64,000 bases of DNA, taken from [Mycobacterium] zoologicum (GTDB lineage: Bacteria > Actinomycetota > Actinomycetes > Mycobacteriales > Mycobacteriaceae). Positions 1 through 64,000 of this stretch are shown here, piece by piece. How positions within the stretch are numbered: the stretch's first letter is position 1; each line of letters begins with the position of its first letter. Under the pieces are notes generated by a model. That model was not told where the DNA came from. It did not search any database and saw only the letters and a program-made list of their open reading frames with translations. The stretch is from NCBI RefSeq assembly GCF_020172665.1, contig NZ_CP083985.1:959994-1023993 (forward strand). The letters run 5' to 3'. The translations under genes were made by a program, and so were the position numbers.

Positions 1-207
1 GCGGGCCATGAGGGCGCCCAGGCGTGTGTGTGCGACCTGACCACCCCGGTGGGGCTATCCCAGCCGACCGTATCGCACCACCTCAAAATCCTGGTCGAGG
101 CCGGCCTGCTGGAACGCACTCAGCGCGGCAAATGGGCCTACTACCGGTTAGTGCCCGCCACCCTGGATGTGCTCGGCGGGGTGTTCGCCCGCGCCAGCCA
201 CCGGTGA
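1..207 (+). CDS. ArsR-family metal-sensing regulator (3' part)
   Basis: This is the C-terminal 68 residues of an ArsR/SmtB winged-helix repressor whose start lies left of the window. The visible part begins before a CVCDL motif (residues 9-13 of the fragment). In ArsR proteins this motif at the start of helix alpha3 supplies the arsenite, antimonite or cadmium-binding cysteines. It continues into the recognition helix (SQPTVSHHLKIL) and the beta-wing (RGKWAYYRL), then stops shortly after, as the family usually does. It is convergent with ctpG. The metal cannot be fixed because the N-terminus is missing, but a soft-metal or arsenic sensor fits the surrounding metal genes. The family call is firm; the ligand is inference. 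Confidence 0.85.
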   Translation, partial: AGHEGAQACVCDLTTPVGLSQPTVSHHLKILVEAGLLERTQRGKWAYYRLVPATLDVLGGVFARASHR

Positions 208-236
208 CACGCATCCACTTCGCGGCTGAATGTGCG

Positions 237-277
237 CGGTTAGTCGACGGTTAGTCGGGGCTAAACAGGGCTAAACA
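237..277. repeat. Two adjacent tandem decamer pairs between arsR and ctpG
   Basis: CGGTTAGTCG occurs twice (237-246 and 248-257), followed directly by GGGCTAAACA twice (258-267 and 268-277). The second pair covers the ctpG stop codon at 271-273. The run sits where two convergent genes end. Its function is unknown; it may simply be slippage products. Confidence 0.5.
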
Positions 278-2637
278 CGCTTTGTCTTGGCGACTTGCAT
301 GCTGGCGCTAACTTCAGTCGCCCTGCGGCCGTCGGGTGTCTTGTGTTGCCCCGAGAGGGGTTTGAGGCGCCCGGCGCGCATACCGTTGGCGATGACGACC
401 ACTTCGGCAAGTTCGTGGACCAACACGACGGTAGCCAGGCCGAGGGTTCCGAACACCGCCAGCGGCATCAGCACTGTGATGATTGTCAGCGATAGCCCGA
501 CGTTTTGCAGCATGATCTGCCGGGAGCGTCGGGCGTGGTCTAGTGCTTGGGGCAGGTGACGCAGGTCTTGGCCCATCAGGGCGACGTCGGCGGTTTCGAT
601 CGCGACGTCGGTTCCCATGGCACCCATTGCGATTCCGAGGTCGGCGGCGGCTAGGGCAGGTGCATCGTTGACGCCGTCGCCGACCATCGCGGTGGGCCGC
701 TGGGCGCGCAGTTGTGCAATCAGGGCAGCCTTGTCTTCGGGGCGCAGTTCGGCATAAATGTGCTGGATTCCAGCTTGGGTGGCCAGCGCCGCAGCGGTGG
801 CAGGGTTGTCGCCGGTGAGCATCGCGACCTGGTAGCCGCGGTCGCGCAGTCCGGTGATGACCCCGGTGGCTTCTGGACGTAATTCGTCGCGGACGGCGAT
901 GGCACCGAGCAGCTGTCCACCGCGTTCGACGAGAACCGCTGTGGCCCCGGCTTGTTGCATGTGCGTCACGTGATCGGCAAGGTTGGCGGGGTCGATCCAG
1001 CCAGGCCGTCCCAGTCGGATGGCTTGCCCCTCGAGGTGGCCGGTCAGCCCAGCCCCAGGAACGGCATGCACGTCACTCGCGGCGGCCACCGGCGCTTGGG
1101 CAGCGGCGAGCACGGCCGCGGCCAGGGGGTGTTCACTGCGGGCCTCGAGCGCGGCCGCCACCGCCAGCACCTCCTCGCGGGTGGCGGCACTGGTGGTGGC
1201 GACGTCGATGACGACCGGCCGGTTGGCGGTCAACGTTCCGGTTTTGTCCAGGGCGACGGTGCCGATGGCGCCCAGGGCCTCCAGCGCGGCGCCGCCCTTG
1301 ATGAGTACGCCGAGTTTGGAAGCGGCGCCGATGCTCGCTACGACGGTGACGGGTACCGCGATGGCGAGCGCGCATGGGGAGGCTGCGACCAGCACCACCA
1401 GTGCGCGTTCGATCCAGACCACCGGGCTACCGAAGACGCTGCCGGCCCCGGCGATCAGCGCCCCGGTCATGATGATGCCGGGCACCAGCGGCCGCGCGAT
1501 GCGGTCGGCCAGGCGTTGGCTGGCGCCTTTGCGGGCTTGTTCGGCTTCCACGATGTGCACGATTCGCGCCAGCGAGTTGTCCTCAACGGTGGCGGTGACC
1601 TGAACCTGCAGCACTCCGGACCCGTTGATCGACCCGGCGAACACCTCATCACCGATTCCGGCCTCTACCGGCACCGATTCGCCGGTGATCGCCGAGATGT
1701 CTAGGGCGGTGTGCCCGGCACGAATAATGCCGTCGGTGGCCAGGCGTTCCCCGGCTTTGACAATCATCTGATCGCCGACGCGCAGTTCGGTTGTGGCGAT
1801 CTCGGTTTCGACACCGTCGCGCAGTACGGTGGCCTGGTCCGGCACCAGCGCCAGCAGGGCGCGCAGGCCGCGACGGGTGCGGGCCACCGCGTATTCCTCC
1901 AGGCCCTCGCTAACCGAGAACAAAAACGCCAGCATGGCGGCCTCACCGACCTGACCGAGTCCGACCGCGCCGAGCGCGGCGGTGGTCATCAACGTGCCGA
2001 CACCGAGGCGGCCCTCGGCCAGTCGCTTAGCGGTTGAAGGCACAAACGTCGAAGCACCCACCGCGAGCGCCACGACTTTCAATCCCAGTGCCACCGGCCC
2101 GAATGGAGTCAGCCACGCCGTCACCAGTGAGGCGCCCAGCATCACCCCGGAGAACGCGGCTCGCCGCAGCTTGGCGACGCCCCACAGCCGCTGCGACCCG
2201 GGCTGGCCGGTGTCGTGGTCACAGCAGCCGCCGCTTCCTTCCCCTGACCGTTGGGAAACCATGTCAGCGTGCCCACCTGATCGCGTCCGCGAGCTCCAGT
2301 CGAGAATTCGCTGCACCAGACCGGGGTTGCGCCCATCGACCGAGTGCGGTGCCCGCGGGGGCACCGACTTCGCAGGGATGTGCTCGGCGTCGGCGATCGC
2401 CGACAAGATGGCCGCGGTGTCGCAGCGCTCGGGCGAATACCAGACCACCACGGACGCCGTGCGGGGGTAGGCGTGGACGGTATCCACACCGGCCACCTTG
2501 GCGACCGTGTCCTCGATCGCGACAGCTCGCATCGCGTCGAAGTGAAACCAGGGCGCATGCACACGTATCCGTCCGGCGCCCGCGGACACTACGCTCAGTG
2601 CGGGCCCGGTATCGGTGGACGCTCCAGTAGTCTGCAC
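271..2637 (-). CDS. ctpG: Heavy-metal P1B-type ATPase CtpG
   Basis: This is a P-type ATPase of about 788 residues that should export soft metal cations such as Cd, Pb or Zn across the inner membrane. An N-terminal ferredoxin-like heavy-metal domain (about residues 15-80) has no CXXC; a CCDHD cluster follows near residue 135. Visible catalytic parts are the TGES actuator loop, the SPCALA transmembrane motif (SPC rather than the commoner CPC), DKTGT with the phosphorylated Asp near residue 464, and the GDGVNDAPAL hinge. The GTG at 2637 is chosen because GAGGAAGG lies just upstream; an in-frame start at 2682 lacks such a site. It follows the DUF1490 gene and cmtR on the same strand, as in the M. 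tuberculosis Rv1992c-Rv1994c operon, so CmtR control is expected. Identity is strong; exact metal specificity is inferred. Confidence 0.93.
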   Translation of the reverse strand: MQTTGASTDTGPALSVVSAGAGRIRVHAPWFHFDAMRAVAIEDTVAKVAGVDTVHAYPRTASVVVWYSPERCDTAAILSAIADAEHIPAKSVPPRAPHSVDGRNPGLVQRILDWSSRTRSGGHADMVSQRSGEGSGGCCDHDTGQPGSQRLWGVAKLRRAAFSGVMLGASLVTAWLTPFGPVALGLKVVALAVGASTFVPSTAKRLAEGRLGVGTLMTTAALGAVGLGQVGEAAMLAFLFSVSEGLEEYAVARTRRGLRALLALVPDQATVLRDGVETEIATTELRVGDQMIVKAGERLATDGIIRAGHTALDISAITGESVPVEAGIGDEVFAGSINGSGVLQVQVTATVEDNSLARIVHIVEAEQARKGASQRLADRIARPLVPGIIMTGALIAGAGSVFGSPVVWIERALVVLVAASPCALAIAVPVTVVASIGAASKLGVLIKGGAALEALGAIGTVALDKTGTLTANRPVVIDVATTSAATREEVLAVAAALEARSEHPLAAAVLAAAQAPVAAASDVHAVPGAGLTGHLEGQAIRLGRPGWIDPANLADHVTHMQQAGATAVLVERGGQLLGAIAVRDELRPEATGVITGLRDRGYQVAMLTGDNPATAAALATQAGIQHIYAELRPEDKAALIAQLRAQRPTAMVGDGVNDAPALAAADLGIAMGAMGTDVAIETADVALMGQDLRHLPQALDHARRSRQIMLQNVGLSLTIITVLMPLAVFGTLGLATVVLVHELAEVVVIANGMRAGRLKPLSGQHKTPDGRRATEVSASMQVAKTKRV

Positions 2638-2731
2638 GATCAACCTTCCTCGTGGATACGGGCGAACCGATTTTCGCCACAATCGGCCGTGGACTTACCC
2701 CGCCGCCGAGAAACCGGCGACGGCTCGTCAC

Positions 2732-3040
2732 TCAGCAGCAGTCGTCATCGTCGGTCTTGGCGCCAACCGGCGCAGCGGCATCCTCGCCGATGCGTTCGCG
2801 GGCCTCGGCGACCACGTCGGCGACTTTCAGCCGGGCCGACTCTGCTGCCACTTCTGCGCGTCGGGTTCCGCGCAGACCCCACTCGGTTGCGGTGACCGCG
2901 GCTCGGTGCACCGGAGCGGTTCCCACGGCCTTGCGCAGTATTTCGTAGGCGCTCACCCCGACCAGCCCGGTGAATACCGTCCCGGCCGCTCTAGCCATGA
3001 GTCCATGTGAAGCCACTGCTAACCCCTTCTGTTCGTTCAT
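2732..3040 (-). CDS. DUF1490 protein of the cmtR-ctpG operon (Rv1993c-like)
   Basis: This is a 102-residue protein with an alanine-rich N-terminal hydrophobic stretch (about residues 12-35), a basic amphipathic middle and an acidic metal-binding-looking tail ending DDDDCC. It lies between cmtR and ctpG on the same strand, matching Rv1993c in M. tuberculosis. The DUF1490 family is repeatedly paired with mycobacterial P-type ATPases. A role as a membrane-anchored metallochaperone feeding the pump is an inference from the context and the acidic Cys-Cys terminus. The ATG at 3040 is the only reasonable start. Confidence 0.88.
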   Translation of the reverse strand: MNEQKGLAVASHGLMARAAGTVFTGLVGVSAYEILRKAVGTAPVHRAAVTATEWGLRGTRRAEVAAESARLKVADVVAEARERIGEDAAAPVGAKTDDDDCC

Positions 3041-3090
3041 CTCACTGCGATTGAGCTACTGCGATCGTCGAGTTACCCGAGCAATCTCGG

Positions 3091-3447
3091 TCATCGACCA
3101 ACGGGTAGCTCGGCTGCTGCCGACATGACGTGCTCGTCGGCACAGGGTTGGTCGGTATCCACCGCGAGAACAACCTGGACCAATTCGCCCAAGGCCCGGG
3201 CGAGGTGGCTGTCGGCCAGCGCATAGCGAACCTGCCGACCCTCATAGGTGGCGATGACCAGCCCACAGCCCCGCAAACACGACAGGTGATTGGACACATT
3301 CGACCGCGTCAACTCCAGGTGTGCAGCCAGCTGGCCCGGATAGCACACCCCGTCTAGTAGGGCCACCAGAATCCGGCACCGTGTCGGGTCCGCCAGCGCC
3401 CGGCCCAGCCGGGCCAGCGCCGATTCCCGCCTCTCACACGTCAGCAT
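3091..3447 (-). CDS. cmtR: Cadmium/lead-sensing repressor CmtR
   Basis: This is an ArsR/SmtB winged-helix repressor of 118 residues, the same length as M. tuberculosis CmtR. The Cd/Pb ligands known for CmtR, Cys57, Cys61 and Cys102, all fall at the expected positions (helix LSCLRGCGL and tail QPC). The start MLTCE matches the M. tuberculosis protein as I recall it, so the ATG at 3447 is preferred over an in-frame upstream Met at 3537. It heads the cmtR-DUF1490-ctpG operon, and its promoter and operator region lies at 3451-3493. Metal binding should release the operator and derepress the operon. The C-terminal tail after Cys102 differs from the tuberculosis protein. Confidence 0.95.
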   Translation of the reverse strand: MLTCERRESALARLGRALADPTRCRILVALLDGVCYPGQLAAHLELTRSNVSNHLSCLRGCGLVIATYEGRQVRYALADSHLARALGELVQVVLAVDTDQPCADEHVMSAAAELPVGR

Positions 3448-3450
3448 GTA

Positions 3451-3493
3451 CCAAACAGTACAGTAGATGCTGATATAACAGCAAGGGCTGAAT
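3451..3493 (-). promoter_or_regulatory. cmtR promoter/operator, copy 1
   Basis: This AT-rich stretch lies immediately upstream of the cmtR ATG. It contains an imperfect palindrome, CTGTTATATCAG read on the minus strand (3470-3481, 10 of 12 positions symmetric). TATA-type repeats are what CmtR is known to bind. A diverged second copy lies at 5529-5571 in the same orientation, 34 of 43 positions identical. Confidence 0.6.
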
Positions 3494-3561
3494 TGTGTGG
3501 TACCGGTTCGCAAGCCCGCCGTCAGCCATGACATCACTCAGCTGGCCCGTCCCTGGAACGC

Positions 3562-4419
3562 TTATCGGCTGGTCGTGGGGTCCGCGCGATTTGCGTTGTG
3601 TGCGCGGCGTACGGCGCTGAGCTGTTGATCGTGGATCCACTGCTCGATGGGTCGGGTGTGGTCACGGCGCTGGGGAAACCGGCGTCCGATGCTGACGTAG
3701 ACCGCGTCGACTACGCGAGTTCGCGCGGGTGTTGCTGCCACGCTGTTCCAGATCCGGACGCGAGCATCGGCCAGGATGGCGGCCAAGGCGATCAGGTCGG
3801 GGTAGGCGGCGATATGCGTGTCAACGTCGTCGGGCGGCAACTCCGAGGGGCTTGTGCTGCGTGCCCACCAGCGGCGGATCCGCGCGGCATCCTTGACTGC
3901 GAACCGTGCGGTGCCGTTGTGACGGCGATGCAATCGGGCATGGTGCTGCGCGGCGGCCAGGACGAGGGGTGTGCAGTGCAGGTCGCGTTGATCTTCGAGG
4001 GTGTAGGTGCCCGGGCCGATCCATCGGCGGTGGCGGCGGCAGACGGTGGCGTAGTCGGGTAACCAGCAGTAGACAGGCTCGTAGACACCGCGGCGTGCCA
4101 TGCAGAGCCGGCAGGCGGGCCGCGCGTGGCGGCGTTGGCGGGTGGGGTCGCGGTCGCGGTTGGCCAGCCCGATGAGCCGGGCTTGAAGGGAGGCCACAGG
4201 CTGGCTGCTGACGGTTGCCAACCAGTCCGGCCGGGGACGGCAGATCGCAGGGCCGTCGGCCAGGTAGCGCCGCAGCTGCCGGGGTTCCAGGTGGTTAGCG
4301 TGCGCGAGGCGATCAAGATAGGACTGCACGGTTTCTGCGCGAAACGGTGTGACGGTTCGCGGTAACGGCGCCGTAGGCCCGATAGGCCACACCGGCCGGA
4401 TCGACGCCTCAGCTCGCAT
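3562..4419 (-). CDS. tniQ: TniQ/TnsD-family transposition protein
   Basis: This 285-residue protein has the TniQ N-terminal signature, a proline-rich start followed by an ETVQSYLDRLAHAN segment (about residues 29-42). A zinc ribbon follows (CRLCMARRG, then VCRRHRRWIG, about residues 102-133). TniQ proteins select target DNA for Tn7-, Tn5053- and Tn552-type transposons together with a TniB/TnsC ATPase. It starts inside the last codons of tniB (11-nt overlap), so the two are translationally coupled. The transposase gene of this element survives only as a 3' stub, so the module cannot move by itself. The gene stops about 70 bp upstream of the cmtR promoter on the same strand. Confidence 0.85.
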   Translation of the reverse strand: MRAEASIRPVWPIGPTAPLPRTVTPFRAETVQSYLDRLAHANHLEPRQLRRYLADGPAICRPRPDWLATVSSQPVASLQARLIGLANRDRDPTRQRRHARPACRLCMARRGVYEPVYCWLPDYATVCRRHRRWIGPGTYTLEDQRDLHCTPLVLAAAQHHARLHRRHNGTARFAVKDAARIRRWWARSTSPSELPPDDVDTHIAAYPDLIALAAILADARVRIWNSVAATPARTRVVDAVYVSIGRRFPQRRDHTRPIEQWIHDQQLSAVRRAHNANRADPTTSR

Positions 4420-5434
4420 GGCGTTGCGCCGATGTTTGGGCCGCGTAGTCGATGAGCACGGTGTCCATCAGATCTCGGGTGCCGCTCTCGGTTTCGTCGA
4501 GCATGCTGCGGATCGCCGCCGAGCGGATCAGGTGCGCCAGGCTTCCGATCATGCCGCCGGTGCGTTGATGCAGGTACTTGGCCTCGGCGACCAGCGTTCC
4601 GGCGTTGTGGCAGTGCAACCGCAGCGTGCCTTCCATCGCGGCCACCAACGACTTCCATTCCCCGGCATACGGGAACGGGCTGGTGTTGATCACCCCGCAA
4701 CGCCCGGCCAACTGGCGCCCGCGGGTGCCAGTGAACACCCCGGAGAGCTCCACGTCGATGCCCGCGTAAACGAAGGTGGCAGGTAGGTGTTCGGTGAAGT
4801 ACTTCAGGTGATCGGACAGTTCCTCGCCGGCGCGGGTATCGAGGTTGAGGTTGTGGATCTCGTCGACGATCACGATGTCGGTGCGGGCGTCGATGAGGAC
4901 CTGGCAGACGGCGTCGGCGATGTCGGTGACATTCATCCGCGGTTGCATCGGCGGAAGGCCCAGAAATCGGGCGAACTCCATCGCGAGTTTGCGCGGCGAG
5001 CCTTTCGGCGGCGCGGTCACGTAGACGACCGGGATCCGGGACTTGTCGGCGAATCGTGTCCGGATCCGCAGTTCGTGAAACCGGCCGAGCTGTTTGACCG
5101 CGGTGGTCTTCCCGGTCGCGGCCGCCCCGGAAATGATCAGCCCGCGCCGGGCGCCGATCTCGCGTTGGTTGAGCAGGGTCAACAGCCGGCCTTCGTTGGT
5201 GATGCGCTGGATCGCCGACGTGGTGACCACAACCAGTTCACTGTGGTGCGCTACACGGGCTTCGTTGTAGCTGGTCCGCTCGGTCTCCGACAGGGCGCTC
5301 CACTGCGCATCGGGCAGCAGGGTGAACTCGGGCGGGTCTGCATCAACGAAACGGCGCCAACCCTCCAGCGTGGTGGTGGGTTGGCGCCGGTCCTCGAGTT
5401 GGCTCACCGGCGCAAACGTGTTCACAGCCGCCAC
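4409..5434 (-). CDS. tniB: TniB/TnsC-like AAA ATPase of a transposon module
   Basis: This is a 341-residue AAA+ ATPase. The Walker A motif is GAAATGKTTAV (about residues 103-113) and the Walker B is DIVIVDEIHNL (about residues 185-195). TniB/TnsC proteins polymerise on target DNA and connect target selection by TniQ to the DDE transposase. The GTG start at 5434 overlaps the stop of the transposase remnant (5422-5424), the usual coupled order tniA-tniB-tniQ. The reading frame is intact with no visible lesion, although the upstream transposase has been cut away. The nearest promoter-like sequence is now the second copy of the cmtR promoter. Confidence 0.88.
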   Translation of the reverse strand: MAAVNTFAPVSQLEDRRQPTTTLEGWRRFVDADPPEFTLLPDAQWSALSETERTSYNEARVAHHSELVVVTTSAIQRITNEGRLLTLLNQREIGARRGLIISGAAATGKTTAVKQLGRFHELRIRTRFADKSRIPVVYVTAPPKGSPRKLAMEFARFLGLPPMQPRMNVTDIADAVCQVLIDARTDIVIVDEIHNLNLDTRAGEELSDHLKYFTEHLPATFVYAGIDVELSGVFTGTRGRQLAGRCGVINTSPFPYAGEWKSLVAAMEGTLRLHCHNAGTLVAEAKYLHQRTGGMIGSLAHLIRSAAIRSMLDETESGTRDLMDTVLIDYAAQTSAQRHAS

Positions 5435-5528
5435 GATTCAGCCTCCTTGCGTGCATCGAACACCGGAAGTGGAATGACCTGCGCGATCTCGATGTCCTCG
5501 CCGTCCTCCCCGCTGCCTGGTGGCTGGA
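5422..5528 (-). pseudogene. 3' stub of a TniA/MuA-type transposase
   Basis: In the frame ending at the TGA 5422-5424, the minus strand encodes about 33 residues including GEDIEIAQVIPLPVFDA. This resembles the extreme C-terminus of TniA-type integrases that precede tniB. Upstream the frame meets a stop at about 5544, inside the duplicated cmtR-promoter sequence, so the N-terminal DDE catalytic domain is gone. The junction coincides with the right edge of the promoter duplication. The assignment rests on position, overlap with tniB and the terminal motif. Confidence 0.6.
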
Positions 5529-5571
5529 CCAAATAGTACAGTCAACGCTGATATAATGGCAGGAGTTGAAT
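5529..5571 (-). promoter_or_regulatory. Diverged second copy of the cmtR promoter/operator
   Basis: Ungapped comparison with 3451-3493 gives 34 identical bases of 43, including the GCTGATATAA core and the AGTACAGT block. Similarity ends two bases before where the cmtR start codon would be, and the transposase stub begins there. It therefore looks like a promoter that has lost its own gene and now points into the tni genes. Confidence 0.6.
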
Positions 5572-5593
5572 CACCCTCCGATGCTCACGAGCC

Positions 5594-5748
5594 CGGATTC
5601 TGGCCGCCTACGGCGGCGTCTTCGTTGCCGGTTCGCCGGCCTGGGGCCGTGCTCCTCGATGGGTTGCGGCCCGGCCACTGGGATGTGATTGGCGCCCTGT
5701 CTGCCTGGTCGGCGTTGCCGTGATCGTGTATGCGATGCGGCCACTAAC
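5594..5748 (+). pseudogene. Frameshifted C-terminal remnant of a UPF0060 (YnfA) membrane protein
   Basis: Successive segments in two plus-strand frames rebuild the UPF0060 C-terminus. [15 protein letters not shown] is read in one frame (from 5603), [16 protein letters not shown] in the next (about 5650-5700), then [15 protein letters not shown] back in the first. UPF0060/YnfA proteins are four-helix small membrane proteins of the SMR-like type. They occur beside ArsR and arsenic or cadmium genes in mycobacteria (for example Rv2639c). Two compensating indels and the missing N-terminus make this a pseudogene fragment. Confidence 0.65.
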
Positions 5749-6007
5749 TTTCGGCCGCAACCGCCCGTCGTAGCGCGGCAAATATCAACTCGCGGGTGGG
5801 CAGGTCCAACCGACAGAAATCCCCTGTCGGCGGCTGATCGGGACACATCACATCGGTCCCGTCGATCAGCACCGACGGTGACGGAAACGGGCCGACGCGC
5901 TCAACGATCGCCGTATCGATCCCGAGTACGGCCAGACAGTCGACCAGCAATTCATGGGCCGCTGCCGCATTTGGGCAGTCTGAGCTGCTCAGAATCTCAA
6001 CACGCAT
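5744..6007 (-). CDS. Small thioredoxin-fold protein of the mycobacterial mercury-associated type
   Basis: This 87-residue protein begins with a beta strand and SSSDCPN, a thioredoxin-like active-site position with a single Cys. The mid-segment [13 protein letters not shown] and a CRLDLPTRE segment follow. Proteins with this pattern are usually annotated as alkylmercury lyase or 'DF family' in mycobacterial mercury operons, although they are much shorter than true MerB. I cannot confirm lyase activity. The ATG at 6007 has GGAGGG seven bases upstream, which decides it over the in-frame ATG at 6025. No merA or merR is visible nearby. Its 3' end overlaps the YnfA remnant on the other strand. Confidence 0.6.
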
Positions 6008-6049
6008 TCCACGGCCCTCCAACATCCTCGGCAGCGGCACCTCACGTGA

Positions 6050-6326
6050 GTCACTTTCCGCGACCCGCTGACAGTTGTAGCCCGGGCTCGACACGCCGGG
6101 TAGCTCGGCCGTCGCGGGTACGTCGTGGCAGGCGCAGTCCGCGGCGGCGAGCTCGAGGCGGCTCGCCTTCGATCCCGCGGCCGCAAAGTGCGCCGAGACC
6201 TCTTCCAAAAAAGGCGATTTCCCTTTCCTGCCGGGCAACGGTCGCCTGCGGCCGCACCAATTCCGCGCGCTCCTGCACCGAACGCTGCTGTCCACGACCG
6301 GAATCAGTCCGTTGAGCGTCGACAGC
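6050..6326 (-). pseudogene. Degraded IS3-family transposase fragment
   Basis: One minus-strand frame gives an OrfA-like coiled-coil end (AELVRPQATVARQEREIAF, about 6266-6210). The neighbouring frame gives FLEEVSAHFAAAG (6211-6173), then LELAAADCACHDV and LPGVSSPGYNCQR (to about 6065). This reproduces the IS3 pattern in which OrfA ends in a leucine-zipper and FFA motif and OrfB begins with an LLGVSRSGYY-type segment. Neither frame continues into a DDE domain, so only the OrfA/OrfB junction survives. Confidence 0.55.
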
Positions 6327-6474
6327 CCCGCCGACACCGCCTGAACCGGACTCCGGGCCGAATGGTCGCAAACTGCCCAGAACACAACGGACCACGCGTT
6401 CCCAAATCGACGCGATCACGTTTCCACGGCTTCGCGCCTACCACTGTCTACCAGGAGCTCGAACTTTTTAGACA

Positions 6475-6519
6475 CGTCCCCGGGGGCGGGGGACCTGTGT
6501 GAATAGGTGTTGAAAACTC
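6475..6519. repeat. Small repeat, copy A (GC hairpin plus conserved tail)
   Basis: A GTCCCC...GGGGAC inverted repeat is followed by a conserved tail including GAATAGGTGTTGAAAAC. The 31 bases at 6489-6519 are identical to 12246-12276. The left arm of the longer palindrome seen in copy B is not preserved here. Apart from the IS3 remnant and this repeat, I see no gene between 6008 and 6617. Confidence 0.75.
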
Positions 6520-6617
6520 TAGTGGATGACCTGCGGGGGCCTGGTTCGCGGTGGTGGTGGCGCGCCGGGGACTGATCTTTGGTGTTGCCAGGGTTGAGTA
6601 TGGGCCTGATGAGAAGC

Positions 6618-9476
6618 CTAGAGGGGGTGTGACTGGCCGGTGGGCAGGGGCCTGTCGTGGACGACTATCGGCCACCAGAACCAGCGGCCGGCCAGCGTCG
6701 CTATCGCCGGTATGACGAATGAGCGCACCAGCAGCGTGTCGAGCAGCAGCCCGAGTCCCACGGTGGTCCCGATTTGGGCGATGTTGTGGGCGTAGCCGGC
6801 CAGCATCGCCAGCATGGTGAACCCGAAGACAAGCCCAGCGGTGGTCACCACGCCGCCGGTGTTGACCATCGACCGGATGATGCCGGTCTTGATCCCGGCC
6901 GGTATCTCGTCTTTGAAGCGCGCGACCAGCAGCATGTTGTAGTCGGCACCCACGGCCACCAGAAACACGAAGGCGATCGGTGCCACCGACCAGTGCAACG
7001 GGTTACCGATGATGTCCTGCCAGACGAACGCCGCCAGCCCCAGTGCGGACAGGTAGGACAATGCCACCGTGCCGATCACGGCGATCGCCGCGACCAGGCT
7101 GCGCAGCAGGATCAGGATCACGCAGAACACGAAGGCGAACGCGGCCACCACGCTGGTGGTGAAGTCCTCCTTGGTGAACGCCTCGATGTTGAGCAGGGTG
7201 CCGCCCGGGCCGCCGATGCTGACGGTGCTGCCTTCCAGCGACGTGCCTTTCACCGCCTGCAGCGACGTGGGAATGATCTTGGCGCTCAGGGCCATCGCGT
7301 CGCTGCTGAACCCTTCCATGTGGGGGGTGACAAGCATCCGCGTCGCCTTCCCGTCTGCGGAGAAGAAGTACGTCATCGCGTCCTTGAACAACGGATTGTC
7401 GAAGGCTTGGCTCGGCAGGAAGAACGAGGAGTTGGGGTCGCCCGCATCGAAGTTGTCACGGAGTTCCGCGGTGAATTGCGTGAGCTCCGAGATCTGCGGG
7501 ATCAGCACCATCAGGGTGTCCTGCAGCGGCGTCGTCACCGCGTCGACCTGATCGACGAAGTCGCTCAGCGTCGCCAACTGGCCGGACAGTACGGGCAGCG
7601 CCTGGTCGGCCGCGCGGGTCCCGTCGATCACCTCCGCGATCAAGCCGTCGAAGCGGTGCAGGTCGTCGAAGATCGAGAAGCCGTCGAGCGCGGCCCGGCA
7701 GTACTCGTTATCGCGGCACGGCGGGATCGTGTCCACGAAGTCGACGGCGGGTTGAGCGAGATCGCGCAGGGTATCCAGCTTTTCGACCACGCCGCTCAGT
7801 GCGGTGCGCAGTTCGGCGGCTCCACCGCGGATCTGGCCCAGACCTCGGCTGCCCGTCGCCTGCGCCTGCTCCAAGCCGCGGATCGCGACCCTCAGCTGTC
7901 CGACCCGCCCCGACAGCGCGCTGAGATCATCGGCCCGGTGCGTCAACAGGTCGGTCACCTGGGTCAGCCGCTGACCGATGTAGCCCGCCTGCGAGGTCAG
8001 CGTCCCCTGTTTGAGCGGGGCGCCCAGCGGTCGGATGATGCCTTGGACATTGTTGACCCCCGGGATCGACAGGATCGCGTTGGTCAGCTTCGCCAGGGCG
8101 ATCATGTCCGACGAGTTACGCATGTCGTGATCGGACTCGACCAGAAAGACACTGGGCGACATGATGTTCGGCGGCAGGTGTCGGTCGGCGGCGGCGTAGC
8201 CCAGGTTGGCCGGCGAGTCGCTCGGCTGCGCGATCCGTTCGTTGTAGCTGGGTTGGTAGCTCGGCAACACCAGCAGCGCGGGGGCCAGCAACGCGAGGCT
8301 TCCCACCAGAACCGGCCCCGGCCACCGCACCACATGGGTGGCGATGCGCCGCCACCGCCGCAGCGAGCCCTGCTCGCGAGGTTCGAAGAACCCGAACCGG
8401 CTCCCCACGGCCAGTGTGGCCGGCCCCAGCGTCAGCGCCGCGGCCAATGTCACCAGCACCGCGATGGTGCACGGCAGCCCCGACGTGCTGAAGATGGCCA
8501 GGCGCGTAAAGGCCATACAGGCGGTCGCACCTGCGACGGTCATGCCCGAGGCGATGATGATGTGCTGCACTCCGGCCAGCGCGGTGTAGTAGGCGTCGGC
8601 GGGATCTTCACCGGCGCGGCGCGCCTCCTGATATCTGCCCAGCAGGAAGATGCCGTAGTCGATACCGGCACCGAGCACGATGACGGCAAGAAGCGCTGAG
8701 GCGAATATGGACACCCCGATGACGCGGTGCTCACCGAGCAGCGCTACCAGGGGCCGCCCGACACCGAGCCCGGCGCCCGCCACCAGCAGCGGCATCGACA
8801 CCGTGATCGGTGACCGATAGACCCACAGCAGAATGGCGCCGACGAGGAGACCACAGGAGATCAGCAGCAGCAGGATCGAGTCGTTGATCGACACGAGCTC
8901 GTCGTTGACCACCGCCGACGGCCCGGTCAGGTGTGCGCTGAGCCCATCGGGCGGTGGGGATTCGGCGATGATGTCCCGAACGGCCTGGGTGGACTCCATC
9001 GCCAGTGCGGTGCCCATGTTGCCCGCCAGGTTGAGCAGAACGTAGGCGACTTTGCCGTCGGCGCTTTCGTTGGCGGGCGCGAACTGCGGATCGGACCACA
9101 GGTCCATCGAGGAGTTGACGTGCTTTTTGTCCTGGTCGATTCGCTCGAGAACCGTCGAATAGTACTGGTGCGCTCCGTCTCCCAGCGGCTCGTCGCCCTC
9201 GATGAGCAGGTAGACGAAGTTGTTGGTTCCGGCACCGCCGAAGTAATCGCCCATCTTGGCGATGGCCTGCACGGAAGCCGCGTCGTCGGGCAGGAATGAC
9301 CGGGCGTGCCCTTTGATCACGGTCTCGAGCTGCGGGACAGCGAGATTTAATACCCCCGCGAGCGCGAGCCACGAGACGATGACCGGCAGCGCGAAGACGT
9401 ACAGCAGCCGGGCCGGCAGTGGCCGTCCCGGCCCGGCCTGGTCGCCGTTGGATCGCAATATCGTCGGCGTGTTCAC
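6618..9476 (-). CDS. MmpL-family RND transporter
   Basis: This 952-residue inner-membrane transporter of the mycobacterial RND/MmpL type exports lipids or siderophores, or acts in drug efflux, using proton motive force. A first helix (about residues 25-45) is followed by a large periplasmic loop, a five-helix bundle containing GIDYGIFLLGRYQEA, a second large loop with coiled-coil character, and a second bundle containing GADYNMLLVARFKDE. These two Asp-Tyr motifs form the proton relay in MmpL3-type proteins. The GTG at 9476 is chosen because it overlaps the mmpS stop (GTGA), giving the normal 950-residue length; an in-frame upstream extension to 9635 lies inside mmpS. It forms an mmpS-mmpL operon with a TetR-type regulator divergent upstream. 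The substrate is unknown. Confidence 0.95.
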   Translation of the reverse strand: MNTPTILRSNGDQAGPGRPLPARLLYVFALPVIVSWLALAGVLNLAVPQLETVIKGHARSFLPDDAASVQAIAKMGDYFGGAGTNNFVYLLIEGDEPLGDGAHQYYSTVLERIDQDKKHVNSSMDLWSDPQFAPANESADGKVAYVLLNLAGNMGTALAMESTQAVRDIIAESPPPDGLSAHLTGPSAVVNDELVSINDSILLLLISCGLLVGAILLWVYRSPITVSMPLLVAGAGLGVGRPLVALLGEHRVIGVSIFASALLAVIVLGAGIDYGIFLLGRYQEARRAGEDPADAYYTALAGVQHIIIASGMTVAGATACMAFTRLAIFSTSGLPCTIAVLVTLAAALTLGPATLAVGSRFGFFEPREQGSLRRWRRIATHVVRWPGPVLVGSLALLAPALLVLPSYQPSYNERIAQPSDSPANLGYAAADRHLPPNIMSPSVFLVESDHDMRNSSDMIALAKLTNAILSIPGVNNVQGIIRPLGAPLKQGTLTSQAGYIGQRLTQVTDLLTHRADDLSALSGRVGQLRVAIRGLEQAQATGSRGLGQIRGGAAELRTALSGVVEKLDTLRDLAQPAVDFVDTIPPCRDNEYCRAALDGFSIFDDLHRFDGLIAEVIDGTRAADQALPVLSGQLATLSDFVDQVDAVTTPLQDTLMVLIPQISELTQFTAELRDNFDAGDPNSSFFLPSQAFDNPLFKDAMTYFFSADGKATRMLVTPHMEGFSSDAMALSAKIIPTSLQAVKGTSLEGSTVSIGGPGGTLLNIEAFTKEDFTTSVVAAFAFVFCVILILLRSLVAAIAVIGTVALSYLSALGLAAFVWQDIIGNPLHWSVAPIAFVFLVAVGADYNMLLVARFKDEIPAGIKTGIIRSMVNTGGVVTTAGLVFGFTMLAMLAGYAHNIAQIGTTVGLGLLLDTLLVRSFVIPAIATLAGRWFWWPIVVHDRPLPTGQSHPL

Positions 9477-9880
9477 GAGACCACGACCTCGCAGGACACC
9501 GCGGTCGAGTCGGAAGCCTGTTCGTCGCGAATCCGCCCGTCGACGGTGACACGGCAGGACAGCGGTGCCGCGTCGGCCTGGGCGATCACGCCGCTGGAGA
9601 CCGTGAGCTGCCGCGTTCGCAGCGTGGCGAGCCACGGCAGAGTGCTCGACACCTCACGCACCGTGCCGTCGGCGTCGAGATACGACGCGGACACGACGGT
9701 ACCGACGGGGCCGTCGAGGCGGTACTCGATGACTTTCTCCCGGAGTTTCCCCGCCGACGGCGGGCGGGCCGAATGCCCGATCGCAGGGTCGGGAATATCA
9801 CTGAGCCGCAGGTGGGCGATGTATACCCCGGCAATGCACAGGGTTGCGGCGACAACCAGATGAACCCACGCCTGACGCAT
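9473..9880 (-). CDS. MmpS-family accessory protein
   Basis: This is a 135-residue membrane-anchored periplasmic protein with one N-terminal helix (about residues 7-23) and a beta-rich domain typical of MmpS. Such proteins assist the cognate MmpL in export. The stop overlaps the mmpL start by 4 nt, so translation is coupled. The ATG at 9880 gives the usual MmpS length. Two Cys residues in the C-terminal half (SCRV and SCEVV) could form a disulphide, as seen in this family. The gene is divergent from the TetR-HxlR regulator, with an operator-like sequence at 9935-9953 in the gap. Confidence 0.9.
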   Translation of the reverse strand: MRQAWVHLVVAATLCIAGVYIAHLRLSDIPDPAIGHSARPPSAGKLREKVIEYRLDGPVGTVVSASYLDADGTVREVSSTLPWLATLRTRQLTVSSGVIAQADAAPLSCRVTVDGRIRDEQASDSTAVSCEVVVS

Positions 9881-9934
9881 GTGCCCTGCCTCCTCATCCG
9901 TCGACCTTTACCCGATACCAGCGGTACCGAAATT

Positions 9935-9953
9935 AATTGAACGGTCGGTCATT
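9935..9953. promoter_or_regulatory. TetR-type operator candidate upstream of mmpS
   Basis: AATTGAACGGTCGGTCAT lies in the 190-bp gap between mmpS and the divergent TetR-HxlR gene. A near copy (16 of 18 identical) is found at 12135-12152 upstream of the lipocalin-like gene. TGAACGNTCGGT-like sequences are common TetR operators in mycobacteria. A shared site suggests that both units belong to one small regulon. Confidence 0.6.
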
Positions 9954-10070
9954 TGATAGCGAGTGCTTGTAACGTCACAGCGCCCCAACAGTGCGTTTCA
10001 CGTCACATCCATTGATATATCCGCAGATGGATCGGGGGTTTTCGGTTGGGGAACCTGGTAGAAGGGACAG

Positions 10071-11036
10071 GTGGCGAGAGCTGGAACCAAAGGCGTCCCC
10101 CGAGCTCAGCGTGAACAGCAGATCCTCGACGCAGCGTGCCGGGAGTTCGCGCGTGCCGGGTACGCCGGCATGTCGCTTGCCGCTGTCGCTGCCGGGGCCG
10201 ATATCTCCAAACCGATGATCCTGGCGTACTTCGGATCCAAAGAACAGCTCTATATCGCCTGCCTAAAGCGCGCCAGCGACAAGGTCGGGGACCAGATCGA
10301 GGCCGCCATGGGGCGGGTACCGCCGACACTGGCGCTGCCGCAGGAGGTTTTCCGCGCCATCTTCCACGCCTTGGATCCGCGACCTGCCGACTGGCTCGTC
10401 ATCTGGGATCAGACCCTGCCGGAGGGCGGTGACGCACTCGCTGCCGCGAAGACCGCGCGTTCGAGGCTGGTCGAACTCGCCGGACAGGGGGTCGCGGCGA
10501 TCGGGGAGGCGCCGGCCGACCGGGCGATGCAACTGCGCGAGCGCGAGGATCTCGCGGTGCTCACCCAGGGGTGGATGGGCATGGTGGGCGCCATCGTCAA
10601 TTGGTGGATTCGCCATCCCGACCAAACCGCTGACCAGATGGCCGAACGGGCCGGCCGGGCCCTCGCCGTCGTGGCCGGCGCCGGCCTGTCCGACGAGTGG
10701 ACGGCTGACGCTGCGCCGGCCACCCCGGCGCCGGGGGTACGGGTGCGCGGCTCGGAGACCGGGCGGCCGCTGATGGCGGCATTCGACCTGTTCGGCCGGC
10801 GCTGGGCGATACTGATTGTCTGGCAACTACGAACGGAGGCAAAGAGCTTCACGCAGCTGCAAGAAGATACCGACGTCACGCCCGGGGTGCTGCGAATGCG
10901 GCTACAAGAACTGACCGATGCACGCATCGTGCGAGACCGAAACGCGCAGTACTCCCTCACCGCGCTGGGTCGCAGCCTGCTCGTCGCGCTGGCCCCGTTG
11001 GAGTTATGGGCCAAGGCGTGGTCGGCCAAGCGTTGA
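10071..11036 (+). CDS. TetR-HxlR fusion transcriptional regulator
   Basis: This 321-residue regulator has two DNA-binding modules. Residues about 13-60 are a TetR helix-turn-helix (MSLAAVAAGADISKPMILAYF), followed by a helical ligand-binding region to about 215. A proline/alanine-rich linker leads to a C-terminal winged helix (about residues 232-320: FDLFGRRWAILIVWQL, then TPGVLRMRLQEL) of the HxlR/MarR-like type. Ordinary TetR repressors are near 200 residues. The GTG at 10071 has GAAGGGA eight bases upstream. It is divergent from mmpS and probably represses the mmpS-mmpL pair and the lipocalin-like gene through the shared operator. What the second DNA-binding domain does is unknown. Confidence 0.88.
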   Translation: MARAGTKGVPRAQREQQILDAACREFARAGYAGMSLAAVAAGADISKPMILAYFGSKEQLYIACLKRASDKVGDQIEAAMGRVPPTLALPQEVFRAIFHALDPRPADWLVIWDQTLPEGGDALAAAKTARSRLVELAGQGVAAIGEAPADRAMQLREREDLAVLTQGWMGMVGAIVNWWIRHPDQTADQMAERAGRALAVVAGAGLSDEWTADAAPATPAPGVRVRGSETGRPLMAAFDLFGRRWAILIVWQLRTEAKSFTQLQEDTDVTPGVLRMRLQELTDARIVRDRNAQYSLTALGRSLLVALAPLELWAKAWSAKR

Positions 11037-11041
11037 CCGCG

Positions 11042-12112
11042 CTAAGGGCCGGTGGCCGGCCGCACGTCCACCCACTCGATGTATCCGGACCCTTCCACCG
11101 GTTCGCCCCGGAACTTTGCGGTGTAGCTGTAGGCGCCCGAATATCCGCGGCCATGCCCGAAACGCATCGGTGAATCGACCGCGCCATCGACCGTGAGAAT
11201 CTCCTGGCCGCGGTCGCGGACGACCCACCGCAGGCCGGCCGGCAGCCGCATCCGGCGGCCCCAGCGATCGACCGCGGGTTCATCCTGATATGTGACATCG
11301 AAATCGACGTCATCGAAGACGGTGGTCTCGCCGCCGAGGACTCGCAGGTGCGCGAGCAAGCAGGCGGTGTGCCCCCGAGCGCTGACCTTGGTCAGCAGCA
11401 ACTGTGTTCGATCATCCAATTGCAGAACCTGGTAGGTGAAGAAGTCCACAGGTAATTTCAGCCGGGCAGGCACCGGTTTTCGGCTCAGCCCCTGATGCCC
11501 GGCGCATCGCGCGTACTCGAACGTGCCGAGCCCGCGGATCGCGGTCTCACCGGCGCCATCGGTGATCGTTCCCCGGTATGGCGCCAGCAGACTCAAGTGC
11601 TGGTAGATCGGCGTGTCGACGAAGAACGACGCCTGTCGTGTCACGGTCAGGTCCAGATCGAGCGAGAACGTGGCGTATCTGCCGCGAACCCTGACCTCGG
11701 GCAGTCGAATATCCAGCTCAAGGTCATCGCCCCAGCGCAGCATTGAGCCGTCGTCGGCGAACGCACACTCGGTCGCGGCGTCGTACGCCCGATAGTGATG
11801 CTGATCGGCGTACGCGGTCGACGAGAACACCGTGCTGGTGTTTCGGACGTCCGGGGCGGCGAGCGCGTCGTTGTCGAAGATCTCCGTTCCGGTGGCACCC
11901 AGCAGTGTCATGGTGTTGATGTACCGATACGGGTCCGGCAGCCGCGGAACGAAAACACCGAAGTGGGTCCACGCCCACAACCGTGAGTCCAGATGCGGTC
12001 GCATCCGGTAGCCGGCCGGCAGCGCGCGACACGAATTCGCCATCCGCCGGTCGACCGGCGGCGTGACGCGCAGCACGGTCGCCGCCAACGCGCGCGACAC
12101 CACTCGATCCAT
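11042..12112 (-). CDS. Lipocalin-like (DUF6670/AttH-type) protein of unknown function
   Basis: This 356-residue soluble-looking, beta-rich protein has no signal peptide. It starts with a region of basic helices, then has strands ending in a GSGYIEWVDVR segment. That reminds me of the C-terminal strand of AttH/CrtC-type double-lipocalin proteins and of mycobacterial DUF6670 proteins. This is a family impression, not a confirmed assignment. The ATG at 12112 has GGAGG eight bases upstream and is preferred over the in-frame TTG at 12136. The gene is convergent with the TetR-HxlR gene (5-bp gap), and an operator-like sequence lies just upstream. Lipid binding would fit an MmpL partner but is inference. 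Confidence 0.6.
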   Translation of the reverse strand: MDRVVSRALAATVLRVTPPVDRRMANSCRALPAGYRMRPHLDSRLWAWTHFGVFVPRLPDPYRYINTMTLLGATGTEIFDNDALAAPDVRNTSTVFSSTAYADQHHYRAYDAATECAFADDGSMLRWGDDLELDIRLPEVRVRGRYATFSLDLDLTVTRQASFFVDTPIYQHLSLLAPYRGTITDGAGETAIRGLGTFEYARCAGHQGLSRKPVPARLKLPVDFFTYQVLQLDDRTQLLLTKVSARGHTACLLAHLRVLGGETTVFDDVDFDVTYQDEPAVDRWGRRMRLPAGLRWVVRDRGQEILTVDGAVDSPMRFGHGRGYSGAYSYTAKFRGEPVEGSGYIEWVDVRPATGP

Positions 12113-12134
12113 GATCGTACCTCCCGGGGCATGC

Positions 12135-12152
12135 AATTGAACGATCGGTAAT
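12135..12152. promoter_or_regulatory. Second copy of the TetR-type operator candidate
   Basis: AATTGAACGATCGGTAAT matches 16 of 18 bases of the sequence at 9935-9952. It lies 23 bp upstream of the chosen start of the lipocalin-like gene, where a bound repressor would block transcription. Confidence 0.6.
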
Positions 12153-12208
12153 ATCGCCGTCTCGTCAGACTACAACCACACGAGACAAGCGCGGACAGTC
12201 ATCCGTTA

Positions 12209-12276
12209 GTTTTCTCAGCACCTATCGGTCCCCCGCCCCCGGGACGGGGACCTGTGTGAATAGGTGTTGAAAACTC
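12209..12276. repeat. Small palindromic repeat, copy B
   Basis: The outer arms are a GTTTTCTCAGCACCTAT-type sequence (12209-12225) and its near reverse complement ATAGGTGTTGAAAAC (12260-12274). The inner arms GGTCCCC and GGGGACC enclose a GC-rich loop. The last 31 bases are identical to copy A at 6489-6519. The structure resembles a miniature inverted-repeat element or a mobile terminator. The surrounding gap 12113-12343 holds no gene. Confidence 0.7.
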
Positions 12277-12343
12277 GTGTGGATGCCGGCGGCCGCCGGT
12301 GCGCGGTCGTGGGGCGCGTTGCCTGCCGGCTTTCGGTGGTCGG

Positions 12344-12871
12344 TCAGCCCGCAGACGGCCCGGTCTGGCTGAAACGCGCAGCAATCCGCGGATTGTCCAG
12401 CAGGTGCTCCGGGAACCCGGGACCTGCGTGGACGTGGGTCTGCTCGGACGCCACGGCACCACCGCAGTGCGCGCACACCACGACGGCCTCCAGGTCGTGG
12501 CCGCACGGCTCATGGCTCAGGATCACCGGCAGTTCTTTGCCGTGATTCATCCACCGGTCGCCCCAGGTCTTCATCGCGGCCATGACGGGGAAGAAGTCAC
12601 GGCCGGATTCGGTGAGCAGGTATTCATGCCGGACCGGCTCGGTCTGGTATTCGCGGCGCTCGAGCAGGCCGGCGTCGACGAGTGCCCGCAGTCGGTCGGT
12701 CAGGGTGTTGCGGGCGATGCCCAGGGAGGCGATGAACGCGTCGAACCTGGTTTCGCCGTAGAAGGCCTCACGCAGCACGAGCAGCGTCCAGCCGTCACCG
12801 AGCAGGTCGGCGGTGCGCGCGATGGTGCAGGGCCATCTGGCGAACGAGGTCGTTTTCACGTTGATGAGCAT
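12344..12871 (-). CDS. HxlR-family transcriptional regulator with C-terminal zinc-binding tail
   Basis: This 175-residue protein has an HxlR winged helix (about residues 15-105: LLGDGWTLLVLREAF, RFDAFIASLGIARNTLTDRL) followed by a tail containing a Cys-His cluster, PCGHDLEAVVVCAHCGG. That cluster could bind a metal or sense thiol stress, as described for some HxlR proteins. The ATG at 12871 begins within the divergent promoter region shared with the molybdopterin oxidoreductase at 12974, its likely target. A pair of inverted AGTTGC half-sites lies in the gap between the two genes. It reads convergently toward repeat copy B. Confidence 0.88.
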   Translation of the reverse strand: MLINVKTTSFARWPCTIARTADLLGDGWTLLVLREAFYGETRFDAFIASLGIARNTLTDRLRALVDAGLLERREYQTEPVRHEYLLTESGRDFFPVMAAMKTWGDRWMNHGKELPVILSHEPCGHDLEAVVVCAHCGGAVASEQTHVHAGPGFPEHLLDNPRIAARFSQTGPSAG

Positions 12872-12950
12872 ATCAGTTGCGTGTTGAGACCGACTTGCGG
12901 CGACGACGGCGACGGGCTACTGTCCGGGTCAGTCTTAATATGCAACTACG
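12868..12950. promoter_or_regulatory. Divergent control region with inverted AGTTGC/GCAACT half-sites
   Basis: GCATATCAGTTGC (12868-12880) and ATATGCAACTACG (12938-12950) are inverted relatives placed at each end of the gap between the HxlR gene and the oxidoreductase. The pair could be HxlR binding sites. No mapped promoter is known. Confidence 0.4.
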
Positions 12951-12973
12951 TCAGCTCACCGGAGGAGCGAGGC

Positions 12974-15240
<2,267 letters not shown>

Positions 15241-15241
<1 letters not shown>

Positions 15242-16104
15242 TGCACAAGTTCCGTCAGGCCATCGAGGCTGGTGACCTTTCAAGCCGCCACGGCCGGTAT
15301 GAACTCATGATCGCCGGCCTGAACCTGGAGACCGTCACCCTGGAGCGCGACGGCCACGTCCTGCTGATGGGTCTCAATCGGCCCGAGAAGCGCAACGCGT
15401 TCAACACCGCGATGCTGGCCGATCTGTCGCGCGCCTACGCGTTGCTGGAGGCCGACGACGACCTACGGGCGGGGGTGCTGTTCGCGCACGGCGAGCACTT
15501 CACCGCCGGGCTGGACCTGATCGATGTCGCGCCGAAGATCGCCGGCGGCGCATCGGTCTATCCCGAAGGAGGGCGTGACCCGTGGCGCCTTGACGACACC
15601 TGGACCAAGCCCATCGTCGCCGCCGCCCAGGGGCACTGCCTGACACTGGGCATCGAGTTGCTGCTGGCGGCCGACATTCGCATCGCCGCGCAAGACACCC
15701 GATTCGCCCAGATCGAGATCCGCCGCGGCATCTTCCCGTTCGGCGGCACCACGATTCGCATGCCGCAACAGGCCGGCTGGGGCAACGCGATGCGCTGGCT
15801 GCTAACCGGTGACGAGTTCGACGCCGCCGAGGCTCATCGCATCGGCGTGGTCCAAGAGGTCGCCCCTGACGCCGACACGGCTCTGCAATACGCCCGCGAC
15901 ATCGCCCACACCATCGCCGACCGCTGCGCACCGCTCGGGGTCGCCGCCACCCTGGCCTCGGCGCACACCGCACGTCTTGACGGTGACAGCGCCGCCATCG
16001 AACAACTGCGCCCCGAGGTGCAGCGGCTGTTCGGCAGCGCCGATGCCGCTGAGGGAGTGCAGTCGTTCGTCGAACGCCGCGACGCCCGCTTCCAAGGCCG
16101 CTGA
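15241..16104 (+). CDS. Crotonase (enoyl-CoA hydratase/isomerase) family protein
   Basis: This 287-residue protein has a crotonase fold from about residue 25. It includes the NRPEKRNAF strand, the FTAGLDL oxyanion-hole segment and the helix around GIELLLAADIRIA. These enzymes hydrate, isomerise or hydrolyse acyl-CoA thioesters. The first 22 residues (MHKFRQAIEAGDL...) are not crotonase-like; they resemble the start of SnoaL/NTF2-like proteins such as the one at 35114. An internal ATG at 15307 (MIAGLNLETV) could be the original crotonase start. The coupled TGATG with the oxidoreductase supports translation from 15241. The substrate is unknown. Confidence 0.88.
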
Positions 16105-16193
16105 ACCACCCGGACCGCGGACCCGGATTCGGTCACCCAGTCCGGGGCCCGATGCCAAGCCTGGGCTGGTCAGCCTCCATGGGGTTTCCAACA

Positions 16194-16216
16194 TGTCCCC
16201 GGGGGCGGCGGACCTG
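16194..16216. repeat. Small repeat, copy C (core only)
   Basis: TGTCCCCGGGGGCGG followed by CGGACCTG matches the hairpin core of copy A (6475-6496) at all but two positions, in the same orientation. The downstream tail found in copies A and B is absent. The gap 16105-16331 shows no gene. Confidence 0.55.
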
Positions 16217-16331
16217 CAAGAACGAACAGGTCAGTCGGACAGCCGATCGTAGTCGGCAATCTGGCGTGTCAGGTACAGGGGTTGGCGAGGATCCACGGTT
16301 GTTTCCGGCCGCGGCTCCCGGGCCTCTGGCG

Positions 16332-16856
16332 TCAACCGTTGGTCGCGGTTTTGCTCCGCTGGTAGTGCCGGCGCGCTTTCATACGGTTGCCGCAGATGGC
16401 CATCGAGCACCACCGGGCAGTGTTGGGCTTGCTGCGATCGATCAGGAACAGCCGGCATTCGGAGTTGGCGCAGGGGCGCAGCCGCCCGGGACTGGAGATG
16501 CGCAGCGCGTCCCACGCGAGGACGACGCGCGCGGTGGCCGGGGAGGCGTCGCGCGCAGCCAGGATCCAGTCGATACCGTCGTCAGACATGTTGGGTGACA
16601 AGATGATTCCGTTAAGGAACGGTTGCAACGTCTGCGGGTCCTGATCGCCACGCACCACTGCTTGCAATGCTGCCCGCGCGTCGAGGAGTTCCTGAAGCTG
16701 CCCAGCGGTGAGGGCTAGACCATGCGCATTCAGCCAGGCCTGCGCCGTGGCCGGGTCTTCGAGTTCATCGTGTGGCATGCCCTCGATGACCGGGGTGGTG
16801 TTGAGCAGGTCCAGGAGCAGAGCCTCATCGACGGGCCCAGCCGCAACAATCTCCAT
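16332..16856 (-). CDS. ABATE-domain CGNR zinc-finger regulator
   Basis: This 174-residue protein has an N-terminal ABATE-type helical domain (about residues 10-120). A C-terminal CGNR zinc finger follows (PCANSECRLFL, then ARWCSMAICGNRMKARRHY, about residues 128-168), with four Cys and the family-defining CGNR. These proteins are thought to be stress-linked transcription regulators. It is divergent from the alpha/beta hydrolase at 16937, and the 80-bp gap holds inverted TAACTA/TAGTTA repeats that could be its operator. The ATG at 16856 has an acceptable GGAGGTTAT just upstream. Confidence 0.9.
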   Translation of the reverse strand: MEIVAAGPVDEALLLDLLNTTPVIEGMPHDELEDPATAQAWLNAHGLALTAGQLQELLDARAALQAVVRGDQDPQTLQPFLNGIILSPNMSDDGIDWILAARDASPATARVVLAWDALRISSPGRLRPCANSECRLFLIDRSKPNTARWCSMAICGNRMKARRHYQRSKTATNG

Positions 16857-16874
16857 ATAACCTCCAAAATCCTA

Positions 16875-16937
16875 TTGACAGGTTACACCACGAGTGCTTG
16901 GCTACTAACTATCAAAATCTAGTTAAGGGGTTAGTTA
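16875..16937 (+). promoter_or_regulatory. Divergent promoter with TAACTA/TAGTTA inverted repeat
   Basis: A -35-like TTGACA (16875-16880) precedes an inverted repeat TAACTA (16906-16911) and TAGTTA (16920-16925). A third half-site, TTAGTTA (16931-16937), touches the hydrolase start codon. The AT-rich repeats stand out in this GC-rich DNA and are a good candidate operator for the CGNR regulator. Confidence 0.45.
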
Positions 16938-17809
16938 TGGCTTCTTCTATCAGGTACCGGTACGCCACCGTCGCCGGGCGACGATTGTTCTACCGGGAGG
17001 CGGGCAGCGCCGGCGCGCCTGCGATCGTGCTGCTGCACGGCTTCCCCGCCAGTTCGCATATGTTCCGGGACCTCATTGCGCGCCTGGCTGACGACTACCG
17101 CGTGATCGCCCCCGACCACCTCGGGTTCGGGTACTCGGATATGCCGCCGGTGACTGAATTCGACTACACCTTCGACAATCTCACCGAGTTCACCCAGGCG
17201 CTGTTGGATCAGCTCGGGTTGGACCGCTACGCGATCTACGTCCAGGACTACGGTGCACCGATCGGCTGGCGCCTGGCGCTGAGTCGGCCCGGATCCATCA
17301 GCGCCATCGTCACGCAGAACGGCAACGGCTACGACGAGGGCTTCGTGGAGGATTTCTGGAAGACCGTCTGGGACTATCAGCATGAGCAGACCGCCGAGAC
17401 GGAGGCGGCCATCCGCACGGCGCTCGACGTCGACGCGGTCAAATGGCAGTACCTGACCGGCGCGCCGGATGAGTCCCTGGTCAGTCCCGACACCTGGACC
17501 TTGGACGCTGCGCTGCTGTCGCGGCCGGGCAACGACGAGGTTCAGCTCAAGCTGTTCCGGGACTACGCGACCAATGCGCCGATGTATCCCGCGCTGCACG
17601 ACTATCTGCGGTCCAGCGAAGTCCCGGTGCTGGCCGTCTGGGGGGACAAGGACCCGATCTTCGGCCCCGAAGGCGCCCGGGCCTTCGGCCGGGACGCGCA
17701 CGACGCCGAGATCCACCTGCTCGACGGCGGCCACTTCCTATTGGAGACCGCCGTCGACGAGGTCGCTGCATTGGTCAAGAACTTCTTGCACCGGATTCCC
17801 AGGAAATGA
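16937..17809 (+). CDS. Alpha/beta hydrolase, haloalkane dehalogenase/epoxide hydrolase-like
   Basis: This 290-residue cytoplasmic hydrolase has the HGFPASS oxyanion segment (about residues 35-41), VQDYGAPIG with Asp as nucleophile instead of Ser, a WGDKDPIFG acid segment and GGHFLLE with the catalytic His. An Asp nucleophile after Gln is the pattern of haloalkane dehalogenases and epoxide hydrolases, so C-halogen or epoxide substrates are possible. The ATG at 16937 has AAGGGG upstream. The stop overlaps an ATG of the next gene's extended frame (ATGA), and the two genes probably form one transcript with the quinone-reductase-like gene. It is likely controlled by the divergent CGNR protein. Confidence 0.88.
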   Translation: MASSIRYRYATVAGRRLFYREAGSAGAPAIVLLHGFPASSHMFRDLIARLADDYRVIAPDHLGFGYSDMPPVTEFDYTFDNLTEFTQALLDQLGLDRYAIYVQDYGAPIGWRLALSRPGSISAIVTQNGNGYDEGFVEDFWKTVWDYQHEQTAETEAAIRTALDVDAVKWQYLTGAPDESLVSPDTWTLDAALLSRPGNDEVQLKLFRDYATNAPMYPALHDYLRSSEVPVLAVWGDKDPIFGPEGARAFGRDAHDAEIHLLDGGHFLLETAVDEVAALVKNFLHRIPRK

Positions 17810-17862
17810 CCGCCGCAGCTCGAAAGTTCCAGTTCGCCAGTGATATTGAAGGAGACAACAAC

Positions 17863-18912
17863 ATGTCCACCACACCGACACCGACTGCCCCGCTCGCGCC
17901 CGCGATGGTGCGAGAAGCCCCGGGCGGCCCGACCATGCGGGCGATTGTTCTCGACGGCTTCGGCGGACCAGACGCCTTGGCCTACAACGATATCCCCAAA
18001 CCGCGACCCAAGCACGGTGAGGTGGTGATCAGGGTCAAGGGATTCGGGATCAACCACGCCGAGATGCACATGCGCCGCGGTGAGTGGGCCGAGGCTGCCG
18101 AAGTCAGCGGCATCGAATGCGTCGGCATCGTCGATGCCTGCCCTGGGGGAGAGTTTCAGGTCGGTGCCAAAGTCGCGGCCCTGATGGGTGGGCTCGGCCG
18201 CACCATCAACGGCAGCTACGCGCAGTTCACCCGGGTGGGCGCCGACAACGTCGCGCTGATCGAATCAGACCTGCCCTGGGATCAGTTGGCCGCGCTCCCG
18301 GAAACCTATGCCACCGCGTGGACCTGCCTGTTCCGCAACCTCAACCTGACTGCGGGGCAGACCATCGTGATTCGCGGGGCGACATCGTCGTTCGGTCAGG
18401 CCGCAGTGAAACTGGCTGTCGAAGCCGGTGCCCGGGTGATCGCCACGACGCGCAACCGGACACGATTCGACGTGCTGACCTCGCTGGGTGCCGAACGCGC
18501 CGAACTGGAGGTTCCCGATCTGGGTGCCCGCATCGCCGAGGCCAAGCAGATCGATGCTGTCCTGGATCTGGTGGGCAACAGCACGATCCTCGACTCCTTG
18601 GACATGCTGCGCAGGGGTGGAACGGCGTGCCTGGCCGGTTGGCTGGGCGGGCTGGATCCGATCGGTGACTTCAACCCGCTGCTGCAGATGGCCAGCGGCG
18701 TCAACCTCAGCTTCTTCGGCAGCTTCGTGTTCGGCACCCCCGGGTTCGCGCTATCCGATGTCCCGCTGCAGGACATCGCGAACAAGGTCCGCGACGGTCG
18801 CCTGGATGCCAGGCCCACGCATGTCTTTTCCTTTGACCAGATCCGCGAGGCGCATCGGGTCATGGAAGCAGGAGACGCCGTCGGCAAAATCGTCGTGGTG
18901 GTCGACGACTGA
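17863..18912 (+). CDS. MDR-family (zinc-independent) quinone oxidoreductase-like protein
   Basis: This 349-residue protein of the medium-chain dehydrogenase/reductase family has an N-terminal GroES-like domain and a Rossmann domain (RGATSSFGQAAVKLA near residue 165 as the NADPH-binding loop). No catalytic zinc ligands are visible, which fits the quinone reductase/crotonyl-CoA reductase-like branch. The ATG at 17863 with GAAGGAG upstream is preferred. A longer in-frame start at 17806 overlaps the hydrolase stop and is also possible. It probably reduces an alpha,beta-unsaturated ketone or quinone; the link to the hydrolase substrate is unknown. Confidence 0.88.
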   Translation: MSTTPTPTAPLAPAMVREAPGGPTMRAIVLDGFGGPDALAYNDIPKPRPKHGEVVIRVKGFGINHAEMHMRRGEWAEAAEVSGIECVGIVDACPGGEFQVGAKVAALMGGLGRTINGSYAQFTRVGADNVALIESDLPWDQLAALPETYATAWTCLFRNLNLTAGQTIVIRGATSSFGQAAVKLAVEAGARVIATTRNRTRFDVLTSLGAERAELEVPDLGARIAEAKQIDAVLDLVGNSTILDSLDMLRRGGTACLAGWLGGLDPIGDFNPLLQMASGVNLSFFGSFVFGTPGFALSDVPLQDIANKVRDGRLDARPTHVFSFDQIREAHRVMEAGDAVGKIVVVVDD

Positions 18913-18920
18913 GATCGTCG

Positions 18921-19487
18921 TTACGGGGAGTCGGTCAGGTCGGCCGGCGGCGTGTTCACCAGTAGTGGGTCGGGTACGGCTGACATCGCCAGCAGTCCCC
19001 GCACCCCGCGGATCACCAGCGGCCAGGTGCGCGGGTTGCGCAGGTTGAGTCCGCCGATGAGTTGCTTGAGCATCGACAGGGTGTCGAAGTAGATCCGCTC
19101 GGCGACCAGCTTCTCGTCCTGGTCGAAGACGAAGTACGCCGTCATCCGGGTGCAGTGTCGCGATCCGGTGGCCGGTATGCCGCCCAATGGCCCCAAATGT
19201 GTTCCGAGGAGCCAGAACTCGACGATCACGGCGTCGGCGCTGTGTCGCAGCGCGATGATCTCGTGGTCCTGGTCGGGGAACGCGACGCGGGTGTCCCGGT
19301 AGTAATCGCGGACCTCGGCGTCACCGTCGTGCACGGTCAGAGTGGGAACGATCTCGTAGTGCGGGTGGGGAAACGTGGCCAGCACGTCGTCCCAATCCTG
19401 GCGCACCTCGTCGTGGAAGTGATCGAGCACGAGCTTCTCGCGGGCCCGCAACACATCTGCGTGCGGGATGGCGAAGCGGTCGGTCAT
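18921..19487 (-). CDS. SnoaL/NTF2-like domain protein
   Basis: This 188-residue protein of the SnoaL-like polyketide-cyclase/nuclear transport factor 2 fold has an N-terminal helix pair, the HPHYEIVPTLTVHDG segment, a VRDYY helix and strands through VIVEFWLLGTH. The C-terminal extension (about residues 140-188) is longer than the usual fold and hydrophobic. The ATG at 19487 is preceded by GGAGGA. It is convergent with the MDR gene (8-bp gap). The fold often forms ligand-binding or isomerase sites; the substrate is unknown. Confidence 0.8.
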   Translation of the reverse strand: MTDRFAIPHADVLRAREKLVLDHFHDEVRQDWDDVLATFPHPHYEIVPTLTVHDGDAEVRDYYRDTRVAFPDQDHEIIALRHSADAVIVEFWLLGTHLGPLGGIPATGSRHCTRMTAYFVFDQDEKLVAERIYFDTLSMLKQLIGGLNLRNPRTWPLVIRGVRGLLAMSAVPDPLLVNTPPADLTDSP

Positions 19488-19592
19488 GAATCCTCCAGAC
19501 AACGGCCCGTCGGGCAGCCATAGTGGGAAGGTTAATCGTGTTCGGCGGTGCCACATCAGCAATGGCCCTGGTCCCGCTGGGAAGGGACACCC

Positions 19593-20345
19593 ATGAAGAT
19601 CGCCGTCGCCGGCGGTACGGGCAAGACCGGACGCCCGGTCGTCGCCCAGCTGGACGCGCAGGGGCACCAACTGGTGATCCTGGCCCGCTCACACGGGGTC
19701 GATCTGCTGCAGAACACCGGTCTTGAGGCAGCACTCGACGGTGTCGACGCCGTCATCGACGTCACCGACTTCGCGACCATGAACGCCAAGAAGGCGCGGG
19801 CCTCCTTCGGCGCGGCGACGGCCAACCTGCTGGCCGCCGCACGGCGGAGCGGAGTGCGCCACCATGTCGTGTTGTCGATCATCGGCATCGACCGGGCGCC
19901 CACCGGCTACTACCAGGGCAAGCTGTGCCAGGAGGAGACGGTGAAGGCCGGTGGAGTTCCGTGGACGATCCTGCGGGCCGCCCAATTTCACGAATTCGCC
20001 GCCCAGGTCCTGGCGCAGGTGCCCGGGCCGGTCGCGCTGGTGCCGAAGATGCGATCGCAGCCCATCGCTGTCAGTGAGGTCGCCGCCCACCTGTGCACCC
20101 TGGCCACCGGCGATCCCCAGCAGATGGCGCCCGAACTCGCCGGACCGCGGGTGGAATCGATGGTCGACATGGCCCGGCAGTTGATCCATCGACGCGGTCG
20201 GCACCGGCCCGTGATTCCACTTCGGTTACCGGGCGCGGCCGGCAAGGCCATTGCCGGCGGCGCACTGCTGCCGACACATCCCGGCCCCAGGGGGCGTCAG
20301 ACGTATGCCGACTGGCTGGCCGCACTCACCCCGGAGGACACATGA
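19593..20345 (+). CDS. NmrA-like NAD(P)-binding atypical SDR
   Basis: This 250-residue protein opens with a Rossmann strand and GGTGKTGRPVVAQL, the glycine pattern of NmrA/atypical SDR sensors and reductases. There is no YXXXK catalytic pair in the usual place, although GYYQGKL (about residues 108-114) may serve. The ATG at 19593 has GAAGGGA upstream. The end overlaps the start of the membrane protein gene (ATGA), so it begins a coupled run of four genes through the MarR regulator. It may sense or reduce an NADP-linked substrate. Confidence 0.85.
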   Translation: MKIAVAGGTGKTGRPVVAQLDAQGHQLVILARSHGVDLLQNTGLEAALDGVDAVIDVTDFATMNAKKARASFGAATANLLAAARRSGVRHHVVLSIIGIDRAPTGYYQGKLCQEETVKAGGVPWTILRAAQFHEFAAQVLAQVPGPVALVPKMRSQPIAVSEVAAHLCTLATGDPQQMAPELAGPRVESMVDMARQLIHRRGRHRPVIPLRLPGAAGKAIAGGALLPTHPGPRGRQTYADWLAALTPEDT

Positions 20346-20773
20346 ATCTCATCGTGCATCGCCTCGCTCTGATCCTGCTGACACTCGTGGGCCTGAGCCT
20401 GGGAGTGTGGGCCTACTTCGCTCCGCTGAATTGGTACAACACGTTTCCCGGCATGGGCATGCACTGGCTGCCGGTGCTTGGCCCCTACAACGAGCATTTC
20501 GTGAAGGACGTCGGCTCCCTGTTCTTCGGGCTGGCGGTGCTGAGCGCCCTGGCGCTGTACTACCTGCGCAACCGCCCCGTCGTCGTGATCACGGCGGTCG
20601 GCTGGTCGGTTTTCAATGTCCTGCACCTGATCTACCACGTCGGCATGCTGCACATGTACGGCCGGCGTGACGCGGTACTGAACGTCGTCAGCCTCGGCCT
20701 GCGCTGGTGTTGTCGCTTGTCCTGCTCGTCCCCGCACGCAGCCACGCCACCGCGGACCGCGCATGACACATGA
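20342..20773 (+). CDS. Four-helix membrane protein with frameshifted C-terminus
   Basis: This 143-residue integral membrane protein has helices at about residues 6-26, 58-76 and 80-100. Its function is unknown. In the present frame the last 27 residues are polar and basic (RWCCRLSCSS...). If one G is restored at about 20701, the DNA reads LALVLSLVLLVPARSHATADRA, a normal fourth helix and tail, and stops at 20764-20766 in a clean ATGA overlap with the next gene. I infer a single-base deletion, real or a sequencing error. The start is coupled to the NmrA-like gene. Confidence 0.7.
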   Translation: MNLIVHRLALILLTLVGLSLGVWAYFAPLNWYNTFPGMGMHWLPVLGPYNEHFVKDVGSLFFGLAVLSALALYYLRNRPVVVITAVGWSVFNVLHLIYHVGMLHMYGRRDAVLNVVSLGLRWCCRLSCSSPHAATPPRTAHDT

Positions 20774-22436
20774 CTACGACGTTGTGGTGATCGGCTCGGG
20801 AATCGGCGGCAGCGTCGCGGCGCTGCGGCTGACCGAGAAGGGCTATCGGGTCGGCGTGCTGGACATGGGCCGGCGCTGGGCCCCTACCGACTTCCCGCCC
20901 AACAACTGGCATGTCCGCAAGGCCATGTGGGCGCCGAAACTGGGCTGCTACGGCCCGCAACGTTTGACCGTGCTGGGCAAGACATTCATCGCCAGCGCGG
21001 TCGGAGTCGGCGGCGGATCGCTGATCTACGGCAACACCCTCTACGAACCGTTGGAGCGCTTCTACTCCGACCCGCAGTGGGCGCACATCACCGACTGGCG
21101 CTCCGAGCTCGCACCGTATTACGACCAGGCCCGCCGGATGCTCGGGGTGACGCCCACCCCGCACACCACCCCGGCCGACGAGGTGTTGCTGGCGGTGGCC
21201 CGCGATCTCGGCGTCGAGCACACCTACCACCCCACCAACGTCGGGGTGTTCTTCGGTGACGAGCCCGGCAAGACCGTCCCGGATCCGTTCTTCGGCGGCG
21301 CCGGCCCGGATCGCGCCGGCTGCATCGGATGCGCGCAGTGCTTCACCGGTTGCCCGCACAACGCCAAGAACACCACCGAGACCAACTACCTGTATCTGGC
21401 CGAACATGCCGGCGCCGAAATCCATCCGCTGACCATGGTCACCGATGTGCGGCCCGACGGCGACGGCTATGTGGTGAGCACGGTGCGCACCGGCCGGTGG
21501 CTGCGTAAGCACAAGCGGGACATCACCGCCGGCCAGGTGGTGTTCGCCGCGGCGTCGCTGGGCACCCAGCGGCTGCTGCACAAGCTGCGCGACACCGGAT
21601 CACTGCCGAACCTCTCGCCGCGGCTGGGGGAGCTGACCCGCACCAATTCCGAAGAGGTGCCGGTGGTGTTCGCGCCCGACCGTGACGACTTCGCCCAGGG
21701 CGTGGCGATCACCTCGTCGATCCACCCGGAGGCCAACACCCATGTCGAGGTGTGCCGTTATGGCAAAGGCTCCAACCTGTTGTCGATGATGGGCACCCAT
21801 CTGATCGACGGTGGCCCTTGGCGTTTCGCGCGGCTGCTGCTGATGATTCTGCGGCATCCGGTGATGTTGCTGCGCAGCCTGTTTCCGCGCAACGCCTCGG
21901 AGCATTCGATCATCATCCTGGTGATGCAATCACTGGACAACTCGCTGACCACCTATCGTCGCCGTGGCCTGTTCGGCACCCGTATGACGGCGAAACAGGG
22001 TGTGGGCGAACCCAATCCGGATTGGATCCCGACCGCCCACGATGTGGCGCGCCGGATGGCCGAAAAGGTCGGCGGCGTCGCCGGGGGTACCTACCTCGAC
22101 GCGCTCAACATCCCGTTGACGGCACACTTCATCGGGGGCTGCCCGATCGGCGAGTCCGCGCAGACCGGAGTCCTCGACCCCTATCAGCGGGCCTACGGAC
22201 ATCCTGGCATCCATGTCGTCGACGGCTCGGCGATCACGGCCAACCTGGGTGTGAACCCGTCGTTCACCATCACCGCGCAAGCCGAACGGGCGATGGCGTT
22301 CTGGCCCAACAACGGTGAGCCGGATCCACGCCCGCCACTGGGACAGTCCTATCGGCGCATTCCACCGGTGCCCCCGCAACACCCGACGGTCCCGGACAGT
22401 GCGTCCGGCGCGCTGCGGCTGCCGCTGGCACCATGA
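20763..22436 (+). CDS. GMC-family FAD oxidoreductase (cholesterol oxidase ChoD-like)
   Basis: This 557-residue flavoprotein has an N-terminal FAD-binding GSGIGGSVAALRL (residues 11-23), the GVGGGSLIYGNTL segment and a C-terminal GMC signature region ending in VDGSAITANLGVNPSFTITA. A CIGCAQCFTGCPHNAKN cluster (about residues 182-198) is typical of the ChoD-like mycobacterial branch. No signal peptide is present. The substrate may be a sterol or another alcohol; real activity of ChoD-like proteins on cholesterol is debated. It overlaps the preceding gene, and its stop overlaps the marR start (ATGA). Confidence 0.9.
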   Translation: MTHDYDVVVIGSGIGGSVAALRLTEKGYRVGVLDMGRRWAPTDFPPNNWHVRKAMWAPKLGCYGPQRLTVLGKTFIASAVGVGGGSLIYGNTLYEPLERFYSDPQWAHITDWRSELAPYYDQARRMLGVTPTPHTTPADEVLLAVARDLGVEHTYHPTNVGVFFGDEPGKTVPDPFFGGAGPDRAGCIGCAQCFTGCPHNAKNTTETNYLYLAEHAGAEIHPLTMVTDVRPDGDGYVVSTVRTGRWLRKHKRDITAGQVVFAAASLGTQRLLHKLRDTGSLPNLSPRLGELTRTNSEEVPVVFAPDRDDFAQGVAITSSIHPEANTHVEVCRYGKGSNLLSMMGTHLIDGGPWRFARLLLMILRHPVMLLRSLFPRNASEHSIIILVMQSLDNSLTTYRRRGLFGTRMTAKQGVGEPNPDWIPTAHDVARRMAEKVGGVAGGTYLDALNIPLTAHFIGGCPIGESAQTGVLDPYQRAYGHPGIHVVDGSAITANLGVNPSFTITAQAERAMAFWPNNGEPDPRPPLGQSYRRIPPVPPQHPTVPDSASGALRLPLAP

Positions 22437-22921
22437 AGCCGAATGAGGATACCCCTGGCCGAGGCGCGCTGGAGTCACTGATAGCAGCCGATCTGCGGGA
22501 GTTGACCGCCGAATCCGAGCAGATCGGGCAGCGTTTCGCCGGATCTCAAGACGTGCGTGCCAACGATTTTCGCGCCCTGCTGCACATCATGGTCGCCGAG
22601 ACGGCCGGCAAGCCGATCAGCCCCGGTGAACTCGGTCAACGGATGGGGCTATCCGGTGCCGGCACCACGTATCTGGTCGATCGGCTGATCGAGTCGGGCC
22701 ACGTCCGGCGCGAAGCGCACGAGTCCGATCGTCGCAAGGTGGTCTTGCGTTATGCCCAAAGAGGTCTGGATACCGCCAGCGCTTTCTTCACCCCGCTGCA
22801 CAACCACACTCATCGGGCGATGGCGAAACTTTCCGATTCCGACCTGGAGACCGCCCACGAGGTGTTCGGCGCCCTCATCGCGGCCATGCGAGATTTCCGC
22901 GCCGAGTTGGACCTGACCTGA
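22433..22921 (+). CDS. MarR-family transcriptional regulator
   Basis: This 162-residue winged-helix regulator has the helix-turn-helix SPGELGQRMGLSGAGTTYLVDRL (about residues 62-84) and the wing motif ESDRRKVVL. Flanking helices would form the dimer interface. It is the last gene of the coupled NmrA, membrane protein, GMC oxidase, MarR run and probably autoregulates it. The ligand is unknown. Confidence 0.9.
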   Translation: MKPNEDTPGRGALESLIAADLRELTAESEQIGQRFAGSQDVRANDFRALLHIMVAETAGKPISPGELGQRMGLSGAGTTYLVDRLIESGHVRREAHESDRRKVVLRYAQRGLDTASAFFTPLHNHTHRAMAKLSDSDLETAHEVFGALIAAMRDFRAELDLT

Positions 22922-22982
22922 ACCGCTCCTGCGCGAGCAGCGTCGCGATGCGCCGTCGACGGTGCGCCGCTATCCTGGCGCT

Positions 22983-23369
22983 GTGCCGACGTTCTCCGAG
23001 GTGTCTCGTGAAAAATATCTGCTGCTGACCACGTTCACCAAGGACGGCAGGGCCAAGCCGACCGCGGTGTGGGGAGTGCCCGACGGCGACAAACTACTGG
23101 TGATCACTGACGATGGTTCGTGGAAGACCAAGCGGATCCGCAACACCCCGCGGGTGACCATCCAGAAATGCGGCGCGCTGGGCGCCCCGAAAGGTGAGCC
23201 GGTCGAAGCGGTGGCCGCAGTGTTGCCCAAGAGCGAGACCCGGCGGGTCTACGACGCGGTCGTCAAACGCTACTGGTGGCATGCGTGGTGGTTCGTCCCG
23301 CACTCGATCGTGCGGGGTGGCATCGACAAGGTTCACATCGGCTTGGAGATCACACCCGCCACTTCGTAG
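22983..23369 (+). CDS. PPOX-class F420-dependent enzyme
   Basis: This 128-residue split-barrel protein of the pyridoxamine-phosphate-oxidase/F420 reductase superfamily is characteristic of mycobacteria. It has a KYLLLTTFTKDGRAKPTAVW first strand pair, the LLVITDDGSWKTKRIRN cofactor-binding segment and a short C-terminal barrel. The GTG at 22983 (VPTFSEV) gives the normal length. There is no clear Shine-Dalgarno, so it may be leaderless. F420 or FMN binding is expected; the substrate is unknown. Confidence 0.85.
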   Translation: MPTFSEVSREKYLLLTTFTKDGRAKPTAVWGVPDGDKLLVITDDGSWKTKRIRNTPRVTIQKCGALGAPKGEPVEAVAAVLPKSETRRVYDAVVKRYWWHAWWFVPHSIVRGGIDKVHIGLEITPATS

Positions 23370-23407
23370 CCCGCGCGCGGCAACCGGTCCGCAGGCAGGA
23401 TGGTCAG

Positions 23408-24748
23408 ATGCCGACCTTGCTGTGGTTTCGCCGCGACCTGCGAGTCGGTGATCTGCCGGCACTGTCGGCTGCGGTGGCCGATGACCCCGAAGTCCTGGCG
23501 TGCTTCGTGCTGGATCCACGGTTGGAGGCGTCATCGGGTCAGCGTCGACTGCAGTTCCTCGGTGACTGCCTGCGGCAACTGCGTGATGATCTCGATGGCC
23601 GGCTGCTGATCACCCGCGGGACGGCGCACGAACGGATCCCGCAGCTCGCCCGGGAGATCGCCGCCTCGGCTGTGCACGTGTCGGGTGATTTCACCCCATT
23701 CGGGCAGCGACGCGACCAGCAGGTGCAGAGTGCGCTCGGTGGCGTGCCGCTGGTGTCTACCGGTTCGCCCTACCTGGTCTCGCCCGGGCGCGTGGTGAAG
23801 GACGATGGCAGCCCGTATCGCGTGTTCACTCCGTTCTTTCGGCGGTGGCGCGAACACGGCTGGCGCCGGCCCGCCTCCTCCGGCCCCGAATCCGCGCGGT
23901 GGATCGATCCGTCAGGCGTGCCCGGTTCCGATCCGGCGGAGATCCCCGACCTCGGTGTCGAACTCGAATTGCCCGCCGGGGAGCCCGCAGCACTGCAGCA
24001 CTGGCGAGGTTTTGTGGAGGCTCGATCGGACCGCTACGAGTCCGACCGTGACCGACCCGATCGCGACGGCGGCAGCCGGATGTCGGCCTACCTGAAATTC
24101 GGCAACATCCATCCGCGCACCATGGCAGTCGACCTCGATATGCGATGTCCCGGTCGGGCAGCGTACTTGCGGCAGTTGGCTTTTCGGGACTTCTATGCGG
24201 CGGTGCTGCATCACTGGCCGCGCAGTGCCTGGGCGAATTGGAATCGGGATTTCGACTCGATTCAGACCGATACCGATGCCGAGGCGCAACGTCGGTTCGA
24301 GCGGTGGAAGACCGGGCAGACCGGCTTTCCCATCGTCGATGCGGGGATGCGTGAACTGAGCGCCACCGGATTCATGCACAACCGCGTGCGGATGATCGCC
24401 GCGTCGTTCCTCGTCAAAGATCTACATCTGCCCTGGCAGTGGGGAGCGCGCTGGTTCTTGGATCAGTTGGTCGACGGCGACATGGCCAACAATCAGCATG
24501 GCTGGCAGTGGGCCGCGGGATGCGGCACCGATGCGGCGCCGTATTTCCGCGTCTTCAACCCGACGCTGCAGGGCGCCAAGTTCGACCCGGACGGTGCTTA
24601 CGTGCGCCGCTGGGTTCCGGAGTTGGCCGATGTCGAAGACCCCCACCTGGTCAAGGGAGCCCGGCCGCGGGATTACCCGGCGCCGATCGTGGATCACCGC
24701 GACGAGCGCGCCGAGGCGCTGCGCCGGTATCTTTCAATAAATGAATAA
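23408..24748 (+). CDS. phr: Deoxyribodipyrimidine photolyase
   Basis: This 446-residue cryptochrome/photolyase-family enzyme should split cyclobutane pyrimidine dimers using blue light. It has an N-terminal alpha/beta antenna domain (LLWFRRDLRVGDLPAL at residues 4-19) and a C-terminal FAD-binding helical domain with MRELSATGFMHNRVRM and DGDMANNQHGWQWAAG, the class I signature segments. The ATG at 23408 gives the expected N-terminus. It is followed by TspO and, convergently, by a TIGR01777 epimerase, a grouping often seen with light-responsive genes in actinobacteria. The last codons run into an AT-rich palindrome. Confidence 0.92.
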   Translation: MPTLLWFRRDLRVGDLPALSAAVADDPEVLACFVLDPRLEASSGQRRLQFLGDCLRQLRDDLDGRLLITRGTAHERIPQLAREIAASAVHVSGDFTPFGQRRDQQVQSALGGVPLVSTGSPYLVSPGRVVKDDGSPYRVFTPFFRRWREHGWRRPASSGPESARWIDPSGVPGSDPAEIPDLGVELELPAGEPAALQHWRGFVEARSDRYESDRDRPDRDGGSRMSAYLKFGNIHPRTMAVDLDMRCPGRAAYLRQLAFRDFYAAVLHHWPRSAWANWNRDFDSIQTDTDAEAQRRFERWKTGQTGFPIVDAGMRELSATGFMHNRVRMIAASFLVKDLHLPWQWGARWFLDQLVDGDMANNQHGWQWAAGCGTDAAPYFRVFNPTLQGAKFDPDGAYVRRWVPELADVEDPHLVKGARPRDYPAPIVDHRDERAEALRRYLSINE

Positions 24749-24755
24749 TTCATTT
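24739..24755. promoter_or_regulatory. AT-rich palindrome between phr and tspO
   Basis: AAATGAATAATTCATTT is a 17-bp palindrome around a central A, followed by a partial repeat AATGAATG. It covers the phr stop codon and lies 20 bp upstream of tspO. Its base composition contrasts sharply with its surroundings and suggests a repressor site or a small hairpin. Confidence 0.45.
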
Positions 24756-24775
24756 AATGAATGAGAAGAGGGAGC

Positions 24776-25264
24776 ATGCGTCTGACCACTCTGCTCGGCA
24801 CCGGTGCCGCAGTCGCCGTCACGGCGGTCACCGGCGCTCTCGCGACCACACCGGAGGTCGAAAGCGGTTGGTATGAGCAGCTGCGAAAGCCGCCATATCA
24901 ACCGCCCCGCCAAGTTTTCCCGCTGGTCTGGCCCGCGCTCTACGCCGACGTCGCAGTCGTCTCGGCATCCACCATCGATCGATTGAACGCCCAAGGCGAG
25001 TACAAGAAGCGCGGGGCGTATCAGGCCGCGCTGTTGATCAATCTCGCGCTCAACGCCGGCTGGTCGTGGCTGTTCTTCAACCGGCGTCGCTTCGGGTCGT
25101 CGACGCTGCTCAGTGCGGCTCTGACCGCGAGCAGCACCGACCTGACCCGCCGGGCGGTCGGTGCTGAAGGCGGGCGCGCCCTGCCGCTGGCGTTGTATTC
25201 GCTGTGGTGCGCTTTCGCCACCGTGCTGTGTGGCCACATCGCGATACTCAACCGCCGGCGGTAG
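24776..25264 (+). CDS. tspO: TspO/MBR-family membrane protein
   Basis: This 162-residue five-helix membrane protein of the translocator family has the PEVESGWYEQLRKPPYQPP loop (about residues 25-43) and the WPALYADV helix, close to the conserved W-Y-L-K-P-W pattern of TspO. Bacterial TspO binds porphyrins and modulates stress and tetrapyrrole traffic. The ATG at 24776 with AGAGGGAG upstream is chosen over an in-frame upstream start. It follows phr, and its 3' end overlaps the convergent epimerase by 17 bp. Confidence 0.9.
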   Translation: MRLTTLLGTGAAVAVTAVTGALATTPEVESGWYEQLRKPPYQPPRQVFPLVWPALYADVAVVSASTIDRLNAQGEYKKRGAYQAALLINLALNAGWSWLFFNRRRFGSSTLLSAALTASSTDLTRRAVGAEGGRALPLALYSLWCAFATVLCGHIAILNRRR

Positions 25265-26639
25265 CACTAGTCGTACCGCCGACGGTCGGGCCACGGCCCA
25301 ACAGGTGGCGTAGCAGGGGTTCGAGTTCGGGCATCCGGAACTGATGATCTACATCGTGCAGCCGGCTCGGCAGCACTCGCTGGCTCGCGCCGGCCAGTTC
25401 CCGAGCGCCCTGCTCACCGAGCAGCAGTCGTGGCCCGAGTCGCGGGACGGGCAGCAGAGTAGGTCGGTGCAGCACTTGTCCGAGGGTGCGGGTGTAGTCG
25501 CTGTTGCGCACCGGGTTGGGTGTCACGGCATTGACGGCACCGGTTAGGCGGGTGTCCCAGATGGCTCGGTGATAGATGTCGATCAAGTCGTCGATCCCGA
25601 TCCACGACAGCCATTGCCGGCCGTCGCCGAGTCGACCACCGAGCCCGGCGGAGAACAGTGGTCGCATCAGCCGCAGCGTTCCGCCGCGTGGTGACTGCAC
25701 GATGCCGGTGCGGACACGGACCACACGCGTGCCGGATTGCTCTGCCGCGGAAAGCGAAGCCTCCCAGTCGGCGACGACGTCGGCGAGGAACCCGTCACCG
25801 CGCTCGCTGTCTTCGGTGAGGAGTTCGTCGCCCCGGTCGTAACCGTAGTAGCCGACGGCTGAGGCGCAGATCAGTGCGGTGGGTCGATTGTCGCTCCGAC
25901 CGATCAACTCGGCGAGTCTGCGGGTCGGCCCGATTCTGCTGTTACGAATGGCACGGCGATGATCGCTGGTGAAGCGTCCCGCGATCGACGCGCCCGCCAG
26001 GTGGATCACCGCATCGACGCCGGTCAACAGATCACGATCCGGGTGGTCGGGATTCCATCGCCACTCCCCGGGATTGGCTGCGGCGCCTCGCACCAGCCGG
26101 ATCACCCGATGGCCCCCGGTGCTCAAGAACGCCGTCAACGCCGAACCCACCAGCCCCGACGATCCGGTAACGGCCACGGTCATGGGCGCCAGACCGTGTT
26201 CTGCGGCGCGCCGGTGCGCCGCAAGGTCATCGGCGAGCTGGCGATGCCGATAGGCGAACATCGGCCGCAGCAGTGCCCCGGGAACAGCGGTGTCGACCCG
26301 GTCGATCACCCGTGTCCTTCCGTCACCGAGATCGTCGAAGTCGTGGGTGTGCTGCCAGCTCACCACCAGCCGCGCCGGTAGCGACGCCAGGCCTTGGCCC
26401 CCGAGCGTGTCGAGAAAACGCCGGGGCGGGTCATAGCCGTCGGGTTGGTGTTCGGCGATCCAGCGAAGCCCACCCGGGAGAGCGAGCACGGCTGTGCCGT
26501 CGCGCAGCGAAGCGGCTTCGGTGACCAGCCGCATCGACTGCCATGGCGGGCTCAGACGGGCGAACGCCCCTGGCCTCTCATGCCACGCGAACACTTCCTC
26601 GCGGGGCGCCTCGACGGTGCTGGAAAAGACCAGGCCCAT
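25248..26639 (-). CDS. SRPBCC-TIGR01777 fusion (epimerase-like SDR)
   Basis: This 463-residue two-domain protein has an N-terminal SRPBCC/START-like ligand-binding domain (about residues 1-145). It is fused to an extended-SDR domain of the TIGR01777 family (from MTVAVTGSSGLVGSAL, with CASAVGYYG as the active-site region). The family occurs in cyanobacteria, plants (cell-division-linked) and actinobacteria, often beside photolyase and TspO. The substrate is unknown; a lipid or isoprenoid is plausible from the START-like domain. Confidence 0.88.
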   Translation of the reverse strand: MGLVFSSTVEAPREEVFAWHERPGAFARLSPPWQSMRLVTEAASLRDGTAVLALPGGLRWIAEHQPDGYDPPRRFLDTLGGQGLASLPARLVVSWQHTHDFDDLGDGRTRVIDRVDTAVPGALLRPMFAYRHRQLADDLAAHRRAAEHGLAPMTVAVTGSSGLVGSALTAFLSTGGHRVIRLVRGAAANPGEWRWNPDHPDRDLLTGVDAVIHLAGASIAGRFTSDHRRAIRNSRIGPTRRLAELIGRSDNRPTALICASAVGYYGYDRGDELLTEDSERGDGFLADVVADWEASLSAAEQSGTRVVRVRTGIVQSPRGGTLRLMRPLFSAGLGGRLGDGRQWLSWIGIDDLIDIYHRAIWDTRLTGAVNAVTPNPVRNSDYTRTLGQVLHRPTLLPVPRLGPRLLLGEQGARELAGASQRVLPSRLHDVDHQFRMPELEPLLRHLLGRGPTVGGTTSATAGG

Positions 26640-26663
26640 CTGCCCGACGTTACCCGTCTCGGC

Positions 26664-28193
26664 TCAGCCGTACGTCTTGCGCAACTGATGCTTGATCACC
26701 TTGCCGCTGGCGTTGCGCGGCAGATCGTCCACCAGCACAAACTCTTTCGGGTGCTTGTAGCGGGCCAGCCGGTCATTGAGGAAACCCTCGAGGTCGCCCA
26801 GCGTCAGTGGCGTCTCGCCGCTGACGGCGGCAACGATGGCCACCGGTACCTCGCCCCACCGGTCGTCGGGCCGCCCGATCACCGCCGCTTCGCGGATCAT
26901 CGGATGCTCGAAGAGCGCGTTCTCCACCTCGGCGCAGTAGATGTTCTCGCCACCGGAGATGATCATGTCCTTCTTGCGGTCGACGACGTAGACGAATCCC
27001 TCGTCATCGACGCGCACCAAGTCACCGGAGTGGAACCAGCCGCCGGCGAACGCCTCTGCGGTGGCGTCGGGCTTGTTCCAGTAACCCTGCATCATGGTCG
27101 GCCCGCGGTAGACGATCTCGCCGATCTCGCCGGGCGCCACGTCGTTCATCTCGTCGTCGACCACCCTCGCGGCGATCGTCGGGATCACCTTGCCCACCGA
27201 ACCGAGCCTGCGGATCGCATCGGCGCCGTTGAGCACGCAGGTGATCGGCGACATCTCGGTCTGGCCGAACACCGCGACGTTGAGGGCATCCGGGAACGTC
27301 TCGGCCATGGCACGCAGCACTGTGTCCGACGCGGGTGCCGCGCCCCAGCTGATCACCTCCAGCGCCAGATCCCGTTGCCGCACAGTCGGATCGGCGCAGA
27401 TCAGCTGCCACTGTGCCGGGACCAGGAACACCGAGGTGGCCCGTTCGCTCTCCCAGGCGTCGAGGGTGTCCGCAGCGTTGAACGCTCCGAGCGGGTGGAT
27501 GACGGTCTTGGTGCCCAGCAGCAGGTTGGGTGCGATGCTGCCCAGCCCGGCGATGTGGAACATCGGTGCGGCGCAGAAGTACACGCTGTCCGGGCTGGTG
27601 TGCAGGGCCTGGATGCAGGTCAGTGACTGGGCGTGCAGGTTCGAGTGGGACAGGATGGCGCCCTTGGGACTTCCCGTGGTCCCGGAGGTGTACATGATCA
27701 GCGCCGGGGTGTCCTCGGGGACATCGGCGCCCGGATGCGTTGCCCCGGACTCGGCGATCAGCGACTCGTAGTCGTCGCCGAGCACCACGGCGATGTCGAG
27801 CCCGGGCGAGTTCTTGCGGACCGCGTCGATCAGCGGCGCCAGCAGCTGGTCGGTGATGACGCCCTTGGCGCCGCTGTCGGAGACGATGTAGCGGAGCTCG
27901 GGGTCGGTCAGCCGGAAGTTGACCGGCACGGCGATGGCACCCAGGGCGTTGATCGCCAGCGTCGCCTCGACGTACTCGGTGTGGTTGAGCATCACGATCA
28001 GCACCCGGTCACCGAAACCGATGCCGCGGCGGAACAGCGCTGAGGCCAGGCACTGCGAGCGATCGTGCAGCTGGCGCCAGGTGGTGTCGGTGCCACGGCA
28101 GCGGAAGGCGACGGCCTCGGGACGCATCTCGGCGTGGATCGCCACCTGGTTCATCCAGTGGTTGCGACGCGAACGCAGTGGTTGAGCGGTCAT
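26664..28193 (-). CDS. FadD5-like fatty acyl-CoA ligase
   Basis: This 509-residue AMP-forming ligase has the P-loop-like YTSGTTGSPKGA motif, the FGQTEMSPITC adenylation motif, the GGWFHSGDLVRVD hinge region and the C-terminal Lys in RNASGKVIKHQL. It activates a carboxylic acid to an acyl-CoA through an acyl-adenylate. Sequence features across its length are close to my memory of M. tuberculosis FadD5 (Rv0166). The ATG at 28193 overlaps the stop of the enoyl-CoA hydratase (TGATG), so both are one operon, divergent from a tandem-TetR regulator. Confidence 0.9.
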   Translation of the reverse strand: MTAQPLRSRRNHWMNQVAIHAEMRPEAVAFRCRGTDTTWRQLHDRSQCLASALFRRGIGFGDRVLIVMLNHTEYVEATLAINALGAIAVPVNFRLTDPELRYIVSDSGAKGVITDQLLAPLIDAVRKNSPGLDIAVVLGDDYESLIAESGATHPGADVPEDTPALIMYTSGTTGSPKGAILSHSNLHAQSLTCIQALHTSPDSVYFCAAPMFHIAGLGSIAPNLLLGTKTVIHPLGAFNAADTLDAWESERATSVFLVPAQWQLICADPTVRQRDLALEVISWGAAPASDTVLRAMAETFPDALNVAVFGQTEMSPITCVLNGADAIRRLGSVGKVIPTIAARVVDDEMNDVAPGEIGEIVYRGPTMMQGYWNKPDATAEAFAGGWFHSGDLVRVDDEGFVYVVDRKKDMIISGGENIYCAEVENALFEHPMIREAAVIGRPDDRWGEVPVAIVAAVSGETPLTLGDLEGFLNDRLARYKHPKEFVLVDDLPRNASGKVIKHQLRKTYG

Positions 28194-28972
28194 CAGGAGA
28201 ACACCGCCTTGCGCTTCTGCAGCATGGCCGCCGCACCTTCGAAGAAGTCCGGGGAACCCAGCAGCTCCACCTGGCCGGCCTTCTCGCGGGCCAGTGCGTC
28301 CGCGAGTGCGACGAGGTTGGTGGCGTTGAGTGCCCGCTTGGTCAGCTCGATGGCCCGCCGCGGCCCGCGGGCCAGCTTCTCGGCTGCCATGTCGACCCGG
28401 TCGTCCAGCTCGGACTCGGTGAGCACCGCGTTGATCAGACCGGCGTCCCGGGCGGCTGTCGCCGGCAGGCGTTCGCCGAGCAGTGCCATCTCGTTGGCCA
28501 CGGCGCGTCCGGCAGCGGCGGCTATCAGGGCGGTGGTGCCACCGTCGGGCATCAGGCCGATGTTGGTGAACGACAACAGGAAATAGGCGCTCTCGGCGGC
28601 GTAGACCAGGTCGGCGGCCAGGGCGATGCCGACGCCGACGCCGGCGGCCGGTCCGTTGATCCGCGCGATCACCGGCACCGGAGTCTCGGCGATCGCGGTG
28701 ACCAGCCGGCTGGCGCAGTCCATCACCTCCTCGGGGCCGATCCCGCCCGACATGGCGGACAGGTCGGCGCCGGTGCAGAACGCCTTGCCTTCGCCGGTGA
28801 TCACGATGGCCCGCACGTCCGCGTCGTCGGCCGCTGCGGTGACGGTGTCGCCGAGCCCCGCCATGGTGGCGTAGTCGATCGCGTTGAGCCGCTGCGGGTT
28901 GGTCAGGGTCACTCGCAGGACGCGGCCGTCGCGGGTGGCGGTGAACTTTGGGGTCGCAGGGTCTGCGGCCAT
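28193..28972 (-). CDS. Enoyl-CoA hydratase/isomerase
   Basis: This 259-residue crotonase-fold enzyme has the FCTGADLSAM oxyanion-hole motif and the INGPAAGVGVGIALAADLVYA helix. The Asp in the FTNIGLMPDGG segment occupies the isomerase-type catalytic position. It hydrates or isomerises enoyl-CoA in beta-oxidation. The ATG at 28972 is chosen because the proposed protein starts cleanly at MAADP and leaves an 82-bp gap to the divergent TetR gene. It is the first gene of the echA-fadD operon. Confidence 0.88.
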   Translation of the reverse strand: MAADPATPKFTATRDGRVLRVTLTNPQRLNAIDYATMAGLGDTVTAAADDADVRAIVITGEGKAFCTGADLSAMSGGIGPEEVMDCASRLVTAIAETPVPVIARINGPAAGVGVGIALAADLVYAAESAYFLLSFTNIGLMPDGGTTALIAAAAGRAVANEMALLGERLPATAARDAGLINAVLTESELDDRVDMAAEKLARGPRRAIELTKRALNATNLVALADALAREKAGQVELLGSPDFFEGAAAMLQKRKAVFS

Positions 28973-29054
28973 GGTCAGCCTCCGATGATCAGAAACGTAA
29001 ATTGCGGTTAACATTAGGGCGTCGTAGCGAGCTGTCAACTTCCAGGGGGTGAAA

Positions 29055-30272
29055 GTGGCCACGACCGCCGTACAGCGCCGCCCCAAGGACCGCAAGGCCC
29101 AGATCGTGCGGGCCGCGGCCCGCGCGTTCAGCGAGCGCGGCTATCACGCGGTCGGTGTCGACGAGATCGCCGCCGAGGTCGGCATCTCCGGACCGGCGCT
29201 CTACCGGCATTTCGCGAACAAGTACGCGCTGCTGGTCGCCACCGCCGAATACACGGTGGAGGCGCTGGTGACCGCGGCCCGCGTCGCCGACGACCCGGAC
29301 CGGCCGCCGGCCGAACGGTTGCGCGCCATTACCGGCGCGCTGATCGAGACCACCATCGGCAAACGCGGCGAGGGCGCGTTCTATCGGTGGGAGCGGCGGT
29401 ATCTGCAACCGCCGGACCGAAGGCGCATCCGCGCCAGTTACGACGCGCTCAACGCCGCCATCGCCGAACCGCTGGCGGCGCTGCGGCCCGAGCTGCCCGT
29501 TGCCGACACCGCGACCCTGGCCGCGGCCACGCTGAGCGTCATCGGCAGCATCTCCGCGCACCGAACCCGGTTGTCCGCCGCCGCACTTGCCGAGCTGCTC
29601 GGTGAGCTGTGCCGGTCGGTGCTGCACGCCGAGCTGCCGGCGCCCGCCTCGGGTCCGGCGCCGCGGCGGGCGCCGCGCGGGTTGTCGAGCACCTCCAAGC
29701 GCGAACGCCTTCTGGCCGAGGCGATCCGGATGTTCGGGCAGCGGGGCTTCTACGAGGTGAGCATGGAGGAGGTCGGCACCGCGGCGGGTCTGACCGGCTC
29801 CAGCGCCTACCGCTACTACCCGAGCAAGGCCGCGCTGCTGGCCACCGCCTTCCATCGCGCCGGCGACCGGGTGCTGCACGCCATCACCGATGCGCTGGCC
29901 GAGGCCAGCAGCCCGCGGCAGGCGGCCATCGGCATCGCCGAGCGCTATACCGCGCTGTCGTTCGCCGCGCCGGACCTGATCAACATCTACTTCGCCGAGT
30001 TCGCCAACCTGCCCGAACGCGACCGCACCGAGTTGCGCGGATTGCAGCGCCAGAACGTCAACGAATGGGCGCACCTGGTCACCCAGGTCGGATCAGGAGA
30101 GACCGAAGCGGTGTTCCGCGTGCACGCCGCGCTGGCACTCGTCGTCGATATCGGACGCCTGGTCAACTTCGACGACACCGACGAACAGCGGTCCCGGGTG
30201 CAGACCTTGATGACGGCGGTGCTGTTCAGCCCAGGTGGAACACGACCTCAAGGGCCAGGAATCCGAAGATGA
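29055..30272 (+). CDS. Tandem TetR-family regulator (Mce3R-like)
   Basis: This 405-residue protein contains two complete TetR units. The first helix-turn-helix is at about residues 14-60 (VDEIAAEVGISGPALYRHF) and the second at about 215-262 (MEEVGTAAGLTGSSAYRYY), each followed by a helical domain. The length and arrangement match Mce3R of M. tuberculosis (406 aa), a repressor of lipid and cholesterol genes including beta-oxidation genes; orthology is not proven. The GTG at 29055 has AGGGGGTG just upstream; a GTG two codons earlier is also possible. It is divergent from echA-fadD, its likely target. Its 3' end overlaps a possible small gene on the other strand. Confidence 0.9.
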   Translation: MATTAVQRRPKDRKAQIVRAAARAFSERGYHAVGVDEIAAEVGISGPALYRHFANKYALLVATAEYTVEALVTAARVADDPDRPPAERLRAITGALIETTIGKRGEGAFYRWERRYLQPPDRRRIRASYDALNAAIAEPLAALRPELPVADTATLAAATLSVIGSISAHRTRLSAAALAELLGELCRSVLHAELPAPASGPAPRRAPRGLSSTSKRERLLAEAIRMFGQRGFYEVSMEEVGTAAGLTGSSAYRYYPSKAALLATAFHRAGDRVLHAITDALAEASSPRQAAIGIAERYTALSFAAPDLINIYFAEFANLPERDRTELRGLQRQNVNEWAHLVTQVGSGETEAVFRVHAALALVVDIGRLVNFDDTDEQRSRVQTLMTAVLFSPGGTRPQGPGIRR

Positions 30273-30324
30273 GCAGTCCGATGATTACCGCGAGGGCAGG
30301 CAGTACGAGTACGGGATCTTTCAT
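30226..30324 (-). CDS. Possible 32-residue single-helix membrane protein
   Basis: An ATG at 30324 opens a 32-codon frame encoding a short charged start (MKDP) and one continuous hydrophobic helix (LPALAVIIGLLIFGFLAL). This is the composition of a real transmembrane micropeptide rather than a chance frame. It overlaps the end of the tandem-TetR gene by 47 bp antisense. The ribosome-binding site is weak. A DosR-like box and a GTGA-N6-TCAC palindrome lie 64-93 bp upstream. I recognise no family. Confidence 0.4.
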   Translation of the reverse strand: MKDPVLVLPALAVIIGLLIFGFLALEVVFHLG

Positions 30325-30387
30325 AGCTGGAGAACGTAATCCAGTCGCCCGCTGTGAAAAACCGAGAAGTGTTGGCGATCACGACAT

Positions 30388-30417
30388 CTGGGGACTTTGG
30401 TCCGTGACCGGCGTCAC
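30388..30417. promoter_or_regulatory. DosR-like box adjoining a CRP-like palindrome
   Basis: GGGACTTTGGTCC (30391-30403) matches the core of the dormancy-regulator DosR consensus (GGGACTWWWGTCC). It is followed without a gap by GTGACCGGCGTCAC (30404-30417), which has the GTGA-N6-TCAC form of mycobacterial CRP sites. The sites overlap the 3' end of the ArsR gene and lie upstream of the possible micropeptide gene. Confidence 0.45.
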
Positions 30418-30785
30418 TCGGTAGTGCTTCTCGGCGGGTCCGGTGCCAGGGTGCCGTCCGGGGCGATATGGGCGAAGATCTGCGCCAGCAGCGCCACGAT
30501 ATGCGGGTCGTCGACGGTGTAGATGTGGTGGCGCCCTTCTTTGCGCGCGCTGATCAGCCCGGCCAGCCGCAGTTTGGTCAGGTGCTGGCTCATGGTGGCG
30601 ATGTTGATACCGGCGCGCTCGGCCAGCGTCGTCACGTCGTAGCCACCCTGGGCGGCCAGCCACATGACGTGCAGACGGGCCGGACTGCTCAGCAGCCCGA
30701 ACGTGCTGGCAGCCGAGGAGAGCTGGGGGCGGGTGGGTTCATCTTCGGGTAGCCGTTCTTCTGGTTTCGCCATCTCGGTACTCAT
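30414..30785 (-). CDS. SmtB/NmtR-type ArsR-family metal repressor
   Basis: This 123-residue winged-helix repressor has no cysteine. The recognition helix is INIATMSQHLTKLRLAG and the wing EGRHHIYTVDD. Helix alpha5 carries DPH...(10 residues)...H (DDPHIVALLAQIFAH), the D-X-H-X10-H spacing of the SmtB/NmtR alpha5 site that binds Zn, Ni or Co. The usual fourth ligand three residues on is Pro here. The ATG at 30785 is preferred to an in-frame Met at 30830. It is divergent from the giant P-type ATPase, so it probably controls that pump in response to metal. Confidence 0.87.
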   Translation of the reverse strand: MSTEMAKPEERLPEDEPTRPQLSSAASTFGLLSSPARLHVMWLAAQGGYDVTTLAERAGINIATMSQHLTKLRLAGLISARKEGRHHIYTVDDPHIVALLAQIFAHIAPDGTLAPDPPRSTTE

Positions 30786-30863
30786 TTTGACCCACCCTCG
30801 ATGGCCGGATTCGGCGAACAATACATTCACATAGTTGCGTAAACATCAAAGTATCGGCCAGAA

Positions 30864-33800
30864 TTGCGGTTTCCGTCGTGCAGGTCCACCACCTGCCGCC
30901 AGATCGCACGATTGGTAGCTGCCTTGAACCCGATATCGCTGTTGCTCCGAGGTGCCCGCCTGCTCTCCGGTGAGGCCACCACCGCGTCGCTGACTCGGCG
31001 CTGCTGGCGCGGCGAGCAACGCGCGTGGATCGAGGTGCGTGGGCTGGCCGACGCCGACGGCACCGAACTCGGGCAGCGGGTGCTCGATGCCCTGCTCGCC
31101 CGACCCGGTGTGGTCAAGGCGCGTATCAACCGGCAGCTGTCGCGGGTGGTGGTGGAGCTTGCCGACGACGTCGCGCTCAAAGACCTGTGCGGCCTGATCG
31201 ACGACACCGAACGCCTGCACCGCGGTGGTGGCGGCAGCGCACCCGTCAGCCTGCCCGGTGACGGCTTGCTGCTGGTGGCCCGAGGAGTGATGGTCGGCGC
31301 CCACGCGGCCGGGCTGGCCGTCGCGGTCGCCGGGTGGGCGCTGCGGCTGCCGCAGGCGCCGATCGCCGTGGACGCGGTGGCGACGTTCGCCAACTACCAG
31401 CCGTGGTTGCGCCGGGGGCTGGCCGACAAGATCGGTACCGGGCCCGCCGACACGGTGCTCTCGGTGATCTCCGTCGGGGCGCGCATCGCCATGCTGTCGC
31501 CGGCCAACCTTGCGGTGGACCTGGCGCTGCAGGGTGTCAAAGCCGCCGAGGTCGAGGCCGCGGCGCAGGCCTGGAGCCGTCACGAGCCGCTGCTGGCCCG
31601 GCACGCCGACCAGCCCGAACTGGTCCTGCCGTCGCGCCCGGTGCCGCTGCCCGAAGGGCCCGCCGCCCGGCACGGTCGGCGGACAGGCTACGCACAGTTG
31701 CTCGGCACCGGCCTGGTCGGCATCATCACCCGCAACGTCACCATGGCCGCGACCGCGACCATCGTGACCGCCCCCAAGGCCATGCGCATCACCACCGAAT
31801 CGTTCGCCGCGACCCTGAGCCGCTCATTGGTCGAACAGCACTCGGCGCTGCCACTGAACTCCGAGGGACTACGCCGGCTCGACCGCATCGACGCGGTGCT
31901 GCTCGACCCGCGGCTGTTCTGCCGGGCCGGCGGGCACCACCCGCTGGCGGCAGCCCTGCTCGGGGAGGCCAGGGCGGCCGGCGTGCAACTGATCACCCTG
32001 GATGTCCCCGAGCTCGGCGAGCTGCGGCCGGCGTTCGAGGAACTCGCGCCGGTGGACGAAGGCTTTGACGACGCGCTGGCCGCCGCACTGACCGGCCTGC
32101 AGCAGGCCGGGCGCACCGTGGCCGTGGTGTCTGCGACCGCGGCGCAGGCACTGTGCTTGGCCGACGTCGGTGTGGGGATCGTGCCGGACTCCGAGGACAC
32201 CGAAGAGACCGCCGTGCGTCCTCCTTTTGAGGCCGACCTACTGCTGCCCGACCTGGCCGGCGTCTGGCGGGTGCTGCACGCACTGCCTGCGGCCCGCGCC
32301 GCCACCGAACGCGGCATCTCGATCTCGACCGGCGCATCGGCGCTCGGCGCGCTGCTGATGGTTCCCGGCGTTCGCGGGTTCCCGGGGGGCCGGCGCAACA
32401 GCAGCACCGGCCCGATCACCGCAGGCGCCGCCGCCGGACTGGTGTCGGGATACCTGCTGGCCCGTCAGGTGGCCCGCACCCCGCAACCGCGCCCGGCGCC
32501 GAACTACGACTGGCACGCCATGCCGGTTGAGGAGGTCCGCGCCATGCTGCCGGCTCCCGACGCCGGTGCGATGGCCGCCGAAGCAGCAGCACCGCCGAGC
32601 ATGCTGTGGCAGTTCGCCAAGGCCGTGCGCACCGAACTGTCCGATCCGCTGATGCCGGTGCTGGCGCTGTGCTCGACGGCCACCGCCATGCTGGGCTCGC
32701 CGATCGATGCGCTGATGGTCAGCACCGTGCTGGTGGGCAACTGCATGCTCGCCGCCGGTCAGCAGCTGCAGGCCGAGAACCGGCTCAACCGGCTGCTGGC
32801 CCAGCAGACCCCGCCGGCGCGCACCGTCGCCGCCGGGTCCTACGTGGACGTCGTCGCCGACCGGTTGCTGCCCGGCACGGTGATCGAGATCCGCAGCAAC
32901 GAGGTCGTTCCGGCCGACGCCCGGCTGATCGAGGCCACCGATCTGGAAATCGACGAGTCCTCGCTCACCGGTGAATCCCTGTCGGTGGACAAGCAGATCG
33001 AGGCCGTGGCGCCCGGCGCCGAACTGGCCGACCGCAGCTGCATGCTCTACGCCGGAACGACGGTCGTCGCCGGTACCGCGGTCGCGGTGGTCACCGCCGT
33101 CGGCGCCGACTCCCAGGCCCGTCGCGCCGCCGAGCTGGCCGCCGGGGATCTGCCGGTGGTGGGCCTGCAGCACCAACTGAGCCGGCTGATGGCCCGCGCC
33201 TTCCCGGCCAGCGCGGCCGGCGGGGCGATGGTGGGGGTGCTGGGGATGCTGCGCGGCGGCGGCCTGAAGCTGGCGCTGGGCAACGCGATCGCCGTTGCGG
33301 TGGCCGCCGTCCCCGAGGGCATGCCGCTGATGGCGACCCTGGCCCAGCACGCCTCGGCGCAACGCCTCACCGGCACCGGCGCGCTGGTCCGCATCCCGCG
33401 GTCGGTGGAGGCGCTGGGCCGCGTCGAAGTGGTCTGCTTCGACAAGACCGGCACGCTCAGCGAGAACCGGCTCCGGGTCACCCGGGTGCATCCGGTGGCG
33501 GGGCACTCCGACGACGACGTGTTGCGCGCCGCGGCCAACGCCGCCCCCGCGCCGGAAGGCGTAGTGCAGGCGCACGCCACCGACCAGGCCGTCACCGAAG
33601 CGGCCGCCGGCATCTCCGGTGGGGTACCGCTGTGGACGACGACGGATGCGCACCTGCCGTTCCGTTCCGGCCGGGCGTTCTCGGCGTCGGCGTCGGGCAA
33701 TGACCTGATGGTCAAGGGCGCCCCGGAAGTGGTGCTGGCAGCCTGCGCGGGGCTGGGTCCCAACCCCCATGACACGGTGGCCGCGCTGGCCGCCGACGGG

Positions 33801-35087
33801 CTGCGGGTGATCGCAGTCGCCCAGCGCCGCCTCACCGCCGCACAGCGGAAGGTGCTGCGGGACGACCCGGATGCCATCACCGGACTGTGTGCGGAAGGTC
33901 TGTCGCTGATCGGGTTCCTGGGCATCGCCGACACCCCGCGCGCCGAGGCACCGCAACTGCTGGCCGCGCTGGCCGAGCGCGGCGTCGGCATCCGGCTGAT
34001 CACCGGGGATCACCCCGTCACCGCAACCGCCATCGCCGCTGAACTGGGCGTGCCGGTCAGGCCCGATCAGGTCATCACCGGCGCGGAATGGAACGCGTGC
34101 TCGCGCAAGCAGCAGGAGCGGGCGGTGGCCGAGCGGGTGATCTTCGCCCGGATGTCACCGGAGAACAAGGTGCAGGTGGTGCAGACCCTGGAGCGCAGCG
34201 GAACGGTGTGCGCCATGGTCGGCGACGGCGCCAACGACGCGGCGGCGATCCGGGCGGCCAGCGTCGGACTCGGGGTCGTCGCCCGCGGCAGCGACTCGGC
34301 GCACACGACCGCCGACATCGTGTTGACCGACGGCCGGATCGGCGCCCTGGTGGACGCCATCGACGAGGGCCGGCGGCTGTGGCGCGGAGTGCAGCTGGCC
34401 GTCACCGGACTGCTCGGCGGCAACGTCGGCGAGGTGATCTTCGGCGTCATCGGCACCGCGCTGACCGGCAGCTCGCCGCTGAACAACCGTCAGCTGCTGC
34501 TGATGAACATGCTGACCGACGCGCTGCCGGCCACCGCCGTCGCGGTCAGCACTCCGGCCGGCCCGGCGCAGCGGGTGGTGCACGGTATCGACGAACGCAG
34601 CCTGATGCGCGAGGTCGTGGTCCGCGGCGCCATCACCGGGGCGGCGGCCAGTGCCGCGTGGGGGATGGCTCGCCTCACCGGTGTGATGGGCGGTCCGCAG
34701 CGCGCGGCGACGGTCGCGTTGATCACCCTGGTCAGCACCGAACTCGCCCAAACCCTGGTGGATTCGCACGCGCCGCTGGTGTGGCTCACCGCCGCCGGGT
34801 CGTTCGCGGCGTTCGCGGCGATGATCAGCGTGCCCGGGATCAGCCAGTTCCTCGGCTGCGTCCCGATCGGCCCGCTGGGTTGGGCGCAGGCCCTGGGCGC
34901 GACGGGCGCCGCCGTCCTGGGGATAGCGGTGGCCCCGCAACTGCTTCCGGAGAAGTGGCGTGCCGCCGAGCCCGAGGACGCCGACGCCGATGCCGGCCCG
35001 GTGGCTGCGGTGCAGGTGCTGCGTCCGCGGGTTTCGGCTGCGGCGGCCGATGGTGCGTCTACGGTATTGGCCAGCAACTCACGCTGA
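30864..35087 (+). CDS. Giant CtpI/CtpH-like P-type ATPase
   Basis: This is a P-type ATPase of about 1407 residues, roughly twice the normal size. A long N-terminal extension (about residues 1-560) holds HMA-like modules (GVVKARINRQLSRVVVEL near residue 85) and membrane segments. The ATPase core follows: LTGES near 702-705, PEGMP in the transport helix, DKTGTLSEN with the phospho-Asp near residue 860, and GDGANDAAAI near 1120. PEGMP and the core resemble type II calcium/cation pumps more than P1B pumps. Mycobacterial CtpH and CtpI (over 1500 aa) share this layout. The cation is unknown. The TTG at 30864 is the longest reasonable start; later TTG codons are possible. Control by the divergent SmtB-like repressor is likely. 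Confidence 0.88.
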   Translation: MRFPSCRSTTCRQIARLVAALNPISLLLRGARLLSGEATTASLTRRCWRGEQRAWIEVRGLADADGTELGQRVLDALLARPGVVKARINRQLSRVVVELADDVALKDLCGLIDDTERLHRGGGGSAPVSLPGDGLLLVARGVMVGAHAAGLAVAVAGWALRLPQAPIAVDAVATFANYQPWLRRGLADKIGTGPADTVLSVISVGARIAMLSPANLAVDLALQGVKAAEVEAAAQAWSRHEPLLARHADQPELVLPSRPVPLPEGPAARHGRRTGYAQLLGTGLVGIITRNVTMAATATIVTAPKAMRITTESFAATLSRSLVEQHSALPLNSEGLRRLDRIDAVLLDPRLFCRAGGHHPLAAALLGEARAAGVQLITLDVPELGELRPAFEELAPVDEGFDDALAAALTGLQQAGRTVAVVSATAAQALCLADVGVGIVPDSEDTEETAVRPPFEADLLLPDLAGVWRVLHALPAARAATERGISISTGASALGALLMVPGVRGFPGGRRNSSTGPITAGAAAGLVSGYLLARQVARTPQPRPAPNYDWHAMPVEEVRAMLPAPDAGAMAAEAAAPPSMLWQFAKAVRTELSDPLMPVLALCSTATAMLGSPIDALMVSTVLVGNCMLAAGQQLQAENRLNRLLAQQTPPARTVAAGSYVDVVADRLLPGTVIEIRSNEVVPADARLIEATDLEIDESSLTGESLSVDKQIEAVAPGAELADRSCMLYAGTTVVAGTAVAVVTAVGADSQARRAAELAAGDLPVVGLQHQLSRLMARAFPASAAGGAMVGVLGMLRGGGLKLALGNAIAVAVAAVPEGMPLMATLAQHASAQRLTGTGALVRIPRSVEALGRVEVVCFDKTGTLSENRLRVTRVHPVAGHSDDDVLRAAANAAPAPEGVVQAHATDQAVTEAAAGISGGVPLWTTTDAHLPFRSGRAFSASASGNDLMVKGAPEVVLAACAGLGPNPHDTVAALAADGLRVIAVAQRRLTAAQRKVLRDDPDAITGLCAEGLSLIGFLGIADTPRAEAPQLLAALAERGVGIRLITGDHPVTATAIAAELGVPVRPDQVITGAEWNACSRKQQERAVAERVIFARMSPENKVQVVQTLERSGTVCAMVGDGANDAAAIRAASVGLGVVARGSDSAHTTADIVLTDGRIGALVDAIDEGRRLWRGVQLAVTGLLGGNVGEVIFGVIGTALTGSSPLNNRQLLLMNMLTDALPATAVAVSTPAGPAQRVVHGIDERSLMREVVVRGAITGAAASAAWGMARLTGVMGGPQRAATVALITLVSTELAQTLVDSHAPLVWLTAAGSFAAFAAMISVPGISQFLGCVPIGPLGWAQALGATGAAVLGIAVAPQLLPEKWRAAEPEDADADAGPVAAVQVLRPRVSAAAADGASTVLASNSR

Positions 35088-35113
35088 TCCCGTCAACTCC
35101 ACGGAGGCGCCAC

Positions 35114-35509
35114 ATGCACCCGTTCCGGCAAGCCGTCGAAGCCCGTGACGCCGCGGCCATCGAGGCGTTGCTCTCCGAGGATGTGGTGTTCACCAGTCCG
35201 GTGGCGTTCAAGCCGTATCCGGGCAAGCCGATCACCGCGGCCATCCTGCGCGCGGTGATGCGCGTTTTCGAGGACTTCCGCTACGTGCGGGAGATCGGCG
35301 ACCCGACCGGAAGCGACCATGCGCTGATGTTCGAGGCCACGGTGGCCGGAAAGCGGCTCACCGGATGCGATTTCCTGCATGTCGATGCCGACGGCAAGAT
35401 CGACGACTTCATGGTGATGGTGCGGCCGCTGTCGGCGGCCACCGCGCTGGCCGAGGCCATGGGGGCGCAGTTCGAGCAGATCACCCGCGAGGCGGCGGCG
35501 GCCGGCTGA
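35114..35509 (+). CDS. SnoaL/NTF2-like protein
   Basis: This 131-residue nuclear-transport-factor-2/SnoaL-fold protein begins MHPFRQAVEARD, with the typical VVFTSPVAFKPYPGK and FEATVAGKRLTGCDFL segments. The ATG at 35114 has ACGGAGG just upstream. It follows the ATPase stop by 26 bp on the same strand and may be in its transcript. Small proteins of this fold are isomerases, dehydratases or binding proteins; no catalytic set can be named here. Confidence 0.85.
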   Translation: MHPFRQAVEARDAAAIEALLSEDVVFTSPVAFKPYPGKPITAAILRAVMRVFEDFRYVREIGDPTGSDHALMFEATVAGKRLTGCDFLHVDADGKIDDFMVMVRPLSAATALAEAMGAQFEQITREAAAAG

Positions 35510-35552
35510 CACGATGCCGGCGAATCTGCCGCTGTTCGTCATCTCGTAAGCC

Positions 35553-35983
35553 TCAGCCGGCTGCCGGCGATCGGGGAATGACGCTGGGGCGCCGCCGTTT
35601 CGCCGCCGCGTTGTTGGCCCCACGCCCTGCCAGCGTGCCCAGCATCGCCTCGCCGAACACCCCCGGGGGCAATGCCGACGACAGCGCCGGCGCCGGAGTT
35701 CCGGTGCCGGCCGGAGCGGGCGTCACCGACGTCTCCACCGCCGACCAACCCTGCGGCACCGACAACGCACCCACCAGACTGGCCCGGCCGGCCAGCGCTG
35801 AAACCGGCCGGGGGGCAACGGTTACCGGGCCGGACGCGACCACCGGGCGGGCCGATCCCACGATGAACGGACCGATGCCCTGGTGCTCGTCGCGCAAGGC
35901 GTTGACCGCCAACGCGTGGTTGGTGGTCTGGATCGAGATCCCCGAGAACGTGGAACTCGTCGTCGACGCCGCCGCACATCATC
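35553..35983 (-). pseudogene. C-terminal remnant of a PPE-SVP family protein
   Basis: The frame ending at the TGA 35553-35555 encodes an SVPQGW motif in the setting GRASLVGALSVPQGW, and the terminus PSVIPRSPAAG. In the PPE-SVP subfamily the protein carries SVPXXW around residue 350 and ends in a very similar RPYVMPHSPAAG-type sequence. Upstream the frame stays open only to about 35983, where a TGA interrupts it. No PPE N-terminal domain is found, so about two thirds of the gene is missing. Any start inside it (TTG at 35912) would give a 119-residue protein of doubtful meaning. Confidence 0.6.
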
Positions 35984-36070
35984 GGTGGTGGCCGTGGTGC
36001 ATGACAAGAACGGGATGCCACAATCGAGCCGGCTGACTTTCAAAGCCGTCCCCGGATTCCCAGGAGAAAC

Positions 36071-37282
36071 ATGACGTTCTCGGTAGAGCTCAGTGATGAC
36101 GTGATCGAGGTGCGCGACTGGGTGCACCAGTTCGCCGCCGACGTCGTTCGCCCCGCCGCCGCCGAATGGGATGAGCGCGAGGAGACGCCGTGGCCCATCA
36201 TTCAGGAGGCGGCCAAGGTCGGCCTGTACTCACCCGAACTGTTCGTCACGCAGGCCGCCGAGCCCAGCGGAATCGGCATGTTGACGGTGTTCGAGGAGCT
36301 GTTCTGGGGTGACGCCGGCATCGCGCTGTCGATCCTGGGCACCGGATTGGCGGCAGCGGCCCTGGCGGGCAACGGAACCCCCGAACAGCTGGGGCAGTGG
36401 CTGCCGGAGATGTTCGGCACCGCCGATGATCCCAAACTCGGCGCCTTCTGCTCTTCGGAACCTGATGCCGGCTCGGACGTCGGCGCGATCCGCACTCGGG
36501 CCCGCTTCGATGAGGCGACCCGGGAATGGGTGCTGGGCGGCACCAAAACCTGGGCCACCAACGGCGGAATCGCGAACGTGCACATCGTGGTCGCCTCGGT
36601 CTATCCCGAGCTGGGCTCGCGCGGGCAGGCCAGTTTCGTCATCCCGCCCGGGACGCCGGGCATGTCGCAGGGCCAGAAGTTCAAGAAGCACGGCATCCGG
36701 GCCTCGCACACCGCCGAGATCGTCCTGGACAACGTGCGGCTGCCCGAGGACATGATCCTCGGCGGCAGGGAGAAGTTCGAGGACCGCGTCGCCCGCGTGA
36801 AATCCGGCGCGTCGGCCGGCGGACAGGCGGCGATGAAGACCTTCGAGCGCACCCGGCCCACTGTCGGGGCGATGGCGGTCGGGGTGGCCCGCGCCGCCTA
36901 CGAGTACGCCCTCGAATATGCCTGCCAGCGTGAGCAGTTCGGTCGCAAGATCGGCGAGTTCCAGGCGGTGGCGTTCAAGCTGGCCGACATGAAGAGCCGC
37001 ATCGACGCCGCCCGGCTGCTGGTGTGGCGGGCCGGCTGGATGGGCCGCAACAACAAGGCCTTCGACAACGCGGAGGGCTCGATGGCCAAGCTGTTCGCCA
37101 GCGAGACCGCCGTGTACGTCACCGATGAGGCGATCCAGATCCTCGGCGGCAACGGCTACACCCGCGACTACCCGGTCGAGCGGATGCACCGCGACGCGAA
37201 GATCTTCACCATCTTCGAGGGCACCAGCGAGATCCAGCGGCTGGTGATCGCGCGGGCACTGACGGGCCTGCCGCTGCGCTGA
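36071..37282 (+). CDS. Acyl-CoA dehydrogenase (FadE)
   Basis: This 403-residue FAD enzyme of acyl-CoA beta-oxidation has an N-terminal helical domain, a middle beta domain with [12 protein letters not shown] and TWATNGGIA, and a C-terminal helical domain with [26 protein letters not shown] supplies the catalytic-region Glu. It introduces the alpha,beta double bond with electrons passed to ETF. The ATG at 36071 has AGGAGA directly upstream. It is convergent with the DUF1348 gene; no other beta-oxidation gene is directly attached. Confidence 0.93.
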
Positions 37283-37297
37283 CCGGCGCCGTCCGCC

Positions 37298-37768
37298 TCA
37301 CTGCAACCCGATGTCCTGCCCGCGTTCTGACTCCGGCCGGGGCCCGAAGTAGCGCCGGTCGGCGGCCTCGATGGGCACATCGTTGATGCTGGCCTCGCGG
37401 CGGCGCATCAGCCCGTGGTCGTCGAACTCCCAGAGTTCGTTGCCGTAACTGCGGTACCACTGTCCGGCGGCGTCGCGGGACTCGTACTGGAACCGGACGG
37501 CGATGCGGTTCCCGCGGAACCCCCACAGGCTCTTGCGAAGTGCGTAGTCGAGTTCGCGTTCCCACTTGGCGGTGAGGAACTCGACTATCGCCGCACGCCC
37601 GGTGATGAACTGGTCGCGGTTGCGCCACACCGAATCCGGTGTGTAGGCCAGGCTGACGGTGTGCGGGTCGCGGCTGTTCCAGGCGTCCTCGGCGGCTTGC
37701 ACCTTCTGGAGTGCGCCGTCCAGATCGAACGGTGGAATCGGCGGTCGGTGTTCGGCCGAACCGGTCAT
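37298..37768 (-). CDS. DUF1348 (SnoaL-like) protein
   Basis: This 156-residue NTF2-fold protein of the DUF1348 type shows the family segments [42 protein letters not shown] and [20 protein letters not shown], close to the whole family length. Members are found widely in bacteria; no reaction is established. The ATG at 37768 leaves a 68-bp divergent gap to the DoxX-like gene. Confidence 0.88.
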
Positions 37769-37836
37769 GGAAGGTTCCTTTCGATCGCCGGCACATTGGT
37801 GTCCCCGTTGGCCAGTGTGTGCTCTACTTGCCGGAA

Positions 37837-38370
37837 ATGACCAGTTACCGGCGCATCGCCTCCGGACTGAACAGGCTCAGCTGGCTGCCGAACGTGGTGC
37901 TTCGGCTGACCGTCGGGTTCATGTTCTTCAGCGGCGCGGTGGGCAAGCTCGGGGCGCTGGACCAATTCACCAGGATGTTCGCCGATCTGGGGATTGCCGG
38001 CTCACGAGTGATCGCCCCGGCCACCGCAGTGGCGGAGTTGCTCGGCGGGGCGGCGCTGATGCTCGGCGTGGTGACCCGGCTGGCCTCGGCTGTGCTGGCG
38101 GCGGTGATGATCGGCGCGCTGATCACCGTCGTCGGACCGGACCTGGCGCAGAAGTATCCGGCCTGGTGGGATTTCCTGAGCAACCTGTTCTATGCCCCGG
38201 AGTGGCTGCTGCTCGGGGTGCTGCTGTGGCTGGTGTGTGTCGGGCCGGGTGAACGCGGTCGCACCCTATCCGGCCGTCTTCCCGTTGTCGGTCATATACA
38301 CCGCGCCGTGCACCGCGGCCGCGGCGTCGCTGGCCAGGAACGCGATGACCTCGGCGACGTCGGCCGGTGA
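37837..38370 (+). CDS. DoxX-family membrane protein with unusual C-terminus
   Basis: This 177-residue protein is a four-helix DoxX/SURF4-like membrane protein over residues 15-135 ([55 protein letters not shown]). The last 40 residues are basic, contain no helix and lie antisense to the end of the SDR gene at 38266. The two genes therefore overlap by 105 bp, so the native stop has probably been lost. The ATG at 37837 fits the family start. Mycobacterial DoxX proteins have been linked to oxidative stress and thiosulfate chemistry; a role here is not shown. Confidence 0.8.
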
Positions 38371-39006
38371 GCTCATGCCGCGCGGCGAGGCCACCCGCAT
38401 GATCAGGTTGACGTCGGCGCCCTCGGGCAGCTGGAAGTTCGTCACCTGCGGGGTCAGCATCCCGCCCGGGCACACGGCATTGACCCGGAGCTTCTCCGCG
38501 GTGAACTCGACGGCCAGCGACCGGGTAAGTCCGACCAGACCGTGCTTGGCCGCGCAGTAGCCCGCCGAATAGGCCTGGCCCTCCACCCCGGCGATCGAGG
38601 CGACGTTGACGATGTTGCCGGCCGTCTCCAGCAGGTGCGGCAACGCGGCGCGACACAGGAAGAACGGTCCGTTGAGGTTGACCGCCAGATCGTGGGCCCA
38701 CTCGTCGTCGGTGACGGCCAGGGTGTGGCGCATCTGGTGGGCGCCGGCGACGTTGGCCAGGACGTCGAGCCGGCCGAACTTCTCGACGCACTGCTGCACG
38801 GCCGCCGCACAGGCCTCGGCCGTGCCGATGTCGGTGGGGGCGTAGTGGCCGCCGGGCACGTCGGCGAAGACCGTGGCCAGCCGGTCGGCGTCGCGGGCCA
38901 GCCCGAACACCGTCGCCCCACGCCGGGCGAACAGCTGGGCCACGGCGGCGCCCAGCCCCGATGACGCACCGGTCACCAGCGCCACTTTGCCCGTCAGATC
39001 GGTCAT
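38266..39006 (-). CDS. Short-chain dehydrogenase/reductase
   Basis: This 246-residue classical SDR has the TGASSGLGAAVA cofactor loop (residues 12-23), the NVAG strand, a catalytic Ser in NVASIAGVEG and Tyr-Lys in YCAAKHG (YXXXK), followed by the PGGML segment. NAD(P)-dependent oxidoreductase; the substrate is unknown. The ATG at 39006 is preferred to an upstream in-frame Met at 39024. It is divergent from another SDR at 39067 and overlaps the DoxX-like gene at its 3' end. Confidence 0.9.
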   Translation of the reverse strand: MTDLTGKVALVTGASSGLGAAVAQLFARRGATVFGLARDADRLATVFADVPGGHYAPTDIGTAEACAAAVQQCVEKFGRLDVLANVAGAHQMRHTLAVTDDEWAHDLAVNLNGPFFLCRAALPHLLETAGNIVNVASIAGVEGQAYSAGYCAAKHGLVGLTRSLAVEFTAEKLRVNAVCPGGMLTPQVTNFQLPEGADVNLIMRVASPRGMSSPADVAEVIAFLASDAAAAVHGAVYMTDNGKTAG

Positions 39007-39066
39007 GTCGATTCCTCGTCTCACCCGGTAAGCCCGCGCGGCGACGCGGCCGTATACGGTCCAGTG

Positions 39067-39906
39067 ATGGCTTCAGTATCGGTGATCACCGGCGGTGCGG
39101 GCGGCATGGGTCTGGCGACGGCCAAGGTCATCGGACGCGATCACCCGGTGGTGTTGTGCGATGTCCGTGCACAGCAGCTCGACTCGGCGCAGGCCGAGCT
39201 CAAAGACCTAGGTATCACCTCGATCGTCGTCAACTGCGATGTCACCGACCGCGACGCGGTGACCGAGCTGTTCGTGGTCGCCGCCGGTGTCGGGACGCTG
39301 GCGTCGGTGTTTCACACCGCGGGCATCGGCCCGAGCACGGGCGACGCCGAATTCGTCATGCGGACCAACGCCTACGGCACCATCGTCGTCGACGAAGCGT
39401 TCTACGCCGTCGCCGGCGAAGGCGCGGTGATCGTCAACGTGGCCTCGATGTCGGCGTACCTGCTGCCCGACAAGATCATCCCCACCGCGCAGTTCCCGCT
39501 GGCGTGCAGCGACGCCGACGCCTTCGTAGCCGCGATGACGGCGCACTGCAACCACGCCCCCGAAAAGATGCGGTCGGGTTTCTCCTACACCGTCAGCAAG
39601 GCTTTCGTGAAGTGGTACACCGAGTCGCAGTCCGAACGATTCGGCAGTCGCGGCCTGCGCATCGTCTCGGTGTCACCGGGCAACATCGACACCGAACTGG
39701 GCCGACGCGAAGCGGAGGCCGGGGTGGGCGCGATGATGCCCGACGCGGTGATCCCGCGATGGGGCACCGCTGAGGAGATGGCCGAGCTGTTCGCCTTCTG
39801 TGCCGGCGACAAGTGCAGCTACCTGCACGGCGCGGACCTTCTGGCCGACGGGGGAGTGGTGGCCTCGATGCGGGAACGCGCGCGGGTGGCCGCCGAACGC
39901 GACTGA
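39067..39906 (+). CDS. Short-chain dehydrogenase/reductase, extended C-terminus
   Basis: This 279-residue SDR has GGAGGMGLATA as nucleotide-binding loop and VASMSAYL for the catalytic Ser. YTVSKAFVKW is the YXXXK site and SPGNIDTELG follows it. An insertion of about 40 residues between the Ser strand and Tyr (DKIIPTAQFPL...) enlarges the substrate pocket, as in 3-alpha-hydroxysteroid dehydrogenase-like SDRs. The ATG at 39067 gives the proper first strand. The substrate is unknown; a steroid or terpenoid alcohol is plausible. Confidence 0.88.
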   Translation: MASVSVITGGAGGMGLATAKVIGRDHPVVLCDVRAQQLDSAQAELKDLGITSIVVNCDVTDRDAVTELFVVAAGVGTLASVFHTAGIGPSTGDAEFVMRTNAYGTIVVDEAFYAVAGEGAVIVNVASMSAYLLPDKIIPTAQFPLACSDADAFVAAMTAHCNHAPEKMRSGFSYTVSKAFVKWYTESQSERFGSRGLRIVSVSPGNIDTELGRREAEAGVGAMMPDAVIPRWGTAEEMAELFAFCAGDKCSYLHGADLLADGGVVASMRERARVAAERD

Positions 39907-39977
39907 CATGCTGTCTATTTGCAGGCCATGGCTGCAAAACGCACCCTGAATACCGTGCGGCCAGGTAATTTGCGCTA

Positions 39978-40038
39978 TTGACAAGCGTGAAGGGGGACGT
40001 TTAACGTGGGCCGAACCTACGGAACCGTAGGTTTGGCC
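39978..40038 (+). promoter_or_regulatory. Desaturase promoter with perfect palindromic operator
   Basis: TTGACA (39978-39983) and TTAACG (40001-40006) are 17 bp apart and read as a sigma-A promoter. Directly downstream is AACCTACGGAACCGTAGGTT (40014-40033), a palindrome with 9-bp arms and a 2-bp spacer. It extends to GGCC on both sides (40009-40012 and 40035-40038). This is a typical TetR-family operator position. MadR, the mycobacterial desaturase repressor, is a candidate from memory of its target genes. Apart from this site I see nothing in 39907-40085. Confidence 0.65.
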
Positions 40039-40085
40039 GACGGGGGGCCAATCGACGCCCATGTCGATACGAGATGGAGCAAAGC

Positions 40086-41003
40086 ATGACCAATGTCCAG
40101 ACGGCGCTGCTGCACGAGCTGGAGCCGATAGTCGAGCAGAACCTCAACCGCCACCTCAAGGCCGCCAAGCCCTGGCTCCCGCACGACTACGTGCCGTGGA
40201 GCAAGGGCCGCGACTTCGCCTTCCTGGGCGGGGAGGACTGGGTTCCCGAGGACTCGCCGCTGGATCCGGTCGCCAAGGCCGCCATGCTGGTCAACCTCCT
40301 GACCGAGGACAACCTGCCGTCCTACCACCGTGAGATCGCCACCACGTTCAGCCGGGACGGTGCCTGGGGCAGCTGGGTGGGCCAGTGGACCGCCGAGGAG
40401 GGCCGCCACAGCATCGCGCTGCGCGACTACCTGATCGTCACCCGCGGTATCGACCCGGTGAACCTCGAGCAGATGCGGATGCAGCACACCATCGCCGGGT
40501 ACGACGCCGGCGGCAAGTCGGCGTTGGGGGTCCTGGCCTACGTCTCGTTCCAGGAGCTCGCCACCCGGGTGTCGCACCGCAACACCGGTAAGGCGTCGGG
40601 CTGCCCCATCGCCGACCAGCTGCTGGCGCGGGTGGCCCTCGACGAGAACCTGCACATGGTGTTCTACCGCAACCTGATGCAGGCCGCGCTGGACATCTCG
40701 CCCGACGACGCGATGTGCGCGATCCGCGACGAGGTGCTCGGCTTCGCGATGCCCGGTATGGGTATGCCCGGCTTCCAGGAGAACGCCCTCATGATCGCCA
40801 AGGCCGGCATTTACGACCTGCGCATCCACCACGACGACGTCATCCAGCCGGTGCTGCGGTTCTGGAAGATCAACGAGCGCAACGACTTCGGTCCCAAGGG
40901 CGAAGAGGCGCGTGAGCAGGTCATCGGCTTCATGAAGATGGTCGACGAGCGCGCCACGTACTACGAGGAGAAGGCCAAGGCGCGCGAGAGCGTGACTGCC
41001 TAA
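40086..41003 (+). CDS. Acyl-ACP desaturase (DesA1/DesA2 type)
   Basis: This 305-residue soluble diiron desaturase introduces a cis double bond in an acyl-ACP chain using ferredoxin and oxygen. The iron ligands are visible as EDNLPSYHRE, TAEEGRHS (EEXXH), FQELATRVSHR and DENLHMVF (DEXXH). The LLHELEPIVEQNLNRHL start and HDYVPW segment match mycobacterial DesA proteins that supply mycolic acid synthesis. Length lies between DesA2 and DesA1 as I recall them. The ATG at 40086 has GATGGAGC upstream. Its stop overlaps mntH by 4 nt (convergent). The palindromic operator upstream predicts repression by a lipid-responsive TetR protein. Confidence 0.9.
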   Translation: MTNVQTALLHELEPIVEQNLNRHLKAAKPWLPHDYVPWSKGRDFAFLGGEDWVPEDSPLDPVAKAAMLVNLLTEDNLPSYHREIATTFSRDGAWGSWVGQWTAEEGRHSIALRDYLIVTRGIDPVNLEQMRMQHTIAGYDAGGKSALGVLAYVSFQELATRVSHRNTGKASGCPIADQLLARVALDENLHMVFYRNLMQAALDISPDDAMCAIRDEVLGFAMPGMGMPGFQENALMIAKAGIYDLRIHHDDVIQPVLRFWKINERNDFGPKGEEAREQVIGFMKMVDERATYYEEKAKARESVTA

Positions 41004-42220
41004 CTCACCGTCAGGTAGATCAGTACGGCGTTCAGCGCCGCGATGACCACCGTCACGGTCCAGCCGAGAACCGTGGTCAGCGGCCGGTTGGCGTCGTCAC
41101 CCATCAGTTCCCGGTCGCCGGTCAGATGGACCAGCGGCACCAATGCGAACGGGATGCCGAACGACAGCACCACCTGGGAGATCACCAGTGCCCGGGTGGG
41201 GTCGATCCCGGTCGCCAGGATCGCCAGCGCCGGAAGCAGGGTGATCAGCCGGCGTGCCAGCATCGGGACCGATACCCGCAGCAGGCCCGCCATGATCATC
41301 GCTCCGGCGTGGGCGCCCACCGAGGTCGACGCCAGGCCGGAGGCCAGCAGGCCGATCGCGAACAGCAGCGCGATGGTCGGACCCAGCGCGTCACCGATCG
41401 CCGCGTGTGCGCCCTCGATCGAGTCGGTGCCGTCGAAGCCGGCCAGATGCGCCGCGGCCACCACCAGCATGGCCAGGTTCACCGCACCGGCCACCAGCAT
41501 CGCCAGGCCGACGTCCCAGCGGGTCACCCGCAGCAGTCGCTGCCGCGCCGGGCCGGGCGCCGGTTGCCCGTGACGGTCCCGGGCCAGACCGGAGTGCAGG
41601 TACACCGCGTGCGGCATGACGGTGGCGCCCAGGATCGCGGTGGTCAGCAGCACGCTCTCGGCGCCGTCGAACCGCGGCAGCAGGCCGGCGGCGACGTGGG
41701 TGACCGGCGGCGGTTCGACCACCAGGCTGGCCAGGAACCCGATCGCGATGATCGCCAGCAGCCCGGTCGCGGTCCGCTCGAAGGTCCGCGGCCCGTTCCG
41801 GTCGCCGATCAGCAGCAGGCCGATCGACACCACTCCGGTGATGAGCCCGCCGAGCACCAGGGGTAAGCCGAAGATCAGCCTCAAGGCGATGGCGCCACCC
41901 ACCACCTCGGCGAGATCGGTTGCCACAGCCACCAATTCGGCCTGCAACCAGTAGGCGATCCGGGTCGGCCGGCGGGTCTTGATGCCGACCACCTCGGGTA
42001 ACGACAGACCGGTCACCAGGCCCAGCTTGGCCGCGAGGTACTGCACCAGGGCGGCCATAACGTTGGCGCAGACGATCACCCAGACCAGCAGGTAGCCGAA
42101 CTTGGCGCCGGCGCTGACGTTGGCGGCGACGTTTCCCGGGTCGACGTAGGCGATGGCGGCGACGAATGCGGGGCCGAGCAGATACCAGCCTCGCCTACTC
42201 GACGTGTCCCCATGTGTCAT
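41000..42220 (-). CDS. mntH: Nramp-family divalent metal transporter
   Basis: This 406-residue proton-coupled Mn/Fe importer with about eleven helices has the metal-site motif DPGN in helix 1 (AYVDPGNVAANV) and MPH in helix 6 (VMPHAVYLHSGLARDR). The ATG at 42220 overlaps the stop of the dehydrogenase-like gene (TGATG), so it is the third gene of an SDR, dihydrodipicolinate-reductase-like, mntH operon. That is an unusual setting for a metal transporter, and no MntR or IdeR box was seen near it. The operon's upstream region holds a KstR-type box. Confidence 0.92.
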   Translation of the reverse strand: MTHGDTSSRRGWYLLGPAFVAAIAYVDPGNVAANVSAGAKFGYLLVWVIVCANVMAALVQYLAAKLGLVTGLSLPEVVGIKTRRPTRIAYWLQAELVAVATDLAEVVGGAIALRLIFGLPLVLGGLITGVVSIGLLLIGDRNGPRTFERTATGLLAIIAIGFLASLVVEPPPVTHVAAGLLPRFDGAESVLLTTAILGATVMPHAVYLHSGLARDRHGQPAPGPARQRLLRVTRWDVGLAMLVAGAVNLAMLVVAAAHLAGFDGTDSIEGAHAAIGDALGPTIALLFAIGLLASGLASTSVGAHAGAMIMAGLLRVSVPMLARRLITLLPALAILATGIDPTRALVISQVVLSFGIPFALVPLVHLTGDRELMGDDANRPLTTVLGWTVTVVIAALNAVLIYLTVS

Positions 42221-43296
42221 CAGGGTCGAGCGTAAAGCCCCCGCCCGGTGATCAGCGGCAGGTCCAGGGTGGTCCGGATGCCGGGTTGCGCCGCGACGAC
42301 CGCCGGAATGGCGTTGACCACCCGCATCGCGGTGGCCACCAGCCCGGCATGGTTGTGGTCGCCGTTGGGACTCGACAGGCACAGATCCAGCGAATACGAC
42401 GGCTCGCCGGTCACCACGACCCGGTAGGAGCCGCCGGGCTGCGCCGGTTGGGGCCACTCGGGGCACAGATCGTCGCGTAGCCGGGTGACGTGTTCGAGCA
42501 CCACGGCCGGTTGTCCGTCGAGCATGCCGCGCACCTCGAAATGCAGCGCCGCGGCAGTGCCTTTGGCGATGTGGCCCGACGCGATCTCGAAGTCCTCGGG
42601 CGCTGGCTCGCGTTCGTAGATCTCGACCACCTCGTCCAGCTCGATGCCCAGCCCGGCCGCCAACTGGCGCACCACCGAGCCCCAGGCCAGGCTGAGCACA
42701 CCGGGCTGCAGCAGCATCGGGATCTCGTCGATGGGCTTGCCGAACCCCATCACGTCGAACATGACGGCGGCGCTGTCATAGGTGGCGTAGTCGACGACCT
42801 CCATGCAGCGGATCTGCTGGATGCTCTGGCAGTTGCCGGCCAATGCCAGCGGCAGCAGGTCGTTGGCGAATCCCGGGTCGATGCCATTGATGAAGAGGCT
42901 CGAACCGCCTTGCTGCGCAGCAGCTTCGATCGGGGACAGCATCTCCGGCGGGAGCACCTGCCACGGGTACTGCAGGAACACCGCGCTGCTGCCGACCACG
43001 TTGACGCCGGCGGCCAGGATGCGCCGGAAATCCTCCAGCGCCTCCATCAGCCGGTTGTCGGCCAGCGCGGTGTAGACCACGCACTCCGGTCGGGTTGCCA
43101 GCACCGCATCCAGGTCGGTCGTGGCCGTTATTCCGGTCGAGACGTCAAGCCCGGCCAGCTGTCCCGCGTCCTTGCCGGCCTTGGCGTCCGAGGACACCCA
43201 TACCGCGGTGAGTTCGTAGTCGGGGTTGGTGATCAACGCTTTGAGGGCGTGGACGCCGACGTTTCCGGTACCGATCTGGGCGACGCGAATTGCCAT
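42220..43296 (-). CDS. Dihydrodipicolinate reductase-like NAD(P)-binding protein
   Basis: This 358-residue protein has an N-terminal Rossmann domain (VAQIGTGNVGVHALKAL, residues 5-21) related to dihydrodipicolinate reductase. A mycobacterium-typical C-terminal domain of unknown function follows. Members are often near SDRs and cytochromes P450 in lipid or sterol clusters. It lies 8 bp after the SDR and is translationally coupled to mntH. The substrate is unknown; amine dehydrogenase-type chemistry has been described for relatives. Confidence 0.85.
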   Translation of the reverse strand: MAIRVAQIGTGNVGVHALKALITNPDYELTAVWVSSDAKAGKDAGQLAGLDVSTGITATTDLDAVLATRPECVVYTALADNRLMEALEDFRRILAAGVNVVGSSAVFLQYPWQVLPPEMLSPIEAAAQQGGSSLFINGIDPGFANDLLPLALAGNCQSIQQIRCMEVVDYATYDSAAVMFDVMGFGKPIDEIPMLLQPGVLSLAWGSVVRQLAAGLGIELDEVVEIYEREPAPEDFEIASGHIAKGTAAALHFEVRGMLDGQPAVVLEHVTRLRDDLCPEWPQPAQPGGSYRVVVTGEPSYSLDLCLSSPNGDHNHAGLVATAMRVVNAIPAVVAAQPGIRTTLDLPLITGRGLYARP

Positions 43297-43304
43297 GGTG
43301 TCCT

Positions 43305-44096
43305 TTACAGGTCGGGGATGGGCAGATCGAGATTCGGGAACGTGATGCCCCCGTCGACTTCGAGCACCTTGCCGGTGAGGTAACTACCCGCCGGTGAGGC
43401 CAAATAGACTGCCGCAGCGGCGATGTCGTCCGGCTCGCCGAGCCGACGCAGCGGGGTCACCTTCTCCATCGGCGCGCGCAGTTCGTCGTTGGACGCCACC
43501 ACATCCAGCGCCGAGGTGAGGATGGAACCCGGCGCGATCGCGTTGACCCGGATTCGTGGGCACAGGTCCATCGCGGCGAGCCGGGTGTAGTGGGCGAGTG
43601 CGCCTTTGGCGGTGCCGTAGGCGGCGAAGCCACGCCCGGCCAGGCGCCCCATGGTCGAGGTGATGTTGATGATCGAGCCGCCGCCGGAGTGCTCCAGCAT
43701 CAACGGCACCGCGGCGGTGGTCAGTGCGTGCGCGGTACCGACGTTGAAGGTCAGCGCGTCTTTGAGGTCTTTGGTCGAGGTGGTCAGCAGCGTGTTGGGC
43801 ATCGTCCCGCCGACGTTGTTTACGACGATGTCGAGCCTGCCGAACGTGGCGACGGCCTCGCCTGCCAGCTTCGCGGTCTCCTCGGGATGGGCCAGATCGG
43901 CGACGACGATGTGGGCTTTGCGCCCGGCGCGTTCGACCTGTTCGGCGACGGTCTCTAGTTGGGATCGGGTGCGCGCGGCGATGACGACGTCGGCGCCGGC
44001 TTGCGCGAATGCCACCGCGATTGCCGCGCCAAGGCCACGGCCTGCGCCGGTGACGACGGCGACTGAGTTGTCGAGTCGGAATCTGTCGAGGATCAC
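43305..44096 (-). CDS. FabG-like short-chain dehydrogenase (Rv0769-type setting)
   Basis: This 263-residue classical SDR has [12 protein letters not shown], the NNVGG strand, [11 protein letters not shown] with the catalytic Ser, YGTAKGAL as YXXXK, and IAPGSILT. It is the first gene of a three-gene operon ending in mntH. The start ATG at 44096 lies 45 bp from a perfect KstR-type box (44141-44154). This suggests cholesterol- or lipid-responsive control, as recalled for the Rv0764c-Rv0769 group of M. tuberculosis. The substrate is unknown. Confidence 0.9.
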
Positions 44097-44140
44097 CTAG
44101 GTACGCTAACAAGGATGGGCCGCCAGTTGAACCCCTTTTC

Positions 44141-44154
44141 TGAAACATGTTCTA
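44141..44154. promoter_or_regulatory. KstR-type operator box
   Basis: TGAAACATGTTCTA fits the KstR consensus TNNAACNNGTTNNA at every fixed position. It lies 45 bp upstream of the SDR start and just after the end of the convergently placed alpha/beta hydrolase gene body. KstR is the TetR repressor of cholesterol catabolism genes, induced by sterol CoA intermediates. Confidence 0.65.
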
Positions 44155-44162
44155 ATTCGGGG

Positions 44163-44948
44163 TCACAGGTGATTTCTAGCAGTCCAGTCGTCGATTTGGC
44201 CCATGGTCGCCGGTAGCGCTTCCCCGGAAAAGACCAGGTGGTCTGAGCGGGGAACCTGGACGTAGCTTCCCTGCTGGTAGCGAGCTGCTGTTTTAGGAGC
44301 GACCTGCGGCGGTACAACACGGTCGTATTCGCCCCGGATCACCAGCACCGGTGTGGTGACCGCGGCGAAGTCGACGGTGGTGACTTTGCCGCGGTCCAGG
44401 AACGGGAACACCAACTCGCAGTAGGCACGCCCCGATTCGCACACCAAGCCGGCGTGGAACTCGCGAGCGGCTTCCTCAGTCTGAGCGTTGGCCACCCACC
44501 GCCGAAACCGCTGCCACGTAGTGGGATACAGCGGTTTGGTCCACGGCCTTGGCTGCAGAAAGTGCCTCCCGAAGAGGCTCCCGAAGCTATGCAATGTCGC
44601 GGGAGTCGGGGCGAAGATACCCGCCGCGGGTGACGGGCAGGCTGCGACGACGCCGGCATGGCGGGTGCGTGCGGCGACCAGCTGCGCCAGCAGCCCACCC
44701 AGTGACAGTCCCACCAGAAGCGGTGGCGATTCCAGCGAGTCCACCAAGGCAACGAGGTCGTCGGTGTAGTCGCGCATGCTCAGTGGCGCAACCTTACCGG
44801 CGCCTTCCTCCACGGGTAGTTCGTGATAACGCAGCGTCGGGGTGTGCGCGGTGTAACCGCGCTCTTCGAACGCCGTCCGGGCGCTGTCCCAACTGTCGCC
44901 ACGGGCCCATGTGCCGTGGATGAGTACGACGTGCTTCGTGTCGGACAC
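44163..44948 (-). CDS. Alpha/beta hydrolase
   Basis: This 261-residue serine hydrolase has the HGTWARGDSWD oxyanion segment near the start, GLSLGGL as nucleophile elbow (GXSXG), an acid in IRGEYDRVVPP and a His in SDHLVFSG. It looks like an esterase or acyltransferase-like lipase of unknown substrate. The GTG at 44948 (VSDTKHVVLIHG) gives a compact N-terminus; an in-frame GTG at 44972 would add eight hydrophobic residues. It lies upstream of the KstR box on the same strand. Confidence 0.85.
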   Translation of the reverse strand: MSDTKHVVLIHGTWARGDSWDSARTAFEERGYTAHTPTLRYHELPVEEGAGKVAPLSMRDYTDDLVALVDSLESPPLLVGLSLGGLLAQLVAARTRHAGVVAACPSPAAGIFAPTPATLHSFGSLFGRHFLQPRPWTKPLYPTTWQRFRRWVANAQTEEAAREFHAGLVCESGRAYCELVFPFLDRGKVTTVDFAAVTTPVLVIRGEYDRVVPPQVAPKTAARYQQGSYVQVPRSDHLVFSGEALPATMGQIDDWTARNHL

Positions 44949-45013
44949 AAGAATCAGGATCGCACCCGCCACGGCAGACCGCGCCCGTAACCGGGGAGAT
45001 GCGGCGAAGCAGA

Positions 45014-45859
45014 TCAGGACTTTTTGGCCGGCGCTTTTTTGGCCGGGGTCTTCTTTGCTGGCGCCTTCGTCGACCGTTTCTGCACACTGGCCTCCAGCTT
45101 GGCGAGCAGGTCGGACACGTCCTCGGTGGCATCCAGTTCGGCGGGCCGGTCCTCGGGCGTGAACGCCTCATCGCCTTCGAGTTTGGCCGCGATCAGCTCG
45201 TGCAACTGCTCTTGATAGGTGTCGTGGTAGCGGTCGGGATCGAAGTCGTCTGCCATCGACTCGACCACCTGCCCGGCCATCTTCAGCTCGGCGGGCTTGA
45301 TCTCCACCTTGGTGTCCAACACGGGGAAGTCGGGGTCGCGGATCTCGTCGGGCCACAGCAGGGTGTGCACCACCATGACCTCGCGCTTGGAGAAGTCTTT
45401 GACCCGCAACGCCGCCAGCCGGGTCTTGTTGCGCAGGGTGAAGTGCACGATCGCCACCCGATCTGTCTCGGCGAGTGTCTTGGCCAGCAGCACATAGGAT
45501 TTGATCGATTTCGAGGCCGGCTCCAGAAAATAGCTGCGGTCGTAGAGCATCGGGTCCAAATCGCCGGCCGGGACGAACTCGAGGACCGCGATCTCATGGT
45601 CGCGTTCCTCGGGAAGGTTCGCGATGTCGTCGTCGGTGACCACCACCATCCGGCCGTCGTCGGATTCATAGGCCCGAGCGATGTCGGCGTAGTCGACGAC
45701 TTCGCCGCACTCCTCGCACACTCGCCGGTAGCGGATCCGGCCGTTGTCTTTGGCGTGCACCTGACGAAACTTGATGTCGTGGTCCTCGGTGGCGCTGTAG
45801 ACCTTCACCGGCACGTTGACCAGACCGAATGCGATCGAACCCTTCCAGATGGAACGCAT
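45014..45859 (-). CDS. ku: DNA end-binding protein Ku
   Basis: This 281-residue bacterial Ku forms a homodimer ring on DNA double-strand ends for non-homologous end joining. It has the opening MRSIWKGSIAFGLVNVPVK, the CEECGEVV zinc-like pair and the core ending near residue 250. A lysine/alanine-rich tail (KKTPAKKAPAKK) follows, of the kind that aids DNA binding in mycobacterial Ku. The ATG at 45859 is the universal Ku start; longer in-frame extensions run into ligD antisense. It is divergent from ligD with only 36 bp between starts, so both are probably expressed from a shared, nearly leaderless promoter region. Confidence 0.96.
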   Translation of the reverse strand: MRSIWKGSIAFGLVNVPVKVYSATEDHDIKFRQVHAKDNGRIRYRRVCEECGEVVDYADIARAYESDDGRMVVVTDDDIANLPEERDHEIAVLEFVPAGDLDPMLYDRSYFLEPASKSIKSYVLLAKTLAETDRVAIVHFTLRNKTRLAALRVKDFSKREVMVVHTLLWPDEIRDPDFPVLDTKVEIKPAELKMAGQVVESMADDFDPDRYHDTYQEQLHELIAAKLEGDEAFTPEDRPAELDATEDVSDLLAKLEASVQKRSTKAPAKKTPAKKAPAKKS

Positions 45860-45895
45860 GAGGCCAGTATGCCCAGCTCGACGTAGGTTGGCAGC

Positions 45896-48160
45896 ATGGT
45901 TGCGCCGTCGAGGGTGAAGCTGACCAACGCCGACAAGGTGCTCTATCCGGCCACCGGCACCACCAAAGCCCAGGTTTTCGACTACTACACCCGCATCGCG
46001 GCGGTGATGCTGCCGCACATCGCGGGACGCCCGGCCACGCGCAAACGGTGGCCCAACGGTGTGGCGCAGGCGGCGTTCTTCGAAAAGCAGCTGGCCGCTT
46101 CGGCGCCGCAATGGCTGCCGCGAGCCGCGTTGCAGCACCGCTCCGGGGTCACCAGCTATCCGATCATCGAAGACGTCGACGGCCTGGCCTGGATCGCCCA
46201 GCAGGCGGCTTTGGAGGTTCACGTACCGCAGTGGCGCTTCGAGGCGCAGTGGAGCCACGGCGGCAAGGTGCTCAAACCCGGGCCGGCGACCCGGCTGGTG
46301 TTCGATCTGGACCCCGGCGAGGGTGTGACGATGAGCCGGCTCGCCGAGGTGGCGCGGGCCATCCGGGACCTGATGGCCGAGCTCGGCCTGGAGACCTTCC
46401 CGGTCACCAGCGGCAGCAAGGGCCTGCACCTCTACGCCGCCCTGGAGCGCCCGGTGAGCAGCACCGGCGCGGCCACGGTGGCCAAACGCGTCGCCCAGCA
46501 ACTCGAAAGCGCGATGCCCGAGCTGGTGACCGCGACCATGGCCAAGAAGCTACGGGCCGGCAAGGTGTTCCTCGACTGGAGCCAGAACAATGCCGCGAAG
46601 ACCACCATCGCGCCGTACTCGTTGCGGGGCCGGGAACACCCGACGGTCGCCGCCCCGCGGACCTGGGCCGAACTCGACGACCCGGACCTGGCCCAGCTGC
46701 GCTACGACGAGGTGCTGGCCCGCCTCGAGCGCGACGGCGACCTGCTGGCCGCGCTGGATGGCCCCCTGCAAAGCCAAGATCGCCTTGCCGTCTATCGGTC
46801 CAAGCGTGACGCCGGCCGGACGCCCGAACCGGTACCGGCCGCGGCGCCGGCTCCGGGCGAGGGCAACAGTTTCGTCATCCACGAGCACCATGCCCGCCGG
46901 CTGCACTATGACCTCCGGCTGGAGCGCGACGGTGTGCTGGTGAGCTGGGCGGTGCCCAAGAACCTGCCGGAGACCCCGTCGGTCAACCATCTTGCGGTGC
47001 GCACCGAGGACCATCCGCTGGAGTACGGGGCGTTCGAGGGCACCATCCCCAAGGGTGAGTACGGCGCCGGCACGGTGCGCATCTGGGACAGCGGCAGCTA
47101 CGTGACAGAGAAGTTCGAGGACTCCGAGGCCAAGGGTGAGGTGATCGTGGTGTTGTCCGGCAGCCGGATCTCCGGGCGCTACGCGCTGATCCGGACGGGC
47201 GGTGACCAGTGGCTGGCGCATCGGATGAAGGACCAGCAGGCGTTCGCGTTCACCGAGCTGGCCCCGATGCTGGCTACTCACGGCGACGTGGCCCGGTTGG
47301 ATCCAGATCGGTGGGCCTTCGAGGGCAAGTGGGACGGCTACCGGCTGCTGGTGGAGGCCGATCGGGGCCGGGTGCGGCTGCGTTCGCGCAGTGGGCGCGA
47401 CGTCACCGCCGAATACCCGCAGCTGCGGTCACTGGCCGAGGGCCTTACCGAACATCACGTGGTGCTCGACGGCGAACTGGTCGCCCTCGACGACACCGGT
47501 GTGCCGAGTTTCGCGGGCATACGGCACGGGGCCCCCTTGCAGTTCTGGGCCTTCGACCTGCTCTACCTGGACGGCCGGCCGTTGCTGCGGGCGTCCTACC
47601 GGGACCGTCGGCGGCTGCTCGAAACCCTGTTGCAAGGCACGGATCTGGTGGTCCACGATCTGTTGGGTCCCAGCGGAGACGACGCCCTCGAACAGTCCCG
47701 CCGGCTCGGTTGGGAGGGTGTGGTCGCCAAGAAGTGGGATTCGCCCTATCAGGCCGGGCGGCGTTCGACGGCATGGGTGAAGGAAAAGCACTGGCTTACC
47801 CAGGAGGTGGTGATCGGCGGCTGGCGCGTTGGGGAAGGGGCACGGGGCGGCGGGATCGGCTCGCTGCTGATGGGCGTTCCCGCCGGGGACAAGCTGACGT
47901 ATGCCGGCCGAGTGGGAACGGGCTTCACCGAGCGCCAATTGGCCGACCTGAAGAAGATGCTGATGCCATTGCGTACGAAGGAATCACCGTTCGGGGAACC
48001 GCTGTCCCGGCCGGATTCCCAGGGCGTCACGTTTGTGGAACCGACGATTGTGGGGGAGGTGCGCTACAGCGAGCGAACCGCCGACGGGCGGCTGCGGCAC
48101 CCGAGCTGGCGCGGTCTGCGGCCCGACAAGACCCCCGCAGACGTGGTGAGTGAGGATTGA
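45896..48160 (+). CDS. ligD: Multifunctional NHEJ DNA ligase LigD
   Basis: This 754-residue enzyme has three modules. The polymerase/primase domain is at about residues 1-290 (FDLDPG metal-binding Asp pair). The 3'-phosphoesterase is at about 320-440 (FVIHEHHARRLHYDLRLE), and the ATP-dependent ligase follows with nucleotidyl Lys478 in EGKWDGYR. It repairs Ku-bound double-strand ends. Length and order (POL-PE-LIG) match M. tuberculosis LigD (759 aa as I recall). Its stop is 3 bp before the GTG of the FAH-family gene, indicating one transcript. Confidence 0.96.
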   Translation: MVAPSRVKLTNADKVLYPATGTTKAQVFDYYTRIAAVMLPHIAGRPATRKRWPNGVAQAAFFEKQLAASAPQWLPRAALQHRSGVTSYPIIEDVDGLAWIAQQAALEVHVPQWRFEAQWSHGGKVLKPGPATRLVFDLDPGEGVTMSRLAEVARAIRDLMAELGLETFPVTSGSKGLHLYAALERPVSSTGAATVAKRVAQQLESAMPELVTATMAKKLRAGKVFLDWSQNNAAKTTIAPYSLRGREHPTVAAPRTWAELDDPDLAQLRYDEVLARLERDGDLLAALDGPLQSQDRLAVYRSKRDAGRTPEPVPAAAPAPGEGNSFVIHEHHARRLHYDLRLERDGVLVSWAVPKNLPETPSVNHLAVRTEDHPLEYGAFEGTIPKGEYGAGTVRIWDSGSYVTEKFEDSEAKGEVIVVLSGSRISGRYALIRTGGDQWLAHRMKDQQAFAFTELAPMLATHGDVARLDPDRWAFEGKWDGYRLLVEADRGRVRLRSRSGRDVTAEYPQLRSLAEGLTEHHVVLDGELVALDDTGVPSFAGIRHGAPLQFWAFDLLYLDGRPLLRASYRDRRRLLETLLQGTDLVVHDLLGPSGDDALEQSRRLGWEGVVAKKWDSPYQAGRRSTAWVKEKHWLTQEVVIGGWRVGEGARGGGIGSLLMGVPAGDKLTYAGRVGTGFTERQLADLKKMLMPLRTKESPFGEPLSRPDSQGVTFVEPTIVGEVRYSERTADGRLRHPSWRGLRPDKTPADVVSED

Positions 48161-48163
48161 CCG

Positions 48164-49123
48164 GTGCGATGGGTGACCTATCGAAGTGAGGACGGCGAGC
48201 GGACCGGGGTGCTGAACGGCGACGTGATCCACGCCGCGGACCCCGGTGTGACGCTGCTGGAGTTGATCGGCCTGGGCGCGGACGGCCTGCGTGATGCGGG
48301 GGAGCGTCTGCTGAGCACGCCGTCGGCCACGGTGCGGATCGACGAGGCGACGCTGATGGCGCCGATACCTCGCCCGCCGTCCATCCGGGACAGCCTGGGC
48401 TTTCTGCAGCACATGCGCAATTGCCTGGTGGCCACCGGCCGCAGCCCCGAGCTAGACGACATGTGGTACCGCATCCCGGCGTTCTATTTCGCCTGCCCGG
48501 CAACGGTTCTGGGACCGTTTGACGATGCGCCGATGGCACCCGGAAGTGCCTGCCAGGACTTCGAATTGGAGGTTGCCGCGGTGATCGGCACTGCCGGGGC
48601 CGACCTGAGTGTGGAGCAGGCCGAGCGGGCCATCATCGGCTACACCATCTTCAACGACTGGTCGGCACGCGATCTGCAGGGCATGGAAGGCCGGCTGGCG
48701 ATCGGTCAGGGCAAAGGCAAGGACAGCGGTGTCACGCTGGGGCCTTACCTGGTGACTCCCGACGAACTTGAGCCGTACTACCGCGAAGGCCGGCTGAGCC
48801 TGCACGCCACCGCGATCGTCAACGACGTGATCGTGGGCATGGGATCCACCGGCGCCATGGACTGGAGCTTCGCCGAGATCATCAGCTACGTCTCGCGCGG
48901 TGTGCCGCTGACACCCGGTGACGTCATCGGCTCCGGCACGGTGCCCACCTGCACGCTCATCGAGCATCTCGATCCTGGTGCGCCGCAGTCATTTCCGGGC
49001 TGGCTGACCGACGGTGACGTGGTGACCCTGCAGGTGCAGGGCCTGGGTGAGGTGCATCAGACGGTGCGTGCCGGAGCTGCTCCGGTGCCGCTGGCCGAGC
49101 GCCCCCGGCCCCAGACACTATGA
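48164..49123 (+). CDS. Fumarylacetoacetate hydrolase-family protein
   Basis: This 319-residue protein has a short N-terminal domain and an FAH catalytic domain with the metal-binding acidic residues in DFELEVAAVIG, the NDWSARDLQ segment and GVPLTPGDVIGSGTV. Relatives hydrolyse or decarboxylate beta-diketones such as oxaloacetate or 2-hydroxyhepta-2,4-dienedioate. It follows ligD by 3 bp with a GTG start, as Rv0939 follows ligD in M. tuberculosis (there part of a longer bifunctional protein). It ends convergently with the PGRS-linked hydrolase, overlapping by 6 bp. Confidence 0.88.
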   Translation: MRWVTYRSEDGERTGVLNGDVIHAADPGVTLLELIGLGADGLRDAGERLLSTPSATVRIDEATLMAPIPRPPSIRDSLGFLQHMRNCLVATGRSPELDDMWYRIPAFYFACPATVLGPFDDAPMAPGSACQDFELEVAAVIGTAGADLSVEQAERAIIGYTIFNDWSARDLQGMEGRLAIGQGKGKDSGVTLGPYLVTPDELEPYYREGRLSLHATAIVNDVIVGMGSTGAMDWSFAEIISYVSRGVPLTPGDVIGSGTVPTCTLIEHLDPGAPQSFPGWLTDGDVVTLQVQGLGEVHQTVRAGAAPVPLAERPRPQTL

Positions 49124-51256
49124 CCGCGGGTTGAGCGTCACGCTGACCGTGGACGCACCGGAGTCGGAGCTGATGGTCAGCACCGACGCGTTCGGTCCCG
49201 AGGTGACGTGTCCGCCGGTGACCGTCGCGGTGTAGCCGTTCGGGTACTGGCTGGTCGGCACCGAGATGGTGGTCGTCGAACCCGCGCCGAACGCACCGGA
49301 GCCGTCGGCGTGATCGGTGGAGTAGCTGAACGAGAACACGCCGTCGAAGAACGACACCGAGGTCGGGGTGCCCGAGATCAGTTGCGGGTAGGGCTCCGAC
49401 AGCGCGGTCAGCTTGTCGAAGTTGACATTGTCACCGACCGGCGGCTGGCTGGGGTCCAGCACCAGGGCCTGGCCGTTCGGTGATGCGCTGGTGATGTCGT
49501 TGCCGGTGTAGGCCCACTCGGTCCAGCCCCACAGGTACTTGTTGGCGGCCTGCATGCTCGCGGTGATGGTCGGAATCGTGTTGGTGGCGCCGAACTCGGT
49601 CAGCAGCGCCGGGATGTTGTGCGCCTGAGCGTAATCCGCCGCGTTGCCGAACACGACGTCGGCGTTCAGATCGCAACCGAAGCTGGCGTCGGGGATCAGA
49701 GACGTCGTGATGCAGTAGCTGTGGAACGAGAAGACGGAGTTCTCGTCGTCGACCTTGCCGAGGTGAGTCGGCACCGGCAGGCTGCCGAACAGCGTGGTGG
49801 GCTCGAAGAACACCGTCTTGTTCGGGTCGACGGACCTGATCGCCGCGTCGATCTGGTTGTAGAACGGGGTCAGCTGCTGGGCCTCGAAGTACGGATTGCC
49901 GAATAGGCTCCCCAGCCAATTCGTTCCCGCCCACGGCTCGTTCATGATCTCGTAGCCGCCCACGTTCGGGTCACCCTTGAAGTAGTTCGCGACGGCCTGC
50001 ATCGTCAACGCGTAGTGGTTCAGCAATCCAATGCCATCGGATGCTTTGTCGTTGCCCCAGAACGCATCCCAGGCATGGTTCTGCGCAGGGTTGAGGAAGT
50101 AGTTGCCCGGGAAACCCATGTCGGGGTTGTAGAGCCCGCCGTCGTCGGTCGCCCAGTCGGGTGCACCCTCGCCGCCGAACTCCTCGTTGTAGAGGTCCTG
50201 GTGCATGTCGAGGATCGCGATGATGTTGTGCCGGGCCAGCATGTCCACGGTGCTCTGGATCGACGCCAGGTAGGTGTAGTCGATCACCCCGGGCTCCGGC
50301 TCGACCCCGGACCAGATGACACCCAGCCGCACCGCGTTGAAGCCGTTGGCGGCCAGGAACGCCGCGTCGTCATCGCTGAATCCGTCGGCAGAGGGCTCAT
50401 ACGGCGGAATTTTGTAGACCTGGTTGAGTCCGTGCAGCATGACGACCTGGCCGTCGGCATTGGTGAGCCAGCCGCCCGACACCTCGACTGGCGGAGCCGT
50501 CGTCCCGCTGATGCCGCCCGGAAGCGTGCCGAAATCACCGGCCGCGCCGTGGGTTCCGTACCAGAGTCCGGGGTTGCCGCCGGCGCCGCCGAGTGCGGGC
50601 AGTCCCGCCTCGGTGGCACCGTCACCGGCGTCGCCGCCGTGTCCTCCGTTGCCCATCAGCCAACCGCCGGTACCGCCGTCACCACCGGCGGCTCCGACGC
50701 CCCCGTCTCCGCCCGCGCCGCCCTCGCCGAAGAGCCCGGCGGAACCGCCGTGGCCGCCGGCCACGCCGTCGGTGGTGCTGCTCCAGCCCGCACCGCCGTC
50801 ACCGAACAGCCAGCCGCCTGCCGCACCGTCGGGGTGGGTTTCGGTGCCGGGCGCGCCGTCGCCGATGACGGTCGATCCGAAGATCTGGTTGATGACGGCG
50901 TTGACCTGGGTGCCCAGCGGGCTGGCGATCCACTGTTCGGCGGCGTCATGCAGCCCGGTGTAGAAGTCGAATCCCACCGCCGTCCCGGGCACCTCGGCCA
51001 GGGCGGTCAGCGCGGCGTCCCAGTGCCCGGCGGCCAGGAAGGTGTCCCACGCGCCCGCATCGAACAGCGCGTCCCCGTCGAGAGTGCCCGCGGCGGTCAG
51101 GAACGGTGCGAACAGCATGTCCATCATGTCGTCGACGTCGGCTCGGGCCGGCGCGGGGGCCAGAGGCGACAGTGCCAAAAACGCTGCGATCCCGGCAACC
51201 TGGGTACCGACGACCTTGCTGCGGCGACGAACCATCCCGGTGGCCCCACTTCCCAT
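49118..51256 (-). CDS. Secreted PGRS-linked GH5 endoglycoceramidase-like enzyme
   Basis: This 712-residue exported protein has a signal peptide (about residues 8-40, charged MVRRRSK start, hydrophobic core, cleavage near ARA-DVDD). A helical segment follows to about 125, then a PGRS-like glycine-rich block (about 135-240) with GGWLFGDGGAG-type repeats. The catalytic domain is GH5, about 260-600. Its acid/base Glu is in YEIMNEPWAG, its nucleophile Glu in LLTEFGATN, and an early Trp/His set lies in MLHGLNQV. A C-terminal beta-sandwich tail of about 100 residues completes it. The layout of the GH5 part resembles endoglycoceramidases. Glycolipid or glucan cleavage outside the cell is inferred. 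The ATG at 51235 is an alternative start. Confidence 0.88.
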   Translation of the reverse strand: MGSGATGMVRRRSKVVGTQVAGIAAFLALSPLAPAPARADVDDMMDMLFAPFLTAAGTLDGDALFDAGAWDTFLAAGHWDAALTALAEVPGTAVGFDFYTGLHDAAEQWIASPLGTQVNAVINQIFGSTVIGDGAPGTETHPDGAAGGWLFGDGGAGWSSTTDGVAGGHGGSAGLFGEGGAGGDGGVGAAGGDGGTGGWLMGNGGHGGDAGDGATEAGLPALGGAGGNPGLWYGTHGAAGDFGTLPGGISGTTAPPVEVSGGWLTNADGQVVMLHGLNQVYKIPPYEPSADGFSDDDAAFLAANGFNAVRLGVIWSGVEPEPGVIDYTYLASIQSTVDMLARHNIIAILDMHQDLYNEEFGGEGAPDWATDDGGLYNPDMGFPGNYFLNPAQNHAWDAFWGNDKASDGIGLLNHYALTMQAVANYFKGDPNVGGYEIMNEPWAGTNWLGSLFGNPYFEAQQLTPFYNQIDAAIRSVDPNKTVFFEPTTLFGSLPVPTHLGKVDDENSVFSFHSYCITTSLIPDASFGCDLNADVVFGNAADYAQAHNIPALLTEFGATNTIPTITASMQAANKYLWGWTEWAYTGNDITSASPNGQALVLDPSQPPVGDNVNFDKLTALSEPYPQLISGTPTSVSFFDGVFSFSYSTDHADGSGAFGAGSTTTISVPTSQYPNGYTATVTGGHVTSGPNASVLTISSDSGASTVSVTLNPRS

Positions 51257-51320
51257 GACGCGGAGAATTCTGAGTTGCGTCTGAGAATGTTAAACGATTC
51301 GTCTCACAAAACGGAAGGGT

Positions 51321-51467
51321 TCAGCACTGGGTGGCGTCGCGGATCCACTGGCGCCGCGCATCACTCTGGCCGGCCTCGGACGCGGCGGCCCGCAGCACGT
51401 GAACGGCTCGTTGGTAGTCGCCCTCAGCGGCCCGGGGGGGAGTCGGCAGGCAGGGTTGGGTCTTCAT
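51321..51467 (-). CDS. Possible 48-residue protein with strong ribosome-binding site
   Basis: An ATG at 51467, preceded by GGGAGGTACACG (GGAGG seven bases away), opens a 48-codon frame. The peptide starts MKTQPCLPTPP and has a helical middle (YQRAVHVLRAAASEAG) and a C-terminal Cys (ATQC). It lies between the LLM oxidoreductase and the PGRS-linked hydrolase on the same strand. The Shine-Dalgarno is better than those of most genes here. The product is of unknown function; two Cys near the ends could pair if exported, but no signal is visible. Confidence 0.5.
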   Translation of the reverse strand: MKTQPCLPTPPRAAEGDYQRAVHVLRAAASEAGQSDARRQWIRDATQC

Positions 51468-51583
51468 CGTGTACCTCCCGCAGGTCATGCGATGAGATCG
51501 GCACTATTCGACCCATCCAACGTCGGCGGGCGCGAAATCTATCCCACCGACGCAGTGAGCCTGCCCACGCCGGGCGTCATGGT

Positions 51584-51597
51584 GTGACCGGTGTCAC
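51584..51597. promoter_or_regulatory. CRP-like palindrome GTGA-N6-TCAC
   Basis: GTGACCGGTGTCAC is a symmetric GTGA-N6-TCAC site. It overlaps the last codon of the LLM gene and lies about 120 bp upstream of the 48-residue gene. Mycobacterial CRP (Rv3676 type) prefers this half-site arrangement. Confidence 0.4.
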
Positions 51598-52466
51598 CCG
51601 GCCTTGGCGATGACGTGCTCGGCGAACCGCTCAAGGTTGCGGATCTTGTTCTCCAGCGGCTCGGTGTCGGGCCCCATGATGTAGGGCACCCGGAAACCCA
51701 CGATGACGTCGGTGACGCCTTTGTCCTCCAGGCGCTTGATTCCGTCGAGGGTGAATCCGTCCACCGAGATGACATGGATCTCGAATGGATCGCCGGCGCG
51801 GCCCTCCTCTTCCCGGAGCTGCCCCAGCCGGGCGATCAGGCCGTCGAGCTCGGCCGGGTCGCCTCCGCCATGCATCCAACCGTCGTGGCGTGCCGCCCTG
51901 CGCAGCGCGGCTTCGGCATGGCCGCCGATCAGGATCGGGATCGGCTGAGTCGGGGCCGGGGCCATCTTGGTCTTGGGGATGTCGTAGAACTCGCCGTGGA
52001 ACTCGAAGTAGTCGCCGGTGGTGAGGCCCTGGATGATCTCGATGCACTCATCCATCCGCCTGCCACGCCGGGCGAACGGCACGCCCATCAGGTCGTAGTC
52101 CTCCGGCCAGGGGCTGGTGCCCACGCCCAGTGCCAGCCGGTTGTTGATCATCGAGGCCAGCGAGCCGGCCTGCTTGGCCACCAGGGCCGGCGGGCGGATC
52201 GGCAGCTTGATCACGAACGGGGTGAACCGCAGCGTGCTGGTCACCGCGCCGAGCGCTGCGATCAATACGAACGTCTCGATGAAAGCCTTGCCGTCCAAGA
52301 ACTCTCGGTTGCCGTCGGGGGTGTAGGGATACTTCGAGTCCGACTCGAAGGGATATGCAATGCTGTCCGGGATCGACATGCTGTGGTATCCGGCGGCCTC
52401 GGCGGCCTTGGCGAGCGGAACGTAGTAGCTCGGGTCGGTCATCGCCTCGGCGTAGGTGAAGCGCAC
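51594..52466 (-). CDS. LLM-class F420-dependent oxidoreductase
   Basis: This 290-residue luciferase-like TIM-barrel enzyme of the F420-dependent branch shows the N-terminal RFTYAEAM strand, the LALGVGTSPWPEDYDLMG segment and GGHAEAALRRAARHDGW, which is typical of mycobacterial F420 LLM enzymes. The usual partner is reduced F420 for hydride transfer; the substrate is unknown. Position and strand match Rv0940c in M. tuberculosis. The ATG at 52466 gives the standard start. Confidence 0.88.
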   Translation of the reverse strand: MRFTYAEAMTDPSYYVPLAKAAEAAGYHSMSIPDSIAYPFESDSKYPYTPDGNREFLDGKAFIETFVLIAALGAVTSTLRFTPFVIKLPIRPPALVAKQAGSLASMINNRLALGVGTSPWPEDYDLMGVPFARRGRRMDECIEIIQGLTTGDYFEFHGEFYDIPKTKMAPAPTQPIPILIGGHAEAALRRAARHDGWMHGGGDPAELDGLIARLGQLREEEGRAGDPFEIHVISVDGFTLDGIKRLEDKGVTDVIVGFRVPYIMGPDTEPLENKIRNLERFAEHVIAKAG

Positions 52467-52505
52467 GTGGTCTCCTCGATGGTCGCTACGGGTATTCCCC
52501 GCAGC

Positions 52506-53219
52506 TTAGCCCCGAGGCGGTATCGCGATCCGCACCTGTTCGGGGTCCTCCAGGGGATACGGCGGGTAGCCCGCGGCACCCACCACCGTCAGCGTGCCCC
52601 ACGGTGTCCGCTCGGCGACGCGCCCTTGCGCGGTGTGCTCGCCTACCCGGATGCTGACCTTGGAGCCGGTCACATTGGCGCCCGGAAGATCAGTGAAAAA
52701 CATTCCCTGCCAATGGTATTGACCGTCGATCGGGTCGAAATGCCCGGCCAGCTGAACCCGGGAGGGGTAGTCCTGGCCATTGTGGGTGACCACGGCCGGC
52801 CCGTCGTAGACGTCGTCGTCGCGGGAGCCCGCCAACCCGGTGAGATAGAACCGGGAGAGCCCCCGCGTCGGCAACAGGGGCCGAACCCGCAGCCTTGGCG
52901 AGCGGGATTCGATGCGGGCGGCCCCGCTGCGCTGCAGGGCGTCGACGAGCCGGGCCACGTACCGGGCCTGCCGGCGGGTGTGCGGCCCCGGGATCCGGAA
53001 CCGGTTGGGGATGCCGTGCGCGGCGACGACGTCGTCGGCCGAGGCGACCGCGTCGATGAGAACTCGGGCGGTCACCTCGTCGCCGTCGGTGGTGGTCACC
53101 GTCCACGTCTCGGTGTCGCTGTCGAAGCGGGTGCTCGTCGCCGACTCGACGGTGAGCGCGCCTTCCAGCAACCCGTGCAGGCGTGCCGGGTCGCCCAGCA
53201 CGATCACATCCGGGCTCAC
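52506..53219 (-). CDS. DUF4873 protein (monooxygenase-associated)
   Basis: This 237-residue protein has an N-terminal alpha/beta piece reminiscent of the end of a flavin monooxygenase fold (ARVLIDAVASADDVVAAHG). The C-terminal DUF4873 beta domain (from about residue 130: YDGPAVVTHNGQDYPSRVQLAGHF) is usually fused to flavin monooxygenases. It may be a shortened relative of the Rv0943c monooxygenase. The GTG at 53219 overlaps the stop of the AurF-like gene (GTGA), so it is the second gene of that pair. No FAD-binding GXGXXG motif is present, so independent monooxygenase activity is unlikely. Confidence 0.72.
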   Translation of the reverse strand: MSPDVIVLGDPARLHGLLEGALTVESATSTRFDSDTETWTVTTTDGDEVTARVLIDAVASADDVVAAHGIPNRFRIPGPHTRRQARYVARLVDALQRSGAARIESRSPRLRVRPLLPTRGLSRFYLTGLAGSRDDDVYDGPAVVTHNGQDYPSRVQLAGHFDPIDGQYHWQGMFFTDLPGANVTGSKVSIRVGEHTAQGRVAERTPWGTLTVVGAAGYPPYPLEDPEQVRIAIPPRG

Positions 53220-54118
53220 AGGAAGCCGGCCCGCCGCCACATCCGCCGGGCCAGGCCGCCCATCAGCCCGACCTCTTCGAAGAACGCCGCCAGCGGCGCG
53301 AACGCCGAGCGGGACGCGGCATGGAAGTGCGGGTTGGCCCGCGCTACCCGGCGGGCCTCGCGACCGTCGAGCCCGACCCGGCTGTAGACGATCGGCAGGG
53401 TGAACAGGTGGCGGTAGAACGGTCCGCCGACACCCTGCAGATTGGCCAGCAGCATCCGGCGGTAGCGCGGCATCACCGGCACGCTGCGACGCAGACCGTC
53501 GCGGGCGTACTGGATGTGGCGGGCCTCCTCGGTGACGTGGATGCGCATCACCCGCCGCACGATCGGCTGGATGTCCGGGTCGTCGAGGATCTGGCGCTGC
53601 AGCGCGTCGAAGATCTCCTCGCCGACCAGCGCTGCGCCCCACAGGATGCTGCCGCGGAACAGGAACGGCAGGGCGTTGATGGCGATGCGCTGGTAGCGCT
53701 TCGGGCGCACCGGTACGCCGCCGATCCGGTCGATGGTCTTACCGAACATCAGCATGTGCCGGGTCTCATCGCCCAGCTCGGTCAGCGAGTAATGCGTGGT
53801 CCGCGCGGTGGGGTTCTTGTGCATCATGTCGCGCAGCAGTGCCTGGTTGAGGATGTTCTCGAACCACACCCCGGCCGACAGCACGTTGACCAGTTCCTGG
53901 CGCGACATCTCGATCTGCTGCTCGCGGGTCATCGCCTCCCACAGTGGCGTGCCGTAGAGGGTGCACATCCGCGGCGGCAGGAAGAACTTGTCCGGGTCCA
54001 CCGGGGCGTCCCAGTCGATGTCGACCACCGGCGCGTAGGACTTCTTGACCGAACCCTTCAAGAGCCGCTCGGCGAATTCCTCCCGAGTCGGTTCGCTGGG
54101 TCGCACCACAGTGGTCAT
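53216..54118 (-). CDS. AurF-type diiron oxygenase
   Basis: This 300-residue ferritin-like protein has a four-helix diiron core with ligands in ELVNVLSAGVWFENIL, LGDETRHMLMF (EXXH), VGEEIFDA and TEEARHIQYAR (EEXXH). AurF-like enzymes N-oxygenate amines or hydroxylate lipids. It is coupled to the DUF4873 gene and divergent from the LuxR-type regulator at 54313, with a CRP-like palindrome between. The ATG at 54118 has GGAGTCC-type weak pairing only. Confidence 0.87.
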   Translation of the reverse strand: MTTVVRPSEPTREEFAERLLKGSVKKSYAPVVDIDWDAPVDPDKFFLPPRMCTLYGTPLWEAMTREQQIEMSRQELVNVLSAGVWFENILNQALLRDMMHKNPTARTTHYSLTELGDETRHMLMFGKTIDRIGGVPVRPKRYQRIAINALPFLFRGSILWGAALVGEEIFDALQRQILDDPDIQPIVRRVMRIHVTEEARHIQYARDGLRRSVPVMPRYRRMLLANLQGVGGPFYRHLFTLPIVYSRVGLDGREARRVARANPHFHAASRSAFAPLAAFFEEVGLMGGLARRMWRRAGFL

Positions 54119-54210
54119 CGCAGGAGTCCTCTCTCGCTTCGGTTCTGAAGAAATTAGGAGCCGTCACCCCGCATGTCAATACCGACGGTACCGGATACTT
54201 TCGGTTCTTG

Positions 54211-54226
54211 CGTGACGGCCGTCACG
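54211..54226. promoter_or_regulatory. Perfect 16-bp CRP-like palindrome
   Basis: CGTGACGGCCGTCACG is fully symmetric and has GTGA-N6-TCAC. It lies about midway in the 194-bp gap between the divergent AurF-like and LuxR-type genes. A smaller palindrome, TTGTTAACAA (54273-54282), is nearer the LuxR-type start and may belong to its own control. Confidence 0.5.
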
Positions 54227-54312
54227 GCAGTTCGGCGGCCCAGGAGCGTTATCGTCCAAAATCTTGGAATTGTTGTTAACAAGACGGGCTTTTGTCTGTA
54301 AAAATATTGCGC

Positions 54313-57057
54313 ATGCGGGCTGGTTTGGCAGATCGAAGGGCCGAGTCAACGGCCCTGACAGCCTTCCTTGATCGCACGCTGTCAAAGCCCGGAGTGCTGG
54401 TGCTCGAAGGCGAAGCCGGTATCGGTAAGTCCACCCTGTTGTGGGAGGCAGCCGAGGCCGCAACCGAGCGAGGGTTCCGGGTGCTGTCCGCTTCGGGCGC
54501 ACCGACCGAAGTCAGCTACGCCTACGCCGCGGTGGCCGATCTGCTGGCGACTGTCGTGATACCGGGGGACTTGCCGGAGGCGCAACGCGCCGCGCTGGAG
54601 CAGATCCAGCTTGGTGGTGGTGACGGACCCGCCGGCAATGAGCGGATGGTGGCCACCGCGTTCCTGGCGGTGATACGTGCGTCGGGTTCGCAAGCGCCGG
54701 TGTTGCTCTGCATCGACGACGCCCACTGGTTGGACGCCTCCAGCCAGGCGGTGATCGGGTACGCCGCGCGACGGCTGACCGGGCGGGTCGGGTTGCTGCT
54801 CGCAATTCGGACCGGCTCGGTGAACCCCGTCGACATGAGCTGGTTGAGTGCCGCGCGCCCCGACGCTGTGGTACGTCTGCCGATACGTCCGCTGACTCTG
54901 GGCGGTGTGCACACTGTGGTGTCAGCGCGGCTGGGACACACCTTGCCGCGCCCGGCGATCACGCGGATTCACGAAATATCCGGTGGGAACCCATTTTTCG
55001 CCCTCGAACTGGCTCGGTTCATCTCGGAGGCCCCGGAACAGTCCGACGTACAACTACCCGACAGCCTGGCGGCCCTGGTGCGTGAGCGCATCGGTCAGCC
55101 CGACGAGGAGGTCGCTGCGGTGTTGTTGGCCGCCGCCTGTGCAGCGTTTCCGACCGTGCAGCGGGTGGGTCTGGCCACCGAGCTCAACCCCGATCGGGTC
55201 GTCGAACTGATCGAATCCACGCAGGCGCGCGGGGTGGTCCAGATCGACGGCAGCCGGATCCGATTTCGCCATCCACTGTTCGCCACCGGTGTCGTCCACG
55301 CGGCCGGGCCGTCGGCACGCCGGGCAATGCATCGCCGGTACAGCGAGTTCGTCCACGAGCCCGAGCTCAAGGCGCGGCACATGGCGTTGGCGGCGACGAC
55401 CAACGATCCGGACGCCGTCGAGGCGCTCGACGTGGCCGTCGAGTTCACCCGAACACGCGGTGCCCCGGCGGTCGCCGCCGAACTGATCGAATTGGCCATC
55501 AAACTCGGCGACGACACGCCGGCGCGGCGAATGCGGGCCGCCGAACAGCAATTTCGTTCCGGAGCCTTCGCGTCGGCGCGTACCCACCTGCACTCGATCC
55601 TGGACGGGGCGTCGACTTCGAGCGAATTGCGCTGCACGGCGTTGATCGCGCTGGCAGCGATCACCGGCTACGAAGGCAGCTTGGTGGTGGCCGCTGATCT
55701 GCTGACTCAGGCTATCGACAAGGCCGCCGACTACCCACTGCTACAGCTACATGCCCGCCTGCTGATGGTACCGGTGGCCAGGGTTATCGGCCACGGCCAG
55801 GAGTCGATTGAACTCGCGAATATTGCTGTGGCGCAAGCTGATCAACTTGGCATAGCCGGATTGCGCAGCCAGGCATTGACGATTCAGGCCCTGGTGCGCT
55901 TCTGGTTCGGTCAGGGACTGGACCCGGACGCGCTGCAGCTGGCGGTGGATTCCGAGGACCCTGCCGGCGGTCCTGCGGCGGCGTACCGCGCCGGCGTCGT
56001 CGCGCCGGTGATCCGTTCCTGGGCGGGAGAACTCGTCGATGCTCCCGGACAGATCCGCGCGCTGCGCCAGCGGCTTGCCGAAGGCGGAACCGAGACCGAC
56101 ATTCTATGGATGGATGACTACGCCGCGATGGTCGAGATCTGGTTGGGCCACTACGGCGAGGCGGGAGCCATTGCCGACGAGGCCGTGCAGCGCGCTGAGC
56201 TGATGGGCGCGAAGATGGTGCTGGTCTGCGCCTGGGCGCGCCAGGCATCGGTGGCCGCGTACACCGGGCGCGTCGATGAGGCCCGCTCGGTTGCGCGCAC
56301 GGCACTGGAGGCGGCCCGAGCCATCGGCGACGCACTGCACACCGCGGCGGTGACGGCGACGTGCGCGTTTCTCGAGGTGTCAATGGGCGATCATGCGGCT
56401 GCGATCAAACTGTTGGAGCCGCTGCTGGCGTCCTTCGATCCAGAGCACGGCACCGAGATCGTCGTCGGCTCGTATCTGCCTGACGGCGTGGAGGCATTGG
56501 CAGCGGTGGGGCGCGCAACTGAGGCCGAGCCGTTGGTCGCCGCGCTGGAGCGTAACGGTGCCCGGCTTGATCGGCCGTGGATGCTGGCGGTGGGCGCCCG
56601 TGGCCGCAGTCAACTCTTGGCCGCGCGTGGTGAGCTCAATGCCGCCGAACAGGCTGCCCAGGAAGCGCTGCGACATCATGAACCGCTGCCGATGCCGTTC
56701 GAGAAGGCGCGGACTCAGCTGTTGTTGGGGCAGGTGCAACGCCGACGCCGGCGCCGGCAGGTCGCGGAGGCGACGTTGCGTGCGGCGCTGGAGACCTTCG
56801 AGTTGTTGGGTGCGCCGTTGTGGGCGCAACGCGCCCGTGTGGAGTTGGCGCGGCTGACTCGCGCGGCCGGGGGTGGCGGGCTGACCCCAGCCGAGCATCG
56901 AGTCGCGCAGCTGGCCGCGGCAGGACTGTCGAACAAGCAGATCGCCGCCGAGTTGTTCATCGCCCCCAAGACCGTGGAGATGGCGCTCGGCAGCGTGTAC
57001 CGCAAGTTGGGAATCCGGTCTCGTGGTGGACTGTTCGCGGCGCTCAACGCTGAATGA
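54313..57057 (+). CDS. Large ATP-binding LuxR-type (LAL) regulator
   Basis: This is a 914-residue STAND-type regulator. The N-terminal ATPase has Walker A GEAGIGKSTLL (about residues 33-43) and Walker B LLCIDDAHWLD. A long TPR-like helical middle follows, then a C-terminal LuxR helix-turn-helix (GLTPAEHRVAQLAAAGLSNKQ, ending KTVEMALGSVYRKLGI). Such proteins activate nearby genes on a signal that is usually unknown. The ATG at 54313 is preferred; an in-frame TTG at 54292 is possible. Divergent orientation to the AurF-like pair makes that pair a possible target. Confidence 0.9.
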   Translation: MRAGLADRRAESTALTAFLDRTLSKPGVLVLEGEAGIGKSTLLWEAAEAATERGFRVLSASGAPTEVSYAYAAVADLLATVVIPGDLPEAQRAALEQIQLGGGDGPAGNERMVATAFLAVIRASGSQAPVLLCIDDAHWLDASSQAVIGYAARRLTGRVGLLLAIRTGSVNPVDMSWLSAARPDAVVRLPIRPLTLGGVHTVVSARLGHTLPRPAITRIHEISGGNPFFALELARFISEAPEQSDVQLPDSLAALVRERIGQPDEEVAAVLLAAACAAFPTVQRVGLATELNPDRVVELIESTQARGVVQIDGSRIRFRHPLFATGVVHAAGPSARRAMHRRYSEFVHEPELKARHMALAATTNDPDAVEALDVAVEFTRTRGAPAVAAELIELAIKLGDDTPARRMRAAEQQFRSGAFASARTHLHSILDGASTSSELRCTALIALAAITGYEGSLVVAADLLTQAIDKAADYPLLQLHARLLMVPVARVIGHGQESIELANIAVAQADQLGIAGLRSQALTIQALVRFWFGQGLDPDALQLAVDSEDPAGGPAAAYRAGVVAPVIRSWAGELVDAPGQIRALRQRLAEGGTETDILWMDDYAAMVEIWLGHYGEAGAIADEAVQRAELMGAKMVLVCAWARQASVAAYTGRVDEARSVARTALEAARAIGDALHTAAVTATCAFLEVSMGDHAAAIKLLEPLLASFDPEHGTEIVVGSYLPDGVEALAAVGRATEAEPLVAALERNGARLDRPWMLAVGARGRSQLLAARGELNAAEQAAQEALRHHEPLPMPFEKARTQLLLGQVQRRRRRRQVAEATLRAALETFELLGAPLWAQRARVELARLTRAAGGGGLTPAEHRVAQLAAAGLSNKQIAAELFIAPKTVEMALGSVYRKLGIRSRGGLFAALNAE

Positions 57058-57121
57058 CGTCCAGTCAATTCCAGGGAAATCCCTGGTTCGCTGAGAGGGT
57101 TTTCCCCCTAGTGTCAGAGCC

Positions 57122-57397
57122 ATGGGTGACAGCCGGTCGGCGCGTCAGTGTTTCCTGGTCGAGTGGTACCAACCCGATCCTCTCGAATCGGCCGTGGATG
57201 CTGCCATCGATCGGCTCGTAGGCGCCGCGGCTGCCGTGCACGCGCAGTTGCTCCTCACGTTGACCTCGCCCAGCGACGAAACGCTGTTCGGGGTCATCGT
57301 CGCGGATTCCGCTGAGGTCGTAATCGCGATGTGCCGGCAGGCCGGATGGCACGTCGATCGGATCACCGCCGGGGTGCGGGCCCGGATCGGCGGCTAG
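57122..57397 (+). CDS. Small DUF4242-like ferredoxin-fold protein
   Basis: This 91-residue protein has the pattern FLVEWYQPDPLESAVDAAIDR, a middle strand LTSPSDETLFGVIVADSAE and a final AGWHVDRITAGVRARI. It resembles DUF4242 (SCO4226-like) proteins, a small beta-alpha-beta fold reported to bind nickel in one member. The normal metal His is not obvious. It follows the LAL regulator by 64 bp. The call is at fold level only. Confidence 0.6.
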   Translation: MGDSRSARQCFLVEWYQPDPLESAVDAAIDRLVGAAAAVHAQLLLTLTSPSDETLFGVIVADSAEVVIAMCRQAGWHVDRITAGVRARIGG

Positions 57398-57453
57398 CGA
57401 GAGCGGCTACGAACTCACCCCGCACTGACGCCGCACCGAGTAGTTTTGCGCCC

Positions 57454-57846
57454 ATGGGAACATTCGTCGTTCGCGCATGCCTCACCGGACTCGCACTGTG
57501 GGTGGTCACCAAGATCGTCTCGGGGGTCACGTTCGTCGGCGGTGACACCACGCTGCAGCGGGTGGGCATCATCTTCGTGGTGGCGTTGGTCTTCGGATTG
57601 GTCAACGCCTTCATCAAACCGGTCGTGCAGCTGCTGTCGATCCCGCTGTACATCCTCACGCTGGGGTTGTTCCACATCGTGGTGAACGCGCTGATGCTGT
57701 GGATCACTGCGTGGATCACCGACAACACCACGCACTGGGGGCTGCACATCGCCGACTTCTGGTGGGATGCCATCTGGGCGGCGATCGTGCTGTCCCTGGT
57801 GAGCTGGGTGCTCTCACTGGTGGCGGGGCGCGCGGCCCGGGCCTGA
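57454..57846 (+). CDS. Phage-holin-4-family membrane protein
   Basis: This 130-residue protein has four helices (GLALWVVTKIVSGV, RVGIIFVVALVFGLVNAFIK, SIPLYILTLGLFHIVVNALML, and a C-terminal WDAIWAAIVLSLVSWVLSLV). It is the mycobacterial 4TMS holin-like family found in chromosomes without phage. Its role is unknown; membrane or envelope stress is sometimes suggested. The ATG at 57454 begins the first helix properly. It is 5 bp upstream of the fpg-like gene, so it shares its transcript. Confidence 0.87.
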   Translation: MGTFVVRACLTGLALWVVTKIVSGVTFVGGDTTLQRVGIIFVVALVFGLVNAFIKPVVQLLSIPLYILTLGLFHIVVNALMLWITAWITDNTTHWGLHIADFWWDAIWAAIVLSLVSWVLSLVAGRAARA

Positions 57847-57851
57847 CGGCG

Positions 57852-58703
57852 GTGCCGGAGCTGCCGGAAGTCGAAGCGCTCGCCGACCATCTGCGCCGGC
57901 ATGCGGTCGGCTCGGTGATCAGCCGCATCGATGTGGCGGCGCTGTCGGTGCTCAAGACCTTCGCCCCGCCGATCGACGCACTGCGCGGCCAGACCGTCAC
58001 CGACGCGCACCGCTGGGGCAAGTACCTCGGCATGCAGGCCGGCCCGCTGTATCTGATCAGCCACCTGTCGCGGGCCGGCTGGCTGCGCTGGTCGGATGCG
58101 CTGGCGCCGGCGCCGCTGCGGCCCGGAAAGGGGCCGATCGCGCTGCGGGTGCACCTGGGTGGTCCCGGCTTCGATCTCACCGAGGCCGGCACCCAGAAAC
58201 GGCTTGCGGTCTGGCTGGTCGAGGATCCGGCCACGGTGCCGGGCATCGCCGGGCTCGGTCCCGATGCGTTGGCGGTGACGGCCGAGCAGCTGGCCGGACT
58301 GCTGGCCGGAAACAGCGGGCGCATCAAGAACGTCATCACCGATCAGAAGGTGATCGCCGGCGTCGGCAACGCCTACAGTGACGAAATTCTGCACACCGCA
58401 AGGATTTCTCCGTTCGCCACCGCGTCGAAGCTGTCCGCCGAGCAGCTTGCCGCTCTGCACGACGCGATGCGGTCCGTGCTCGCTGACGCGGTGACGCGCT
58501 CGGTGGGGCAGCAGGCCGCGACGTTGAAGGGCGAGAAGCGTTCGGGGCTGAAGGTGCACGCGCGCACCGGGCTGCCCTGCCCGGTCTGCGGCGACACGGT
58601 GCGTGAGGTGTCGTTCTCCGACAAGTCCTTCCAGTACTGCCCGACGTGTCAGACCGGCGGCAAGGTGCTCGCCGACCGGCGGATGTCGCGGCTGCTCAAG
58701 TAG
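57852..58703 (+). CDS. Fpg/Nei-family DNA glycosylase
   Basis: This 283-residue base-excision-repair enzyme starts with a GTG-initiated PELPEVEAL; Pro2 is the catalytic N-terminal nucleophile, followed by Glu. The helix-two-turn-helix segment is near KVIAGVGNAYSDEIL and a C-terminal zinc finger has CPVCGDTV...YCPTCQTGG. It removes oxidised bases and nicks the abasic site. The position matches Rv0944 in M. tuberculosis, but that product is shorter as I recall, whereas this one is full length with its own catalytic N-terminus. It is followed 9 bp later by an SDR. Confidence 0.93.
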   Translation: MPELPEVEALADHLRRHAVGSVISRIDVAALSVLKTFAPPIDALRGQTVTDAHRWGKYLGMQAGPLYLISHLSRAGWLRWSDALAPAPLRPGKGPIALRVHLGGPGFDLTEAGTQKRLAVWLVEDPATVPGIAGLGPDALAVTAEQLAGLLAGNSGRIKNVITDQKVIAGVGNAYSDEILHTARISPFATASKLSAEQLAALHDAMRSVLADAVTRSVGQQAATLKGEKRSGLKVHARTGLPCPVCGDTVREVSFSDKSFQYCPTCQTGGKVLADRRMSRLLK

Positions 58704-58712
58704 GCTGCCGCC

Positions 58713-59462
58713 GTGACCCGTCAGAAGATCCTCATCACCGGGGCCAGCTCCGGTCTGGGTGCCGGCATGGCCCGCGCATTCGCCGCACGCGGACGCGACC
58801 TGGCATTGTGCGCGCGTCGTACTGACCGGCTCGATGAGCTGAAAAGCGAACTGACGCAGAAATATCCCGAGATCACGGTGGCGGTGGCGGCTCTTGACGT
58901 CAACGATCACGACGAGGTGCCCCGGGTCTTCACCCAGCTTGCTGATGAGCTCGGTGGGATCGACCGGGTCATCGTCAACGCCGGCATCGGCAAGGGCGCC
59001 CGGCTGGGGTCGGGCAAGCTGTGGGCCAACAAGGCCACCATCGAGACCAACCTGGTTGCCGCGCTGGTGCAGATCGAGACGGCGATCGAGATGTTCAACG
59101 CCGCCGGCGGCGGCCACCTGGTGCTGATCTCTTCGGTGCTGGGCACCAGGGGCGTGCCGGGCGTCAAGGCCGCCTACGCCGCCAGCAAGGCCGGGGTGTC
59201 GTCGCTGGGGGAGTCGCTGCGCGCCGAGTACTCGCACGGCCCGATCAAGGTCACGGTGTTGGAGCCGGGCTACATCGAATCGGAGATGACGGCCAAGTCG
59301 GGCTCGACCATGTTGATGGTGGACAACGAGACCGGGGTCAAGGCGATGGTGCGCGCGATCGAGCGCGAAACCGGGCGGGCGGCGGTACCGCCGTGGCCGT
59401 GGGCTCCGCTGGTGTGGCTCTTGCGCCTGATGCCGGCGCGGTTCACCAAACGCTTCGCCTGA
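58713..59462 (+). CDS. Short-chain dehydrogenase (Rv0945-like)
   Basis: This 249-residue SDR has TGASSGLGAGMA, the VNAGIG strand, the catalytic Ser in LISSVLG and YAASKAGV as YXXXK. PGYIESEM and a C-terminal hydrophobic tail (PPWPWAPLVWLLRLMPARF) suggest membrane association. The GTG at 58713 follows the glycosylase closely. Synteny with Rv0945 supports the placement. The substrate is unknown. It ends convergently toward pgi, with an inverted repeat in the gap. Confidence 0.9.
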   Translation: MTRQKILITGASSGLGAGMARAFAARGRDLALCARRTDRLDELKSELTQKYPEITVAVAALDVNDHDEVPRVFTQLADELGGIDRVIVNAGIGKGARLGSGKLWANKATIETNLVAALVQIETAIEMFNAAGGGHLVLISSVLGTRGVPGVKAAYAASKAGVSSLGESLRAEYSHGPIKVTVLEPGYIESEMTAKSGSTMLMVDNETGVKAMVRAIERETGRAAVPPWPWAPLVWLLRLMPARFTKRFA

Positions 59463-59481
59463 GCCCCCATTTTTCCGCCCA

Positions 59482-59534
59482 CCGTGCAGAAATATCCAGC
59501 CTCACCTGGGGTTTTGGCGGCCAATTCTGCACGG
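59482..59534. terminator. Inverted repeat between convergent SDR and pgi genes
   Basis: CCGTGCAGAA (59482-59491) and its exact complement TTCTGCACGG (59525-59534) flank a 33-nt loop, with CCCCCA and GGTGGGGG further out. Its position between two convergent stops suggests a two-way terminator, although the loop is long and the U-tract poor. Confidence 0.45.
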
Positions 59535-59551
59535 TCGCGGTGGGGGCGGTG

Positions 59552-61213
59552 TCAGGCCCGGCCGCGTTCGGCGCGATAGCGGCGGACCAGAGCGTCGGTG
59601 GAGCTGTCGGTCTGCGGCTGCGGGGCGGCATCGGCGGTCAGTACCGGCAGCAGCTCCTTGGCCTGCGTCTTGCCCAGTTCCACGCCCCACTGGTCGAACG
59701 AGTCGATACCCCACACCACGCCCTCGGTGAACACCTGATGCTCGTAGAGCGCGATCAGCTGGCCCAGTACCGACGGTGTCAGCTTCTCGGCGAGAATCGA
59801 AGTGCTGGGCCGGTTTCCGGGCATCACCTTGTGTGGAACAACCTGGGCGGGTGTGCCTTCACCCGCGATCTCCTCGGCCGTCTTGCCGAACGCCAGCACC
59901 TGGGTCTGGGCGAAGAAATTGCTCATCAGCAGGTCGTGCATGCTGCCGCTGCCGTCGGCGGTGGGCAGGTCATCGACCGGCGTTGCGAATCCGATGAAAT
60001 CGGCCGGCACCAGCCGGGTGCCCTGGTGCAGCAGTTGGTAGAACGCGTGCTGGCCGTTGGTTCCCGGTTCCCCCCAATAGATTTCACCGGTGTCGGTGAC
60101 CACTGCAGATCCGTCGGCGCGGGTCGACTTGCCGTTGGACTCCATGGTGAGCTGCTGCAGGTAGGCCGCGAAGCGGTCCAGGTCGTTTGAGTAGGGCAGC
60201 ACCGCGCGGGACTGGGCGCCGAAGAAGTTGGAGTACCACACCCCGATCAGGCCGAGCAGGGCTGGTGCGTTGGATTCCAGTGGGGCGGAGCGGAAATGGG
60301 AGTCGACGAGGTGGAAACCGGACAGGAACTCCGCGAAGCGTTCCCGGCCGATCACCGCCATCACCGACAGGCCGATCGCCGAGTCCACCGAATAGCGTCC
60401 CCCGACCCAGTCCCAGAAGCCGAACATGTTCGCGGTGTCGATGCCGAAGTCCTCGACCCGCTCGGCGTTGGTGGAGACCGCGACGAAATGCTGTGACACC
60501 GCGTCGTCGCCCAGGGCGGCGGTCAGCCAGCGGCGGGCCGCGGTGGCGTTGGTCAGCGTCTCCAGCGTCGAGAACGTCTTGGAGGCCACGATGAACAGCG
60601 TGGTGGCAGGGTCCAGGTCCGCCAGCTTCGCGGTGAGGTCGGCCGGGTCGATGTTGGAGACGAACCGCGCCGAGATCGCGGCGTCGGCGTAGTGGCGAAG
60701 TGCCCGGTAGACCATCACCGGGCCCAGGTCCGAGCCGCCGATGCCGATGTTGACGACGCATCTGATGCGCTTTCCGGTGGCACCGGTCCACTGCCCGCTG
60801 CGCAGCCGGTCGGTGAAGTCACCCATCGCGTCGAGCACCGCGTGGACGTCGGCGACGACGTCCTGGCCGTCGACGCTCAACTCGGCATCGCGCGGCAGCC
60901 GCAGAGCGGTGTGCAGCACCGCGCGGTCCTCGGAGGTGTTGATGTGCGCGCCGGCGAACATCGCGTCGCGGCGGTCCTCCAGGCCGGCCGCCCGGGCCAG
61001 GTCGACCAGCAGCCGCAGTGTCTCGTCGTTGACGCGGTGCTTGCTGTAGTCGATGTAGAGGTCACCGACGGTGACGGTGAATTTGGTGCCGCGTTCCGGA
61101 TCTTCGGCGAAGAACTCGCGGAGGTGGGTGTCGTTGATCTGCTGGTGGTGTTTGAGCAACGCGTTCCAGGCCGGCGTGGTGGAGATGTCGGGGATCTGGG
61201 GAACGGTAGTCAT
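59552..61213 (-). CDS. pgi: Glucose-6-phosphate isomerase
   Basis: This 553-residue enzyme interconverts glucose-6-phosphate and fructose-6-phosphate in the cytoplasm. Both family signatures are visible: [12 protein letters not shown] (about residues 262-273) and [12 protein letters not shown] (about 500-511). The phosphate-binding Ser/Thr loop [12 protein letters not shown] is also present. The ATG at 61213 has TCGGAGT upstream. It is the second gene after chorismate mutase (13-bp gap), the order of Rv0946c and Rv0948c (a small annotated Rv0947c lies between them in M. tuberculosis). Confidence 0.97.
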
Positions 61214-61226
61214 ACTCCGACAGTAG

Positions 61227-61478
61227 CTAGTGGCCCAGCCGGCCGCGGCCCAGCCTCAGCAGCAGCATCGCCAGATCCTTGCCGTCCTCGCCGAGCTCGC
61301 TGTAGCGCTCGAGCACCTTCATCTCGCGGCTGTGCACCAGACGGGTGCCGCCGGAGGCCATTCGGGCCTTGCCGATCTCCTGCGAGATCTCGGTGCGGCG
61401 TTTCACCGCGGCCAGGATCTCGGCGTCGAGGCGATCGATCTCCTGGCGCAACTCATCGATGTTGGGTGTGGCGAGCAC
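61227..61478 (-). CDS. AroQ-type chorismate mutase
   Basis: This is a small all-helical chorismate mutase of about 83 residues, converting chorismate to prephenate for Phe/Tyr synthesis. Active-site residues are in [18 protein letters not shown] (Arg and Lys), [11 protein letters not shown] and the C-terminal tail [12 protein letters not shown]. The tail is the part of M. tuberculosis Rv0948c that engages DAHP synthase to boost activity. The GTG at 61478 is a conservative start; an in-frame TTG at 61514 would add 12 residues. It is divergent from uvrD1 and upstream of pgi. Confidence 0.93.
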
Positions 61479-61518
61479 GAATCGAGTCTGCCACCAACGG
61501 CCGTGCCAGCGCAAAGAG

Positions 61519-61540
61519 TGTCACCGTGCGGCGGTACGTT
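61519..61540 (+). promoter_or_regulatory. PafBC-type (RecA-independent) DNA-damage promoter candidate for uvrD1
   Basis: TGTCA (61519-61523) is followed after 11 bases by TACGTT (61535-61540), fitting the mycobacterial RecA-independent damage promoter TTGTCRGTG-N8-TANNNT in its key positions. The -10 lies 10 bp before the uvrD1 ATG, so the mRNA would have almost no leader. Confidence 0.45.
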
Positions 61541-61550
61541 GGGTTGCGTT

Positions 61551-63872
61551 ATGAGTGTGCACGCGACCCAGCAGACCGACCACCTCCTTGAGGGGCTCAA
61601 CCCGCAACAGCGCCAGGCCGTTGTGCATGAGGGCTCGCCGCTGCTCATCGTCGCAGGAGCCGGGTCGGGCAAGACGGCGGTGCTCACCCGGCGCATCGCC
61701 TACCTGCTGGCCGCGCGTGATGTCGGCGTGGGGCAGGTGCTGGCGATCACCTTCACCAACAAGGCCGCCGCGGAGATGCGGGAGCGGGTGGTGTCGTTGA
61801 TCGGCCCGCGGGCCCGGGTCATGTGGGTGTCGACGTTTCACTCCACCTGCGTGCGGATTCTGCGCAACCAGGCCTCGGTGGTGCCCGGCCTGAACTCCAA
61901 CTTCTCCATCTACGACGCCGACGATTCGCGGCGGCTGCTGTTGATGATCGGCCGTGACATGGGCCTGGACGTCAAGCGGCACACACCGCGACTGTTGGCC
62001 AATGCGATCTCCAACCTCAAGAACGAACTGATCGACCCGGACCGCGCGCTGGCCGAGCTGACCGAGGACTCCGACGACCTGAGCCGCGTGGTGGCGGGCG
62101 TCTACGTCGAATATCAGCGCCGGCTGCGCTCGGCCAACGCGCTGGACTTCGACGACCTGATCGGCGAGACGGTCGCCATCCTGCAGGCGTTCCCCGAGAT
62201 CGCCCAGCACTACCGCCGCCGGTTCCGGCACATCCTGGTCGATGAGTACCAGGACACCAACCACGCGCAGTACATGCTGGTGCGCGAGCTGGCGGGGCAC
62301 GGTTCTGAAACGGGCGACATCCCGCCGGCGGAGCTGTGCGTGGTCGGTGACGCCGACCAGTCCATCTACGCCTTCCGCGGCGCGACCATCCGCAACATCG
62401 AGGACTTCGAACGCGACTACCCGGACGCGGTCACCATGCTGCTCGAGCAGAACTACCGCTCCACGCAGAACATCCTGTCCGCGGCCAACGCGGTGATCGC
62501 CTACAACTCGGGCCGCCGGGAGAAGCGGCTGTGGACCGACTCCGGCGACGGTGAGCTGATCGTCGGCTACGTCGCCGACAACGAACACGACGAGGCGCGC
62601 TTCATCGCCCAGGAGATCGACGCGCTGACCGAGGCCGGCACGGTCAACTACTCCGACATAGCGATCTTCTACCGCACCAACAATGCGTCCCGGTCACTGG
62701 AAGAGGTGTTCATCCGCGCCGGTATCCCGTACAAAGTCGTTGGCGGCGTTCGCTTTTACGAACGCAAGGAGATCCGCGACATCATCGCCTACCTGCGAGT
62801 GCTGGACAATCCCGGTGATGCGGTGAGCCTGCGGCGAATTCTCAACACCCCGCGTCGCGGCATCGGCGATCGCGCCGAGGCGTGCGTATCGGTGCACGCC
62901 GAGAACACCGGCACCGGATTCGCCGCCGCCCTGCGCGCCGCCGCCGACGGACAGGTGCCGATGCTCAATACCCGCTCGCAGAAAGCGATCTCGGGTTTCG
63001 TCGCGATGCTCGACGAACTGCGAGCACACCTGAACACCTGCGACGACGACCTCGGCGGGCTGGTCGAGATGGTGCTGGACCGCACCGGCTACCGCGGCGA
63101 ACTGGAGTCCTCCACCGATCCGCAGGACCTGGCCCGGCTGGACAACATCAACGAACTCGTCAGCGTCGCACACGAATTCAGCATCGATCGGGCCAATGCA
63201 CTCGCTGAGCAGGCCGTCGGCGGCGCCGATATGGACGAAGCGGAGGATGTGCCCGACGTCGGGGTGCTGGCAGCCTTTCTGGAGCGGGTCTCGCTGATCG
63301 CCGACACCGATGAGATCCCTGAGCACGGCTCCGGGATGGTCACGTTGATGACCCTGCACACCGCCAAGGGCCTGGAGTTCCCGGTGGTGTTCGTGATCGG
63401 CTGGGAGGACGGCATGTTCCCGCACATGCGCTCACTCGGCGACGCCCGCGAGCTGTCCGAGGAACGCCGATTGGCCTACGTCGGCCTTACCCGGGCACAG
63501 CAGCGGCTCTACCTGAGCCGGGCCAAGGTGCGCTCGTCGTGGGGACAGCCGATGCTGAACCCGGAATCACGCTTCCTGCGGGAGATCCCGCAGCAGCTCG
63601 TCGACTGGCGGCGCACCGAAGCCACCGCCGGGCCGAGCGCCCCGGTCAGCGGGGCCGGCCGGTTCGGCTCACCACGGCCGGCACCGTCGCGGTCGGGCAA
63701 CCGCCCGCTGCTGGTGCTGGCGGCCGGGGACCGGGTCACGCACGACAAGTACGGTCTGGGCCGGGTCGAGGAGGTGTCCGGGGTGGGAGAGTCGGCGATG
63801 TCGCTGATCGATTTCGGCAGCTCCGGGCGGGTCAAACTGATGCACAACCACGCGCCGGTCAGCAAGCTCTAG
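61551..63872 (+). CDS. uvrD1: ATP-dependent DNA helicase UvrD1
   Basis: This 773-residue SF1A 3'-5' helicase acts in nucleotide excision repair and is stimulated by Ku in mycobacteria. Motifs in order are NPQQRQAVVH (Q-motif), AGAGSGKTAV (Walker A), TFTNKAAAEM (Ia), DEYQDTN (II), VGDADQSIYAFRGA (III), QNYRSTQNIL (IV), LMTLHTAKGLEF (V) and LAYVGLTRAQQRLY (VI). A C-terminal Tudor-like domain (GDRVTHDKYGLGRVEEV...) is typical of PcrA/UvrD1. The ATG at 61551 is the expected start. Its stop is followed after one base by an IS481-like element, so the 3' end of its transcript is disturbed. Confidence 0.97.
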   Translation: MSVHATQQTDHLLEGLNPQQRQAVVHEGSPLLIVAGAGSGKTAVLTRRIAYLLAARDVGVGQVLAITFTNKAAAEMRERVVSLIGPRARVMWVSTFHSTCVRILRNQASVVPGLNSNFSIYDADDSRRLLLMIGRDMGLDVKRHTPRLLANAISNLKNELIDPDRALAELTEDSDDLSRVVAGVYVEYQRRLRSANALDFDDLIGETVAILQAFPEIAQHYRRRFRHILVDEYQDTNHAQYMLVRELAGHGSETGDIPPAELCVVGDADQSIYAFRGATIRNIEDFERDYPDAVTMLLEQNYRSTQNILSAANAVIAYNSGRREKRLWTDSGDGELIVGYVADNEHDEARFIAQEIDALTEAGTVNYSDIAIFYRTNNASRSLEEVFIRAGIPYKVVGGVRFYERKEIRDIIAYLRVLDNPGDAVSLRRILNTPRRGIGDRAEACVSVHAENTGTGFAAALRAAADGQVPMLNTRSQKAISGFVAMLDELRAHLNTCDDDLGGLVEMVLDRTGYRGELESSTDPQDLARLDNINELVSVAHEFSIDRANALAEQAVGGADMDEAEDVPDVGVLAAFLERVSLIADTDEIPEHGSGMVTLMTLHTAKGLEFPVVFVIGWEDGMFPHMRSLGDARELSEERRLAYVGLTRAQQRLYLSRAKVRSSWGQPMLNPESRFLREIPQQLVDWRRTEATAGPSAPVSGAGRFGSPRPAPSRSGNRPLLVLAAGDRVTHDKYGLGRVEEVSGVGESAMSLIDFGSSGRVKLMHNHAPVSKL

Positions 63873-63873
63873 A

Positions 63874-64000
63874 TGTAACTCCCAGACAGGTTGTGAACGG
63901 CGTGGTGAGCGGAAGTAGGTGAGGACCTCCGGTATCGGTGTGGTTACCAAACACGCACATCCGATTACCGAGAGGTCCTCATGGTCCACGCTAATGCTTC
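63874..64000 (+). mobile_element. Left end of an IS481-family-like insertion sequence
   Basis: A TGTAACTCCCAGAC-type end (TG terminus) starts one base after the uvrD1 stop codon. A hairpin follows (GAGGACCTCCGG at 63921-63932 against CCGAGAGGTCCTC at 63968-63980) just before a transposase start. This layout is typical of IS481-like elements. The right end lies outside the window, so the target duplication cannot be checked. Confidence 0.6.
63981..64000 (+). CDS. IS481-like transposase (first codons)
   Basis: ATG at 63981, with GAGAGGTCCTC just upstream, opens a frame beginning MVHANA, the usual start of IS481-type transposases (MVHRNAPLTPEGR-like). Only six codons fit in the window. Confidence 0.55.

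Follow-up and report, generated by a model that had tools for sequence, protein, structure and literature searches.

The tnsC-tniQ gene pair in the stretch of mycobacterial chromosome analysed here is very probably the relic of a Tn7-like metal transposon, in which the tip of tnsB became joined, by deletion or rearrangement, to a second promoter of the cmtR type, and which now persists as the passenger of a genomic island. The stretch (the window; 64,000 nucleotides) corresponds to G000:C1:959994-1023993, G000 being the genome that carries it. In the order of transcription, on the minus strand, the locus comprises the promoter copy p2, a stub of tnsB, tnsC, tniQ, the promoter p1, cmtR, a DUF1490/pacL gene and the gene of a ctpG-like P1B-ATPase (Table 1). 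On our best reading, the relic would thereby happen to be arranged like a TnsC-TniQ operon under a metal switch.

Table 1. Features of the locus (window coordinates)
Feature	Position	Strand	Evidence
ctpG-like P1B-ATPase for heavy metals, part of the ancestral cargo; uncertain start codon	271..2682	-	TIGR01512 (cadmium family), 508.6 bits
pacL-type DUF1490 protein, cargo	2732..3040	-	PF07371, 127.5 bits
cmtR, Cd/Pb-sensing ArsR/SmtB repressor	3091..3447	-	NCBIfam equivalog NF047906 CmtR, 184 bits (cut-off 150)
p1, native cmtR promoter/operator, 3' of tniQ	3447..3493	-	position as in intact cmtR-bearing copies
tniQ, open frame of 285 aa	3562..4419	-	PF06527, 28.9 bits (cut-off 27)
tnsC, TniB-type AAA+ ATPase, open frame of 341 aa	4409..5434	-	PF05621, 63.8 bits
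tnsB 3' stub, 33 codons and stop	5422..5524	-	tblastn, residues 688-718 of 720 (measured on L003)
p2, putative cmtR-type promoter/operator without cmtR, aimed at tnsC	5525..5571	-	sequence comparison with native cmtR promoters
ynfA fragment, 5'-truncated	5590..5735	+	matches YnfA-annotated features in plasmids and many genomes
small hypothetical gene, adjoining the left end in the L083 element	5744..6007	-	matches L083 1658-1921

The remaining transposition genes

The Pfam families TniB and TniQ are both matched above their cut-offs, and the TnsC and TniQ members of the Tn7-like gene set are present. TnsC matches the PDB chains of VchTnsC and ShTnsC (E about 5e-5), and TniQ yielded no relevant sequence match in the PDB. 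As compared to intact copies of the element, tnsC is 96% identical to the second copy in G000, and TniQ is 78% identical (measured on L003, the locus with the same element and junction in genome G205). The preliminary description had recognized the loss of the DDE transposase, TnsB, of which about 31 C-terminal residues are left (L003, same junction); homology of the window stops at 5524, and tnsA is absent in L003. It had named the genes tniA'-tniB-tniQ, whereas they correspond to tnsB'-tnsC-tniQ of a TnsA-containing element. It had also taken tniB and tniQ to be intact, which holds for the window, where both frames are open, and for two of the three genomes carrying the junction, but not for G093, whose tniQ contains a 1-bp insertion near window position 4139, unless this is a sequencing error.

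An AAGGAGG ribosome site in front of the GTG of tnsC is preserved within the tnsB stub. A transcript starting at p2 would plausibly yield TnsC and, via the overlap of the two genes, TniQ. Among the cargo genes, the ctpG-like gene follows in the same order as in intact elements, and DUF1490 proteins have been described as PacL partners of metal ATPases (PMC13043812).

Intact relatives

Ten intact copies that bear cmtR (L004-L009, L083-L085 and L114; several are near-identical, hence not ten events) have the order tnsA-tnsB-tnsC-tniQ, followed by p1, cmtR, pacL (DUF1490) and ctpG. L083-L085 are from M. intracellulare and M. avium plasmids, and L114 is the second copy within G000. Since p1 and cmtR lie behind tniQ in all ten copies, p1 belongs to the metal cargo of the transposon and is not a flank. 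The module had previously been placed between two copies of the cmtR promoter: the bracketing as such is correct, but the copy next to tniQ is the promoter of the element's own cargo. Farther relatives carry different cargo.

Two plasmids of M. intracellulare DSM 44623 (L083 and L084) share a block of ~11.97 kb that is 100% identical and surrounded by unrelated flanks, the shared element spanning 1392-13356. The ends of this element begin TGTCCGTTG, and the insertions at L083/L084 show perfect 5-bp target duplications, ACTTC and CCGGC, so that they possess the two ends and the 5-bp duplication of Tn7-like transposons. That two plasmids of a single strain carry identical copies with different 5-bp duplications suggests recent mobility of this element. 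In the second copy of G000 (L114/L115, at 2.298-2.317 Mb), tnsA, tnsB, tnsC and tniQ are open, and the outer ends have no matching 5-bp duplication. A second, internal left-type end is located within the larger element (L083 5290, L114 13688), which suggests a nested smaller element, reaching from ctpG to tnsA, that shares the right end.

Our survey covered 85 loci (L003-L087, the genome part being the best 80 of 97 relatives), 77 of which include tnsC together with 2.2 kb or more of upstream sequence, many being near-copies of one another. In 74 of these 77, the locus contains tnsA, and 500 or more of the 720 tnsB residues lie upstream; the three exceptions are L003, which is the element of the window itself, L076 and L081. 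A plasmid search with window 3000-6500 matched 134 records, none over 80% of the query. Judged by the presence of TnsA and by the 5-bp target duplications of two relatives, the element is Tn7-like (TnsABC+TniQ) and not of the Tn5053 type. Tn5053/Tn402 transposons are built from tniA-tniB-tniQ and are not known to carry TnsA. They have the Pfam names TniB and TniQ in common with the element described here, but the intact relatives of the latter carry tnsA, which sets it apart.

Breakpoint and extent of the remnant

Window positions 306-5524 match L083 at 85.7% DNA identity, and this match stops at the base before p2. Homology resumes at 5590: positions 5590-6320 match the other side of the element, adjoining its left end, at 77.8%, and comprise a 5'-truncated ynfA, whose breakpoint is nearly the same as in L083, as well as the small hypothetical gene. 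Thus, p2 and 18 further bases lie between two element-derived pieces.

The exact end motif is absent from window positions 1-14000, a search that a right end diverged from the exact motif would escape. A left-type end is located at G000:952588 (L113 8589) and points toward the window. From there to the tip of tnsB, the remnant measures ~12.9 kb; it has this one left-type end in place of two ends with a 5-bp target duplication, and is devoid of tnsA, most of tnsB and, by the exact motif, the right end. It would not be expected to move on its own.

A cmtR-type promoter without cmtR

The promoters p1 and p2 form an ungapped direct repeat with 37 of 47 identical bases; the 34 identities counted before in a 43-base version of this repeat are reproduced, and the repeat extends beyond them. 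When both strands of the 64-kb window were screened for 47-mers sharing at least 26 bases with p1, the only sites found were p1 itself, p2 and the opposite strand of p1 (31/47). The latter match (window 3458-3504, plus strand) makes p1 quasi-palindromic, which may reflect paired operator sites. CmtR is known to bind its own upstream region (PMC7863910), and this paper cites a multiple-operator study.

A profile built from eight native cmtR promoters, p1 among them, ranks p2 second in the window with 53.0 bits, behind p1 with 79.9 bits, which is part of the profile. The third-best site (24.2 bits) is probably the opposite strand of p1, and the fourth scores -12.8 bits. The score of p2 lies inside the leave-one-out range of the natives (28.7-76.8 bits), and p2 keeps 17 of the 20 columns that are invariant across the eight promoters. 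Its core reaches 39.8 bits as compared to 39.3-47.3 bits for the natives, and its upstream half 10.1 bits as compared to 24.6-30.9 bits in seven of the eight natives and 8.9 bits in L137, the natives being favoured in both comparisons by their inclusion in the profile. By these scores, p2 appears to possess the core of a native cmtR promoter combined with a weak upstream half.

With at most one mismatch, the promoter pattern occurs at 17 sites in 11 genomes among 297 genus genomes, which are a sample of a larger group. Fourteen of these sites directly precede cmtR; the other three are p2 in the three genomes carrying the junction. At the fourteen sites, the start codon follows three bases past the core, whereas in p2 only the A of this ATG is left, followed by transposase sequence. 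This agrees with the preliminary description, according to which the right-hand copy stops short of a cmtR start codon, enters the transposase stub and is directed into the two genes identified here as tnsC and tniQ. A sigma-70 consensus scan of positions 3300-5800 made no call at p1 or p2 and is uninformative for both. As a promoter of this type upstream of tnsA would mean a metal-controlled transposon, we searched the intact copies accordingly, allowing up to 13/47 mismatches (up to 17 for L114), and found none: each intact copy has one p1-type promoter, located in front of cmtR, and none upstream of tnsA in the available sequence.

Transfer on an island and selection on tnsC and tniQ

The identical junction is present in three genomes of three species (G000, G093 and G205/L003). 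The surrounding block, G000:C1:934945-966484 (~31.5 kb), matches G093 at 99.994% identity; G205 shares 30.6 kb or more of it with G000 at 99.97%, the left edge being bounded in this case by the stretch compared. Chromosomal matches flanking the block are 78-87% identical. Such a near-identical block within diverged flanks points to one recent transfer, that is, the shared junction reflects co-transfer of an island in a single event and not independent retention. The right edge of the island is at window ~6487-6515. Near its left edge, a frame that by eye resembles a tyrosine recombinase was seen (L176 11674-12774). A 50-base direct repeat, 88% identical, occurs at window 6479-6528 and 12236-12285; its first copy coincides with the right edge of the island, and the repeat is possibly related to an attachment site.

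For tnsC, dN/dS relative to L004 is 0.078, as compared to 0.071 and 0.107 for the intact pairs L004-L010 and L004-L012, respectively. The corresponding values for tniQ are 0.391, and 0.390 (L004-L012) and 0.315 (L004-L010) for the intact pairs; the gene slices were taken by tblastn coordinates and are approximate, and the L012 tniQ slice overruns a stop. The ratios, low for tnsC and moderate for tniQ, resemble those of the intact pairs and give no sign of relaxation, a comparison of little power since the deletion is not datable.

Origin of the fusion

We propose that the ancestor was a Tn7-like heavy-metal transposon (TnsABC+TniQ) with cmtR-pacL-ctpG as its cargo. A deletion or rearrangement would have removed the right end, tnsA and all of tnsB except its 3' tip, and would have brought this tip next to p2, a second promoter of the cmtR type whose own cmtR gene had gone. 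What remains would now be carried passively on the ~31.5-kb island, where p2 may transcribe tnsC-tniQ and may be repressed by the CmtR of the same island. The seemingly designed symmetry of promoter, module and promoter would then be explained as a deletion scar. On this reading, the fusion would be accidental, p2 may be active and under CmtR control, and the two proteins would have no selected role. The preserved ribosome site of tnsC and promoter core are tidy for an accident, which counts against this explanation, as do the open frames of tnsC and tniQ in two of the three carriers and their lack of any sign of relaxation. The native promoters closest to p2 are p1 and L135, with 37 of 47 bases shared. 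No source of p2 emerged from 396 genus genomes (E<=10, best two candidates per genome) or from plasmids, and no source locus for the 18 bases between p2 and the truncated ynfA was found in the genus genomes or plasmids searched. The best outside match to p2, in G387 (E 1.5e-4), was judged to be due to chance; it covers only window 5555-5596 and lies in a 2506-codon frame.

As a variant of the deletion scenario, p2 may have been copied in as filler from a cmtR promoter when a break underwent error-prone repair, rather than having belonged to a neighbouring cmtR operon that was deleted. Its location between two element-derived pieces, with just 18 unassigned bases beyond, and the fruitless search for its source would fit such an event, but p2 has 10/47 differences from p1 and 13/47 from the second copy's promoter, that is, no known local template fits, and we regard this variant as rather unlikely. 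Both repeats could instead derive from the target, if a cmtR promoter or the space between two cmtR operons had been the site of insertion of the element. Although p1 and p2 are direct repeats that closely bracket the module, this is scarcely credible in view of the internal location of p1-cmtR, behind tniQ, in each of the ten intact copies that bear cmtR, of target duplications that are 5 bp long, and of the ten differences between p1 and p2. Thus, where the preliminary description envisaged that an insertion at a second cmtR-like locus had decayed, the decay is borne out and the insertion geometry is not, the left promoter being the element's own. Moreover, intact transposase genes and true ends within unrelated flanks, one half of what that description had named as evidence against itself, are present in L083/L084. 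A second similar element in the genome could also confuse assembly; however, G000, G093 and G205/L003 all have the same junction, and we assign next to no probability to an assembly artefact.

It is likewise improbable, in our judgement, that the module has been retained for its function, the other possibility raised in the preliminary description, in which case Cd/Pb would free p2 from CmtR, and TnsC-TniQ would serve the host or act in trans on the 2.30-Mb copy, be it by blocking the intact copy, by competing for TnsB or by biasing its target choice. This would be consistent with a p2 core within the native range that keeps most invariant positions, with open tnsA, tnsB, tnsC and tniQ in the second copy of the same genome, with the low dN/dS of tnsC and with its preserved ribosome site. 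However, the three carriers share one transferred block and hence represent one event, tniQ of G093 contains the 1-bp insertion, the upstream half of p2 is weak, and TniQ shares only 78% identity with its intact counterpart. If p2 is active, TnsC-TniQ made in response to Cd/Pb could meet TnsA/TnsB of the 2.30-Mb copy, whose four genes are open but whose outer ends lack a matching 5-bp duplication. That the relic acts as a metal-switched regulator, with Cd/Pb freeing p2 and TnsC-TniQ altering when or where the intact sibling moves its cargo, nevertheless appears very improbable. A deletion or rearrangement of a Tn7-like metal transposon remains our preferred explanation.

Relation to known systems and other incomplete loci

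The elements at L083/L084 and L114/L115 have the order tnsC-tniQ-PcmtR-cmtR-DUF1490-ctpG in common with the window, but differ from it in keeping tnsA, tnsB and both ends and in lacking p2. According to Benler 2021 (PMC8649781), none of the transposons in an Actinobacteria-dominated Tn7-like clade had been characterised by experiment, and genes for metal detoxification are abundant among the cargo of Tn7-like elements. The element described here has Tn7-type core genes, as this clade does, and cargo of the metal detoxification kind common in Tn7-like elements; it may belong to the clade.

In M. tuberculosis, cmtR-pacL2-ctpG constitutes a cadmium-inducible operon (PMC13043812). The three kinds of genes are the same here; unlike the M. 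tuberculosis operon, they reside on a transposon remnant with an extra promoter copy upstream. The locus and its relatives show that a metal operon of the M. tuberculosis kind, cmtR-pacL-ctpG, travels as the cargo of a Tn7-like transposon in mycobacteria. Should p2 turn out to be active, metal control of TnsC-TniQ could be studied here in a simple setting. Judged by titles and abstract openings, no description of the junction was found in the open-access literature searched.

Two further incomplete loci were observed. In a metal-cargo copy at L140 (G124:C122:723000-738000), the match to the window ends within tniQ (window 3957) and the stretch has no tnsC match, making it a second, differently truncated remnant. 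At L081 (5057-7913), where no tnsA or tnsB was found, a Hoyosella tnsC-tniQ pair has an IS3-like frame, as seen by eye, upstream of it and represents an independent headless pair.
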